From Sphaerolaimus hirsutus (taxonomy: Eukaryota > Nematoda > Chromadorea > Monhysterida > Sphaerolaimidae), in the NCBI GenBank assembly GCA_964036195.1, contig OZ038450.1, forward strand, positions 6,822,701 to 6,886,700: 64,000 nucleotides of DNA. The letters are read 5' to 3'. Of this stretch, positions 1 to 64,000 are shown piece after piece (the first letter of the stretch is position 1; each line of letters opens with the position of its first letter). The translations under genes were made by a program, and so were the position numbers. The notes under the pieces are model-generated. The model saw only the letters and a list, made by a program, of their open reading frames with translations. It searched no databases and was not told where the DNA came from.

Positions 1-2
1 CC

Positions 3-1334
3 GCCGCTTCTCCCATTGTACCTTTTACTACTACTAAGTCTGCCAGCGGTAGTAGGAATATCAACAACACTACAACAACAACAACAAGTAGTAATAATCA
101 AAAGCAACGGAGAAGCAACAACAAGAATGGCAATTCTGTTAACAACAACAGCGATCGTCACCATCAGCCTGGTCATATTGCTAATCTTCACGCTGATTCT
201 AATCGCCATAGTCGCCCTGCTACTATTGACGCAGAAATGGCTCATGACAATAATACTAAAGTATTATCACTTCTCTCACTGGAAGAAATCATTCAGAGAC
301 AGCAACACGCACAGCAATCACAACAATCACAGAAACAACAAGATTGGAGTTCAAAATCATTTCCATCACTACGCTCCTGGCCAGGCGGCGGCGGCGGCGG
401 CGGCGGCGGCGGGCAACAAAGGCGGGGGCGGCGGAAATCAAAATCGTCATCACCCGACAACAGGCGCGCCTCCCCCATCTCCGAGAGGGAACGGCAGAAC
501 GAACACTACGACCAACAACACCAACCGCCAAAATTGCGCAATATTGCGCAATCGACTAGCGCCGACTCTACCACCACCGCCACCAGGAATTTTAGCAACC
601 GCAGCAGTGATGGAAAAGGTCAACCTCGCAGAACCACCTCCCCCCATGCTACCGTCACGAGCAGCAGCACACTTTCAAATTGGCCCCCCAAGCCACAGCA
701 ATCTGATGGATTCCATCGACGACAACGACAACGACAACAACAACAAGGTGGTGACAATGAAAAAAGAAGAAGAAGAAGAAATCGACAATTACGACGAAAA
801 CGACGATGGCAGAGGCAGAGGTCTCATGATGCACAATATGAGACTGGCAGCAGAAAAAATGAATCAGCAACAGCAACAGCAGCAAATCGAATACAAACAA
901 GACAATCTACAAGAAATTTTCAACGGGAAAAATCAAAGTCAGATCATGAGCGCGCGCCGCCGACTCGCGACGCTTACGGCGCCGCCCCACGGAGAACCGG
1001 GGACGGGGGAGAGGGGCCGCCTTCCAGGGGGGCCGCCACCGCCACATTTGCAGAACGCCCCCGGAGGGGGCGTTCTGCAAATCTGAGCGGTGCTGCGGCG
1101 GTCGCCGACGGCGACCGCCGCTATGCGAGTTCAACCAATGCTAGTGGTGCTAGTGGTGGTAGAAGGAGAAGGAGGAGGAGTAGCAGAGGCGACAAAGCCA
1201 CGCGTGTCATTATTGATGGTCGTGATCGTGATCATAGTGATCGTAGTGATCATAAAGAGCAGCATAAAAGAAGGGGGAAAAAAAGCCAGAATGATCATAG
1301 TAGTAGTAGTGGCAAGAAAAGGAATAAAAAGTAG
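3..1334 (+). CDS. low-complexity basic protein, 5' end outside window
   Basis: One frame is open from the left edge to a TAG at 1332-1334 (about 443 codons), with no start codon needed inside the window. The product is unrecognised. It is Asn/Thr/Gln-rich for the first 80 residues, has a Gly run encoded near 385-412, and becomes very Arg/Ser/Lys-rich towards the end (RRRRRRSSRG, then KKRNKK), like a disordered nucleic-acid-binding protein. A second frame is also open from base 1 to 1086, but much of that comes from CAA/ACA-type repeats, so I give it little weight. The exon at 1760 needs an upstream donor leaving one base, which could lie in this ORF; in that case the TAG would be intronic. 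No conserved domain is visible. Confidence is moderate that it is coding and low on its extent. Confidence 0.45.
   Translation, partial: AASPIVPFTTTKSASGSRNINNTTTTTTSSNNQKQRRSNNKNGNSVNNNSDRHHQPGHIANLHADSNRHSRPATIDAEMAHDNNTKVLSLLSLEEIIQRQQHAQQSQQSQKQQDWSSKSFPSLRSWPGGGGGGGGGGQQRRGRRKSKSSSPDNRRASPISERERQNEHYDQQHQPPKLRNIAQSTSADSTTTATRNFSNRSSDGKGQPRRTTSPHATVTSSSTLSNWPPKPQQSDGFHRRQRQRQQQQGGDNEKRRRRRNRQLRRKRRWQRQRSHDAQYETGSRKNESATATAANRIQTRQSTRNFQREKSKSDHERAPPTRDAYGAAPRRTGDGGEGPPSRGAATATFAERPRRGRSANLSGAAAVADGDRRYASSTNASGASGGRRRRRRSSRGDKATRVIIDGRDRDHSDRSDHKEQHKRRGKKSQNDHSSSSGKKRNKK
1046..1082. repeat. perfect 17-bp inverted repeat inside the coding frame
   Basis: Two 17-base arms (ATTTGCAGAACGCCCCC and its complement) are separated by GGA. 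The hairpin keeps the basic reading frame open and ends the alternative frame shortly after it. Confidence 0.85.
1095..1121. repeat. 12-bp inverted repeat with 3-base loop
   Basis: GCGGCGGTCGCC pairs with GGCGACCGCCGC across GAC. It lies 12 bases after the previous hairpin and is also within the coding frame. Confidence 0.8.
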
Positions 1335-1759
1335 AAAAAATGTCGTTGTTGTTGTTGTTATCGTCCTTTTTGTATTCTTGTTATTGTGGTTGTGGTTGTT
1401 GTTGTAATGAAACTACTTTTTTCGAACCCCACACACTTGTTTTCATTTTTTCAGCAGCAGCAAGCAGTAGCCATTTACCGATTGACACTGCTGAAAATAT
1501 TTGCTACTAAATAATAATAATAATAATACTACTACTACTACATACGCGCACACGCATACACCACACATACACAATGCGCCAAATTGTCTACCTCAGCTCG
1601 GATAGGCAGTGGAACGAAAGGACAAGCACACACACATTTTTCTCCAACTTTTCAACGGCGCCACCATTACAATCAGGTGCTACATTTGGCAGCAATTTTT
1701 TTAAAGTGCATCACGTGTAGCCCCACCCATTCCCACATTTTTTTTTTTTTTTTTTGCAG
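1335..1759 (+). other. non-coding, probably intron or gene spacer
   Basis: This stretch has GTT/TTG microsatellite, an AAT/ACT repeat near 1510-1540, and a run of T (1739-1755) directly before GCAG at 1756-1759. That is a strong polypyrimidine tract and 3' splice site for the next exon. No convincing donor was identified. Confidence 0.5.
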
Positions 1760-4118
1760 GCACAAGTCTATCTGGCATATCCTCTGCAGCATTATCGCCC
1801 ATTGATGCTGGCAGTATCGTTGTTTTAGAAGAGGCATTTACACGCTCTGCAGACATACAAAACCGCGCCGATCATATCAGTCTGGTCGATTTGGAATTGA
1901 ATGGGTGGCCTGTTTTTGAAGGAAAAGATACAACACCCGCATTTGTTGTGATTGATTGTGGCGGTAGCTTGTACTGGTGCCAGGTCGATCTTACGAGCGC
2001 ACTGTCATTTCCGCCAAACAGTTCTGATGATTGGGCAAAGATTGTTGAGACTGAGCTCAATTCAACACTCGACGGCACCCCAAGGAGAGATAGAACAGGC
2101 GTGGACGAGTTGAAAGAATTGGATCAGTCCACGGCTGCATTGCTCGCTCGGCTGGAACCAGGATTTCATCGCTGGCTCGAAGATGGGGCGAATAAAGCAG
2201 CCGCAGCAAAACACGACGCGGAGAAAAGGTCGACAACGCAACAACAACAAGGCAACCAGGACAACATTGATGAATGCAGTGAAAAAAAATCTTGGCGTAA
2301 TGGCGCTGGAGCAACCGAAGAAGAAAAAACGTGGAATGACAAATCAACAGCAGCCGTTTCTACCAAAAACAAATCAGGCGCTGGACATGTCAAGTCCAAA
2401 TCTTCTCATGTCACAGGCACCTCCAATGAGCATAGTGGCTGGGGGGGGACCACCTCAGTTGAAAGGAAATCAGAAAAAGAGAGAATTGGAAAAGTTGGCG
2501 GCGGCAGCGGTGAAAAAGAAACCAGCATTGACAGCTGGGGCGGGTCGACTAAATCGACGACTATGTCCACTGAGGAACGAAGCATTGGGCTCCAGCTCGA
2601 AGCAAGCTCCATTCACGACATGGAAATATCCCCGAGTGAGGAGCGGACAGTTGGTGGCAAAATTACCGCCAAGCAAGCAGGCAGCGCCGACAGGTCAAGT
2701 AGCACAAGTGACCAAACCCCCACCCCCATCAGTAAACAGCACGGCAGGGGGGTCAAAGACAGCGACGACAATGTGATCATTGTCGATGATGGTGACAAAA
2801 TGAAAGAACAGAACGAAGGCATGATTGTATCTGAACAAAGTAGCATGAGTAGTGAATCAGATGACAATGGTGACACTGCCAACGATGGTGACGAAGACGA
2901 CAATGACGATGACGATATGGTGAGTAACAAATGGTTGTGCACATGGTGATCAAATGAATAAATTCATCATCATCATCATTTCAGAATGAGCGCACGCCCT
3001 TGCTGCCCACACCACCCACCATGGAAGAAAAAGGACACGGCTATCGTCGTTTCAGGCGCCAAATGCAGCAGCAGCAGCAGCAGGTTGCGCCAGCGCACCC
3101 AAAGACCACAACGACAACGACAACGACGGCCAAAAAGGGAGGGGGGAAAAATGTACAACAAGACAAACTTGCCGATGCAGTTATCACAGTCAAACACATG
3201 CTCACTGGCAACAAGTATAAAATGCCCAATATATGGGCATCTAGCATGGCCACATCGACACTGGATTACTGGATATTGAAAAAGGTGAAGCAGACTATCG
3301 CCGCTGCAGGCGGCGGCAGTACAGTGTCCATGTCCGATGTTACCATTGCGGTTGCATCAGATATTCTGAATGGTGCATTACCTTTGAGCACAACTAGTGA
3401 AGACGACAAGGGACAAGCGACAAAGACATTGGCATTTGAATCAAATGCTGAGACCCCATCGCAAATTGGCATACGGCGCTTTGCAATAAAAAATGCCGAC
3501 AAAAATCTCGTCACAAGAATGTACATGAGTCAGCATCTGGCTGCAGAGCTGGGCTTCATCACAGTTGGGGGAGGTGTTTCCAATGCGCAAGCAAATCAAA
3601 TTGATTGGCTAGATGCAAACAGCGTACAATATGGCTACAGTAGTGGCAGACAGCGCACATATGCAACCGTGCCGCACCAAATTAATCTACGCCAGCGTGT
3701 GCAAGTTCGTTGCGACAGTGTGGAGCCAATGTGTACAGTATTTCAGTCTGAAGAGACACCACTGCTGGCAGTGTTCACATGGAGACCAGCATTACATGCG
3801 CCAGATAGTGGTTCCAATGCGTGGCTCAGTTCTCGACGCGTGTATGCTTATGAGCCATATTCGCCACATTTTGTGCAGCTAAAGCAGGTAATTTTTCCTC
3901 ATTTGATGATTCCACAATTATTATTGTTTAACTCGATATGTATGTGTATGTGTATGTGTGCGGCGACGCAGACTCCAACAAGTGGCTGTGAGAAAGGACT
4001 CAAGTTGACACTGTTCAATCATTGGGGGAAACCGTTTCGTGTCAATGGTGTCGTTTTTGCAAAGTGCGCTCTGACAAATTCAAATGCAAGGGGTGGCGTT
4101 GATTCTGATTGGATGTAA
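1760..4118 (+). CDS. three-exon protein of unknown function upstream of capsid gene
   Basis: Exons 1760-2919, 2985-3887 and 3972-4118 join in phase 0 at canonical GT/AG sites and give 735 residues before TAA. The first exon starts two bases into a codon, so a 5' exon is missing. An ordered N-terminal part (VVIDCGGSLYWCQVDL, about residues 57-72) is followed by a long Ser/Thr/Lys/Glu-rich disordered stretch ending in an Asp/Asn run, a polyQ and polyThr/Lys stretch, and an ordered C-terminal part of about 300 residues (LTLFNHWGKPFRVNG near the end). I do not recognise a family. Its position directly before the capsid gene and on the same strand suggests a virion protein, which is inference. The last intron (84 bp, in frame, no stop) could be retained. 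Confidence 0.6.
2183..2776 (+). CDS. overlapping +1 frame: 197-aa basic protein
   Basis: An ATG-initiated frame of 197 codons lies wholly inside the exon 1760-2919 but in another frame. The product is strongly basic, with clusters such as PKKKKRG and AAAAVKKKP and many Pro/Ala/Lys residues, like a nuclear or DNA-condensing protein. The main frame across the same bases is Ser/Glu/Asp-rich and disordered. The region is compositionally biased, so chance openness is not excluded. Whether it is translated cannot be judged from sequence. Confidence 0.35.
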   Translation: MGRIKQPQQNTTRRKGRQRNNNKATRTTLMNAVKKNLGVMALEQPKKKKRGMTNQQQPFLPKTNQALDMSSPNLLMSQAPPMSIVAGGGPPQLKGNQKKRELEKLAAAAVKKKPALTAGAGRLNRRLCPLRNEALGSSSKQAPFTTWKYPRVRSGQLVAKLPPSKQAAPTGQVAQVTKPPPPSVNSTAGGSKTATTM

Positions 4119-4155
4119 TTTTGTCTTGTTGCATGTGTACATTGTGTTGTTGTTG

Positions 4156-4166
4156 TATATATAAAG
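4156..4166 (+). promoter_or_regulatory. TATA-box-like element
   Basis: TATATATAAAG stands in the short gap between the stop at 4118 and the next coding region and could promote the 4394-4961 gene. Support is motif and position only. Confidence 0.3.
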
Positions 4167-4209
4167 CGAATCATTATTCACAGCGCCAGTTGCTTTTTTA
4201 TGTCATTTC

Positions 4210-4210
<1 letters not shown>

Positions 4211-4244
<34 letters not shown>

Positions 4245-4245
4245 G
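4211..4245. repeat. (GTT)n microsatellite
   Basis: There are about eleven GTT units in the 5' region of the small Gln-rich gene. Confidence 0.9.
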
Positions 4246-4393
4246 CTGGTTGTTCTTGTTGTTTTTGTAGATGCATTTGCTCGATTACATACAAAATAAA
4301 TTTTTCAGCAATTATTCAATTGCTCTATTGACAACGACGACGACGTCACCACCACCACCACTGCCATTGCAATACATTCAAGCTGGCTAACAG

Positions 4394-4961
4394 AACCGGT
4401 GGACGGTTCTCATATCGTCCCACAGCGGCAACATCAAATTTTCTATCGTCTACACACCGTCAAAACACTAGTTGCAAGTCATATTTACAGTTTGCACCAC
4501 GTGGTACGCATTGGGCCGATGAAATGGCCAACTTGCCAGATCAGATATTCACAAAAGACTATTGGACACAACAGTTTGATCAAAACACTGGTGATTTAGA
4601 GGCCACCAATCGCGACAAATGGACATCTGCAATGGTGTCTGAACTATCTTCTCAAAAACTTGTTACGCCAGATGCGCAGGATAGATCGGATGTGAATTTA
4701 CAACAACAACAAGATTTATTCTCTCACACCACTGGAGAACCGGCTGCACCTGAGAGTAGTCTACATTCACAAAAACCACCAGTACAACAAGCACAACAAC
4801 AACAACAACAAGCACAACAACCAGAGCGTGCCACAAAGAAAAAGGCACATAAAGGTGAAAGCGTCCAGTTGGTACGCCCACCAAAGAATATTAATAATAA
4901 TAATAATGCCAACGCATCAAATAATGCAGCGGGAATAACAGTTTCTTCAGAATGGCTATAG
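4394..4961 (+). CDS. small Gln/Asn-rich protein, terminal exon
   Basis: This frame is open from 4332 to the TAG at 4961. The best acceptor is the CAG at 4391-4393. The first part looks folded (FAPRGTHWADEMANLPDQ, then DYWTQQFD), followed by a polyQ segment, a Lys cluster (TKKKAHKGE) and a polyAsn run. The product is about 188 residues from this exon and the 5' exon is not resolved. A second frame is open between about 4310 and 4599, so the reading of the first 200 bases is less certain. No family is recognised. It lies between the 1760-4118 gene and the capsid gene, on the same strand. Confidence 0.45.
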
Positions 4962-5012
4962 TACAATCTGATGATTAGTGATCACATTTTTCCGCATTTC
5001 ACATGTTGATTT

Positions 5013-5018
5013 AATAAA
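5013..5018 (+). other. poly(A) signal AATAAA
   Basis: A consensus AATAAA lies 52 bases after the stop of the Gln-rich gene and before the capsid gene start. Confidence 0.5.
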
Positions 5019-5236
5019 ATTATACAGTTTTGCATCGTTCTAGACATGTCGTCTGTCTGTCTGTCTGTTTGTCTCATATGTCGCAATATGCCCATGCCAT
5101 ATTTTTTTAATTGTCATGAAGTATACCAAATGCTTGTATCTTTTCTCGCATATACACACAGTCAAATAGAAGAAGAAGAAGAAGAATTAATCATCGTGTG
5201 GCAAAAGTATAACCACAACAACATACATCACAAATA

Positions 5237-7339
5237 ATGGCTTCAAATCACCCTGCACGAATTCTGAGCCCGAGAAAAAAACTATTAGATAGTGGTTCAC
5301 ATCTGTTACCATGTCCACCAGAGTTTCGCCCCGGTAGGTAAATACATGTATTCACACATGTAAATTCTCAACATGTCTTGTTTTTAGATGCGCTTCCACC
5401 GACACAAGCATACGTTAGTCATTGCGAGCGTGAACAACTACTTTTAATAAGTGATGGGAATGAAATGTCTCCATGTGAGTGCATAGTAAAAATTACATTG
5501 ACTTTTCTCTACATGCGTGCAACGTCCAGCCGTTTATTGTCGCAGATGTGTTCACAACGGTGGCCTCTAGCACTGGTCTGCTAGATTTTTCATCATTGCA
5601 TCTACACCTGATGATGCGCATTCAGACAAAAGATGGACATGAAATAAAGGAAGCCTATGAGGCAAACAACATCTTTTCTAAGGAGCCCGTTGTATTAAAG
5701 GATGCTGTAGCATTTGTTCCAAATCCCCTCGAAAGTATCTGGGATGGCATTGAGATATTTCACAATTCTCTACTTTTGAGTCGAGAATCAAATTATGGAA
5801 AAAAAGCCTACATAAAGAAAATACTACAAACAAGTGGCGCCTACAGAAGAACCCAATTAGAAGCTAGCGGGTATGAAAATCAACATGTATCCTTCTAAAT
5901 GTATATCTTTATTAGTATACTATTTTATTGTTTTTCAGCTGGGTTGAAATGAAAGACTCTGAAGCTGAACTGATTGCCATGGATGCAACAGAATATTTTA
6001 AAAAAAGATCTGCACCAGTTTTTCGAAGTCAAGAATTTTATGGTCGACTAGCTTTGGACTTTGGAGAGCAGGTGACAGTTCCACAAATGGGGCATATAAA
6101 AATCATTTTGACATGTAGAATGTGAAATGAGCTTTCACCCTTTGCTTGTCAATAATAATAATAATAATTTTATACTACTCCACTTGTGAAACTATGTCCC
6201 CCCCCTCTCCAGGCGAAGCCTTGGCATGCAGGTATGCAGTTAACCATTGTACTTAGGCGAGTACCAGACAGTCTAATGTTTGAATCGTTCAGACTGCCAA
6301 GAGAATATATTGGCAAATTGAAAATACAATTTGACAATATCGAGCTGTCTGTGCGCAAAATCCACCCTGTGAGTATATATTTTAAAATATGCTTGCTCAT
6401 CTATCGTCGTGAACACGTTGACAAAAAAACAATTAGGTGACATCGTTGTCTATTGCACTGGCGGATCGCGTCAAAACACATGGCATCTACCACTCATTTC
6501 GCCAGTATAACGTGGGACAAATGAATTTGGTCGAGGGTGCGAGGGCTGCGCCGCCAATAGCCCTAGGGACGCAAGTGGGGCGCCTCCCACGTGGGATTAT
6601 AATCTGGTGACAGTCCCAAACCCTGTAAAGTGTAAAGTAAAATGTCAAATGAAATGTCAAATATAAAGTGCTATTGTCATGTAAAGTTAAGTAATAATTT
6701 TTTGTTTTAATTGACACTTTACATTTGACACTCTACTTTACACTTGGCAGTGCTTGGGATTGCCCCCAGCATGACTAAAAACAATGCTGCCAACCCACAA
6801 GCGACAAATGAGCCCCGGCACAACTATTCGCCCTTCTACATGTCCGATCTTTCTGTGCAAATAGGATCGCGACTGTACCCAAATCGTCCACTCCGCTTTC
6901 AATGGAATGCAGACAAGAGTTCAGATATTTTCCGCGAATGTTACAGCCTCTTAGAGTCGTGGAGTTCAATTCAAAATGAGCTGACAATGATAAAGTTTAC
7001 ATCATGTCATTTCTTTGTATGCATAAGCCTATGCAATGACAAGGTTACAAGGTATGTGCCACAATGTGCCTCACCTTTTTACTGGTTCCACTACAAAATT
7101 TCAACTTTTTTGTTTTTAGCAATAGTTGGGAGGCTTTGAACACTGGCGACGCATTCCTAAATTTGACCTTTGCGCGACCAATTCCTCGCGGTGGAACGAT
7201 ATTGTACACATTGCTTGTGAATGATGCGTTCTTAAGAATTGGTATGTCTATTGCCATTTTTTATTTTATTGCTTTCCTATGTGTACTTTACATTTCAGAC
7301 CCCACGAACACCATTCATACGCAGCAGGTGCATGCCTAG
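5237..7339 (+). CDS. double-jelly-roll major capsid protein, Polinton/adintovirus type, nine exons
   Basis: Exons are 5237-5333, 5388-5485, 5530-5870, 5939-6071, 6213-6368, 6437-6606, 6770-7051, 7120-7241 and 7299-7339. All have GT/AG borders, and they sum to 1440 bases, exactly 480 codons with stop. The product has the segment order of the capsid family often labelled F54H12.2-like in animal genomes: an early IQTKDG strand turn, KDAVAFVPNPLESIWDG, KKAYIKKIL, HAGMQLTIVLRR, KLKIQFDNIELSVRK, the VGRLPRGIII strand, RPLRFQWN and LNLTFARPIPRG near the end. About 480 residues is a normal length for such capsids. The frame is intact with no internal stop. Spliceosomal introns in a capsid gene are unusual. 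Exon 2 could also end at 5474, but that breaks the phase. One intron is an introner copy. Family assignment is from memory of the fold's motif order and was not searched. Confidence 0.75.
6607..6769 (+). mobile_element. introner copy forming capsid intron 6
   Basis: The 163-bp intron begins GTGACAGTCCCAAACCCTG and ends GCTTGGGATTGCCCCCAG. Its ends are imperfect inverted repeats of about 30 bp (CCCTGTAAAGTGTAAAGTA against TACTTTACACTT). The interior carries TGTCAAATG motifs. The same ends occur at 46478-46668 and 51432-51787. Confidence 0.7.
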
Positions 7340-8277
7340 TGATTTTTAGTGATTTTTTGGTTTTCTTGCATTATGAATGAATAACAATTTCTTTTTTTTT
7401 TTTTTACCACTGTGTTTATACATACCACACTTTACAGTCTATGTTTGTGAAAGTCATATATAGGCAGCACATTTTTCCCCGGCCTTTACATTTTCAATGT
7501 TGTTTTAGGGATGACTGTAAAGTGTTGTATGTATAAACACAGTGGCAATATTTTTTTTCACATTTTTTTTTCTTTTTAGAGTAAAGCTGAATGAATGAAT
7601 GAATGAATATAGCACATGAAAAATGAAAAGGTAGCAAAAAAAATACAAGGCACATTAAACTATTCAATGCACAGAACAATTAAATGTAACTGACTGTACA
7701 ACATATCACAGCCATATATTTTTTTTTTATTTGCAAAAGCACCACTTGTTCTACAAAATATTGCGATGGCTGTAAGATGTAGTATGTAAGAACAATGTGA
7801 CGGCAATGTTTTTTTTCACATTTTTTGTTTTTGAGTAATTGCTATAGAAAAAATGCATAAATAAAATACTTGGCATATATGCACCATAAAGCAGCATTGG
7901 AAGTGAAACATACATTGACCATAGGCAGCAATACAAGATGACCTAGAAAAAAAAAATGAGTAGAAAAAACAAAGTAGTCTGTACATTAGAGGGATGTATG
8001 TGTATGTGTGCCTGTGCCAATGTACAACAGGAAGAAATTTTTTTGAAAAATGTAAAAATAAAATGTGCACCCTGTATCAAGTGAACGTGGGGAGCTTCAA
8101 ACCCCCATGTAATATTGTAAATAGCCCGAATTGGGTGAACTTGAATGAATACAAAATTGCAACTACATGTCTAAACACATACACATAGCACATGTAATGC
8201 ATTTCAATTTGTATCAATACACAAAATCTGTACACATAAGCTCATATTCAATGGATTGCTGCTGCAGCTGCTGCTTT
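7340..8277. other. spacer between convergent genes with a 270-bp-period duplication
   Basis: The capsid gene ends at 7339 and the minus-strand gene ends at 8278, so this is a shared 3' region. A block with GTAAAGTGTTGTATGTATAA near 7515 and T-runs is repeated in diverged form near 7775-7835. TTTATT at about 7729 could be the minus-strand poly(A) signal. No coding sequence was seen. Confidence 0.5.
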
Positions 8278-11200
8278 TTACATGGGTTTGCAGCTTGACA
8301 TGCAAGCATCAGGCATCACAGAGACCAGGCCCTCACATTCGCAATGTGCACAGCGCAAATACATGTGGTGTGTTGCCCCAACAGTGTTACAGAACCTGTG
8401 TGAATGTATTTTATTGTACATATCAAACCAATTGTAATAGTGATATAGAACAAGTAAATATACCTGCAGTTTTGCCAAAATTCAAATCCATTGGTTTCGC
8501 GTGCCTCTTGGGACCCTGGTAGATGCTCAACAAAGCCAGACATATTTGGCACGCCAGATCTGGGGCCGCGTGGAAACGTTGTTCTCAGGGGACTCCTAGG
8601 TACTTGGTGGGGATTTGGAACGACAATGAAAGATTGTGCCATTGACCTTTCAAGCTTCCTCCACAATGCCACTTTTTCTACAATCATCTCTTGCACTTGT
8701 TTTCTGCTTGGCATTGCCACAGTGTTGCCGTCGACACAACTGCTGGCCCTGACACCGGCGGCCTTGGTGGCACATTCTATGGCTGGGGGCCGCATCTGCA
8801 CATGTGGTTTTATATTGTGGCTGTGCTACAGGTAGAGTGTTTTTTTATGGAAGTTGGAAATGGAAAGTTGGAAATGGAAAATGAAAGCCAGAAAAAGAAA
8901 CTTGACACCCTACCAGTAGCAAATTGTTCAAGTGCCTCTGCAGGTCGATCGTAGGTGTGGCGCGTGGAATCTTAGTAATGTGGGGGGGGGGAATTATTGT
9001 CAAAAATAGCAAGTCAAAAAAGGTATAGACACTAATGAAAACCAACATATCCTTGTACATTGATTTTCTGCATGCCCGGCGACCAACAGGCATATGGCAG
9101 CTGGCAAATTGGATTTGGCGGAGAGCCAAAGCCCCTCTGTACAGACACATAGATGTTGTGGCACATTTCCTTCACTGGTGCTGTCATTGCTGGAGCCCAC
9201 AGTGGACAGTCTCTGGTCAAAAAGCTATTTGTTGGCAGTTCAGCGCCGTTCAAGTCGCGATTTCTTCGCAAAATCATGCAGATTGGACTGTTGAAATCAA
9301 CCCTGTTTGTTCTCGACGAGATCATACGTTGCAATCTTACAGGTAATCCCAGATTCAAGTGGGTGGCCATCAAGTCCCCAACCACATTTATGCTGTACTC
9401 GTGTGGGATTCGCTCCCGCACCATGCCGCCAACGCCAGATGGAGGTATTCCGGGCATTTCCCACATTAGGCTCCAGCCAAACTGTGGGAGGTCCATCAGC
9501 TGGTCCTCAAACATTGCCTGTATGTTCAGCACACCACGGAGTACCTCATTCAGCTTGAACATCGTCTGGTGACGCAGGCATGCCACAGTTGCCTGTATCA
9601 TAGCATTGTCTGCAGCCAGCACCATCTCAAAAGCCGCCCGATCTGCCCGCTGAATCGCCACATCACGAGCAACTTGAGCTCTACGAATTTCATATTGGTC
9701 TTGTGGCGTGTAACGTGGCTGCTGAGTGTTCTTTTCGACATTTTCCTTTTTCTTCTGCTCAGTAGGTGGTTTTTTGGAGGTGCCAGCCATGACCTGAAGT
9801 GAATTCCGCAAGTGTAAAGGTGAAAAAATTGAGAAGTGAAAAATTTAAGTTTAATGTTTACATCACCTTTTGTGCCTTCACATCCACAATTTTTTTACCT
9901 CCACACTTGTGGAATTGACACCTGCTTTGTGCTGGCAACGCGGCCCACATTGCTGCAATCCGCCGCCTTGACAAGTGTTGCAGTCATTATTGGCGGAGGG
10001 GTAATTGACTCATACATTTGTTCGGCCGACTCTGCTCTGCTACTGTCGTGTCGATTTTTTGTGCTCAAGTCGAGGGCCACGCATTTGGCCTCTTGCGCCC
10101 CCTCGGATGTATGCTTTTCATTCGCTCTCTCAATCATGCCCGCAGCACACTCCATTTCCTCCTGCGTGCGCATCAATTGTCTCAGTTTGCTTGGACTGAT
10201 GGTGAACTCGGGATCGAGTTCATCCTTTGCAGCATCTATCATGCATTGTATCAACAGCTCTGGGGGCAACTTCATCAATCTGCCACGCTCCTTCACCCAT
10301 CTCAGAAATGACTGCCTCCTGCTCTCTGCGCCACGGGTGCCCTGCACTACTACATCCGACGATGTAGCATTTTCATGTGCGCCACCTGTGTGGATGAAAT
10401 GTTGAGATGTTCTGTCAATTATAATACATATTACAGAGTATAAATAATAAAATTCACCTGACGAAGCTCCTTTGTTAGCAGTGGTAACTCGTCGTTCAGT
10501 GGATTCAGCTGGAGTAGGTCCCACAATATGCCCTCCTCTGTGTCCTGCATCAAATCTTCTGGCCTGCCCCCTGGACATGTGTTCGGTGTTACATCCGCTT
10601 CTGCTACTTTGATGTTCGCCAGTGTCATGGCATCCAGTTGGGACATCACTTGAGCCTTCTCCTTTTCCAACTCTGGTTCCTGACTGTTCAGAATGACGTG
10701 ACATCTCTGATTCTGCGCTTCGACCATGTCTGCCAGTTGCTGAAGTGGTGGTAGGCCTAGATGGTGCCGTGCAATCTGTCGTAGGCGCGGGCACAATGGC
10801 AGATTCATCGTCTCGTCTATGTGCAGTAGTTCCCGTATTTTTTTCAATTCCAGTGCCAAACTTTCGCCATCTGGGGCCAGGTTCTGCTGATCTGGATTTG
10901 ACATTTGTTCCTTCTTTGAACTTATCAAGTAGCATGTGTAGCCTTTCTCTGGCAATTTGCAACTGCTCCCCTCCACCTGTGCCACAACAGCATTCTCCAA
11001 AGCTGAGTCGTGTTGACATGCCTGTTGTCTCACATCCGACATGGATGCTGTGCTTGGGCTGTTGCTGGTGCGTAACTTCTCTGTCTGACATGTGTCCTTT
11101 TCCGACTGTCTGCATCCACTTGCACTCTGGTAGTCTGCATTGCTCTCCACACTCGTGGTGCTGCAACTGCTTCTGCTGCTGGCCCCGTCGTTCCTCAACG

Positions 11201-11937
11201 GTTGTTGATCCCTCTCTGTCGAAGATGTTGCTGTACAAATGCACCCTTTCCGAGACATTTGTGGAGAGAATAGTTTTCGACGTGGTGGAAACACACTTGT
11301 ACCTTGAATCCTTTTGACATGTCGCTGTAGTGGTTTTGGTGCCAGTAGCTGCCTCAGTGTCGGTGTGCGCCTCAGTGGTACGCTCCTGGTGATCGACTCC
11401 TCCGCCTCCTCCTCCTCTTGTTCCTTCTCCAGGGCTGCATCCCCTTGTGTGGTGACCTTTGGAGAATCTACAACAATCATCCGCATGTTTGGCAATTTCT
11501 GCACCCCCTTGTCCACATGCGCACTTGGAGATGCACTTGCTGGTAAGGGCAATTGAAGGGCTCCTGTCGATGTATTTGGTTCCTGGTCCAACAACTCCTC
11601 CTCCCGTCTGATGTAGTCCTTCAACTGTTCCAACTGCTGCCGACGAGTCATCTGTGGTCCTGCTATGGCCCTCACTTCCATCGCAGGCTCTGTGGTCGCT
11701 TCTGACATCGTCGTGTGCACTGGGGATGGTTGCTGTAGGCCCTCCTGTGTAGGGCTCGCACGCTGAAAACGTTGTCAACTAGTTACATATGAATGCTTAA
11801 ATATGACAATACTAAATAATAACTATACAATATGTACTCACATTGCCCACGTTGCTTGATGGTTTCACTTGATTCACCACCTGTTGCACCAGACTTGCGG
11901 ATGCTGGGTTGTCCACCATTGACTGCACCTAGAATGT

Positions 11938-11981
<44 letters not shown>

Positions 11982-13592
11982 TTGCAATGACATTCATCGC
12001 CAATACATTACATTGCAAAGTTGGAAATGATCATTCAAATGCAGACCTGCTCCAAGTGTGTCTCTTGCATCATTCTGACCGCGTCCAGCGGCTCTTCTAC
12101 GGCGCCTTCTGGCACCTCCGACCTCCTCCGTTTTCGAGGGCGTGGAGCTGTGCGGGCTGTTGTTGTCACCACTGTGGCTAGTGTTGCCGAAACTCCCTGA
12201 TTCAGACCATGTTGAGGAGGTATTGGGGCTGTGGCCTGACCTTCCACCCTTTGTCTCACATTGTGCGGGTAGCTGGTCGCTTGTGCGTTCCTCCGATTGG
12301 TCCATTTTGTCCTCACCATACCACTTGATTGCGGCTGCTGATTCTCTTCTGGGTTGCTTTCTGTAGCTTGGCCCTGCGTCTCCCTCGAGTTTGCTTCTGC
12401 ACCTCCGCCGCTCTGGTTTGCCAAAATGCTCACAGTTGTCGCAATTGTTTGATTGGGTATCCGATTGAGTGGCTGCACGATTTTCACCCGCAGATGCCGT
12501 ACCCCAGGCACACTTGCACCCGCTGCAGCAACTACAGCCGAGGACGGCGCTAGATCCTGATCCACACGGCCGCTTTGCGATGGAATCCAAGCCGACACTT
12601 TCACTATGCCTGAGTGAATGGGGATGTAACATTTGAGTAAAGTTGAGCATATAATATCTATATTGATGACAACGAATACATGAACATGTAAATAGCACAC
12701 CTTCGCCCGGGTCCAACAATTCCTTTTCCCCGCCGATTCTTGGATGTAACACCGTTCCCGCATGTGCCGATTGATTGGACATGGATCTGTAGAGCTTCCA
12801 GGGGGGGCTGTACTGACTCCTCAGATTGTTGTCGATACGGTGGTGTCACAGCAGTGCTGCAACATGTTAAATACTTGAAATGTCTACCTTAAAAACATTT
12901 GAGTTTATGAGTGGTGCACACCTGTCACAGTCTACGGGGGGATGTTGTGGTGTCTGTCCACGAGCACGGCCACAGCCACGACCACCTTTTGCAGACACCT
13001 CCACACTTACGAGCTCTGCGGCCCCTTCTGCGTGCCCGTGTCGTCTGTGTGATTTGAGTCGACAACGGCTAGTGTCGACCAGCTGCTTGACAATTGTCGA
13101 TGCAACGAGCGCGGGCCGCCCTATACCAAGTTATTTTTCAATGAGCTGCGACATGCGCACAATTAACTAGCATATTCTACAAACCTGACTGTTTGGATAC
13201 CTCTGATGGACGAATGCCACCTGACAGACCAAATTTAACAGGTCCAAAAGCTGCAGCAGTAGCAGCAAGCACAACAGTTTGTTTCCCACTGGAAAATTCC
13301 CACCCACAGTTGGTGCTGGCGCCGCAGTCGGTGCTGGCGCCGCAGTCGGTGCTCGACTTGGGCCAGCTGACAATGAGCGTGAACGCGCTTTTGTACGCCT
13401 GCGGGGGAAACAGCACACTACATGACAAATATATAGCATGTCAACATGCTTTATCGACATTATATATTTGACAACGATGTATGCTTTGACAATAGGATGA
13501 TAGCAATATAACATACCTCCCCCTCTTCTTCTTCTTCTTTCCAAAACTTCTCCCTGCCACCTTGCACACCTGACGGTTTAATGGGGCTGACA
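8278..13592 (-). CDS. twelve-exon minus-strand gene, about 1444 aa, C-terminal zinc ribbon
   Basis: Exons in transcript order are 13592-13517, 13398-13185, 13120-12922, 12856-12701, 12609-12047, 11928-11842, 11762-10458, 10385-9922, 9793-9059, 8970-8914, 8825-8464 and 8395-8278. Every junction is GT/AG and every phase matches, giving 1444 codons plus TAA. The start is unresolved: the frame stays open upstream until it meets a MITE at 13666. The middle third is Ser/Thr/His/Gly-rich and shares its bases with a second frame. Ordered parts are RRQSFLRWVKERGRLMKLP in exon 8 and most of exon 9. The C-terminus has C-x2-C-x12-C-x2-C (CRFC ... CAHC), a zinc ribbon built across the last splice junction. 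No family is recognised. The large span with small introns resembles the capsid gene. It could also be two or more genes; the junctions at 9059/8970 are the least certain. Confidence 0.6.
10350..12782 (-). CDS. overlapping spliced frame, 690 aa, coiled-coil rich
   Basis: An ATG at 12782 opens a second frame that uses the same exons: 12782-12701, 12609-12047, 11928-11842, 11762-10458 and 10385-10350. It totals 2073 bases (691 codons with TAG) without an internal stop. The product looks more protein-like than the other frame in this part: RKRRRSEVPEGAVEEP is a nuclear-signal-like basic cluster, RRQQLEQLKDYIRREEELL and LELKKIRELLHIDETMN are helical or coiled-coil segments, and the end is Leu-rich (LLQLNPLNDELPLLTKELRQ). 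The third frame has stops throughout. The ATG lies inside the larger gene, so expression would need leaky scanning, an internal promoter or alternative splicing. No homolog is recognised. Confidence 0.55.
11938..11979. repeat. (TA)n microsatellite in intron
   Basis: An almost pure run of TA dinucleotides directly follows exon 6 of the minus-strand gene in its intron. Confidence 0.95.
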
Positions 13593-13665
13593 CTGTGTGA
13601 GTGAAAATTCAGTTGATACACGTCCCTAAAGCTGTATTTACAATATACATTGCCGTAAAATGATA

Positions 13666-13972
13666 TACCGTATTAGCTTGAATAATCCCCCTGGGGGATT
13701 ATTATTTCGTCAGACTATTTTGAGGGGGGAACTAACAGTTATTAGTGGGCGGAATAATTATTTCGTCAACATTTTCAACCAGGTTTCTATCAACTCATTT
13801 GATGAAATCTGCTTTATTCATACAAAAACGTGCCATTTTTGTTAAAATTGGGCACAATAAACTGAGCAAATTCTTTAAGGCGGGGATTATTCGAGGGGGG
13901 GGGGGAATTATTATTTCCTCACTCATCTTACAGGGGGGGATTATTCGAGGGGGGAGTTATTCAAGGGGGGTA
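13666..13972. mobile_element. C/G-tract MITE (TACCGTATT family), 3' end decayed
   Basis: It starts TACCGTATTAGCTTGAATAA, then has C-runs, and its right half is G-runs with GGGATTATTCGAGGGG. It sits where the 5' exon of the minus-strand gene would be expected. Confidence 0.65.
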
Positions 13973-14176
13973 CGTCATATTGCAATATTGACGACCTTAA
14001 GGGCAGATTAATATTATTTTACAAATCGCCCTGCATTCGATATGCGTATGTATAAGTGTCGATGTGCCTGAACCTTTAAAAACTAGTCTACAAATCTGTA
14101 GCATTATTCAGATGGATTATGGTAGGTTTCCACACTAAGTGCACTGTCAACTGAGTATACACTGAACTGTGAAAAG

Positions 14177-14464
14177 TTGAGGGTTGAGATGAGAATCGAG
14201 ATATGCTCTGTTAAATTGCGACAACCGTTGAAGTTCTATAATTATGTTTACACATACCTACTACATTGTTCTACAAATTGAAATGTGAAATCGCAAGAAC
14301 GAAGTAATTGTGTAAATTACTTCGTTCTTGCGATTTCACATTTCAATTTGTAGAACTAATCCCGGGGGAATATGTAGTAGGTATGTGTAAACATAATTAT
14401 AGAACTTCAAGGGTTGTCGCAATTTAACAGAGCATATCTCGATTCTCATCCCAACCCTCAAGTT
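14177..14464. repeat. foldback, about 130-bp arms
   Basis: The left arm (from TTGAGGGTTGAGATGAGAAT) and right arm (to ATTCTCATCCCAACCCTCAA) pair almost throughout. The centre lies near 14308 (GTAATTGTGTAAATTAC). Small indels separate the arms. No coding sequence was seen. Confidence 0.85.
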
Positions 14465-15553
14465 GATAATGTGATTTACATTTATGCATACTTTATTTGC
14501 ACACCCCCCTCCCCACATACAACTTCACTCTACCCTACGCTATTGCCAAATGTAACTAAAAGTGCAAAAGTACATTCCACATAATTTTATAGACAAAAAA
14601 TGCTGTTAGCTAGAAAACAGCCAATGCGGAGGCAAGCCAAAACATACCCTTATCATAGTAAAGGTATCCTAAATATTTTTGCCTATTTCCCGGAATGTAA
14701 AATATCAAAAATAAAAAAATTCACCTAGCTGTCAATTTCTAAATTATAGCTGTTACCAAGTCCATTTTAAATCATCTACTGAGAAAATCAATTTTGGCTG
14801 CTGAAAATGAAAAAATTGTTGACAGCCATAGCGCTGTGCGCTATTTTTGGTAGGCTAAACAAATCTTTTTGGCACGTGTCCAAAAATTTCGTAATACTTT
14901 TCAAAAACCTTCAGCATCTGGATTTGGCTCTCTCCATAGCATTTGCAACTTCTGTTCATGTCCCTACAACGTCTCTGGCACAATCACGTGTTTGTCAAGT
15001 GATTTTGAAAATGGCAACTTCCGCATTGTCTGTTTCTACTATTTTCAAATTTCAATTTTAAAGTCTTAATCTAATCATATTTTGAAGGAAAACATCAAGT
15101 ATGAGTGGAATTTGGCCGCGAAACTTTTGCTACCGGGGCAGTTTTGTGAGCTGGGGCGCGATTTTAAACCGAGGTGCGTCTTGGGAGGGTTGGGTCGCGT
15201 TGAAAAAGTTGGAGGTGAAATTTATTGGGCTGGCCTTGTGCCAACATTATATTTGATCCGGTAATTTTTAAGTTTAAACCTCGATGGTAAAACTGAACGA
15301 TTACTTCTTTCTTTTTCGGCATGAAAACGTTGGGGGGGGGGGGTATGGGAATGGGGCGGGGTGGGGGGGGTAGTCAAACATTTGGGATTGGCATTCCGCC
15401 AGAGCGCAATTGAAAATAGGCAAAAATATGGAAATGTTCCGGGGAAGGAGGGTGGGGGGGTTCTTCAGAGTGGAAAACTTGTACAGTAAATTACCCCCAC
15501 TTTACAGAGTCGGCCCTAACACGGCCATAGAATGTCAACTCGCAAGTACACCA
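14465..15553. other. non-coding, with a strong G-tract cluster
   Basis: There is no convincing gene. At 15331-15370 several G-runs (12, 4, 4 and 8 bases) lie close together on the plus strand, a good G-quadruplex candidate about 190 bases before the start of the membrane-protein gene. An in-frame acceptor at 15507 makes an exon start at 15508 possible. Confidence 0.4.
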
Positions 15554-18500
15554 ATGTCCGCCCACCTGCAAAATGTGCCGCAAGTCGTCAGGCCGACGCC
15601 GGCGCCCGGCACAACTGCTACAGTGACAAAAAGAGTGACAACACCAATGTATGGCATTGATCACTATCTCCCGGCGCCCACAGACACAGTAACCATCAAA
15701 AAATCTGTTTAGTACATTTTTTTTAATTTTTTTAGCTTTCGATGTATTTTTTGTTAGCCTGCGATGTATAATGTGTTTTGGCAACAGTTAAAAATGCAGG
15801 TGCCCAGCTGTGACAAATGTTGTGGCCAATTTAAAGAGATGTTTAAAAATATGCTCATCCAATCTGAACAGAAAATCGCCAATGAAATTAGGATACAAAG
15901 TTCCACAATTTTGACAAAAGTTTCAAATCAGACTCAAAGTGTCAAATCGGTTTAGTAAATTTTTTGTTTTTATGTATTTTTGGCAGCCTCTAATGTGTAA
16001 TGTATTTTGGTAGTTGTTGAAAATGCAGGTGCCAATGTGTGACAAAAGTTGTGATCAATTTAAGGAGATGTTTAAAGATGCATTCATGGAATCTGACCAG
16101 AAAATAGGCAGTGAAAGTATAAAACAAAGTGCCACTATTTTGACAGAAATTTCAAAACAGAGGGAAAGTATCAAAACTATAACATCAGATAGGCAGGAAA
16201 TGTTGACAAAAATTAGTGCATGTGAAACAGACAAAGTTTTGGCTGAAATGAAGCAGAATTATGCGCACACTTTGACAAAGCTCAGCTCTTTAGAAAATAG
16301 TATGGCAGAACTTAAAACATATGCTTCACACATTTTGAAAGTGCTTAATGCGAGCAAAGACAAGGACAAGGTGGAAGAATCAGTGGCGGTGGGTATTTGG
16401 TCAATAAATACATATTTCCAGTGAAATCTAATCATTTTTTATATCTTGTGATTCTCATAGAAAAATGTGGACTGCTTTGGAACCTGTGAAAACATGCTAC
16501 GTGGCTCATTCAGTCAGTTGGAAAAGAAAATGGAAAATCAAAGTCTGAATGTGATATCAGCATTGATACAGAATGACAAAAGTTTCAGAAACAATTTGAC
16601 CACACAACATGTAATATTGCATTTATCTTAACCTTTCCCTTTAACTATATTAATAATTTTTAAACAAATTCTGCAGATTTCATTGGAAACAATTATGAAG
16701 AAAGTTGATCATTCAGTGGGATGCATGTTTTCATCTATGTGTAATGAATTTTATTCACTTAATGACAGTCTGGCTAAGGTGCAGGTGTGTGAAGCATAAG
16801 TTATAAGTGTGCTGCATCTAACACAATATTTGAATTACAGCTCACATGTGCAAATTCTGACAATTGGGGCAAAGTTTTCCATGGTAACAATGACCTGACA
16901 CAACGAGTGACACAAATCATGGAAAAATTGAGGGAAAAAAGTTTTTTGCAACCATCTGAAAGCACCAAAATTAAAGAATTTTATTCACTTAATGACAGTC
17001 TGGCTAAGGTGCAGGTGTGTGAAGCATAAGTTATAAGTGTACCACATTTAATACAATATTTGAATTGCAGCTGACATGTGCAAATGCTGACAATTGGGGC
17101 AAAGTTTTCCATGCTAACAATGATCTGGCACAAAAAATTACACAAATCATTGAAAAATTGAGGGAAAAAAGTTTTTTGCAATCATCTGAAGGCACCAAAA
17201 CTACATCACCATCCACAATTGCCAGCACACAAACAACCACACAGTCAATGACAACAACAGCCAAAATGCAATATACATCTGCTCACGTTGACAAATTGGT
17301 GGCGCAAGAACTGAAATCTGCTTTGAATCAGCATGATGTGCAAAAAATCATTGAAAAAACGATCATCGCAGTTTTGACTACTAAAATGGGCACATCAAGT
17401 TTTGACACACTTGATAGAAAAATGGAAAAAATCGCTACAAAAATTGATGTAAATACTTATACCTATATGTCTTTATCTTATGTAGCAACAACAAATGTAT
17501 CTTCTTTGCAGACCGAATTGTACATGCTAAGCTTCATGTCGGTCTATGCCTGCCTGACACTAATCCTGGCAATTGCACTAGTTTTTGCATATTGCATACG
17601 CAAGCAAGACCGTCAGGCCGCTGCCAACGATCCTGAAAGAGTCACATTGTAAGTTACACATATATCCGTAAAAGACATTTCCAAGAGATGTTTCCACCAT
17701 CCCCCCCCTCCCCCCAAGAAAAATCCAACCCCCCAAAAACTTCAATATGTGGAAAAGCAAAATCATCATTAAAATAACCACCCCCAAAAACCCCACCAAA
17801 AAATCTCCTCTAAATCTTTCCTAAATCCCCACGAAAACCTTTCACTATGATAAATGTCCAGAGAGCGATTCACGAATAAATGGTAAAAAACACTTTTTCA
17901 GGCAAGATTCGACCATGGCGTCGGCATCAGTGCATCACAATTCGGCGTTTGGCGCATCCAGTAGGACGTCCAACATGAGTGCAACAAATTCGTCAAGGCT
18001 GATGGTGTGTTTTACGTAAAAATGTTTGGATATGCCCATATATGAAAAATAGTTGACACCTTACTCACTAATTGACATATTTTTGTCAATTTGATCTTGT
18101 CAACTTCAATTTAGTCACATGTAGTAACATATCGTAGAGAATTTTGAAAAACTGTGCCAATATGTAAAAAAAAAATATTACAACTAATTCAAGGGGGGAA
18201 ATCTGTAATGGTGCGTATTAAAGTACAATCTGAGTTGACATAGGTCCATTGATGTAAATGTGTCAAATAGTGCGAGTAAAATGGAAATAATTGCAAATAT
18301 TAACAGCCTCTACTTTGTATAACAATTTACCTAGATTCAATGCTAAATTGGACATGTGCCAAGATATTTCACATTACATATTCTAATGCGACAAGATAAA
18401 CCGTATCGAAAAGAAGTGTAAAAAGCAATTTTCAATGTGTACAGATGGTTGCATCGCCACGAGTTGACACGCGCATGTATGCCGATTTCCACCCACAACG

Positions 18501-18702
18501 CACATCGACGATTGCCAGCGAACAGCCTGGCTGTAGCAGCTGGGGCAACAACACCTCCACCAGTGGCGTCAACATGACGGACTTTTATGATGCGTCCAAT
18601 TTTGCCACCGATATGTCTGAGGTGCCATTGGGAGATGTCTATCGCCCCACGGTTCACGAAACAAGGGAAATGTACTGTCTGAATAAAAATACCGCGCTTT
18701 AA
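15554..18702 (+). CDS. ten-exon coiled-coil single-pass membrane protein, 659 aa
   Basis: Exons are 15554-15688, 15788-15949, 16014-16388, 16461-16610, 16677-16784, 16841-17014, 17071-17448, 17512-17648, 17902-18004 and 18445-18702. They sum to 1980 bases (659 residues plus TAA) with consistent phases. The N-terminus is Pro/Thr-rich. Exons 2 and 3 are paralogous (both start LKMQVP with CDK and QFKEMFK) and encode heptad-like Ile/Leu/Ser/Lys helices. Exons 6 and 7 derive from a 230-bp tandem duplication. Exon 8 has one hydrophobic span (ACLTLILAIALVFAYCI) followed by RKQDRQ, so a long helical ectodomain and a Ser/Asn-rich tail of about 130 residues are likely. The donor of exon 2 (GTTTAG) is weak. 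No family is recognised; a virion surface or fibre-like role is only inference from its neighbours. The 63-bp intron 17449-17511 is open in frame and may be retained. Confidence 0.6.
16746..17205 (+). repeat. 230-bp tandem duplication spanning exon-intron-exon
   Basis: GAATTTTATTCACTTAATGA begins at 16746 and again at 16976. The copies include the end of one exon, the whole intron and most of the next exon, so the duplication added a spliceable exon. Confidence 0.9.
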
Positions 18703-19934
18703 ATAAGATGTCAAACTAGTTTTTCTTGCAATTTTTTGCTATTTTCTTGGAAATCGCAAGCGAAAATGGGGGTAGGTAAAAAAAGATCGAACAAAGTAGC
18801 TTTATGAGCCTTGAAAAATCAAAAACCTTTCTTTTAATGTTTTTACCCTACAAAATCTACCCAAAGACCCGCCACATGGCACCAAAATTAAACCGCCCGC
18901 AAAATGTCCAGTAAAAACTCAATATTACATACTTTCCTTTCAATTGCTAATTCTAATTTATACGCAACCGTCGGGCCGGCCGGCGGCGGCGACGAGTTTT
19001 CACAATGTCGGTGAAAAATTGTAAACGCTTTAGCCTACCGCATTTATGGGCAGTTTTTTCTTCAGACAAACTTTCCCAGATTTATAAACTGCCAAATGAC
19101 AACGACAACAAAAGCCAAAAATGTCATTTTCATAGATTTTTTAATTATGTAGCAATCAAAAAGTTTTCATTGAATTTGACAATTTTCTTTTACCACGTCA
19201 TTTGGCAGTTTACGATATCGGTATAAAGGTTTTTACTTTACTCACGCAAAAAATCATTTGTGTGCTATATCACTTTGATTTCTTCCCATTTCACTCTTAT
19301 ATTTTATCGAGGCTACACGTTTTATCCGGCTATTTTTAAAAAAATAATTTTAAAAAATGTCTATTTTAAAAAAAACCAAACCTTTCAGTTTCGCTATAGT
19401 ATCGCAAGGATGGCATTCCTTGCATAAAGTCGCTATAATGACTCTTTGTCCAGCGCGACATTGGCTTTTTGCAAGGTTTGCAATCCAATCCGTTCCATAT
19501 GTGCTCATTTTATTTGTGCGCGCGCGCTTTATTCGATTCCCCGTCAGCCTGCGAGTATTTAAAATATGAACCAAACCATATGTGCCACCTTGATAACTTT
19601 GCAATGTCAAAAGACGCATTAATCCGATGAGAAAAACGTGTCGCAACAGTTATTGTCTCTTTAACGGCATTTTGCAACTCTATATTCGGGAAAAGACGTG
19701 GGGGGTAAGAGGGGGTAAGGGGGTATATCATTATTCTGCCCACGAAATCATAATTCACATCAACATACCTCTCAAATTGCTCTTTTTCACGGCTGTATAT
19801 ACACATATCCATTTTCAACCATAAATATTTAGTTTCATCCTGGCAATCGTCCAAGTTTTCTGCGAAAGTAAGAGTCTGTGGGTAAAATCTAAATTTTTTT
19901 CCTTCCATTTCTAGTCTTTACATCGACTAAAAAT
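18703..19934. other. non-coding, nothing recognised
   Basis: This is AT-rich sequence after the membrane-protein gene. It includes a GC-rich patch near 18975-18995 and a G-run patch near 19700-19725. I see no gene, RNA or clear repeat boundary. Confidence 0.4.
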
Positions 19935-20689
19935 TAGGTAATATAACAGCCGTTCCTTGGCATGGTGCCAAGTAAACAAAGGGTGCCAACGGTATGTAGT
20001 TTGGCACCTGTCCAACATTGGCGCATGTCCAATATTGGTACATGTCCAAACATTAGCTAGTTGGAGTGGTGCCAAAATGTTTGGCACCAACATTGGCACT
20101 CGTCCAATCACCAATGTTGGACAAGTGCCAATATTGGACGAGTGCCAACGCTAGACATGTGCCAAATTGGAACAGTGCCAAAGCTGGACATGTGCCAATG
20201 CTGGACCTATGCCAATCAATTTACCCCAGTGGTATGTAGTTTGGCACATGTCCAACTTTGGCACATGTCCAAATATTGGCACATGTCCAGCTTTGGCACC
20301 GCCCCAATTTGGCATACGTCCAGATATTAGCTAGTTGGAGTGGTGCCAAAACGTTTGGCACAAACATTGGCACTCGTCCAATCACCAATATTGGACTAGT
20401 GCCAATGTTGGACGAGTGCCAACGCTGGACGTGTGCCAATATTGGACATGTGCCAACTTGGACGAGTGCCAATGTTGGTCTTGTGCCAACACCATTGGAC
20501 AGACGCCAATCTAGTATTGGCACTCGCCCAATAGTGTTGGCACAAGACCAACTATTTTTTTGGGCGCGTGCCAATGACGTCACCGGGACATAAGTTTCCG
20601 ATCCGGACATTTGCCGGAAAAATAAATGACGTCATTGGCACCCGTTGTTTACTTGGCACCGTGCCAAGGAACGAGTGGTACATTACCTA
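19935..20689. mobile_element. TIR element filled with GTGCCAA/TTGGCAC repeats
   Basis: The ends are inverted copies of about 50 bp: TAGGTAAT, then CGTTCCTTGGCA, GGTGCCAAGTAAACAA and GGGTGCCAA. The interior is an array of 17-20 bp units of the type TTGGCACATGTCCAA in both orientations, so it can fold in many ways. It has no coding capacity; the ORFs inside are repeat artefacts. Confidence 0.8.
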
Positions 20690-20744
20690 GTGGTCTGGTA
20701 GGCCAAACGGCTCCGTTATTCTGCTCACTGATTTCAAATTTGGG

Positions 20745-22410
20745 TTTCTGATTGCACTGATTTGATATATGCACTCCATTTTGACACTACATTACCATAA
20801 CCCTCAAAATGGACCCATGGGGTTAAATACTTTCAATTTGAGAAATGATGCATTTTCGGGTTTCTGATTGCACTCATCTGAAATATGCACTTCATTTTGA
20901 CACTACATTACCATAACCCTAAAATGAACCCCCTGGGCCAAAAACTTTCAAATCATAAAATGATGGATTTGTGAGTTTCTGAGTGTAGTGATTTCAAATA
21001 TGCCCAGGGCTTAAAAAATTAGAAATTGTGAAATGATTCAATGTGGGTTTCTAATTGCACTGATTTGAAATATGCACTCCGTTTTGACACTACATAACCC
21101 TGAAAACTACATAACCATAACCCTGAAAATGAACCTCTGGAGCCAAAAACTTTCAATTTGTGAAATCATTCATTTTTGGGTTTCTGATTGCACTGATTTC
21201 AAATTTGGGTCTATGATTGCACCAATTTGATATATGCACTCCATTTTGACACTACATTACCATAACCCTTAAAATGAACCCATGGGGCCAAATACTTTCA
21301 ATTTGAGAAATGATGCATTTTCGGGTTTCTGATAGCACTCATTTGAAATATGCACTTCATTTTGACACTACATTACCATAACCCTAAAAATGAACCCCCT
21401 GGGCCAAAAACTTTCAAACCATAAAATGATGGATTTGTGGGTTTCAGAGTGTAGCTATTTCAAATATGCCCAGGGCTTAAAAAATTAGAAATTGTGAAAT
21501 GATTCGATGTGGGTTTCTAATTGCACTGATTTGAAATATGCAATCCATTTTGACACTACATAACCCTGAAAACTACATAACCATAACCCTGAAAATGAAC
21601 CTCTGGAGCCAAAAACTTTCAATTTGTGAAATCATTCATTTTCAGGTTTCTGATTGCACTCATTTGAAATATGCACTTCATTTTGACACTACATTACCAT
21701 AACCATAAAAATGAACCCCCTAAGCCAAAAACTTTCAAATCATAAAATGATGCATTTGTGGGTTTCTGATTGTAGCGATTTCAAATATGCACTCCATTTT
21801 GACACTACATTACTAAAACTCTGAAATTGAACCCCATAGACCCAAAAATTTCTAATTGTAAAATGATGCATTTTGCAGGTTTCTTATTGCACTGATTTGA
21901 AATGACTCAATTTCAACTCTACATTACTGTAAGCCTTAAATTGAACCCATGGGGCTAATAAATTAGAAATTGTGAAATGATGCATTTGTGGCTTTTTGAT
22001 TGCCTTGATTTGAAATATGCACTTCATTTTGACACTACATTACCATAACCCTGAAAATGAACCCCCAGGGCTAAAAATTTTCAAATCATAAAATGATGTG
22101 TTTGTGGGTTTCTGATTGTAGCGATTTCAAATATGCACTCCATTTTGACACCACATTACTAAAACCCTGATAATGAACCCCTGGGCACAAAAACTTTCAA
22201 TTTGTGAAATGATGCGTTTGTGGGTTTTTTATTGCAGTGATTTGAGATGTGCACTCCATTTCTACTCTACATTACCATAACCTTTTAAGTCTAACCCTTG
22301 GGGCTAAAAAATTGAAAATTGTGAATTGATGCATTTGTGGATTGATGATAGTGATTTTTTGAAATATTCATACCATTTTCACACTACATTACCATAAACC
22401 TGAAAATGAG
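20745..22410 (+). repeat. satellite A, units about 150-200 bp (left arm)
   Basis: Units carry GATTTGAAATATGCACTCC, then TTTTGACACTACATTACCAT, then ATGAACCC and AACTTTCAAT. About nine diverged units are present. The block recurs inverted at 42881-45180. Confidence 0.85.
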
Positions 22411-22812
22411 TTTACGGGAGTTTCCAAATTAGGGGCTGAGTTTATGGGAGTTTCCAAATTAGGGGCTGATTTTAAGGGAGTTTCCAAATTAGGGGCTGAG
22501 TTTATGGGAGTTTCTAAATTAGGGGCTGAGTTTATTGGAGTATCCAAATTAGGGCTGAGTTTACAGCAGTTTCCAAATTATGGGTTGAGTTTACAGGAGT
22601 TTCCAAAATTGGGGGCTGAGTTTATGGGAGTTTTCAAATTAGAGGCTGAGTTTATGGGAGCTTACAAATAAGTGGCTGAGTTTATGGGAGTTTGCAAGTT
22701 AGGGGCTGAGTTTACGAGAGTTTGCAAGTTAGGGGCTGAGTTTATAGGAGTTTCCAAATCAGGGGCTGAGTTTACAGGAGTTTCCAAACTAGGGGCTGTG
22801 TTTACAGGATTT
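22411..22812 (+). repeat. satellite B, 34-36 bp units (left arm)
   Basis: Units of the form GGGGCTGAGTTTATGGGAGT followed by TTCCAAATTA. It recurs inverted at 42471-42880. Confidence 0.9.
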
Positions 22813-23345
22813 AGAGGGGGTCCCCATGGGGTGCCATTTTTGGGGGGTCTCCAGGGGTGCCATTTTCTGGAGGTACTTATGGGGGTGCCATTTCAAGGGG
22901 GTCCACATAGGGTGCCATTTTTTGGGTGGTCCCCAGGGGTGCCATTTTTTGGTGGTCCTCAGGGGGGTGCTATATTTTTTTTTGCAGGGGGGTCCTAAGG
23001 GGGTGCCATTTTGGGGTGGTCCCCAGGGGGTGCCATTTTTGGAGAGTCCCCAGGGGGAGCCAACTTTGGGTGGGTCCCCAGGGGGTGCCATTTTTGTGGG
23101 GGTTCCTAGGGGGTGCCATGTTTGGGGGGTCCCCAGGGGGTGCTATTTTGGGGGGTCCCAAGGGGGTGCCATTTTTGGGGGGTCCCTAAGGGGTGCCATT
23201 TTTCGGTGGTCCTCAGGGGGTGCCATATTTGTGGGGCCCTAGGGGGTCTCATTTTTGGGCGGTTCCCAGGGGGTGCCACTTTTGGGGGGTTCCCCGGGGG
23301 GTGCCATTTGGAGGGGGGTCCCCATTGGGGTGTCAGTTTTTGCAA
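22813..23345 (+). repeat. satellite C, about 33-36 bp G-rich units (left arm)
   Basis: Units of GGGGGTGCCATTTTTGGGG followed by GGTCCCCA. It recurs inverted at 41930-42470. Confidence 0.9.
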
Positions 23346-23369
23346 GCCTCTGAGTAGTGGGTACCTATA

Positions 23370-23840
23370 GCAGGATTCTCTCCAACCTTCAGTTGGGTTT
23401 TGTGGTTCTCTACAATTAATACCACAAGGATTTACAAACACAAAAAGAACAGCAAAGCACAAATGTAACCAATTGAAGATTACAACAAAGTTTGACACCT
23501 TGCAAAAACCACACTATCATATCGCAAAACCTATACCACACAGAATGCACACTGCACACCATCATACCAAATCGCAAACTGTCCACATTTTACTACCGAG
23601 TTTCATGCCCAACCATTTTACAGTTAACAGTTTTACATTTTACCAACCAAGTTTACAAAAATCCATTCCAAAACATTGCATCTTTGGTATTGGTCTTGTT
23701 ATTGTTGGTACATTACATACTGCATTTCAAAACACATGCCTAGCATGTGGGCAAACTTAACTAAAGTATCATATTTTCTCCAATGGTATTAATTGTAGAG
23801 AACCACAAAACCCGACCGAAGGTCGGAGAGAATCCTGCTA
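23370..23840 (+). mobile_element. 470-bp TIR element flanked by TA
   Basis: Terminal inverted repeats of about 55 bp start GCAGGATTCTCTCC and contain GTTCTCTACAATTAATACCA. TA stands at both borders. There is no transposase. The same element is at 41444-41912 in the other orientation. Confidence 0.85.
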
Positions 23841-24702
23841 GTAATGAACAAAAACAAGGCTAGCAACAAAAAAATTTTTGAATAAAATCCACATGATGAA
23901 TTCAGACGCAATGGAAATTGTCATTTGACAACAATCCATTCATTACAAATAGACCTTTCCAAACAATGTTTCCTAATTGCAATGATTTAAATCCGTTTAT
24001 TTATGATTTTGCAATTTAGACGGTCCATCATTCTTGTCTTCCGATCCGTCAAACAGATCTGATGAACCGTTGGACGAAAGATTTCCACCCACTGACACCA
24101 CTCCGTCCATTTTTCTGGCGAATTTAGATCATCAACGGATGCGTTTTTCATTTTTTTTCGTTTACACAGCACTCACCGTGAAACCCTGCTGGCGCCTTTT
24201 TGGCGCCCTTCTAAAGCAGGGCGCCAGGCGCCAAGAGCGCCACGGAAAAAGGGCGCCAAGCGCCAAGGGCGCCATGGCGCCTTCAGAATGTGGGCGCCAA
24301 GGGCGCCACAGAAAAAGGGCGCCAATGGCGCCATGGCGCGGCGCCCTTTGGCGCCCTCAAATGGCGCCAGCGCCATGGCGCCGCTGGCGCCAAGGCGTCA
24401 TTCCTTTACCACATTGGTCAAATTTTAGGGGGGGGGGGCGCCGCCCCCCCCGTTCGCCGGGCTCCGTATACAATCCCCCCCGCTCAAAAATCCTGGCTAC
24501 GTCCCTGATAGTAGGGAAATAGCTGGCCGATTTGGGGGTTTCAGGGGATAGTAGCCAAAAAAACATTGACCCCGACGCCATTCGAGACAGACCCCTGGTG
24601 CACGAAATATATATTTATCCGGCGTTAATATTCGCTATTATTTGCCTTCGATAACCGACATTATACGTATCTAAATATATCGGCCCGTCAACCCGCGTCC
24701 AG
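23841..24702. other. non-coding with GGCGCC-rich element and C/G-tract repeat end
   Basis: 24178-24412 is an array of GGCGCC/GGCGCTTGG-type palindromes. 24427-24512 carries G and C runs followed by TCCTGGCTACGTCCCTGATA, a dispersed-repeat-like end. The rest is unremarkable. Confidence 0.5.
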
Positions 24703-24835
24703 GATGGGCCGGGTGCTCGCCGAGCAGAACCGCTTCGACGAGGCCACCGAGTGCCTGGCCACGGCGGCCAAGTTGGAAAGTTCGGCCCCGCTGATGCCCT
24801 TCGAGGCCATTCCCAGATTGGTGCACATGTGCTGA
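24703..24835 (+). CDS. terminal exon of a TPR-like host protein
   Basis: A CAG acceptor is followed by a GC-rich exon of 44 codons ending TGA. The peptide (GRVLAEQNRFDEATECLATA and onward) has the helix-turn-helix spacing of a tetratricopeptide repeat. GC content and codon use differ sharply from the AT-rich surroundings. Only this last exon is visible, so the protein cannot be named. Confidence 0.55.
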
Positions 24836-25160
24836 ACTTGGCTGGGGTGATATGTATGGGATGATCGTGCTTGCGCTTTTTTCTTTGGTGTCGTGCTGCC
24901 GTGCTCAATGGTTGTTTGTGAAGGGTATTCAAGGTGAATGGCGCTGTTCATTTGAGCTTTTTGGTCTTGCGAATGGTGAGAACGTGGCGACGCGATTTCT
25001 ATGCGCTGAAATCTCACTTGTGTTTCACCAGCAGCCGCCGAGCATATATGATAAACAAATATTAGTCCGATTGAATCCTTCGGATAATTATAAATATAAA
25101 TACTACTCCCAAGAATATTATGAATCACCTAGATACATTCAATAAACTTATTATCAAACC
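24836..25160 (+). other. probable 3' UTR of the TPR-like gene
   Basis: Non-coding sequence runs to a consensus AATAAA at 25141-25146, where a transcript end fits. Confidence 0.45.
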
Positions 25161-25275
25161 TCATTCTGGTCTGAATTCTGCAGTTCCAACCATAGTCATG
25201 CGCAGCAGAGTTGATAAAATTACTGAACGTTTTTCAAAGTATATGTATATGTGAAATACTTTTTTACTCACCCCG

Positions 25276-26444
25276 TAGTGATGTAAAAAGCACCAGACAT
25301 TTGGCGCCAAGCGCCATGGCGCCTTTGGCATGCGAGCGCCAAGCGCCAATGGCGCCACAACAAAGTAGCGCCAAAAGCGCCATGGCGCTTTTCTAGACCA
25401 TGGCGCCAAGCGCCAATGGCGCCAGGGGATGAAGGCGCCAATAGCGCCAGCGCCAAAAAATTTTGCTGCATAAAGTGCAGCGATGCAAATGCAGTGCTAT
25501 CTATTTGTTTGTCAACTGGTTTCCATCCCAATTCAAAGCTTGCTGATAACACGTTCCAGTGTTGTATACACATATACCATATTTCCTCGAAATACCCCCC
25601 TTTAATTAATCCCCCCCTCGAAATACACCACATCTGAAATAAGGTAGATCATGTATCCAATGAACATGATACATTTATAGCTGCGAATTTACATCGCAGC
25701 TATACATGGCCTTGTTTATGGAACGATCTATGATAATATGAACAAAATTTATCCTATTTGGTCATCTAATTATGTTTTGGGTACCAAAAAAACTATACTT
25801 TACTATGACCCTTCATAAAAATTCCCCCTCGAAACTCCCCTCAAAATTTGCACCCTGAAAAAATAAACCCCCTGGGTGTATTTCGACGAAATACGGAAGG
25901 TAAATACTTCATACCACAGCAACAATATTTACAACTTCATTTGCAATATAATGCAACACTATGCATTTGAACGCTGTTTGTCGGCTCGTCATCAAGCCTT
26001 GAATTGGAATGAAAACCAGTTGATATAAAATGTCATTGAAAACTAGTGTGTGTAGGCCCATTTTTTGGTAAAAGTTTTGAATATCCTTGCAATTGCATGG
26101 ACATGGTTTACAAAATAAGCAAGTAGAGGGTTTGTTCTTCCTGTAACACACTTACAGTAACCATTTACTTTTGCAACTCATGAAGGCAAGGTCTCTTTAC
26201 ATAAGAAAAATGAATATTTTTTGTACTACTTGGCGCTTTTTTGGCGCTTTATGAAACACTAACGCCAATGGCGCCACGACATCATAGCGCCAAGCGCCAA
26301 AAGCGCCATTTCCGCTTCTCGGTAGCACAGCGCCAAGCGCCAATGGCGCCACAGCAAAAAGGCGCAAAGCGCCAAAAGCGCCATGGCGCTTTTTGCTTTG
26401 GCGCTAACGCCAAGCGCCAGCGCCATGGCGCTTTTACATCACTA
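25276..26444. mobile_element. TAGTGATGT-ended TIR element with GGCGCC arrays, nested
   Basis: Left end TAGTGATGTAAAAAGC, right end GCTTTTACATCACTA. Palindromic GGCGCCAAGCGCCAATGGCG-type arrays lie just inside both ends. The middle holds another MITE (25575-25897) and AT-rich sequence. Confidence 0.65.
25575..25897. mobile_element. C/G-tract MITE (TACCGTATT family), nested
   Basis: It starts TACCATATTTCCTCGAAATA and ends GTGTATTTCGACGAAATACG. It lies inside the GGCGCC element. Confidence 0.65.
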
Positions 26445-26866
26445 CCCCTGAGTACAGAAAATGTAAAATATTTTTTTACCCGTACTCTTGAGTGCATGTG
26501 AGAAAAATACTTTTTTCCCAAGAAAATATAAACTCGAGTACTTTTCTTCATAGAAACTGTAACAGTGGATACTTTTTCATGGAAAATGTAAAAACCACTA
26601 CTTCTTACATGTGAAAGCAATTTTTACACTGAAATTCATAACATGTGTTCTTTTAAAATGATTGTTGCATATTTTTAATTGGAAAATGATATAATTTCTT
26701 CAAGATTTCTTTATTTTAGCAACGAAAAATGCATTTTCTGTACACGTGTACTTTTCAAAAGTACGCGTACAGATGAGTATAGGTACTTAAAAAGTACTTT
26801 AAAATGTATTTACCCCGTACTGGAGTAGGCGTATTTTTCGAATAAATGTAAATACATTTGAACAAC

Positions 26867-28272
26867 CTGATGCGTAGGGCCATCGTTTGCTTTTCAATTT
26901 ATTTGCCGTAGTGTAGAGAAACGGATTTTAAAATACCTAGTCGTCGTTTACACTCGTTTTTCCTGTCAAATTATCAAGTTGCAAGAATTTATTCACGTTT
27001 CTGCTTAGCATTATCCGATATATCGCACTCTTCACACGTGTATGATTCTGAAGTGTCGCGACAAGTGGTGGAATGGCGGCGCCGTAATTTACGGTATTTT
27101 TCTCGTATAATAACTTTCAACCACATTTCTGTTAATACATTGTTGGTTTGAACGATGTTATTCTGCCAACCAAAACGCACATCGAATTGATGTTTTTAAA
27201 TACGTTTTTGAATATTTAGTGGAGGTTTTAGACACTGTTTCTTCAAAAAGTGTTGAGTAACGTCCCTTATGTATAATATATTTTGAGTGTAGAAATAAAT
27301 AAATATTCGTGAACAGAAAAATATGATAATATACCTAGTTTTATGTTTTTCCTGGGAAAAGCTTTACGTTTCTTTTACGTTTTCTTTTGCAGAAAAGAGA
27401 ATAATACTCAATTTACCTTTTCTTACCTTTACGTTTCTTTTACGTTTAAGCCAAGTAAATTTTCCATGTTCTCCCGCGCTGAAGTTCACGCCCCTTGTTG
27501 TCACTGCCGTGCAATGTGGAATGTAAATATCATGCCTGACTGCAGTGCGGTTCAAGGAAGATTAATGGCGCCTGGCAGGTTTGCCATTTCCCGCATGTTG
27601 TCCATGCACCCAATTTTCCTGCAAATTCGCTGCACCACTGCTTTAAAATGCATTTTTCTCTAGTGCTCACTCCAAAATCGAGCTTGTGATTAGGATTGGA
27701 AAAAATCGCCAATTTTTAGAAAATGTAACCTCGGAAAATCTCTCAAAAAATATACCTAATTGAATCTCTCAAAAAAAAAACTGGAAAAAATATAAATAAA
27801 TATAAATATCAGAATTTAAGAGATGTTTAAGAATTTTTAAAAATCTCAGAAAATGATTGAATCTCTCTAGAAAATCGTGAAAAAAAATAAATCTCAGAAA
27901 ATCTTATACTTTCTGTCATTTTTTAAATATAAATCTCCCAGAGATTTTTTTCAATGCTACTTGTGATATGCAAACGCATGTCTGCTTTTGCTCAACGCTT
28001 TGCTTTGATTTGAGCGTCTAGGGTTTAATTTGGTTTGATTGTGGTTGCATAGGAAGAGTCCTAAAATAATGTCATAGGGATTTGTCTGGCTTGAAATTGT
28101 TCTGTAATGTCAAAATGCTCTGCCTATATAACGGTGAACGATAGAGTCGACACTGCGTTTTCCTTGCACACACTAGGACTTAAATATATCTTGATAATGT
28201 CCGTGTCATCAAACTACCTTTGCACAGAAATGTGATGGGTGTGTAAAACTTTCTGTTCACACCAAATAAATA
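26867..28272. other. non-coding, nothing clear
   Basis: There are patches of TTTACGTTTCTTTTACGTTT (27365-27450), probably remnants of the ACGTTTTCTG family, and an AAATCTCTCAAAAA-rich stretch (27720-27960). No gene was supported. Confidence 0.4.
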
Positions 28273-28277
28273 CTATG

Positions 28278-29374
28278 TGTGTAACATTATCGTAAAATGT
28301 AAAACCTTTAATATTTAAGTTGACGTTCTTATGTTCGCTTTTATATTTTTAGTTAATTCAATTTATCAATATTCCATTTCAGTTCACATTCCATTTTTAA
28401 CATCTTCACATTCGTCATTTAATATCTCAAGCGATCTTGTTTACAATGTGCGCTTTACGTTGCTCACATATTTAGATCTTAGTCATTGCTCACATTCCGC
28501 CACATTTCCTTGACAAGCAGTACGCAAATACGCCGACATGTTTATGTTAAGCGGCGGGCTCGCCCCAAGCGAGGGGCCGGGCCCGCGCGCCATTTTCAAA
28601 TGCTGTCTGGCTTGTCTCACATTTTCACTATCTTGTCAGTTTAGCTCGCTTTTCATCGGAAGAGCGAGCGGGCAAGGATTGAACTTTCACAATTGGAAAT
28701 GTTGGGTAAAAATCGGAGATTAGAGCTGACCGATTGGCGCCAAGCCAGTCGCCATCGGTCTGGCCCTTAAAAGCCGATTTCACAGCTAAAATCGGCAGTG
28801 TTTGCAACCTCGTCAACTTCACACGAATCTCTTCCTAGGATCTAAATAAGCGCCGTTGTCACTTTTATTAAGTCGCTTATTTTTTGGTGCTAAGTTTTAA
28901 CCCTTGGTGCTTTAAGTCACCTCAGTGCTTTATTCACATCTGCGCTGTTTGAGGTGCTTTGTTCACAACCGCGCCACTTAATTATTGCCTTTAGTCGTAA
29001 TTAAGTGCCTTCTTTAAATTGCCTTATTTCTCCGGTAATTTGAGCTTCTTTTACGTCTCATTTAAGTAATTAATTTAGTTGTAAATTAATTCCTTTATTT
29101 ATATATATATATATTTTATTTACTTTTATTTCTTTATATTTAATTGTCTAAATAAAAACGTTCGTAAAAACCTCTTGAAAACAATCTAAATTTGCTTCAC
29201 ACTAACTCACGTCAATTCACTTCAACTCAACTAATCACATTGATAAAATAGCGGAACGTCAACTAAGAGACGACGCTTCACGTCAACATTCATACGTTCA
29301 CATTCGTCCTCTTCCTCAGTTAGGAATAGGAGCTCGTTCACAAGTCAACTCAACAAGTTCCGTATTATTTTACA
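28278..29374 (+). repeat. 5' LTR
   Basis: 1097 bp, TG...CA ends. It differs from the 3' LTR mainly at CpG sites. Confidence 0.95.
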
Positions 29375-29392
29375 TGGCGCAGCGAGCAGGGT
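29375..29392 (+). promoter_or_regulatory. primer-binding site
   Basis: TGGCGCAGCGAGCAGGGT begins directly after the LTR, as expected for a tRNA 3'-end complement. The tRNA species is not assigned. Confidence 0.65.
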
Positions 29393-29638
29393 GACTAATT
29401 AACTAATTGGTCACTCTAATTAAGTCGTCTCGCGCGAAATTTCATTGGAAATTGTTTGTCACAGCACGAGGTTACGGTAATATGGTTTTGGACGCAAAAT
29501 CGTTAGTAACGCGTGCGTATTTACTTACGATTTTACAAGTACAAGTCACAAGTAACGAAATATTTATTTTTATTATTTTATTTCGTTCACAGCTAGCTAC
29601 CACTTTGCTAATAAGCAATAAATCGATCGAACTTTGCT

Positions 29639-30322
29639 ATGGCCGACGAACGCCTACGCGCTCTGCGAGGTGCATCCGCCGCCTCAGCTATGCCTTCGAG
29701 CAACGTAGATGAGTCCGACACAACTCATCCGTTGACTCAGCATAGGCGGGCGTTGACTGGAGTGCACACTGGCGTATTGCGATTCACAACTAAACCGATT
29801 CCTAAAATCGTCAAAGATGAGTCACAACCCGCCGCCGTAAACTTGCGCGTGGCGGAGGAAGTATTAGAACTACTTCAAGCATACGTCTACCAAGCCGAGC
29901 TGAAACGCTTGGATCTGTCCACAGCTATGGACAGATTCACATCTATTGTTCAAGATTACATCACAAGCTTGGACAGAGACCAAGACGGTGCGGCCGAAGA
30001 GGCAAAGAGCGCCAATGCAAAATTGGAACGCGCACTCTATTCAGGCTCGAACAACGCGACGATGCTCATGGATGAGCTGGAATCGAAGATGGCGTCTGCC
30101 CAAGCGCAAATCAAATCCGCGGAAAGGTTGATACTTTCCTTGAAAGGTCAGTCCACTGTTGATTTAACTACTCAACCCCCTTCACAACCACCCCTCAATG
30201 TCACCACGGGAAGTAGTTCTCAACCTTCACAACCGGAAACTTTGTTAAAGTTACCTAAAATTGAGCTTGCTAAATATAACGGCGATCCGTTAGAATGGGC
30301 AGCTTGGTGGGAAATTTTTTGA
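29639..30322 (+). CDS. BEL/Pao gag N-terminal part, cut by TGA
   Basis: ATG at 29639 opens 227 codons. The product has a helical, charged N-terminal region and ends in KLPKIELAKYNGDPLEWAAW, the start of the BEL/Pao gag-like DUF1759 domain. The TGA at 30320 interrupts that domain. The next ORF (30347) continues in the same frame, so gag and pol were one reading frame in the parent. Confidence 0.85.
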   Translation: MADERLRALRGASAASAMPSSNVDESDTTHPLTQHRRALTGVHTGVLRFTTKPIPKIVKDESQPAAVNLRVAEEVLELLQAYVYQAELKRLDLSTAMDRFTSIVQDYITSLDRDQDGAAEEAKSANAKLERALYSGSNNATMLMDELESKMASAQAQIKSAERLILSLKGQSTVDLTTQPPSQPPLNVTTGSSSQPSQPETLLKLPKIELAKYNGDPLEWAAWWEIF

Positions 30323-30346
30323 GCTCAAATTCACGACCGAACTACT

Positions 30347-33300
30347 TTGTCAAATGGTATGAAATATACGTACCTCAAGCTCAGCCTTACCGGTCCAGCA
30401 GCAGAACTGCTGGCCGGATTAAAAGGTGATGGTCGCAATTACATCACATCGGTCACCATGTTAAAATCAAACTTTGGTGAAACGCAGAGGGTACAAGCAG
30501 CCCTTTGGGATAAATTGTATTCACTCGAAAAGCCTTCGTCAAGAGGAGACTCCCTCACAAATTTCACACGAACCCTTTTGTCAACTCTCAATCAACTAAA
30601 AGAAAGGGGTGAAAGTGTCGATTCTGGTACAGTTTTAAGAATAATTCGTGGTTATCTCCCCGATAATATTGTTCTTGCCGTCACAGAAGAACACCGGAAT
30701 TTGATGCGCACTGCGGCAACCGACGACACTGAACTCACAGTCGTCAGGTTTGTTGATGCATTAACTACCATTGCTCGTGCTCGGTTAGATGCGATGAAAA
30801 CTGAACAGTCAAGTTCACAACCTTCAAATGTTGTTCAGAAATCACAAAATTCATCGTCAAAAAAACCACAAAGTGGAGGAGGTTGGCAACAGCAAAAGAA
30901 AAAGGGAAATAAATCACAAAATACTTTTTCTAAGCAAAAACCTATTCACAACACGGTTGCTTTTGCTGGTACAAATGCTAACGTTGGTAAACAACAAGGA
31001 AAAAAAAAAATTTCCACTCAACCTCCCAGAACTCCCGCGAGCGGAGCGACTAATCAAAAGCAGTTTTCACAACCTGCTGCTGATTATCGCAAGCCGAAAT
31101 TCGAGTGCTTGTTCTGTGGCATCAAAGAGCACTACACCACCGATTGCCCTCAATACGTCACACCAAAAGAGCGCATCGAACGGTTGCAAGCTTTGGGTGA
31201 AGTGTGCACACAATGCACACGCAGAGGTCATCAACCAGTGCAGTGCACTCAAAGATTGAGTTGCTACTATTGTCGCCAGATCGGTCAGCATCACGGGGCG
31301 TTCTGTCCTAACAGACCGGCACCCGGACGGCATCAGGTAAACAATTCACAAAATAAAGCCTTTGTCACAGCAACGAGCGCTAATTTTGTCAACGCTCAGG
31401 TAATCACAACGGGCGCGGCTTCGTCACAAGCGCCGCCATCGTATCCGCCTTCACACACGGAATCGATGAGCGCGCGCGTCATCCCCCCGGATGACAACGA
31501 CTTTCGGTGGGGACAGCGGACGCTGTACCAGATGGACATGGACGGCCCGCTGGACATGGGTGAATGGCCGAAGCCCGCGAATGAGCTCCAGGCGAGAGCT
31601 CAGGAGGAAGCGCGCAAGTATCACAGCGAAAACGAGCTGTGGACAACGCTCTGCGCCGGCCTCATCAAGGACGGCATGGACATAGAGACCGTTGAGGCCA
31701 AGATTCGCGGCTTCCAGCAAAAACGGTATGAGGTGTACCCACACCTCAACCCAAACCAAATGTCATCGTCGGTGCCACTTCAACCGAGTCACAGGCCCAC
31801 GGTGGAGGTACTGAGCGCACAGGTGGGTTACGGTAACCCCAACACCGCTACCAGGCAGCAGGCCGAACAAGAATGTGAGTTTGATTTTGCGCCTATTGTT
31901 CGTTTGCAAGTGGCCCAGGCTTTGTTAATTAATAAAGACGCTGAACTAAATCGAGTCACAGACCCTTTGTTAATATTCTTTGACACTGGATGCAAATATT
32001 CATACATCAAAGCATCCGTGGCAAATGAGTATAACTTTGAAAACAAAGGAGACGTTGTTCTTCAAATGAACGTGTTTGCGACAAAAACACCAGTCACAGT
32101 CAATACGTTTTTGATCGAGGCTGTCATGCCTATTTACAAACACGTCGACAATCAGGGCAATATGTTACAAATTCCGCTCACATTGTGTGCGGTCGATAAT
32201 TTGGCAACATATGCATGCCCACCTCCTTTGTCACAAGAAGACAAAACAGTCATTTACGTTGTGTACGGTAAACATGCACAAGAACAATTTGCGGAACCAC
32301 TCGAATTGACGAAAATGACTGATGAGTTTTGTCACAAACTATGTCAACCAGATGTAGTCATTGGTCAAGACTATTATTGGAAGTTCAATATTCGACCAAC
32401 AGAAGTCGAACTCCCATCTGGACTGATAGTAGTTGAATCAATACTTGGATTGATGCTTGGCGGAAATGTGTCATCACAGTCATTTGTCACAACACCTGAC
32501 ATCATGCCACATCAATTCATGGTTTCATGCTGTTCACACGCATCATCAGCTGTTGCTGTTGGTCAAGAGACACTATTTCAATTTCACAGTCTCGAGTCAA
32601 TAGGCATCACAGACGATCCATTGTCACACGATGACGATATAGCAGAACAGTTAATTCTGGAATCAATTACATTTGATCCAGAAACTGGACGCTATAGCGT
32701 AGATTGGCCATTCAAATCAACAATTCACGAATTGCCAACCAACAATGCAGAAGCATTTCGCCGCTTTCTGTCACTGTTGAAACGGTTTCGAAAAGATCCC
32801 GATTTATTCGCAACATACGCTAAAGTCATCTCCAATCAACTTCACAAGGGTGTCATAGAACCCGTCTATGGTTCACAAGACGGTTTGCAAGAACACATCT
32901 TACCACACCAATTTGTCATCACACCTGGCAGATCGACAACATGTCGAATAGTGTATGATGGTTCTCCAGGCAAGCCAAGTCTCAACAATTGCTTATTTCG
33001 AGGCCCAGTTCTCACACCACTGGTGCTCGGATTAATGCTTTGTTTCAGAGCCGGAAAAGTGGTGTTATTAGCAGATATTGAGAAAGCATTTTTGCAAATT
33101 GCTCTTCACCCAAAATCACGCGCTTTCACAAAATTTTATTGGCTGCGTGATGACACCATTCCGACTCACAAAGACAACATTCAAATGATGCAATTCACAA
33201 GGGTGCTATTTGGTCTCACATGCAGTCCATCCATTTTGTCGACTGTTATCAAATATCACCTGGAAGCGGAACTAGCTCACATGCATCCCGCTGATTCACA

Positions 33301-36300
33301 CGAACGAGCGAAATTGGAGCTGTTGCTCAACAGCATTTACGTTGATAATTTAGTTATCAGCATAGATGATGAAAAATATGCAATACAGCTCTATCGCTTA
33401 ATTAAAGCTGTTTTTGCAAGAGCAAATTTCAACATGCGCGAATGGATGACAAATTTGTGTGTTGTTTCTGAGAAAATCAAACCTGATGATCTCAACCCAA
33501 AACAGTCACAATATATCAAAGTGATGGGTCTTGTTTACGATCACATCGAAGACACCATCGCTGTGCCAGCTCCAAAGAAAGATTTCACGCTCATTGTCAC
33601 AGCAACACGCCGCAATCTGAACAAATTGCTGGCTTCAACATATGACCCTATTGGCATCACAGTGCCCGCGTTATTTCGGTTAAAATTTCGCGTGTCACAA
33701 ATAATTCAAAGGTGCAATATCACAACCTGGGACGAACTTATCGAAGATCCAGAGGCGGATGACTTACTGGACGATTTGAAACGACATCTCTCGTCCATTA
33801 GTCAAATCAAATTTCCGCGCTCATTTCACTCTTTTGGCATTGATGTCAAAGACAAAACACGTCCATTAGAGTTACATGTGTTTTGTGATGCCTCTAACGA
33901 CGGATACGCCGTTTGCGCTTATTTGCGTCAACAAGCGATTTCACCTGATGAATACGGCTATGAGGATGACCGATATTTCAGTGGTTTTCTCACAGCTCGC
34001 ACAAAATTAGCCCCACTTCCGTCAAAACAAGGTCAACCCCTCACAATCACACGCTTGGAATTGCTCGATGTCACAATCGGTGCACAGCTCATTGATTATT
34101 TACATCACGAACTCGTTGAGCTAGGTGGGTGGAAAATTCACAGCAATTTCCTATGGACCGATAGCACAGTTGTCATCGGCTGGCTATATACTTCAAAGCC
34201 GCTGGCTACTTTTGTCAACAATTGGGTCACAAAAATCTATTCATTTATGTCAAAGCACTGCATTCAAATTTGCAAAGTTGCTACAAAAGACAATCCAGCT
34301 GACATCGCGTCGCGGGGATGTACTTTTGATCAACTAATGATCGAAACAATGTGGTTCACAGGACCATCATTTTTCGCTGAACCCTTCACAGCAGACATTG
34401 TTGACATTTCGCAATATCAAGCTCAACCTGTCACCGAAGAGCTTGCGAAAGGCGACACTCACATCAGTCGACCTTTATATGCTGGTGCAGTAACTTCACA
34501 GCCTGCTTCACAGCCAGCTAATGCTCTTGCACAACAAGTGCCTGTCAATTTGGACCCCAATCTGTCACAAAATGTCACTCCTCAAAATCCGTTTGTTGAA
34601 AGTTGGCAATGTCACATCCCATCAAATCCGTTCGAAATATATATTCGACGATTTTCAACACTGTCAAAATTGTTGCGTACTGTCGTTTATTTGCTTCGTG
34701 TCAAAACATATTGGCTCAATCGCTCTATGCACAAAGCTGCAAAACGCGAAAGCGAATATTTGTCAAAACCTATCACACAAGCCGATCTAAATGAAGCATT
34801 TCGACATGTGCTGCGCATTGCACAAACTGAAGAGTGTGCCAGTTGCATTTCACAAGCGCAACTGGGCAAGCACCACATGCTCAAATGGGACGCGTGGAAT
34901 AATTTATTATATTGTGTCACGCGTGTGTCTCACAAAGAACACAGAAACCCTTCGTTGTTTTACTATCTACCAAAAACGGGGTGGTTAACAACGCTTGTGG
35001 TCACTCACTTTCATGAGCTTGCTGGTCACAGTGGCATGCTTCAAACCTTAGTGGATTTACGCGAACATTGCTGGTTGTCAAGTGCCAAGCAAGTAGTTGC
35101 GAAAATTTTGCGCAAATGCGTCACATGCCGCAAAGCGGAAGGGGGTCCATTCACATTACCTGATTTTCACACGTTACCTGTTACTCGAACTCAATCACAA
35201 ATCAAGCCATTTCAACACGTTGGCATTGATTATATGGGTCCGTTAGTTTATTCACAGAACGGTGTCCGTCACAGTCAACACATTTTGTTGCTAACATGCT
35301 TCAGTACACGCGCCATTCATTTAGAGTCAGCCAATAGTGTCTCGACAGCCGACACAATAATGGCTATAAATCGCTTCATTTCGCGTCGCGGCATGCTGGA
35401 CACAATTTGGTCCGACAATGCCCCCGCGTTCAAAAATTGTGTCAAATTACTGCCGGACGTAAAATGGCATTTTATCACAGCCAATAGTCCTTGGCAAGGC
35501 GGCGTGTACGAGCGCATGGTCGGCTTAGTCAAACGCTTGCTTAAAAAAGCATGCGGCCGACGTTGTCTCACATGGCATGAGTTTCTCACAGTCATGCTTG
35601 ACGTCGAATTCTCCGTCAACACGCGACCATTGTCATATTTGTCAAACACAGACATTGGTGCAGCGATTCTGCGCCCAATACATTTTCTTTGGGGCACCCC
35701 ACCACCATGTTACATGGATGAAAAACGTGAGTTGGAACTCGATTCCACCACGATTAAGCCCATGCGAAACATTCCAAAAGAAGAATGGGATGGGCCAACT
35801 GATGGATCTTTCAATCTCACACCTTCACAAATTGAAAAATCCTACACAGTCACACCCCCACGTGTCAATGACGTCAATTGCATTGACAAAATTGCACTCA
35901 ACTCTGTGCCTGAAAAGGACAGAGATGACATCATATTACTTTGGGACCAAATTCGTCACAACCGTGAAGTGCTCTGGTATGAGTGGTCGCGTCAGTATAT
36001 CGACCTACTCAAAGATCGAGCTAAAAATCAATGCTTGAAAAAGGGCACTATCAACGAGGCTCCGAAACGTGGCCAAGTGGTGTTAATCATTGATGATAAA
36101 CAACCACGCGGTATGTGGCAAATGGGCCGCATTCACGAGATACACGTGTCAAGCGATGGCAAAATACGTGCAGTCACAGTATTGTCAAGCAACGGCCGTC
36201 GCACACGTAGATCTCCATCTAACCTTGTGCCTCTTGAAATCGACACAGAAGACTGTGTTGAATACAAAATCGACACTGAGGTAAAAGATGATGATAAATC

Positions 36301-37252
36301 ACAACCACCACCCGACAATGGTGATGATTCACAAAAAGATCAATCACATCAACAATCACAATCTTCACAACAAGATGCAAGACGAGCAAACCCACGCCAA
36401 ACATGTCGCTACACTGGCACATATTTGTTCTGGGGAAACGTGTCGCATTTAATGGCACTCACGTTGCTAATACAGTCAAAGTTAGCTAACGCGCTCACAT
36501 GGACAGATCAATATCACAAAACTTTCAATCTGTGCCATAAAACACGCACTGGTCACGCAATTCAACTTCCGGAAAAAGTAACATGTCACTTTCCTCAAGT
36601 TACCGCCGTAGAGGATATTGTGATATCCATATGGACGTTGCGTGTTCAACCACAAATGACACCCATTTATAGATGCTTTCAACAAGAGCATACTATAGTC
36701 ACATATATGAGTCTGGTGGGCGGAAAATCTATGCTGCCACCAGAGATCATTAAAAATCACAGAGTCACAATCTACGATTGCATGATCGCCTACCAAAATA
36801 AAACTTGGAAAGGCGAACCCTTAATAAAAATCGGTCATGCATTGTGGAGCACCAACAAATCACTTCACATCGATTATTGTTACTTTTGTCACAATATGAG
36901 TAACATGGTGATGAACTTTCACATAGAAGAAGGTGTGGTTGCAAGTCTTGACGGAAAGAAAATTGTTTCCGAAATTCAAGATTTGTCACATTGCAACCCA
37001 CAAGCCGGCTATTGTTACGACAGCGACAATGGCGTCTCTTTATGGAATGCTACTGCCTTCAATAAACAGTGTGCATTCCAAGAGATTGGTCAATTTGATG
37101 CGCAATATTCACAAAATCATTATGTAGTGGAAACATTACAAGCTGCATTTTTGGTCACATGGAGATCACAACAATTTCCAAATAATGCAGAATGTGTGTG
37201 GAAAGACGCAAAATATATTGACCAAGGCTTGGCATTCATTCAATTTCTTTGA
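30347..37252 (+). CDS. BEL/Pao gag-pol polyprotein running into envelope-like region
   Basis: The open frame is 2301 codons. Residue positions are approximate. 1-140: rest of the DUF1759 gag domain. 254-267 and about 287-300: CCHC knuckles (CLFCGIKEH..., CTQCTRRGH...). About 544: aspartic protease FFDTGC. 860-1010: reverse transcriptase with LLADIEKAFLQI and YVDN at 998. About 1179: RNase H FCDASNDGYAV with WTDST and NPADIASRG. About 1550-1610: H2C2 zinc-binding domain. 1626, 1689 and 1720: integrase D, D, E in GIDYMGP, WSDNAPAF and WQGGVYERM. About 1905-1965: the DUF5641-like tail. From about 2030 the frame passes into a signal-peptide-like stretch and Cys-rich envelope-like ectodomain. The RT motif is YVDN rather than YVDD. 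The first codon in this ORF is not a biological start. Confidence 0.92.
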   Translation: MSNGMKYTYLKLSLTGPAAELLAGLKGDGRNYITSVTMLKSNFGETQRVQAALWDKLYSLEKPSSRGDSLTNFTRTLLSTLNQLKERGESVDSGTVLRIIRGYLPDNIVLAVTEEHRNLMRTAATDDTELTVVRFVDALTTIARARLDAMKTEQSSSQPSNVVQKSQNSSSKKPQSGGGWQQQKKKGNKSQNTFSKQKPIHNTVAFAGTNANVGKQQGKKKISTQPPRTPASGATNQKQFSQPAADYRKPKFECLFCGIKEHYTTDCPQYVTPKERIERLQALGEVCTQCTRRGHQPVQCTQRLSCYYCRQIGQHHGAFCPNRPAPGRHQVNNSQNKAFVTATSANFVNAQVITTGAASSQAPPSYPPSHTESMSARVIPPDDNDFRWGQRTLYQMDMDGPLDMGEWPKPANELQARAQEEARKYHSENELWTTLCAGLIKDGMDIETVEAKIRGFQQKRYEVYPHLNPNQMSSSVPLQPSHRPTVEVLSAQVGYGNPNTATRQQAEQECEFDFAPIVRLQVAQALLINKDAELNRVTDPLLIFFDTGCKYSYIKASVANEYNFENKGDVVLQMNVFATKTPVTVNTFLIEAVMPIYKHVDNQGNMLQIPLTLCAVDNLATYACPPPLSQEDKTVIYVVYGKHAQEQFAEPLELTKMTDEFCHKLCQPDVVIGQDYYWKFNIRPTEVELPSGLIVVESILGLMLGGNVSSQSFVTTPDIMPHQFMVSCCSHASSAVAVGQETLFQFHSLESIGITDDPLSHDDDIAEQLILESITFDPETGRYSVDWPFKSTIHELPTNNAEAFRRFLSLLKRFRKDPDLFATYAKVISNQLHKGVIEPVYGSQDGLQEHILPHQFVITPGRSTTCRIVYDGSPGKPSLNNCLFRGPVLTPLVLGLMLCFRAGKVVLLADIEKAFLQIALHPKSRAFTKFYWLRDDTIPTHKDNIQMMQFTRVLFGLTCSPSILSTVIKYHLEAELAHMHPADSHERAKLELLLNSIYVDNLVISIDDEKYAIQLYRLIKAVFARANFNMREWMTNLCVVSEKIKPDDLNPKQSQYIKVMGLVYDHIEDTIAVPAPKKDFTLIVTATRRNLNKLLASTYDPIGITVPALFRLKFRVSQIIQRCNITTWDELIEDPEADDLLDDLKRHLSSISQIKFPRSFHSFGIDVKDKTRPLELHVFCDASNDGYAVCAYLRQQAISPDEYGYEDDRYFSGFLTARTKLAPLPSKQGQPLTITRLELLDVTIGAQLIDYLHHELVELGGWKIHSNFLWTDSTVVIGWLYTSKPLATFVNNWVTKIYSFMSKHCIQICKVATKDNPADIASRGCTFDQLMIETMWFTGPSFFAEPFTADIVDISQYQAQPVTEELAKGDTHISRPLYAGAVTSQPASQPANALAQQVPVNLDPNLSQNVTPQNPFVESWQCHIPSNPFEIYIRRFSTLSKLLRTVVYLLRVKTYWLNRSMHKAAKRESEYLSKPITQADLNEAFRHVLRIAQTEECASCISQAQLGKHHMLKWDAWNNLLYCVTRVSHKEHRNPSLFYYLPKTGWLTTLVVTHFHELAGHSGMLQTLVDLREHCWLSSAKQVVAKILRKCVTCRKAEGGPFTLPDFHTLPVTRTQSQIKPFQHVGIDYMGPLVYSQNGVRHSQHILLLTCFSTRAIHLESANSVSTADTIMAINRFISRRGMLDTIWSDNAPAFKNCVKLLPDVKWHFITANSPWQGGVYERMVGLVKRLLKKACGRRCLTWHEFLTVMLDVEFSVNTRPLSYLSNTDIGAAILRPIHFLWGTPPPCYMDEKRELELDSTTIKPMRNIPKEEWDGPTDGSFNLTPSQIEKSYTVTPPRVNDVNCIDKIALNSVPEKDRDDIILLWDQIRHNREVLWYEWSRQYIDLLKDRAKNQCLKKGTINEAPKRGQVVLIIDDKQPRGMWQMGRIHEIHVSSDGKIRAVTVLSSNGRRTRRSPSNLVPLEIDTEDCVEYKIDTEVKDDDKSQPPPDNGDDSQKDQSHQQSQSSQQDARRANPRQTCRYTGTYLFWGNVSHLMALTLLIQSKLANALTWTDQYHKTFNLCHKTRTGHAIQLPEKVTCHFPQVTAVEDIVISIWTLRVQPQMTPIYRCFQQEHTIVTYMSLVGGKSMLPPEIIKNHRVTIYDCMIAYQNKTWKGEPLIKIGHALWSTNKSLHIDYCYFCHNMSNMVMNFHIEEGVVASLDGKKIVSEIQDLSHCNPQAGYCYDSDNGVSLWNATAFNKQCAFQEIGQFDAQYSQNHYVVETLQAAFLVTWRSQQFPNNAECVWKDAKYIDQGLAFIQFL

Positions 37253-39340
37253 TATCAACATAAGAAATTGAAAAAGCCGGAAGCCGAAAAGGCTCCTCTT
37301 CATTTCAAGCTCGCACCAAATCTCGATGTTGGTGTATTTCACTTGCTCACAGCCCGTCAACAATATGAAGTCGACAAAATTGCACGTCTCGAACAAAAAC
37401 AATTTGGATCCATCTGGCAACAATTATGTCACATCCGTCAAACCCAGCTGGATATAATTCATGCAATCGTCACATTCAATCCCACGCTTGGCTTGCGAGC
37501 ATTGCTAGGACGTCAAAATCTCTATGCTGAATGGCATGGAGATATATTGATGTTCTAGGATTGTAAACCTGTCACAGCAGAAATTATTTATTTTCAACAT
37601 CAATATAACAATACTTGTTATAAATTTCTGCCGGTCAAAGTCACAGACCACCCGCATATTATGTTTGTTGCTCCCGGTACCAATGATCTAATCACACATT
37701 CACCAATAGATCAATGTCTCATGAAAGATCACAAATATTATCAATTAAATGATCAATCATGGGCAAACAAAAATGGACCAACAAACTTGCATGTCACAAA
37801 ACTCCCAATCGAATTAATTTGGGCTGGCTCGTGGAAACCATTCACACTAAATGTTTCCGGGTCACCAGGTGTAAGCATGACTGACATTGCATTCAGTATC
37901 ATGGCTGCACATCACCACTTTCAAAATCTGCAATGACTCGAACAACAAGTCACATGTTCAGTCGATTACATTGCAACAAAATCCAACGATCCTAAAGCAG
38001 TGCAGGCGTATATTGCTGGCATCGGCCAAGATGTTGGTGCATATTTTGAAGGTGTAGGTAAAGAATTGGGTCACATCATTCATGGTAGTGTCACAGGTGG
38101 TGCGTCTGCATTAGACACGTTACTTACTGGGCCACTTCAAACAGCTGTGAACATTATACTCATTATTATCACAATTGCTTGTATTGGGTATATTGGTTAT
38201 GTTTACATGCAGTGGCGGCTCGTAACCGGCAGGGGTATGCTGCCAGACATCAAGGGCTTTTTCCGAAGAAAGGGCAGAAGGGACAAAGACCCAAACAACA
38301 GGGGCTTCCGTCCATTCAGCAAGGAAAAATCGGTAAGCGACGGCGACGTAACCGCCAGAAGAAACCGAAAAGCGGCTTCAACAAACCCGCTTTGTCAAGT
38401 CAAACCGTCACACAATCGTCAAGTTCGTCACAGTTACATTCAAAGTTTGTCACACCCCTCAAGCAAGTTTCTCCATTCAAACGGCTTTCAGGACGCTCGG
38501 TACAGCCTAGATCGGATCCCCCGGTCGGTTATAGTACCCAGCGCGCCAAAGAAATCAAGATGGAGACGGGTGCGCGCCGGGTCACAAGACCTGCACCCCC
38601 TTGCGAGTCACAAACGCAGACAAACCGGGGTCACAATCGCAAACAAACCAAACGGCAGATTCACAGTCACAGAGCCCGTCACAACAGAGGTCACAATGGA
38701 AGACGCGATCCCTGACCGCAAGCCCTTGCAAAAGCGACTCAAGAGATTTGCTGGAGTCGCAGGGCTCCCAGGTGAGCAGCAATCGTCAAACCAGACATTT
38801 TCCTCTATACCCCAAACTTTTCACAAATTCAATAACATCAATCAAAAACTGGTCAAATCAAAAGTTAAACGATCTAAAAAGATCCGTGACTTTCCTCAAA
38901 CAAACACCTTCACAGTCCAACATAGAGCTCGGAGAGATGGAAGAAAATCACGTTCAAGATCTAGATCCCCCTCCGTACCATTTGACCAATTCAACTCAAT
39001 CACTTCACAATGTACGACCTCATTCACAACCTCCCACGTCCCCTTGCTACCAAGCAAACCGCTTGCAGCAACGGAACAATGGCAGCCCAACGAGCCGTCG
39101 AAGACGAGCGTCGACAAGACCGACACGCTCCGACAAGTTCTCGAGCAGCTCGTCAAGGAATCTGAGAAGCTACCCAACTGGCCAGGTAGACCAGGAGGGG
39201 CCCCAGAAGACCAGGCGCCCGGGCAAGGGGAAGGCCGCCAGCCTGAGGAGGATGCCATCGAACCCATGGACGAGCATCATGAGGAGGGCCGGAAAAATGC
39301 CGGCGTCGAAGACGCCGACGATCTGCTACCACAGGAGTGA
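36411..39340 (+). pseudogene. envelope-like glycoprotein region, three in-frame stops
   Basis: In the pol frame, a hydrophobic LMALTLLIQSKLANA leader is followed by a Cys-rich ectodomain with spaced YRCF, YCYFCH and GYCYDS elements, then, after stops at 37250, 37556 and 37934, a transmembrane span (IILIIITIACIGYIGYVYM, about 38145-38205) and a 370-residue basic tail. Layout and cysteine spacing recall the class III-type glycoproteins (rhabdovirus/chuvirus-like) that BEL/Pao elements have captured. That relationship is from general knowledge and unverified. The tail is unusually long; two other frames are also open across it (38179-38715 and 38601-39362). The segments stay in one frame with no indel, so decay is by point mutation only. 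Confidence 0.6.
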
Positions 39341-39447
39341 TAAGAGTATCACAGGCGTTTGATTTTTTATTTTTGTTTCACATCAAGTGCCGTGATTGGC
39401 TGTGTTAAAATTAAATTAGATTTAATTTTTAATTCTCGTTTCGGGAG

Positions 39448-40538
39448 TGTGTAACATTATCGTAAAATGTAAAACCTTTAATATTTAAGTTGACGTTCTT
39501 ATGTTCGCTTTTATATTTTTAGTTAATTCAATTTATCAATATTCCATTTCAGTTCACATTCCATTTTTAACATCTTCACATTCGTCATTTAATATCTCAA
39601 GTGATCTTGTTTACAATGTGCGCTTTACGTTGCTCACATATTTAGATCTTAGTCATTGCTCACATTCCGCCACATTTCCTTGACAAGCAGTACGCAAATA
39701 CGCCGACATGTTTATGTTAAGCGGCGGGCTCGCCCCAAGCGAGGGGCCAGGTCCGCGCGCCATTTTCAAATGCTGTCTGGCTTGTCTCACATTTTCACTA
39801 TCTTGTCAGTTTAGCTCACTTTTCATCGGAAGAGCAAGCGGGCAAGGATTGAACTTTCACAATTGGAAATGTTGGGTAAAAATCGGAGATTAGAGCCGAC
39901 CGATTGGCGCCAAGCCAGTCGCCATTGGTCTGGCCCTTAAAAGCCAATTTCACAGCTAAAATCGGCAGTGTTTGCAACCTTGTCAACTTCACACGAATCT
40001 CTTCCTAGGATCTAAATAAGCGCCGTTGTCACTTATTAAGTCGCTTATTTTTTGGTGCTAAGTTTTAACCCTTGGTGCTTTAAGTCACCTCAGTGCTTTA
40101 TTCACATCTGCGCTGTTTGAGGTGCTTTGTTCACAACCGCGCCACTTAATTATTGCCTTTAGTCGTAATTAAGTGCCTTCTTTAAATTGCCTTATTTCTC
40201 CGGTAATTTGAGCTTCTTTTACGTCTCATTTAAGTAATTAATTTAGTTGTAAATTAATTCCTTTATTTATATATATATTTTATTTACTTTTATTTCTTTA
40301 TATTTAATTGTCTAAATAAAAACGTTCGTAAAAACCTCTTGAAAACAATCTAAATTTGCTTCACACTAACTCACGTCAATTCACTTCAACTCAACTAATC
40401 ACATTGATAAAATAGCGGAACGTCAACTAAGAGACGACGCTTCACGTCAACATTCATACATTCACATTCGTCCTCTTCCTCGGTTAGGAATAGGAGCTCG
40501 TTCACAAGTCAACTCAACAAGTTCCGTATTATTTTACA
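39448..40538 (+). repeat. 3' LTR
   Basis: 1091 bp, followed by CTATG. The tract before it (TTTCGGGAG) is only a weak polypurine tract. Confidence 0.95.
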
Positions 40539-40631
40539 CTATGGGACACTTGTCCGACTGGCTATGGAGTATGTTGGTTTGCTTATGCCTTCCTTTCTTT
40601 ACGTTCCTTTGAAAGGAAACACGTTCCTTCA

Positions 40632-40955
40632 GTATTACCTCGAAATACACCAAAAGGGGTTTATTATTTCGCCAGCAAAATTTGACGGGGGGTATTTTTT
40701 TGTCAGAAATTTTCGTAAAGATCGTAGTAAATAGTAGGCATTTGCGTACCCAAAACAGGTAATAAATGTGTCCAAAGATATATTTGTACATAAAAACGTA
40801 GATAGCTACACAAACTAGTCTATGTGTAGCTGCAATGCAAATTAGCAGTAATAAATACATCATGTACATTGCAATTCCGGAGGGGGGTATTTCAAGGGGG
40901 GGTTTATTTTTTCCCCAGCCCATTTTGAGCGGGGTTAATTCGAGGTAATACGGTA
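40632..40955. mobile_element. C/G-tract MITE (TACCGTATT family)
   Basis: AGTATTACCTCGAAATACAC at the left and TTAATTCGAGGTAATACGG at the right are inverted copies. G-rich blocks lie inside. Confidence 0.7.
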
Positions 40956-41223
40956 TGTACTTCAGTGACATGACACTCTGCACGCGCAGTTACTTATGTC
41001 TCACTTTGCAACTTAAAAGAATGCCAATGATTGTTAAAGCATCCGGTTTTTGTAACAATATGACAAAATTTATCGTTGTGAATGCATTTATCTAAAACAG
41101 CAATGACATTTTTGGGAATCGCGTTTGAGTTTTATTACTGGGTCTGGGTATCTGGCTACAGATCTGAAAATGTGCATGTATCGAGTGTGTCATGTTCAAA
41201 ACTAGCCGACGCAGTCCACGAGT

Positions 41224-41325
41224 ACCGTATTTCCTTGATATGCACCCCTCTAAATACCCCCCCCCTCAAAAGGGACACTGAGTTTATAAACCCCTCCTCG
41301 AAATACCCCCCCCCAAATATAGTGT
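41224..41325. mobile_element. C/G-tract MITE fragment
   Basis: TACCGTATTTCCTTGATATG is followed by C-runs. The right half is missing. Confidence 0.5.
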
Positions 41326-41443
41326 ATAGATAACGTAAATGACAAATGCTATGGTTTGTGATCCGGGAAACGTAGAACACATGTGAAAAACAATGACTGT
41401 GTTATGATAGAACAGGGTTTATACCGTCTATGTACATATACTA

Positions 41444-41912
41444 GCAGGATTCTCTCCGACCTTCGGTCGGGTTTTGTGGTTCTCTACAATTAATACCATT
41501 GGAGAAAATATGATACTTTAGTTAAGTTTGCCCACATGCTAGGCATGTGTTTTGAAATGCAGTATGTAATGTACCAACAATAACAAGACCAATACCAAAG
41601 ATGCAATGTTTTGGAATGGATTTTTGTAAACTTGGTTGGTAAAATGTAAAACTGTTAACTGTAAAATGGTTGGGCATGAAACTCGGTAGTAAAATGTGGA
41701 CAGTTTGCGATTTGGTATGATGGTGTGCAGTGTGCATTCTGTGTGGTATAGGTTTTGTGATATGATAGTGTGGTTTTTGCAAGGTGTCAAACTTTGTTGT
41801 AATCTTCAATTGGTTACATTTGTGCTTTGCTGTTCTTTTTGTGTTTGTAAATCCTTGTGGTATTAATTGTAGAGAACCACAAAACCCAACTGAAGGTTGG
41901 AGAGAATCCTGC
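41444..41912 (-). mobile_element. TIR element, inverted copy of 23370-23840
   Basis: It has the same 55-bp inverted termini and interior, in opposite orientation, flanked by TA. It differs from the left copy by a handful of substitutions. Confidence 0.85.
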
Positions 41913-41929
41913 TATAGGTACCCACTACT

Positions 41930-42470
41930 CAGAGGCTTGCAAAAACTGACACCCCAATGGGGACCCCCCTCCAAATGGCACCCCCCGGGGAACCCCCCAA
42001 AAGTGGCACCCCCTGGGAACCACCCAAAAATGAGACCCCCTAGGGCCCCACAAATATGGCACCCCCTGAGGACCACCAAAAAATGGCACCCCTTAGGGAC
42101 CCCCCAAAAATGGCACCCCCTTGGGACCCCCCAAAATAGCACCCCCTGGGGACCCCCCAAACATGGCACCCCCTAGGAACCCCCACAAAAATGGCACCCC
42201 CTGGGGACCCACCCAAAGTTGGCTCCCCCTGGGGACTCTCCAAAAATGGCACCCCCTGGGGACCACCCCAAAATGGCACCCCCTTAGGACCCCCCTGCAA
42301 AAAAAATATAGCACCCCCCTGAGGACCACCAAAAAATGGCACCCCTGGGGACCACCCAAAAAATGGCACCCTATGTGGACCCCCTTGAAATGGCACCCCC
42401 ATATGTACCTCCAGAAAATGGCACCCCCTGGAGACCCCCCAAAAATGGCACCCCATGGGGACCCCCTCTA
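41930..42470 (-). repeat. satellite C, inverted copy
   Basis: Units of AAAAATGGCACCCCCTGGGG followed by ACCCCCC, the reverse complement of 22813-23345 and nearly unit-for-unit identical. Confidence 0.9.
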
Positions 42471-42880
42471 AATCCTGTAAACACAGCCCCTAGTTTGGAA
42501 ACTCCTGTAAACTCAGCCCCTAATTTGGAAACTCCTATAAACTCAGCCCCTAACTTGCAAACTCTCGTAAACTCAGCCCCTAACTTGCAAACTCCCATAA
42601 ACTCAGCCACTTATTTGTAAGCTCCCATAAACTCAGCCTCTAATTTGAAAACTCCCATAAACTCAGCCCCCAATTTTGGAAACTCCTGTAAACTCAACCC
42701 TAAATTTGGAAACTGCTGTAAACTCAGCCCTAATTTGGATACTCCAATAAACTCAGCCCCTAATTTAGAAACTCCCATAAACTCAGCCCCTAATTTGGAA
42801 ACTCCCTTAAAATCAGCCCCTAATTTGGAAACTCACATAAACTCAGCCCCTAATTTGGAAACTCCCGTAAACTCATTTTC
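42471..42880 (-). repeat. satellite B, inverted copy
   Basis: Units of ACTCCCATAAACTCAGCCCC followed by TAATTTGGAA, the reverse complement of 22411-22812. Confidence 0.9.
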
Positions 42881-45180
42881 AGGTTTATGGTAATGTAGTG
42901 TGAAAATGGTATGAATATTTCAAAAAATCACTATCATCAATCCACAAATGCATCAATTCACAATTTTCAATTTTTTAGCCCCAAGGGTTAGACTTAAAAG
43001 GTTATGGTAATGTAGAGTAGAAATGGAGTGCACATCTCAAATCACTGCAATAAAAAACCCACAAACGCATCATTTAGCAAATTGAAAGTTTTTGTGCCCA
43101 GGGGTTCATTATCAGGGTTTTAGTAATGTGGTGTCAAAATGGAGTGCATATTTGAAATCGCTACAATCAGAAACCCACAAACACATCATTTTATGATTTG
43201 AAAATTTTTGGCCCTGGGGGTTCATTTTCAGGGTTATGGTAATGTAGTGTCAAAATGAAGTGCATATTTCAAATCAAGGCAATCAAAAAGCCACAAATGC
43301 ATCATTTCACAATTTCTAATTTATTAGCCCCATGGGTTCAATTTAAGGCTTACAGTAATGTAGAGTTGAAATTGAGTCATTTCAAATCAGTGCAATAAGA
43401 AACCTGCAAAATGCATCATTTTACAATTAGAAATTTTTGGGTCTAGGGGTTCAATTTCAGAGTTTTAGTAATGTAGTGTCAAAATGGAGTGCATATTTGA
43501 AATCGCTACAATCAGAAACCCACAAATGCATCATTTTATGATTTGAAAGTTTTTGGCTTAGGGGGTTCATTTTTATGGTTATGGTAATGTCGTGTCAAAA
43601 TGAAGTGCATATTTCAAATGAGTGCAATCAGAAACCTGAAAATGAATGATTTCACAAATTGAAAGTTTTTGGCTCCAGAGGTTCATTTTCAGGGTTATGG
43701 TTATGTAGTTTTCAGGGTTATGTAGTGTCAAAATGGATTGCATATTTCAAATCAGTGCAATTAGAAACCCACATCAAATCATTTCACAATTTCTAATTTT
43801 TTAAGCCCTGGGCATATTTGAAATAGCTACACTCTGAAACCCACAAATCCATCATTTTATGGTTTGAAAGTTTTTGGCCCAGGGGGTTCATTTTTAGGGT
43901 TATGGTAATGTAGTGTCAAAATGAAGTGCATATTTCAAATGAGTGCTATCAGAAACCCGAAAATGCATCATTTCTCAAATTGAAAGTATTTGGCCCCATG
44001 GGTTCATTTTTAGGGTTATGGTAATGTAGTGTCAAAATGGAGTGCATATATCAAATTGGTGCAATCATAGACCCAAATTTGAAATCAGTGCAATCAGAAA
44101 CCCAAAAATGAATGATTTCACAAATTGAAAGTTTTTGGCTCCAGAGGTTCATTTTCAGGGTTATGGTTATGTAGTTTTCAGGGTTATGTAGTGTCAAAAC
44201 AGAGTGCATATTTCAAATCAGTGCAATTAGAAACCCACATTGAATCATTTCACAATTTCTAATTTTTTAAGCCCTGGGCATATTTGAAATCACTACACTC
44301 AGAAACTCACAAATCCATCATTTTATGATTTGAAAGTTTTTGGCCCAGGGGGTTCATTTTAGGGTTATGGTAATGTAGTGTCAAAATGAAGTGCATATTT
44401 CAGATGAGTGCAATCAGAAACCCGAAAATGCATCATTTCTCAAATTGAAAGTATTTAACCCCATGGGTCCATTTTGAGGGTTATGGTAATGTAGTGTCAA
44501 AATGGAGTGCATATATTAAATCAGTGCAATCAGAAACCCAAATTTGAAATCAGTGCAATCAGAAACCCAAATTTGAAATCAGTGCAATCAGAAACCCAAA
44601 AATGCATCATTTCACAAATTGAAATTTTTTGGCCCCAGTGGTTCATTTTCAGGGTTATGGTAATGTAGTGTCAAAATGAAGTGCATATTTCAAATGAGTG
44701 CAATCAGAAACCTGAAAATGCATCATTTCTCAAATTGAAAGTATTTGGCCCCATGGGTTCATTTTTCGGGTTATGGTAATGTAGTGTCAATGGAGTGCAT
44801 ATATCAAATCAGTGCAATCAGAAACCTAAATTTGAAATCAGTGCAACCAGAAACCCAAAAATGCATCATTTCACAAATTGAAAGTTTTTGGCCCCAGTGG
44901 TTCATTTTCAGGGTTATGGTTATGTAGTTTTCAGGGTTATGTAGTGTCAAAATGGAGTGCATTATATATCAAATCAGTGCAATTAGAAACCCACAATGCA
45001 TCATTTCACAATTTGAAAATTTTGGCCCCATTTTGGGTTCAATTTCAGGGTTATCGTAATGTACTGTCAGAATGGAGTGCATATTTCAAATCATTGTAAT
45101 CAGTAACCCACAAATGCATTATATCACAATTTATATTTTTTAGCCCCGGGGGCCGCACTTAAGGATTATGGTAATGTTAT
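42881..45180 (-). repeat. satellite A, inverted and longer copy
   Basis: Units with GGTTATGGTAATGTAGTGTC and CAATCAGAAACC. It is longer than the left-arm block by several units, so unit number has changed since duplication. Confidence 0.85.
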
Positions 45181-45689
45181 TGTAAACTCCCATAAACTCA
45201 GCCCCTAATTTGGCAAACACCCATCAACTCAACTCCCATAAACTCAGCCTCTAATTTTTAAACTTGTGTCAACAGCCCCTTATCTTTAAACTTCTGTCAA
45301 CTCAACCCTAATTTATCAACACCCATCAACTCAACCCTGAATTGTAAACTCAGCCCCTAAAAACTCAAGTCAACCCCCTATACATGTGCAATTGCATTCT
45401 TGGGAAGCAACTTTGCCATATACTAACCCTGTTTGTCAAGATTGTGGATCGTGTTTGTAAAGGGCATTTGTACTAATAAATAGTGACTGCATTGTGTGCA
45501 AAAACACACACGAATCGGGCACAATGAGGCCTGTGATTGTGCCTCCTATCTTTTGCATTGAAGCATCCTTAGCGTGCAGTTCTCTCGAAATTGTATAGGT
45601 GGAGATAAGTATATAGTCTTATACATGGCTTATACATTTTTCGACGTACAGACAACAATTTAGTGCTGGGATTTCAAAAAATTTCTGGC
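45181..45689. other. degenerate satellite B units, then unique sequence
   Basis: Up to about 45380 the words CCCATAAACTCAGCC and CATCAACTCAACCC recur in decayed form. After that there is nothing recognisable. Confidence 0.5.
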
Positions 45690-45812
45690 GCAATAATAAC
45701 CCCCTTGAAATACCCCCCCCGTTTAATAATACCCCCTCGAAATACCCCACCCCCCAGAAAAAAATCTCTCAAAAAAATAAACCCCCTGGGGGTATTTCGA
45801 GGAAATACGGTA
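45690..45812. mobile_element. C/G-tract MITE fragment
   Basis: C-runs with CCCTCGAAATACCCC, ending GGTATTTCGAGGAAATACGG. Confidence 0.55.
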
Positions 45813-46330
45813 GGATGTCAAATTTCCGCAGGCAAATTTTTTCATTTTTGGTTCCATTTTCCGGCTGCTGAAATTTTTTTCCGCTTTCTGTTCCATTTTC
45901 CAGCCATTTTTTTCTGTTTCCGTTTTTCCAACTCATTTTCTGTTTTCCCGCCAAATTTTCAGTTTTCCGCCTTTTCCGTTTTCCGGCTCAATTTCCAGTT
46001 TTTCTGTCTTTTTTCCGTTTTCCGCCTCAATTTTCTGTTTTTCCGCCTCATTTTACCTTTTTTGGCTCAACTTTCTGTTTTCTGTTCCCGCCAAACTGGT
46101 AAACATTCATGCAGATTGTCAATTATGTCAATTTTCTCTATTTCCAGCAAACTTTCTGCAAATTTTTTCCACTTCCAGCAAAATTTCAGCAAATTTTATC
46201 TCTCTTCCGGAAAAAAATCTAGCAAATTTTTCCATTTCCATGCAAATTTCATTTTTCCGTTTCCGTTTTTCTGACCCCTTTTTTCCGTTTTCGGTTCCGT
46301 TTTCCGGCCGCTGAAATTTTGTATGCATAA
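45813..46330. repeat. TTTTCCGTTTTCCG-type imperfect low-complexity repeat
   Basis: Pyrimidine-rich words (TTCCGTTTTCC, CCGCCTCAATTTTC) recur irregularly for 500 bp. ORFs inside are low-complexity artefacts. Confidence 0.6.
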
Positions 46331-46477
46331 TTTTATGGCGGAACTATGTTATTTTATGTTTTGTCTATTTTTTATTGTTACTGTTTATTTTCCAATAAGG
46401 GACTGAAGTCAGGACAGTCTTTAACCATGAGTTAATGTGACACCATTTTCCAACAAACCAGTGGCCAGCATGGCCAG

Positions 46478-46668
46478 GTGCCAGTCCCAAGCTCTGTAAA
46501 GTGTAAATTCAAGTGTCAAATGTCGTGACAGGTGCCGTACAAGTTTATCAACTGTCATGCAAAGTATAGCAATTTCAGTGATAAAATCTTTTATTTTTGT
46601 TTTTATTGGCATTTTAGATGACATCTGATACTTGACTTTACACTTTCAGAGGTTTGGGACTGTCCCAG
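46478..46668 (+). mobile_element. introner-family copy outside a recognised gene
   Basis: It starts GTGCCAGTCCCAAGCTCTGT and ends GAGGTTTGGGACTGTCCCAG, with CAG before it. Inverted ends match those of the capsid intron. Flanks are not recognisably coding. Confidence 0.65.
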
Positions 46669-46710
46669 GACATGTTTTAGATTTACTCTAAAACTTCCAT
46701 TAGTTACCAC

Positions 46711-47455
46711 TAGTAATGGAATAGCGCCATGGCGCCATTGGCGCTTGGCGCCCTTTTCCGTGGCGCCATCTGGCGCCTGGCGCCATTATTTCGAATGGCG
46801 CCTTGGCGCTTGGCGCCATTGTTTTGGATGGCGCCAGAAATGGCGCCAAAATTTCACGAATAAATGTGACCTAATAGGACGTTTTTGAACATTTTATCGT
46901 ATTATAGATCGTTACACAAAGCAGTCAATGTACCCTCGAAATACCCCCAGGTATTTTCGAGCTGAGTGAAAAATACCCCCCTCGAAACTCCTACGTATGG
47001 AATAAGGTACATGATGTATTAGTCGATGCCAATATGCATCTCAGCCACGCATAAGACTGCCTTGTTTGTGTAGCCATCTACGTTATACATCTAAATATAT
47101 CCTGTTTTGCCACTTTCATTGCAAACATGATGTACCTTATTACAGACGGGGGTGTCGACGTTGACTGGGGGTTATTTTTCCCCAGCTTGCTCAGGGGGTA
47201 TTTTGAAGAGGGGTTAATTCAAGGGTAATTTGGGGGAAATACGGTACATATTCCTCTTCTAAAAAAGCTTCTGTTATGAAATACGTGCTAAAAAGTGACT
47301 TTATCGGTGGCGACATTTTGGCGCCCGGCGTCTTTTTTTCTGGCGCCCGGCGCCATTTTTTCAGATGGCGCCTGGCGCCATTTTCTCTGGCGCCCTTTGG
47401 CGCCCGGCGCCATTTTTTTGAATGGCGCCATTTTTCCTGGCGCTTTTCCATCACT
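46711..47455. mobile_element. TAGTGATGT-family TIR element with GGCGCC arrays
   Basis: Ends are TAGTAATGGAATAGCGCC and GGCGCTTTTCCATCACTA. It is interrupted by a C/G-tract MITE at about 46932-47245, the same nesting arrangement as at 25.3 kb. Confidence 0.65.
46932..47245. mobile_element. C/G-tract MITE nested in GGCGCC element
   Basis: ACCCTCGAAATACCCCCAGG at the left, GGGGGAAATACGGTA at the right. Confidence 0.6.
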
Positions 47456-48879
47456 AGTTACCACACATTTCTAAGTATCAAATTTTTTTTAAATAAAATT
47501 TGTCAGCAAACCATTTCAACCTGTTCTGCCTATTTTCTTTTTGTTGTGGAAGCTTCTCTTCAACTTGTTTGAAAGTGGGGACTTTCATTCCAAAAGTTAA
47601 CATATCCAGATTTTTCGATTTTTCAAAATCGCATTTGAAAGTTTGGCGCTGGCCCGGCAGCGCCATGTTTGGGCAAAGCTTGCCCTGCACTTTTCAGATA
47701 TCTCGGACATTTGTCTACAATTTTTGTGTCCCTAAATTTTGTCAGCTGGTAAATATTTTGGGAGTTATGTCATATTTTGTAAACCACCCAAAATAAGGAG
47801 TAAATTTGAAAATTTGAACTTGAAATGTAAATAACTTCCTAACGGTGCATCGCAGGGCAAAACCAATTACACCACTGAGAAGCCCTTTTCGAGAAGTACA
47901 CAAACCTAAATTTTCAGATCTATATTTGTACCCATACTCGATTTATAGAGCAAAATAAATTTGGAAATTCACATATGCACATTTGGAAATGAAACTTTTT
48001 GTATGGGAAATCCGGCCGGCTCTTCGCGAGCGATCCGGAGCACGCGTGCACTTTTGGAAATGAAACTTTTTTTGGATATGTGCACTTATGAAATGAAACT
48101 CCGATGGTCCGACATGGATATGTGCTTTTACGAAATGAAAGTTCTGTTTTTCATAGGGGATCTGAGATGGATATGTGCACTTTCGATATGAAAATTGTGA
48201 TTTTTCTGAAAAACGGTACCACTGTATCTCGGGAACGAAATGGACTATAACACTGATTTTTTACCAAAATGGGCAGAATTATACGTGGATGTCGAATCCA
48301 CAGCTAACTCGATTTTTCTGGATTTGGCGCTTGTGAACTTTTGGAACGGAAGTCCCCAAGTATTAGCTTGAATAATCCCCGCTTGAGTAATTCCCCCTCG
48401 AATAATCCCCCTCAAAAAAATCCGACGCAACAAAACAATTGCAGCATTTTGCATGGATGCTCAAATGAAATTTTTATCACAAGCTTTTCAGGTCTCCTAA
48501 ATACAAAGTTACCTACATTTTGCATGCCTTCTGGGAACATTGAATGAGATCATTTAGTAAGTATTTTAATAGTGCTAAAGTCTGTGAAAATTGATTGTAA
48601 ATGAAGGAAATGTTAGCGAGGAAGCTGTCATGGACAGTGAGCAAATGTGGTAATTGAATGGCTCATTCATTCCTTCTGATTACCCTCTTTTAATGGAATG
48701 TAAGATACATCTATAGAAATAAGTTTTTGATTGCATTATTTCACCTGCAGGGATTTTGTGCACTAGGTTTCATGTTATTTTCAATTTTGTTTGATGATAG
48801 TTTCATGAGAGAATAAACATTTATCATGTGTACAAATTTCCGTATAAGAAATATGGATACTAAATTAGTTGATACAACT
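47456..48879. other. non-coding; MITE scrap at 48363-48420
   Basis: The stretch 47990-48200 repeats words like GGAAATGAAACTTTTT and ATATGTGCAC. 48363-48420 (ATTAGCTTGAATAATCCCCG) is a short fragment of the C/G-tract family. No gene was supported. Confidence 0.4.
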
Positions 48880-49250
48880 GCCGTATTTCCTCGAAATACC
48901 CCCAGGGGATTTATTTTTTTCAGAGTGAGATTTTTGAGGGAGGAATTTCGAGGGGGGGTTATTATTTCGCCAGAATTTTTTGAAATCCCAGTATTGAATT
49001 GTCGGTTTAAACGTACGCATACGTCGGGCAATGCAACAAAAATCGCCATTTAAAGACTCTAATGACTTGTATAAGTGTGTAGACGTATAAACACTGTTCT
49101 CACATAACAGAGTCATTGTTTTTAACGTGTGTTCTGCATTGCCCGGATGACAAAGCGCAGCCTTTACGTTCTCTATACACTAAATTTGGGGGGTTATAAG
49201 TTGATAGTGTCCATTTTGAGGGGGGGGGGGTATTTCGAGGAAATACGGTA
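48880..49250. mobile_element. C/G-tract MITE, near complete
   Basis: GCCGTATTTCCTCGAAATAC at the left and GTATTTCGAGGAAATACGGT at the right form a TIR of about 25 bp. G-runs lie inside. Confidence 0.75.
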
Positions 49251-49746
49251 TGCCTGTCTGCTTGCAAATAAACATGCAAATAAACTTATTGCATGAGAAC
49301 TTGTGATTTGCGTATATAACCAACACCCATACTTATATTTACCTATGTATTTACAGTGAGTACAGGGAGTACATGGGGCGGCAGCCACTATCCGTTTTGT
49401 ATGAGACATGACAAACATAAGGAAACGTAACAATCCAAATATTTATAATTATAAGGTAAATTTATAAATATAGACTTAACAACATTGCAATACACCCCGT
49501 TTCAGCCTTCAAATTCTTGCCTGGATTAAAAAAAATTGGTTCAAGAAAAGCGAGAAAAGCGTTGAGCTATTTAGGACTGATTTACTATGTGCCTGAACCC
49601 CTGCAACAGTTGTGAACCTGGCTCCATTTCTATCTACAGAATAATAAGATTGATATATCGCTTTTTTAAACTTTTTCATTCTCGATAAACCTATTCACCT
49701 CTTCCAAGCTTTTATACACCATTCCGTGTCCAAAAGCGTATTTAAC

Positions 49747-49860
49747 TACCGCAAATTCTCGAATAAGACCTCCCTTGAATCACTCCCCCCTGAATAAGCC
49801 CCCCCACAAAAACACTGACAAAAATAACTCCCCTGGGGTATTATTCGAGGAATTACGGTA
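49747..49860. mobile_element. C/G-tract MITE, short internally deleted copy
   Basis: It starts TACCGCAAATTCTCGAATAA and ends TATTATTCGAGGAATTACGG, only 114 bp. Confidence 0.65.
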
Positions 49861-49997
49861 TGTAAAACTCAAATCACCGTTTACCGCCACACCCAGTAAA
49901 ACTACCTACCCATCTACCATCTCTGCACAATTCACGATTTACATCGTTTGCCATGCGCACATGGCGCGCCAAGTTGGCATCGCATCACGGCCATCGC

Positions 49998-50105
49998 GAC
50001 AATGCGCAGGAACAACATAATCTCGCTGTGGACGCGGTCATTGGAGCTGAGCGCCAGCAGCGACGCAGTGCTGACAATGTTGCTGCTGTTCGTGGCCGGG
50101 AGAAG
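49998..50105 (+). CDS. possible host exon
   Basis: A GC-richer patch can be read as NNIISLWTRSLELSASSDAV and onward, ending at a good donor (GAGAAG before GTGCG, 50106). Other frames, including one on the minus strand, are also open, and the acceptor is not clear, so the left boundary given is approximate. Confidence 0.3.
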
Positions 50106-50288
50106 GTGCGTTGTGGGAGGATTCTTTTGTTGTGTTTGGTCTTGAGGTGATGGGGAGTATATACCATTGAAAAATACATTGGAAAGTATTCGTGTCAACT
50201 ACAGTTTTGAGATCTGTTTTTAATATAATTATCTAATTTGAATGTAGGGATCTACATCATTTGAAAATACACTGGTGAACGTGCCGGA

Positions 50289-50560
50289 TAGTGATGTGAG
50301 AAGCGCCAGAACTTTGTCCCCAAGCGCCATGGCGCTTTGCCGAGCCCCAGCGCCAAGCGCCATGGCGCTTTTGCTTTGGCGCTAGCGCCAAGCGCCAGCG
50401 CCAGGCATTTTGTTCCTGGCGCCGGTCAAAAATAGCGCCAAGCGCCATGGCGCTTTTCATAGGCATGGCGCCAAGCGCCAATGGCGCCTCAGCATAATAG
50501 CGCCAAGCGCCATGGCGCTTTTTGCTTTGGCGCTAGCGCCATGGCGCTTCTACATCACCA
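50289..50560. mobile_element. TAGTGATGT-family TIR element with GGCGCC arrays
   Basis: Ends TAGTGATGTGAGAAGCGCC and GGCGCTTCTACATCAC. The interior is almost entirely GGCGC/GCGCC palindromes. Confidence 0.8.
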
Positions 50561-50806
50561 GTGCAGGAGTTTACCAATGAAGCTCCTATTTTGCGCGGAT
50601 TGAGAATTCTGGGACTTAACGCACCCTGTAAAGTGTGAGTCAAATGTAATGTAAAATGTAAATTATGATAAAAAGGTTTTACTACCTATTACTAAACTTT
50701 TGATAACCGCATGAAAAAAATGTGAAATGTATCTCCTGAACAACACGGACTATACTGCAAATCCATGCTTGACTCCTGATTTGGCTCTTGCGCACATTTG
50801 AACACA

Positions 50807-51289
50807 GTTGTTAATGCGTATTTACTTTTACTCAAAAAGTGTGCGGACTCAAGTACGGAGTATATACGCGCACACATACTTTGAAAAAAGTATCTGTACT
50901 CCTTTGTACCCTTACTTTTTGAGTGTACTCGAGTACAGTGAAGTAATTTTTGCGAGTACAGAAAGAGCAGTTTTGCCATTCGGGACCCCTGCTTTTCATA
51001 AAGAATACTTATTAATAAAATGAAAACATACTTTTATTGTCCAGGGTAAACATTCATAATGCTCCCTTGTACATTTTTCATAAATGAAATGTAATTTTAC
51101 TCACTTTTACGCTTTTCTGCGAAAAAATACTCACATTTACGCTTTCTGGGGAAAACGTATTTTACTCTCATTTACTTGCGATTTTCATAAAAATATACTC
51201 TACGCTTTCCGTACTCGGGGGTGAGTAAAAACAATATACTTTACACATAGGTACACTACTTTGAAATAAGTTTGCTACTTTAATCAACT
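50807..51289. mobile_element. TGTTA-ended TIR element (ACGTTTTCTG family)
   Basis: It begins AGTTGTTAATGCGTATTTAC and ends near TTTAATCAACTT. Internal TACTTTTTGAGTGTACTCGA and ACGCTTTCTG words match its relatives. Confidence 0.6.
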
Positions 51290-51340
51290 TTGCATTTCGA
51301 CTGAAAGTCTTCAAATGTCCCAAAATTCACCCTCCCCCAG

Positions 51341-51925
51341 TCACCACAGCACCAACGCAAATCGGGCACCGGTCTCGGCCTCTTTCCCACCGCCAACAGA
51401 GCCAGCCTGCAGCCTGTCGCGCCCCATTCTGGTGCCAGTCCCAGACCCTGTAAAAGACTCTGTAAAGTGTAAAAGACCCTGCAAAGTGTTACGTGTGGTG
51501 TGAAAAACCATGTCATGTCCCCTGTAAAGTGATGTGTTTCCAATTGTTATTTTATCGTATCCAAATCTAATGTTATTGTATCCAAATCTTATGTTCAAAA
51601 GTAAGAATTGGATACAAAACAGAAGATTTGTATCCGATTAAAAAAGATGTGGATACACATGGCATTTTACAGGGCATTTCGCATGACATTTGACTACACT
51701 TTACAGGGTCTTTTTCATGGCACATGACATTTTACTACGTCTTTTACACTTTACAGGATCTTTTACAGGGTCAGGGACTGCCCCCAGGTTCGGTCAGCCC
51801 GGACTCATCCGTATCCGGGGCTAGCAGCGTGGGCAATAATAGCGCCGTGCAACCGCAGCTGGCCAGCGTGCAAGAGCCGCCGTGGTTCGGTTTGCCCAGG
51901 AAGAAGTCCATCGCGGAATGTGGAG
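51341..51925 (+). CDS. two adjoining host exons, unknown Ser/Pro-rich protein
   Basis: Exon 51341-51431 (after CCCCCAG) and exon 51788-51925 (before GTGGGT) join in phase 1 to give a continuous peptide passing through VAPHSGSVSPDSSVSGAS and ending near PPWFGLPRKKSIAEC. Codon use and GC content are unlike the flanking DNA. The intron between them is an introner copy. The gene continues both ways and is not identified. The exons at about 50.0, 57.2 and 63.4 kb, on the same strand, may belong to it; that is inference. Confidence 0.55.
51432..51787 (+). mobile_element. introner copy forming a host-gene intron
   Basis: 356 bp. It starts GTGCCAGTCCCAGACCCTGT and ends CAGGGTCAGGGACTGCCCCC plus AG. 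The ends form a TIR of about 45 bp (CCCTGTAAAAGACTCTGTAA against its complement). The borders coincide with the splice sites. Confidence 0.75.
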
Positions 51926-52008
51926 GTGGGTCCCCGTTTTCTATTGGAAGAAACATAGCATAGCCCATGTTCATTGTCCAGGGGCCAGTCCCGCAAAGTG
52001 AGAAGCAG

Positions 52009-52515
52009 AGTTGTTAGGATTACTGAACTTTTTTTTAAAAGTACATATATGTACTACATGTACTTTTTTTTAAAGTATATGTAAATGTAAGTTGGATTTT
52101 ACTCGCCACCAAGTATAGAAAGTGTAAAATACTTTTTTTGCTCGTACTCATGCGTAAATGTGAGTAAAATATTTTCTTTCCCGGGAAATTGTAAAAACGA
52201 GTACTTTTCGCCTCTGGAAAACGTAAAAGTGAGAGTACTTTTTACATGTGAGAGTGAGTTTTACACTGGACGACATAATAGATCTCGTTTTTAGTAATTT
52301 TGCAGTATTTTTTAGAAGAACGATTTGATTTCTTTAAAATTTTCTTATTTTAGCGGCAGAAAATTGTGATTTTATCAACAAAAATACATTTTCTCTGTAC
52401 GCGTTTACTTTTAAAATTGCATGCGTAATTACATTTTTAAAGTATATGTGAATGTATTTACCACGCACTCGCGTACGCTTATTTTTCGAGTAAATGTACG
52501 TACATTTTAACAACT
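52009..52515. mobile_element. TGTTA-ended TIR element (ACGTTTTCTG family), complete
   Basis: It begins AGTTGTTAGGATTACTGAAC and ends TACATTTTAACAACT. The interior has TACTTTT and AAAGTA words in both orientations. Confidence 0.7.
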
Positions 52516-53046
52516 GTGGTGAGGAGTAAAATGGCAGATGCGAAGTGAAATGAGATGTCAGAAATGAATTGAGAAGGAAATTGGCGAAAGCGAACGGAAA
52601 TTTCATTTTATTTTTTTACTTCGCTTTTGCCAATTTACTTGCCATTTCGCTTCGCTTTTGCCAATTTACTTCTCAATTCACCGCATTTGCCATTTTACTT
52701 CTTAATTTGTGGAACTGGCACCAGTACTCTACTGCGAGTTGTATTGAGGAAGGCTTGCATCAACATATTTACACCATAAATATATTACCTGGTAATGGTC
52801 AGTATACCGCATGCCATGCCTTTTTGGAAAACTCCGTCATGACGTCATCATTGATTAAAAATTTACCAAAAAAGAAAATTTTTTGGTTGTTTGTATACAT
52901 TATTGTTGTTTGTTGTTGTTTGCATAGGTTGGTTATACTTGACTGTGTCGTTTTCTTTTTTGAATATTGTTTCTGAAACCGCGTGCATAACTGTCATGCT
53001 CGCGCCTTATCGACCAAGATACAAGTAATTTCGTGCGCATACAGCG
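52516..53046. other. non-coding, small inverted repeats
   Basis: 52530-52700 has AAATTGGCGAAAGCGAA and its near-complement TTCGCTTTTGCCAATTTACT. The rest is unremarkable. Confidence 0.4.
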
Positions 53047-53562
53047 GGAATTAGAGCTCAGCGTCGATTCGACGTGAAATGATGACGTGAAATGTCGTCG
53101 TGAAATTAATTACACGAGTGTGGATCATGCTACGGGTCTACAATTTTCCAAGGATAATATATGAATCAATACCTTAATCGTGTCCAATACTGAGTGTTAT
53201 CAGCCACAACTAGAGCGAATTGAAAAATTCAATTTTTATCATTTCACGTCATCATCATTTCACGTCACAGTGTCAGGGAACAACTTGACATTTCACGTCA
53301 GACTGCTGCTTGCAATAGTCTGACGTGAAATGTCAAGTTGTTCCCTGACACTGTGACGTGAAATGATGATGACGTGAAATGGTAAAAATTGAATTTTTCA
53401 ATTCGCTCTAGTTGTGGCTGATAACACTCAGTATTAGACACGATTAAGGTATTGATTCATATATTATCCTTAGAAAATTGTAGACCCGTAGCATGATCCA
53501 CACTCGTGTAATTAATTTCACGTCATCATTTCACGTCGAATCGACGCTGAGCTCTAATTCCG
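53047..53562. repeat. 516-bp foldback, about 250-bp arms
   Basis: Arms 53047-53304 and 53317-53562 pair almost perfectly around a 12-base loop. The word GACGTGAAAT and its complement recur many times inside the arms. Small differences (for example CAATACTGAG against CTCAGTATTAG) show some age. Confidence 0.9.
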
Positions 53563-53779
53563 GCCTAATGTGCGGCCCGCCGAGTATAGCTCTCATCCAA
53601 AGTTCTTACGCTTTCATTTGACATGCGTTTTCCATGCTTCTCAGATATGCTTATTTCCAATCAACGTTTTTGACATGTTTTCGTTTTTGCTGCGCACAAA
53701 TAACTCACAAAACACGTCTGTATGCACTAAAAAAATGACAGGTGAAACGAGACAAATGCGTTTTGTGCAGCCCCCACCC

Positions 53780-54010
53780 TAGTGATGTGAAAAGCGCCAA
53801 GCGCCAAAAGTCCCATGGGTTTTTAGCCGACCCTTAGCGCCAATGGCGCCAGAGCAAAATGGCGCCAAGCGCCAGCGCCAGGCATTTGTTCCTGGCGCCG
53901 GTCAAAAATAGCGCCGATGGCGCCATGGCGCTTTTCATGGGCATGGCGCCAAGCGCCAATGGCGCCACTGGAAGATAGCGCCAAGCGCCAAAAGCGCCAT
54001 TACATCACTA
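53780..54010. mobile_element. TAGTGATGT-family TIR element with GGCGCC arrays
   Basis: Ends TAGTGATGTGAAAAGCGCC and GCGCCATTACATCACTA. Confidence 0.8.
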
Positions 54011-55372
54011 CTCCACTCAACCCACTCCCCTTTTTATATCAGAGGCAATTTGTTTTCAAACTGAAGCTGGCATTCTTAGTTTTGTGTGGGTGTGAAGCGT
54101 GCCGCGAGGTTTGCGTATTTATTGCACATTTTACTTGATTGCTTGGCCATGGATGTTTGCCGCTAGGAGTCAGGAATGTCGATTAGATTATTTCCTTGGC
54201 TCGCCTACATGAATCTTGCGTTCTGCTGCAATTTGCTGGGTTTTTCGCCGCCGGAATTTTGAGATAATTTGAATTTGCGATTTTGTCTGCGTCGGTTCGG
54301 TAGATTCTACTCCCAATGGATTTGAATAAATTTCAGTTTGCTTTGTTGTTTCCAAATTGTATGATTGAATTTGCAATAATTTATATTTTGCGATTCACCT
54401 AATTGGGCACCTGATTGTACATTATTAACATTCTTAAATTCGTGTCAACTAAATCCGTGTCGATGTCAACTAAGGACACCAAAATTTGTTTAAAGCATCA
54501 TCACACTTAACAGAAACAATGAAAATTAAGTGTCATGTCATGATGTAAAATAACCTAGCTCTATCACATAGGAAAGTCGAAATCACATAATTCACTCAAA
54601 TTTAGTTGACACAAATTCAGTTGACATCCAGCGTACCTTTATGGCGCCATTCAGCCCTATCACATAGCACTTACAGGTATTTATAGTTACCTATTCACCT
54701 GCAAGCTCAACACATCAAGCGGTCACGCTAAGATCAATAACACACACTCGCGTGCTCTTGACTCTGTGTGAGCAGAAAGAAAAGTTTACTTAACACAATC
54801 TGGAACTGTTGGGACATGCACTGATCTCAACGCGCACTTTTTGAAAGTACCCTAGTACAGAAAACGTATTTCAGAAAATAAAAGGGGACATAGGTTAAAA
54901 GTGACCATGCGGTTTAATATTAAGTACCTATATGATGGGCAAGTGTTTTTATTAAGAATAAAAGTGGTTCAAATAATTCGAAATGACTGTGGAAATGCTT
55001 TTCCGCTTTTTACGTTTTCCAGAAAAGAAAGTACCTTCTCGCTTTTACGTTTTCCCGAGCTCCATGAACACAAGAATGTTAAGCTTGAATTGGTCAGATG
55101 TGCAGCATAAAATGAGCACTAACAGGCTTCACTTGAGGCATTCATCCCATACCTATATAGGTAAATAAATCACACCTCCACTTGAATGTCCCACTAGTTC
55201 TGGGATCAACCGAGTGAGTACACATGTGTATACAATATACACATTACATACTCATTCTGAGCTAATCCAAATTGGTCACGCAATGCAACAAACCGACTTG
55301 CGTCGAGGTTCAACGTAGTGTAGCATGTGTTTAACTCGGATCGGACACGTACGAATGCAAAGTTGAATATAG
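54011..55372. other. non-coding; ACGTTTTCTG-family scrap
   Basis: 54835-55080 holds remnants (TTTTTGAAAGTACCCTAGTA, TTTTACGTTTTC). No gene was supported. Confidence 0.4.
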
Positions 55373-55623
55373 GCCCTACACACTAGTTTTCATCGTCACC
55401 GATGTGAAAACTGAAATAGCGACATGGCGACATCCAGCTTACCTTTCCCATATTTTTGTATGCTATATTTATGTGTTTTAGTTTTTTTAATTTTAATTTC
55501 AACTTTCATTAATTTCAATTCCAATTAAAATAAAATAAAATTATTCAACCGTTTTCATTAATTTGCATTCGAAAAATTTCAGTTTTCACACGAAGTCACG
55601 GTGAAAACTAGTGTGCGCAGGCA
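55373..55623. mobile_element. small TIR element
   Basis: Left end CACACTAGTTTTCATCGTCA, right end ACGGTGAAAACTAGTGTG. The interior is AT-rich, with no coding sequence. Confidence 0.6.
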
Positions 55624-56221
55624 CATAGAGACGTCATGTGCCCGTCTGTCGGGACAAATGGACAGAGCTTTAACTGAACACTTTCATGTATCCATTTGGC
55701 TTGTTGTTTTCATTTCGTGTATTGAGATTGATATGTTGGTCGAAAGGTTTCATGCCGTTTGAAGTCATTAAATTGTCATGCTACTGGATTGAGGCTTGGA
55801 AAATGGTAAACACCACGCAATTAGCATTGAAAAAATGGATGATTTTGAGAAAATTTAATAAGTTATAGTCCCGGAAAATCTCTCAAACAGAAAGTATACA
55901 ATTAAATTTCTTGATATTTTAGATATTTTACACGTGCGATATTTTTATAATTTTTTAAAAAACAATCTTTTTAAAAAAAAAACCCAGCCAAAATTTTTGC
56001 CCATCCCTACCTGATCATGCATTTGTTCTTGTTCTACGTAAACATTCATCTCGTAATCTCCGCAAACGCGGACACTGGAAACCGTATCGAAAGGCTCAAG
56101 AATATGAACCGAACCGCCTTTTCCATGCGCCCCTTCGTGTTTTAGTGCTCGGCTTTTAACAGCGTTTTATCATGGTGTGTGGTTCATTAGTGAGCTGAAA
56201 AATGCTGTAGCCGTGCACCAT
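55624..56221. other. non-coding, nothing clear
   Basis: AT-rich, with AAAATCTCTCAAACAG-like words also seen near 27.7 kb. No supported feature. Confidence 0.4.
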
Positions 56222-56749
56222 AGTTGTTAGAACGTAGTTACGTTTACTCGATAAATACGGATACTCGAGTACTGCGTAAATAGGTTTACGTTTCCTCCCG
56301 AAAAAAATGCCGGTACGCACTTACTCGCGTACTTTTTGAAAGTACGCGAGTACCGAAAACGTATTGAAGCGGGACATAGAAGGTGACATTTTGACGGACA
56401 GATTGTGACAAAAATATGACGTTTTCCTAAGAAATAGTTCTCGGGAGAAAAAACCCACATATTTGATGTATTCTAGAGTAAAAATTGACAAAATTTCTGA
56501 TTTTTACGTTTTCTGTGCGAAAAAATACCCACTTTAACATTTTATATGAGAAAAATACTATTTTTACGTTTTCTGTGAGAAAAATTCTCAGTTTTACGTT
56601 TTCTCTGAAAAAAGAGTATTTTACTCACGTTTTACGCAGTGTAAAAGTATTTTTAAAATACTTTACGTTTTCTGTACTCAGGGTTGAGTAAAAATAAAAT
56701 ACTTTACGTTTACATTTACTTTGAAAAAAGTTCAGTACTTTTAACAACT
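56222..56749. mobile_element. TGTTA-ended TIR element (ACGTTTTCTG family), complete
   Basis: It begins AGTTGTTAGAACGTAGTTAC and ends CAGTACTTTTAACAACT. Many ACGTTTTCTG words are inside. Confidence 0.75.
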
Positions 56750-57177
56750 CTGCCGTGCACTCCTGTAAAATGTAATATCTATTTACTATGCGGAGATCTG
56801 CTGAAATGGCTAGGCTAGTGCAGAATATTTTTCTGTTATCGGTTTGTTTGTGTAATTTTATTTGGATGATTTTGGGCAATGTGTGTGTGTGTGTGTCGGT
56901 ACCAAATTTTGAGAAGATAAATGTCGTATAGTTAGACTTAGAAGCAATCATTGTTTTACATTCAACTGCCGGTTCCTGTCGATTTATCTTCTAAAATCTC
57001 GGTGGTTTCAATTGAGTTAATATTCTCACCTGTATAACATTTACCTGTGTAACATTTTAACGTATTGTATCTAACATTTAACGTATTTTACATTGTATTT
57101 AACGTATTTAACATTGTATCGATCGGCATTGTATAAGGTTGTAAAAAGTGCTTTCCGATTCTAGAACTTCCTTTCAG

Positions 57178-57333
57178 TTAGAGTTTGAAACGTTACAGTG
57201 TGCGCAGAAATTCCTGTGCGTATTGGCACCGAGCCATGTGCCACTGTTACTCCGCGCACTCGCCCCAGCCTACATCATTAAACTGCACGCGAATTTTGCT
57301 CGGCTGGGCGCGCCGTTTTCCCTATACAAACTC
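57178..57333 (+). CDS. host exon, unknown protein
   Basis: After a good acceptor (CCTTTCAG) a 52-codon exon reads LEFETLQCAQKFLCVLAPSH and onward, ending FSLYKL directly before GTGATT. It is Leu/Ala/His-rich and helical in character, and GC-rich against AT-rich flanks. The family is not recognised. Confidence 0.5.
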
Positions 57334-57712
57334 GTGATTTTTACGAACTTTTCGAGGCCCACCACCCACCACGCGCTTGAAAATGGGAATTGCGAGTCGA
57401 GCGTACGCATAGAGGGCTAAAATTACATGCGTTCTCTGTCAAATGTAAGAAAATGTAGAAATTTGACTGTCGTTATTGAGCCCACACACAAAAAAGGCGA
57501 GCCTGACGGAAAATCCGCAATTTTCGAGGGACGTCCCGCGCGGGCAAAAACACAAAAGTGGGCGGAGCCTACTCAGAGCGGTGATGTAAGGCAAAATATC
57601 TGCGCGCACTGTAGTTTGAAGACGAGTTTGAAACAAGTCATTAGCGTTCAAACCTTTTTCCCATTGCTTTTTCTATGTAAACTGACATGAGAGCTAGAAC
57701 TAAAATTAGAAC

Positions 57713-58032
57713 TACCGTATTTGCTTGAATAGTCCCCCCTTGAATAATCCCCCCCTTGAATAATCCCCCCTGTAAGACGAGTGAGGAAATAGTAATCCCC
57801 CCTCGAATAATCCCCCCTTTAAAGAATTGATTAATTTGTTATACCTAATTTTAACAAAAATGGCACGTTATTATAACACATATTTCGTGAAATTAGTTGA
57901 TGGAAACATGCTTGAAAATTTTGACGAAATAATAATCCCCCCTTTGAATAATTCCCCCCTCGAATAGTTCCCCCTCAGAAATGTCTGACGAAATAATAAT
58001 CCCCCAGGGGGATTTTTCAAGCAAATACGGTA
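57713..58032. mobile_element. C/G-tract MITE, complete
   Basis: TACCGTATTTGCTTGAATAG at the left and TTTTTCAAGCAAATACGGTA at the right. C-runs inside. Confidence 0.8.
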
Positions 58033-58618
58033 TAACTAACGATATTAGTTTTTATATATTTTGATACCTATTTTATTTGATGCATACAATTAATTGTATA
58101 CTGTTTCATTAAAAAAAATTGTGGCATCAACCCGTGGCGCGCATAGCCAACAGAAACGTTTAATAAATTAAATGAATGGATTTGAATTTTTATTTTTTTA
58201 CAAGAAATTTTATTCATAGACTTGATAACAACCGTATTCAATAGTGATCCTCTTAGGGAAACTTATTCAATGTGCAGTATACAATGAATTCATTATTTAT
58301 TCGCCATCAGCTCTCAAGCTTTCTGCAACTTTAAGCCTATTATCTTTACACTTTGAGCATTGATGCTTTGATGGATTGCGATGCCATTGTGATTGATTCT
58401 GTCAGTGATTGATTCTTGATTCATTTTGTAGAAAGTTTGCCGTACTGACCTTACAATGAAATCTACCATATCCCATCTGAATAAACGAACCGAGATGAAA
58501 AATTACTCATCAGATCACATCTCTCCCACTTTGGGTGAATTTGGTGCCAAATTTTTCACGTAACCATATTCATCACAATACGGTAGCATTCATTGTATAG
58601 GGTTGTGTCCGTCCAGTA
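58033..58618. other. non-coding, nothing clear
   Basis: AT-rich unique sequence without supported features. Confidence 0.4.
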
Positions 58619-58828
58619 TAGTGATGTAAAAGCGCCATGGCGCTGGCGCTAGCGCCAAAGCAAAAAGCGCCATGGCGCTTTTGGCGCTTGGCGCCATTTT
58701 GCTGTGTCGCCATTGGCGCTTGGCGCCATTTTGCTGTGGCGCCATTGGCGCTTGGCGCTGGACTTATGAAAAGCGCCGTAGCGCTTTTGGCGCTTGGCGC
58801 TAAAGTCCTGGCGCTTTTTACATCACTA
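58619..58828. mobile_element. TAGTGATGT-family TIR element with GGCGCC arrays
   Basis: Ends TAGTGATGTAAAAGCGCC and GGCGCTTTTTACATCACTA. This is the cleanest copy of the family. Confidence 0.85.
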
Positions 58829-59744
58829 GTCCAGTATATTCAGTGTGCACAATGCGAGTGATTTCAATCTCAATTGATGGGTGTGAAAAACTAAAAAGCA
58901 CTGCAGGCTGTGAAGTATTTAGTTGGAGCAAATGGTAAACGTGCGGTTTTGAGTGTGTTCATGTCACAATTTTTGATTAGAAGTAGTGCTCATTAGAAAA
59001 GGAAAAAAACGGTTTTTAGTCTGAAATAGGTAGCTGCGTGGTTGTTCTACGCGTGTAATAAATAAGCATTTTGTCACAGGAAACATTGACCTGGACAAAA
59101 CTGACGCCTTGACGTGACCCCTTTTTCAGATGTCGTTGCAAATACAGATTGAGTTGCCACTCCTTTGCATTTTTCGTTTGGTTGTGTTTGTATTTTCGGT
59201 TAGATGGCGCTTTTTACACCTCATTGTCTAAGGACAGCGTTTCAACTTTCTAAATACTGAAATATGGAAAAGTTTACTGAACCGTCATAACCCACTGATG
59301 GCACTTGGTTCGTTCAATCGTGCATAAATGAATTTGTCGACGCAACCTGAACGCTATAACAAAATTATTTATTGCCATCGGAGCAGTTTTATAGCTAATC
59401 CCATACCATGTCTGGCTTATTGCTCAATGTTTGCGTGTGTGTTTTTGTCTCAATTTTATCATATTTCAAAGCCATTTGTGTCTATGCTATTTATAATGTT
59501 GATATCATTTTCATTTTATATTTGCACATTTTCTTTTTTTGTCGGTGCTTCTCAGTCACAGAACATTGTATTTATTATGGCATTGGGAAACACGGAACAG
59601 TGTGCTATGTTTTTGAAGTAGAATACTAGTTAGGAAACACGCTTGTCGGAAAGATTTAAGGAAAATTACCCATCTGATATTTCAGCAGAATATATATAAA
59701 TACTGCTTACTTGGAAATTGAACGGAATACATGGTGATTACGGT
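58829..59744. other. non-coding, nothing clear
   Basis: There is a short ORF at 59328-59621 with hydrophobic residues but no splice or codon support. Otherwise featureless. Confidence 0.4.
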
Positions 59745-61010
59745 CCCCGGAAACCTTCCCTCCGTGGACATCTTACCTTCTGAAGGTATGATGTCCAGGC
59801 GGACATCATATCTCCAGGCGGACATCTTACCTTCTCGGGAGACGGTCATCATCACTTCGCAATATAAAATTGATACACGTTTGGGCGTTAGAAGCACGGA
59901 GACGCCTGTTCCGCCTGCCTGCCGCGTTGCGTGTGCCTATTTACGTCTGACTATAGTGTCCGTGTGTCCAGTTATGGGAGTTTCACCATATTGGATTTTC
60001 GCGGGGTCAATAATTGCTATAATTATAGCAATATTATTCACACAGTGTTCTAAATTAACACATGTTTTATGTGTATTTCTTTGGCTGAATAACAGCCCAA
60101 AAATTTCACACGCTCCCAAATTCACACTTTTTTCACACACCGAAAACGGGAGCTGCAAGACAATTGATCATTCATCAGTCAAATGAAATTTATTGTATTT
60201 TTACATTTGTCATGACAATCAACACTTTACATGACATTTTACATAACATTTGACACGTTTGCGTACATATGTTTGCCATTTTGGCTGTAAAATATACAGA
60301 ACATGTACAGAATGCACCCACGTACAGAACGCACCCATGTACAGAACGCACCCACCCATTTCCCAATCATGGGCACACGCAAGTTTTCTGAAGTTTGCGT
60401 GGTACGTGGGTGCATTCTGTACATGGGTGCGTTCTGTACATGGGTGCGTTCTGTACATGGGTGCGTTCTGTACATGGGTGCATTCTGTACATGGGTGCGT
60501 TCTGTACATGGGTGCGTTCTGTACATGGGTGCGTTCTGTACATGGGTGCATTCTGTACATGGGTGCGTTCTGTACATGGGTGCGTTCTGTACATGGGTGC
60601 GTTCTGTACATGGGTGCGTTCTGTACATGGGGGCGTTTTGCACAAGGGAATTCACAGTGGATTCAAATTGTAAATTTTGTGGCTATATGGACTGATTTTT
60701 GGTGATTCTGCCACAGTCACCACAAGTAAAAATTGAGTATCTCCTTTATCAGTGGCTAACACTAACTTTATGTAGTGATCGCCATGACTGCTACTATTGA
60801 GGAAAAGCACTGGCTTGCTCTTAGTGGACAAGCAAACGGTGTGTCCAGTTATGAGAACTGGCCATCTTGCATTTTACTAGTGTTTATACCGCGGACATTA
60901 TACCTTCGTATGTCAAAAATGTTGAAGGTATGATGACCACGGAGATATGATGTCCCCGCGGACATCATATCTTCCGAAGGTAAGATGTCCATGGAGGGAA
61001 GAATACCTGG
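59745..61010. mobile_element. TIR element carrying a minisatellite
   Basis: Left end (TTCCCTCCGTGGACATCTTA, then CCTTCTGAAGGTATGATGTC) and right end (GGTAAGATGTCCATGGAGGG) are inverted copies of about 80 bp with internal palindromes GACATCATATC. The interior contains the 17-bp tandem array. Confidence 0.65.
60297..60640. repeat. 17-bp minisatellite with an inverted leading block
   Basis: The main array (about 60405-60640) is CTGTACATGGGTGCGTT repeated about 13 times. 60300-60355 carries three units in the opposite orientation. Because 17 is not divisible by 3 and the unit lacks stops, frames on both strands stay open; those ORFs are artefacts. Confidence 0.95.
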
Positions 61011-61152
61011 AATCGGTGATTACGTATTCCTAGGCGGAACATTTGAACTTATACTCATTCAGTCAATTTTTTGAATGTTGATAGCTTAATTGAACGGATA
61101 TATTCCTCAAGTGTTCGGCACGCTTTATAACGAAACAAAATAAAAATGTCTG

Positions 61153-61782
61153 GTGCCACTCCCAGACCCTGCCAGATGTCAAATGTCATGCAAAGTGTCA
61201 AAAGTCATGTAAAATGTCATGGAAAATGTCAAACGTTCAATAAAAAAATACCGTATTATCTCGAAATACCCCCAGGGGGTTTATTATTTCGCCAGCAAAA
61301 TTTGAGGGGGGGATAATTCGAGGGGGGGGGGTTTATTCGAGGAGGGGGTCTATTATTTCGCCAGAAATTTTCGGAAATTCCCCATACGCAGACGTTGAAA
61401 AATCGAACAATCACATATATTTATATGTGTTCATAGGCATATATTACTGTATATACACAAAAACCCTTCCCTAACGTCACTTAATCATCAGTTTTAACGT
61501 GTGTTCTGCATTGTACAGATCACAAACTGCGGTATTTGTCATGTACGTTCACGTTACACTCAATTTTAGGGGGGGTGGTTCGAGGGGGGGTTTATTATTT
61601 CCTCAGCCGAAATTTAGGGGGGGGTATTTCGAGGGGGGGTTATTCAAGGGGGGGGGATAATTCGAGGTAATACGGTAGAATGAAATTTGACATTTTTCAG
61701 GACATTTTACACTCCTTCTAACACTTTGTATAACACCCAACGTTTTAAAGGGTATTTTAGAGGGTCTTAGTGTAACCCCCGG
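61153..61782 (+). mobile_element. decayed introner-family copy with nested MITE
   Basis: It starts GTGCCACTCCCAGACCCTG, has TGTCAAATGTCATGCAAAG words, and ends GGGTCTTAGTGTAACCCCCG, where the 3' splice AG has been lost. A C/G-tract MITE (about 61250-61677) sits inside. Confidence 0.5.
61250..61677. mobile_element. C/G-tract MITE nested in introner copy
   Basis: TACCGTATTATCTCGAAATA at the left and TAATTCGAGGTAATACGGTA at the right. Long G-runs inside. Confidence 0.75.
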
Positions 61783-62136
61783 CATTTGATTGTAATGTAC
61801 CTATTTAACTTAGCCATTCTAAACAATTACCCTTTCAGGAGTCAGGAAGGTTTTGATTAATGATCAGACATACAAAATATATTTATATTTAGAAATGTTC
61901 GCTGTTTGGTTGTTGTTGTTTTTTGATCTCACCATTTTTGCAATTTTCAAAATAACTTCCACCCATACCAAAACTCCTCCCACTAAAATTTAACACCCAC
62001 CCACCATGCCCACGATCAATGAGGTGAAGAGAGAAAAAATTACCCGGTTTTTGACAGCTTCTTGACTTCAAGCTAAATATTGTATTTAGACGTTGATCTG
62101 CTGTCGCCTAAAATTTTTGCGCCGCTCTTATGTAGT
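61783..62136. other. non-coding, nothing clear
   Basis: AT-rich sequence without supported features. Confidence 0.4.
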
Positions 62137-62204
62137 TACCGTATTTTTTCTAATGAAGGGCGCCCTTATTTGATACGCACCCTTCGATTGGAAGAAATAC
62201 GGTA
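62137..62204. mobile_element. minimal 68-bp TACCGTATT element
   Basis: TACCGTATTTTTTC and GAAGAAATACGGTA are inverted ends. The interior GAAGGGCGCCC / GCACCCTTC is itself palindromic. It is the shortest copy in the window. Confidence 0.6.
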
Positions 62205-62215
62205 TTTATATGTGA

Positions 62216-63112
62216 GGGTGATTTACAGCATAACGAGAAATAGGAGCTGAGGCGACAAATTACTCAATTTACAAATTACACAATTTACAAATTACATGAT
62301 CTACAAATTACAAATACTTAGGAACGCTTAGACAGCGTTTACACTGTGATGACTGTGACGACAAAAATGTGATTTTTCATGTGTGAAGCCTCAATTGATC
62401 ATGACTTGATCATCCCCACTGCCTAAGACAAACATAAAATTATATACATTGTGTGTTCATGCACACTAGATCACACTTTTTTGTTGTTGTCGGAGGTAGT
62501 CGCTGATTTGTTGTCGCCAGCCCCTTTTGCGAGGCCGCTGACAACGCCCATTTAACAAATACAGCGACAGCGTCCGACAGCAAAAAAAGTGTGATCTAGT
62601 GTGCATTAACACACAATGAATATAATTTAGTGTTTGTCTTAGGCAGTGGGGATGTTCAAGTCATGATTGATTGAGGCTTCACACATGTAAAATATTTCAT
62701 ATACATCCAACAAAAATGGCTGAAAAATAGCATTTGTTGTTGTCACAGTCGTCACAGTGTATATGGGGCCTTAGATATATCCATCCCTAAATTGACATGT
62801 TGAAAGCTCCAGTTGACATTTTTTTCAAAAATTACTTAAAAAGCTCCAGTGGTTCTTAAGATAAAAATCTAAATTAAAAATTTCGTTATTTGTCGGCAAC
62901 ATTTTTTGTTGGAATTGCCGGCAAATAGCGAAAAAAATTTTGCAATTTATATTTCGAGAACCGTTGGAGCTTTTTAGATAATTTTTGGACACGGTGTAGA
63001 TATCGGTTAGTAGTGCTTTCCACATGCCAATTTAGGGATCGATATATCTAAGCGTTCTTGAGTAGTTGTAATTTGTCGCTTCAGCTCCTATTATGTCGCT
63101 ATGCTGTAAATC
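62216..63112. mobile_element. about 900-bp foldback element
   Basis: Outer arms (GATTTACAGCATAACGAGAA, AGGAGCTGAGGCGACAAATT) pair with the right end (AATTTGTCGCTTCAGCTCCT, CTATGCTGTAAATC). An inner pair (CACACTAGATCACACTTTTT against its complement) lies at 62460-62610. No coding sequence. Confidence 0.75.
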
Positions 63113-63420
63113 TACCTTTATGTCATTAAAAACATATTATTGTGGACCTTAGATGTCAACAAACAAGTCTTATCTGGTTTATTCCTTCAGATTACAGCAT
63201 ATGCGTAGCATATATTAAAGCGCTTGCTGACCACGCGCACTCCCACATCTTTTTAACAATGTAAACATTCCCTAACCTGCCACGTAACCACCGTATACCT
63301 AGGTATATTTACCTACACAAAACCAACACCTCAAAAACCATCCCACCCGTCGCTCAGCCGCCATTCACCTACCTAATTATTATCCACAAAAAGTCTAACA
63401 ACCAAAAAAGACAATTCGAG
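63113..63420. other. probable intron upstream of a host exon
   Basis: C/A-rich unique sequence before the exon at 63421. The acceptor is uncertain. Confidence 0.35.
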
Positions 63421-63595
63421 ATGCCGCTGTCCGCGCTGTCCAGCTGCGCCGCCTTGGACAGGTTGCCCGAGCAGCGCAAGATCAGCTCGCAGCTCTACGA
63501 GTCGCCCAAGTTCAGCCGCACCAGCGACTGCATAGACCAGATGCTCATGGGCGGCGAACGATCGTCCTTGGTGCCCCAGAGGCAGCCGGTTGCAC
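63421..63595 (+). CDS. host exon, Ser-rich unknown protein
   Basis: The frame opens with ATG at 63421 and ends at a consensus donor (GCAC before GTGAGT) in phase 1. The peptide contains RKISSQLYESPKFSRTSD and QMLMGGERSS. GC-rich codons with strong third-position G/C mark a real exon. Whether the ATG is the start or lies inside the exon is unknown. Confidence 0.55.
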
Positions 63596-64000
63596 GTGAG
63601 TAGTATGTGTCGATGTGGCGATGTGTGCGTGTGCATTTGGTGTGAATAAGTGATGTGGAGAATTCTATACATCAACATTTGTACGGGGGGTCTGATGGGG
63701 GGTTTGTTTCCCCCAAACGCTCCAGCTGTCTATCTGTTGGTGGTGTCGCTCAGCCATGTAAATATGTACCCCGAGGCAATGGTGACCCACCAGGGGTATC
63801 TTGAATTTTGACCCTCCGAGTGGTTGGATAGATAGCTGAGCGACCTTCGGGATAGATAGATAGATAGCTGTAAAAACAATTTGGGGGGGGGGTTGTGGTG
63901 GTTCGATATAAATATAGGCTATTTCAGGGTGTAGAAGGAAGAAAGGGAGAAAAACCGCTAAAGTAGGTGTAAAATAGCTCAAAATGGGTATACAAGAGCA
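63596..64000. other. intron; (GATA)n near 63850
   Basis: This follows the donor at 63596. It contains a short GATA microsatellite and a G-run at 63882-63892. No other feature. Confidence 0.4.

Follow-up and report, generated by a model that had tools for sequence, protein, structure and literature searches.

We conclude that element 1, a hairpin-forming insertion in a gene of a virus-like repeat of the nematode Sphaerolaimus hirsutus, is probably (at roughly three chances in four) one copy of a large non-autonomous family of inverted-repeat DNA transposons (MITEs) that makes spliceosomal introns, that is, an introner family. The element was found in a 64,000-nt stretch of contig OZ038450.1, referred to here as the window. 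In the window and in copies fetched from the rest of the genome, the family likeness reaches both ends of the introns, whose intron status we infer from open reading frames and homology. Members of the family have also inserted into exons, and taking them out restores the coding sequence.

According to the mechanism that we propose, the family would insert at short targets, mostly CTG or CAG, with duplication of 3 bp. The 5′ splice site would be supplied by the element itself (GTGCCAG, in element 1 GTGACAG) and the 3′ splice site by the right-hand target copy, a CAG giving AG and a CTG giving TG, so that splicing takes out the element together with one target copy and the coding sequence is back unchanged. 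The first-pass annotation had assigned both splice sites to the outermost bases of the inverted repeats; this stands for the donor, the GT at the 5′ end of the element, but the acceptor would come from the target copy, which lies outside the inverted repeat. Pairing of the two element ends in the RNA may bring donor and acceptor together, and may bury stronger-looking inner sites, a GTAAA 18 nt inside the left end and a TTTACAG 19 nt before the right end. These consensus-like inner sites, which a normal spliceosome might prefer, count against the introner reading. The use of TG may be permitted by the AG 19 nt upstream, by a second U2AF1, or by both.

The origin of new introns is a long-standing problem, and introners have rarely been found in animals. 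The survey described by Gozashti 2022 (PMC9860276) covers 3,325 genomes, reports introners in 175 of them and names two animal groups only. Like the DNA-transposon introners of that survey, the present family consists of dispersed similar copies with inverted ends and short target duplications that sit as introns, with one splice site in the element and the other from the duplicated target, leaving the length of the mRNA unchanged. It differs in having TG as well as AG right ends, and our numbers are terminal matches, not annotated introns. In the open-licence literature we found no report of this family, nor of GT-TG introners in an animal at this scale. Since plain copies, genic copies with TG ends and genic copies with AG ends occur in one genome, the birth of introns and the tuning of their splice sites become directly testable. 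The firmness of the AG rule is also put to the test, TG in human being thought unable to act alone. An annotation pipeline restricted to GT-AG introns would overlook these and fragment the genes.

Element 1 and its relatives in the window

The common ends first noticed in elements 1, 2 and 3 (Table 1) were confirmed by motif counts, by BLAST and by the inverted arms. The first-pass description of the elements was correct overall, with two corrections: element 1 starts with GTGACAGTCCC, a difference of one base at its left end, and the middle copy, element 2, has another status. Allowing up to 3 mismatches, the right-hand motif GGGACTGCCCCCAG occurred 11 times in the window versus 2.2 expected, and none of 100 shuffles reached 11. 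The left motif alone was weaker (18 versus 10.1 expected), 1 of 100 shuffles reaching 18. In BLAST, element 1 matched element 2 with an E-value of 6e-11 and element 3 with one of 5e-6. The arms of element 1 (6604-6769) are 54 nt long, 80% complementary and separated by 58 nt; those of element 3 (51429-51787) are 90 nt long and 77% complementary. Around element 1, phase 2 is open for 56 codons upstream and 122 codons downstream, and element 3 is flanked by frames open in phases 0 and 1, with no Pfam match for its host gene across 49-57 kb on the plus strand. Because element 2 lies in AT-rich DNA and no frame on its left side is open for more than 15 codons, it has the appearance of a plain copy, not of an intron.

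Table 1. Features of the window and the 14 verified insertions elsewhere in the genome
Feature	Position or locus	Strand	Basis or remark
Multi-exon gene of virus-like repeat, holding element 1	5237..7339	+	by eye; other introns look GT-AG
Left-hand target copy CTG preceding element 1	6604..6606	+	sequence
Element 1, hairpin and putative GT-AG intron of virus-like gene	6607..6769	+	inverted arms, phase-2 open frames both sides, fold z -7.8, ends = genome-wide family
Right-hand target copy CAG, final part of element 1	6767-6769	+
Element 2, copy in AT-rich DNA, target copies CAG/CAG	46478..46668	+	BLAST, frames, fold z -9.9
Left-hand target copy CTG preceding element 3	51429..51431	+	sequence
Element 3, hairpin and putative GT-AG intron in GC-rich open stretch	51432..51787	+	inverted arms, open frames, fold z -14.4; locus L033 of genome-wide search
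Right-hand target copy CAG ending element 3	51785-51787	+
Probable degraded copy, other repeats inside	61150..61782	+	left end matches elements 1 and 3; right end by eye
TG end: CNOT9	L141		E 3e-65, 120 residues gap-free
TG end: laminin beta-1	L117		E 1e-46
TG end: T-box	L074		E 5e-23
TG end: LRRK1	L088		E 2e-21
TG end: Patched	L167		E 2e-20
TG end: SLC23A1	L037		E 9e-17
TG end: trypsin	L154		E 6e-12
TG end: kinase-like	L164/L165		E 8e-7
TG end: E1 dehydrogenase	L137		E 4e-5
TG end: hydrolase	L112		E 2.5e-4, under Pfam's cut-off
AG end: AMP-binding	L044		E 2e-12
AG end: Mon2	L113		Pfam/PDB match across junction
AG end: glycogen debranching enzyme	L099		Pfam/PDB match across junction
AG end: tetraspanin	L118		Pfam/PDB match across junction

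The gene that holds element 1 had been called a capsid gene. We do not retain this name: neither Pfam nor PHROGs nor viral contigs gave a match for the pieces searched, and no Polinton or adintovirus capsid sequence was recognisable, in searches of separate exons that may miss a distant likeness. One exon may resemble the capsids of Polintons. In a protein search with a neighbouring ORF nothing scored. The gene belongs to a young multi-copy repeat. In the main match, seven other fetched copies of this repeat were 97.7-98.6% identical to the window copy (L005), and the element 1 that they carry was 100% identical in six and 99.4% identical in one. Such near-identity with element 1 inside indicates that the repeat multiplies as DNA with the element in place. 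Introner-like introns are described in viral genes of mirusviruses, including the major capsid gene, the hosts being unicellular eukaryotes and the 69 candidates being compared within viral genomes (PMC12768974); here, in contrast, one family occurs both in host genes and in an integrated virus-like repeat of an animal. Diplonemids are the subject of a further paper (PMC12621601).

The window also contains long open frames at 29615-39340 that by eye resemble a BEL/Pao-type retrotransposon polyprotein, and a near-perfect inverted repeat at 53084-53537 with 226-nt arms, 96% complementary and 2 nt apart. Another element, with 57-nt inverted ends, is present in opposite orientations at 23368-23840 and 41442-41914, beside a Gly/Pro-rich repeat frame.

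Size, ends and targets of the family

The genome searched comprised 348 Mb in 762 contigs. With up to 3 mismatches, the left terminus CTGGTGCCAGTCCCARACCCTGTAAA gave 8749 + 8776 = 17,525 matches while the reversed control gave 0, and the termini are thus present far beyond the three sites at which they were first seen. Provided that most copies have two recognisable ends, our own conversion from terminal matches gives a family of ∼8,000 to 9,000 copies.

A genome search with element 1 itself yielded 1769 candidates, among which 40 were scored. Twenty-one of these, including the window's own, also match the flanks and are copies of the virus-like repeat; all 21 carry element 1, the query having contained it, so that element-free copies could not appear. 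The other 19 lie at unrelated sites and all begin GTG. Their left/right target triplets were CTG/CTG in 4, CAG/CAG in 4, CTG/CAG in 6 and CAG/CTG in 1; the remaining four had other targets (CAT twice, ATG and CGG), both sides in agreement. Left and right triplets were therefore identical in 12 copies and unlike solely at the middle base (A versus T) in 7. CWG stood on both sides in 15 of the 19, with 8 identical pairs and 7 unlike at the middle base. Judging from these triplets, a 3-bp target, mostly CTG or CAG, is apparently duplicated on insertion. Triplets are often unequal among the loci fetched with element 1 (L009-L027) and with the left terminus (L028-L127), nearly always at the middle base (CTG versus CAG), other changes being rare, and the two sides look as if they had been set independently. 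This could have arisen if donor flank and target were mismatched and the mismatch was resolved once the element was in place. We found no support for the notion that CAG right ends arose by mutation from CTG ends and were maintained by selection, since CTG/CAG pairs occur in AT-rich flanks too.

Two sets of copies were analysed further. For the first set, all 100 listed places of the left terminus (of the 17,525) were fetched, one of them being element 3; both ends could be parsed in 82, and removal of five copies from duplicated loci left 77. The right triplet in these was CTG in 46, CAG in 25 and another in 6. The ends are asymmetric, the T of the left GT corresponding to a G at the right end in 63 of 77, in a search whose query included this T. 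An exact right end followed by CTG was found 447 times genome-wide, compared with 0 for the control. The second set consisted of 40 places fetched among 100 listed for these 447; the left end was found in 32, and 28 of the 32 start with GTGCC. Between their ends, the copies have diverged both in length and in sequence.

MITEs of the PIF/Harbinger type use CWG or TWA as target. The present family resembles them in its apparent 3-bp target duplication, mostly CWG, and in its G-rich inverted ends. The Harbinger-type domain DDE_Tnp_4 had 163 matches in the genome; the transposase genes here are known by this domain alone, and their link to the family ends is only putative. The domain is present in many near-identical copies (e.g. 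L168, C4:21011066-21011710) with two ordinary introns, which has the look of a young active family. An element-sized insert in the domain proved by eye to be these two ordinary GT-AG introns.

Restoration of host proteins and the TG boundary

When the element and one target copy were removed, 14 Pfam or PDB matches crossed the junction, ten at TG ends and four at AG ends (Table 1). Five further matches (L066, L100, L138, L150 and L153) merely touch or flank the junction. Sense peptides, which were picked by eye, matched Pfam at E 1e-3 in 14 of 27 cases, leaving 13 without a match. PDB relatives of the conserved genes have, at the protein level, no insertion at the junction. Together with the open frames, this restoration of host proteins agrees with the earlier claim that one dispersed family of inverted-repeat elements sits as putative introns in both a virus-like gene and host genes.

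The composition of the flanks points to exons as well. A mean flank GC of at least 0.5 was found in 47 of 77 copies of the first set and in 21 of 30 of the second (two duplicates dropped), compared with 24 of 138 far ends of fetched loci (versus 47/77, p 1.5e-10) and 1 of the 19 unrelated copies from the element 1 search. Among 31 unique CTG copies, at least 40 codons were open on both sides at offset 0 in 17, while offsets of -2, -1, 1 and 2 gave 9, 10, 9 and 10, respectively; the exact junction is thus favoured, although this count does not tell the two strands apart in GC-rich exons. An initial codon model had too little power, and a codon score trained on 22 loci replaced both it and the open-frame count.

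In the ten verified copies with TG ends, the boundary that restores the protein reads CTG, with no AG. These boundaries suggest that TG is used as a normal 3′ splice site. The alternative that survives best, though we consider it improbable, is that splicing occurs at other sites, be it an internal donor, an internal acceptor or an AG inside the following exon; the TG would then go unused, and small indels would be left in the proteins. All ten verified TG copies do have an AG 19 nt upstream of the right end, but combined with the three donors shared by the left ends (at 0, 6 and 18 nt) it breaks the frame. Other GTs inside the element keep the frame with this AG in all ten, at the cost of at least 14 added residues. 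In six of the ten, splicing at the first AG inside the following exon would keep the frame and cost 5 to 21 residues; in the other four this AG is out of frame. Changes of either kind would hit conserved domains, for example T-box, laminin N-terminal and CNOT9, where relatives align gap-free at the junction.

Folding also speaks for the introner reading: all of the 14 elements that were folded gave long hairpins (z -7.8 to -24.3). In 12 of them every base of the inner GTAAA is paired, and in elements 1 and 2 four-fifths of it; for the inner TTACAG, pairing is complete in 11 and two-thirds in L066, while elements 1 and 2 lack this site. In L106 the outermost bases pair locally and not end to end. 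Both kinds of right end have an AG within 28 nt upstream almost without exception (45 of 46 TG ends versus 24 of 25 AG ends), and the idea that TG ends need this AG more than AG ends do is unsupported. GC-rich flanks held 31 CTG and 13 CAG ends, AT-rich flanks 15 and 12. As GC-rich flanks show no deficit of TG ends, the host apparently tolerates them.

Several known systems depart from the AG rule. In human U2 introns, TG is described only as an alternative to AG, in tandems of up to 28 nt (Szafranski 2007, PMC2374985). The present introns are similar in that a TG lies near an AG, here 19 nt upstream, and different in that no boundary other than the TG restores the protein exactly. Two introner classes of the green alga Micromonas, IE-B and IE-D, are reported to have GT-TG splice sites, with 25 and 6 members (31 in total) (PMC3879977), compared with 447 exact TG right ends here in an animal, 10 of them in conserved host domains. 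In the tunicate Fritillaria borealis, GT-AG introns are given as <10% of the total, and a divergent second U2AF1 and a duplicated U2AF2 are described (PMC13326754). The two marine animals share a divergent second U2AF1 and a large number of introns, here putative, that break the GT-AG rule. They differ in that the ordinary introns of the present loci run by eye from GT or GC to AG, including two in a transposase copy that end in AG, and U2AF2 looks single.

Using a U2AF1 query, we found loci L169-L172. The gene on C14 (C14:3032343-3038007) has 67-74% identity and is repeated on C720, perhaps as a haplotype copy. The second gene (C16:15183255-15191469) is more divergent, with 38-72% identity, and two pieces of it match PDB U2AF small subunits at 2e-12. 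We take it not to be the minor-spliceosome relative ZRSR2. By analogy with Fritillaria borealis, our guess would be that this second U2AF1 acts on TG introns. A broader scenario, which we put forward tentatively and with some doubt, is that in hundreds to thousands of introns made by the transposon TG is routinely accepted as the 3′ splice site, the hairpin hiding the inner sites and joining the ends; that a divergent U2AF1 was recruited, transposon and splicing factor having co-evolved; and that the virus-like repeat spreads one of these introns.

Strand of the insertions

In 14 of 14 verified insertions, GT stands at the 5′ end of the coding strand. This argues for RNA splicing over excision from DNA, which predicts no strand bias. 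L099 and L118 are in the orientation opposite to that of the search, but both ends of each carry GGTG, so that their coding strands also begin CAG|GT. We therefore believe that removal of the element probably takes place in the RNA. Tested on left-out loci, the codon score gave the correct strand and phase in 21 of 22, the training loci having been picked by eye. Applied to other copies, it called 12 sense and 2 antisense (p 0.013), L099 being one of the two antisense; at stricter cuts the numbers were 8 versus 1 (p 0.039) and, at the strictest, 3 versus 1 (p 0.63).

Excision of the element from DNA in body cells, like that of the internal eliminated sequences of ciliates, would need no special splicing at TG ends; it would fit an exact removal with one target copy and the dispensability of AG. 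The strand rule makes this explanation very unlikely. The insertions were not blind to strand, neither in the 14 verified copies nor in the copies classified by codon score. Among 23 antisense peptides, only those of L099 and L118 matched Pfam, and there the coding strand is GT-first too; the antisense peptides are a weak control, because some are reverses of genes already recognised. Two possible antisense copies would speak for DNA excision. L125 may be an antisense copy without GT on the coding strand, in what by eye looks like a seven-helix membrane receptor with no Pfam match, and L140, antisense by codon score, is a possible antisense insertion without GT.

That many genic copies are recent, damaging or unfixed, or lie in dead gene copies, and are never removed, is more unlikely still: duplicated gene pairs do share an insertion (e.g. 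L135/L136 and L164/L165), but highly conserved genes such as CNOT9 remain intact to the left and right of the insertion in the stretch read, the interiors of the copies are diverged, and damage would leave the strand rule unexplained.

RNA splicing of the inserted copies remains our preferred reading. Pairs of loci with the same gene and the same insertion were seen seven times, the others being L053/L054, L057/L058, L066/L067, L080/L081 and L096/L097. They are local duplications or haplotype copies, and could help to date the insertions.
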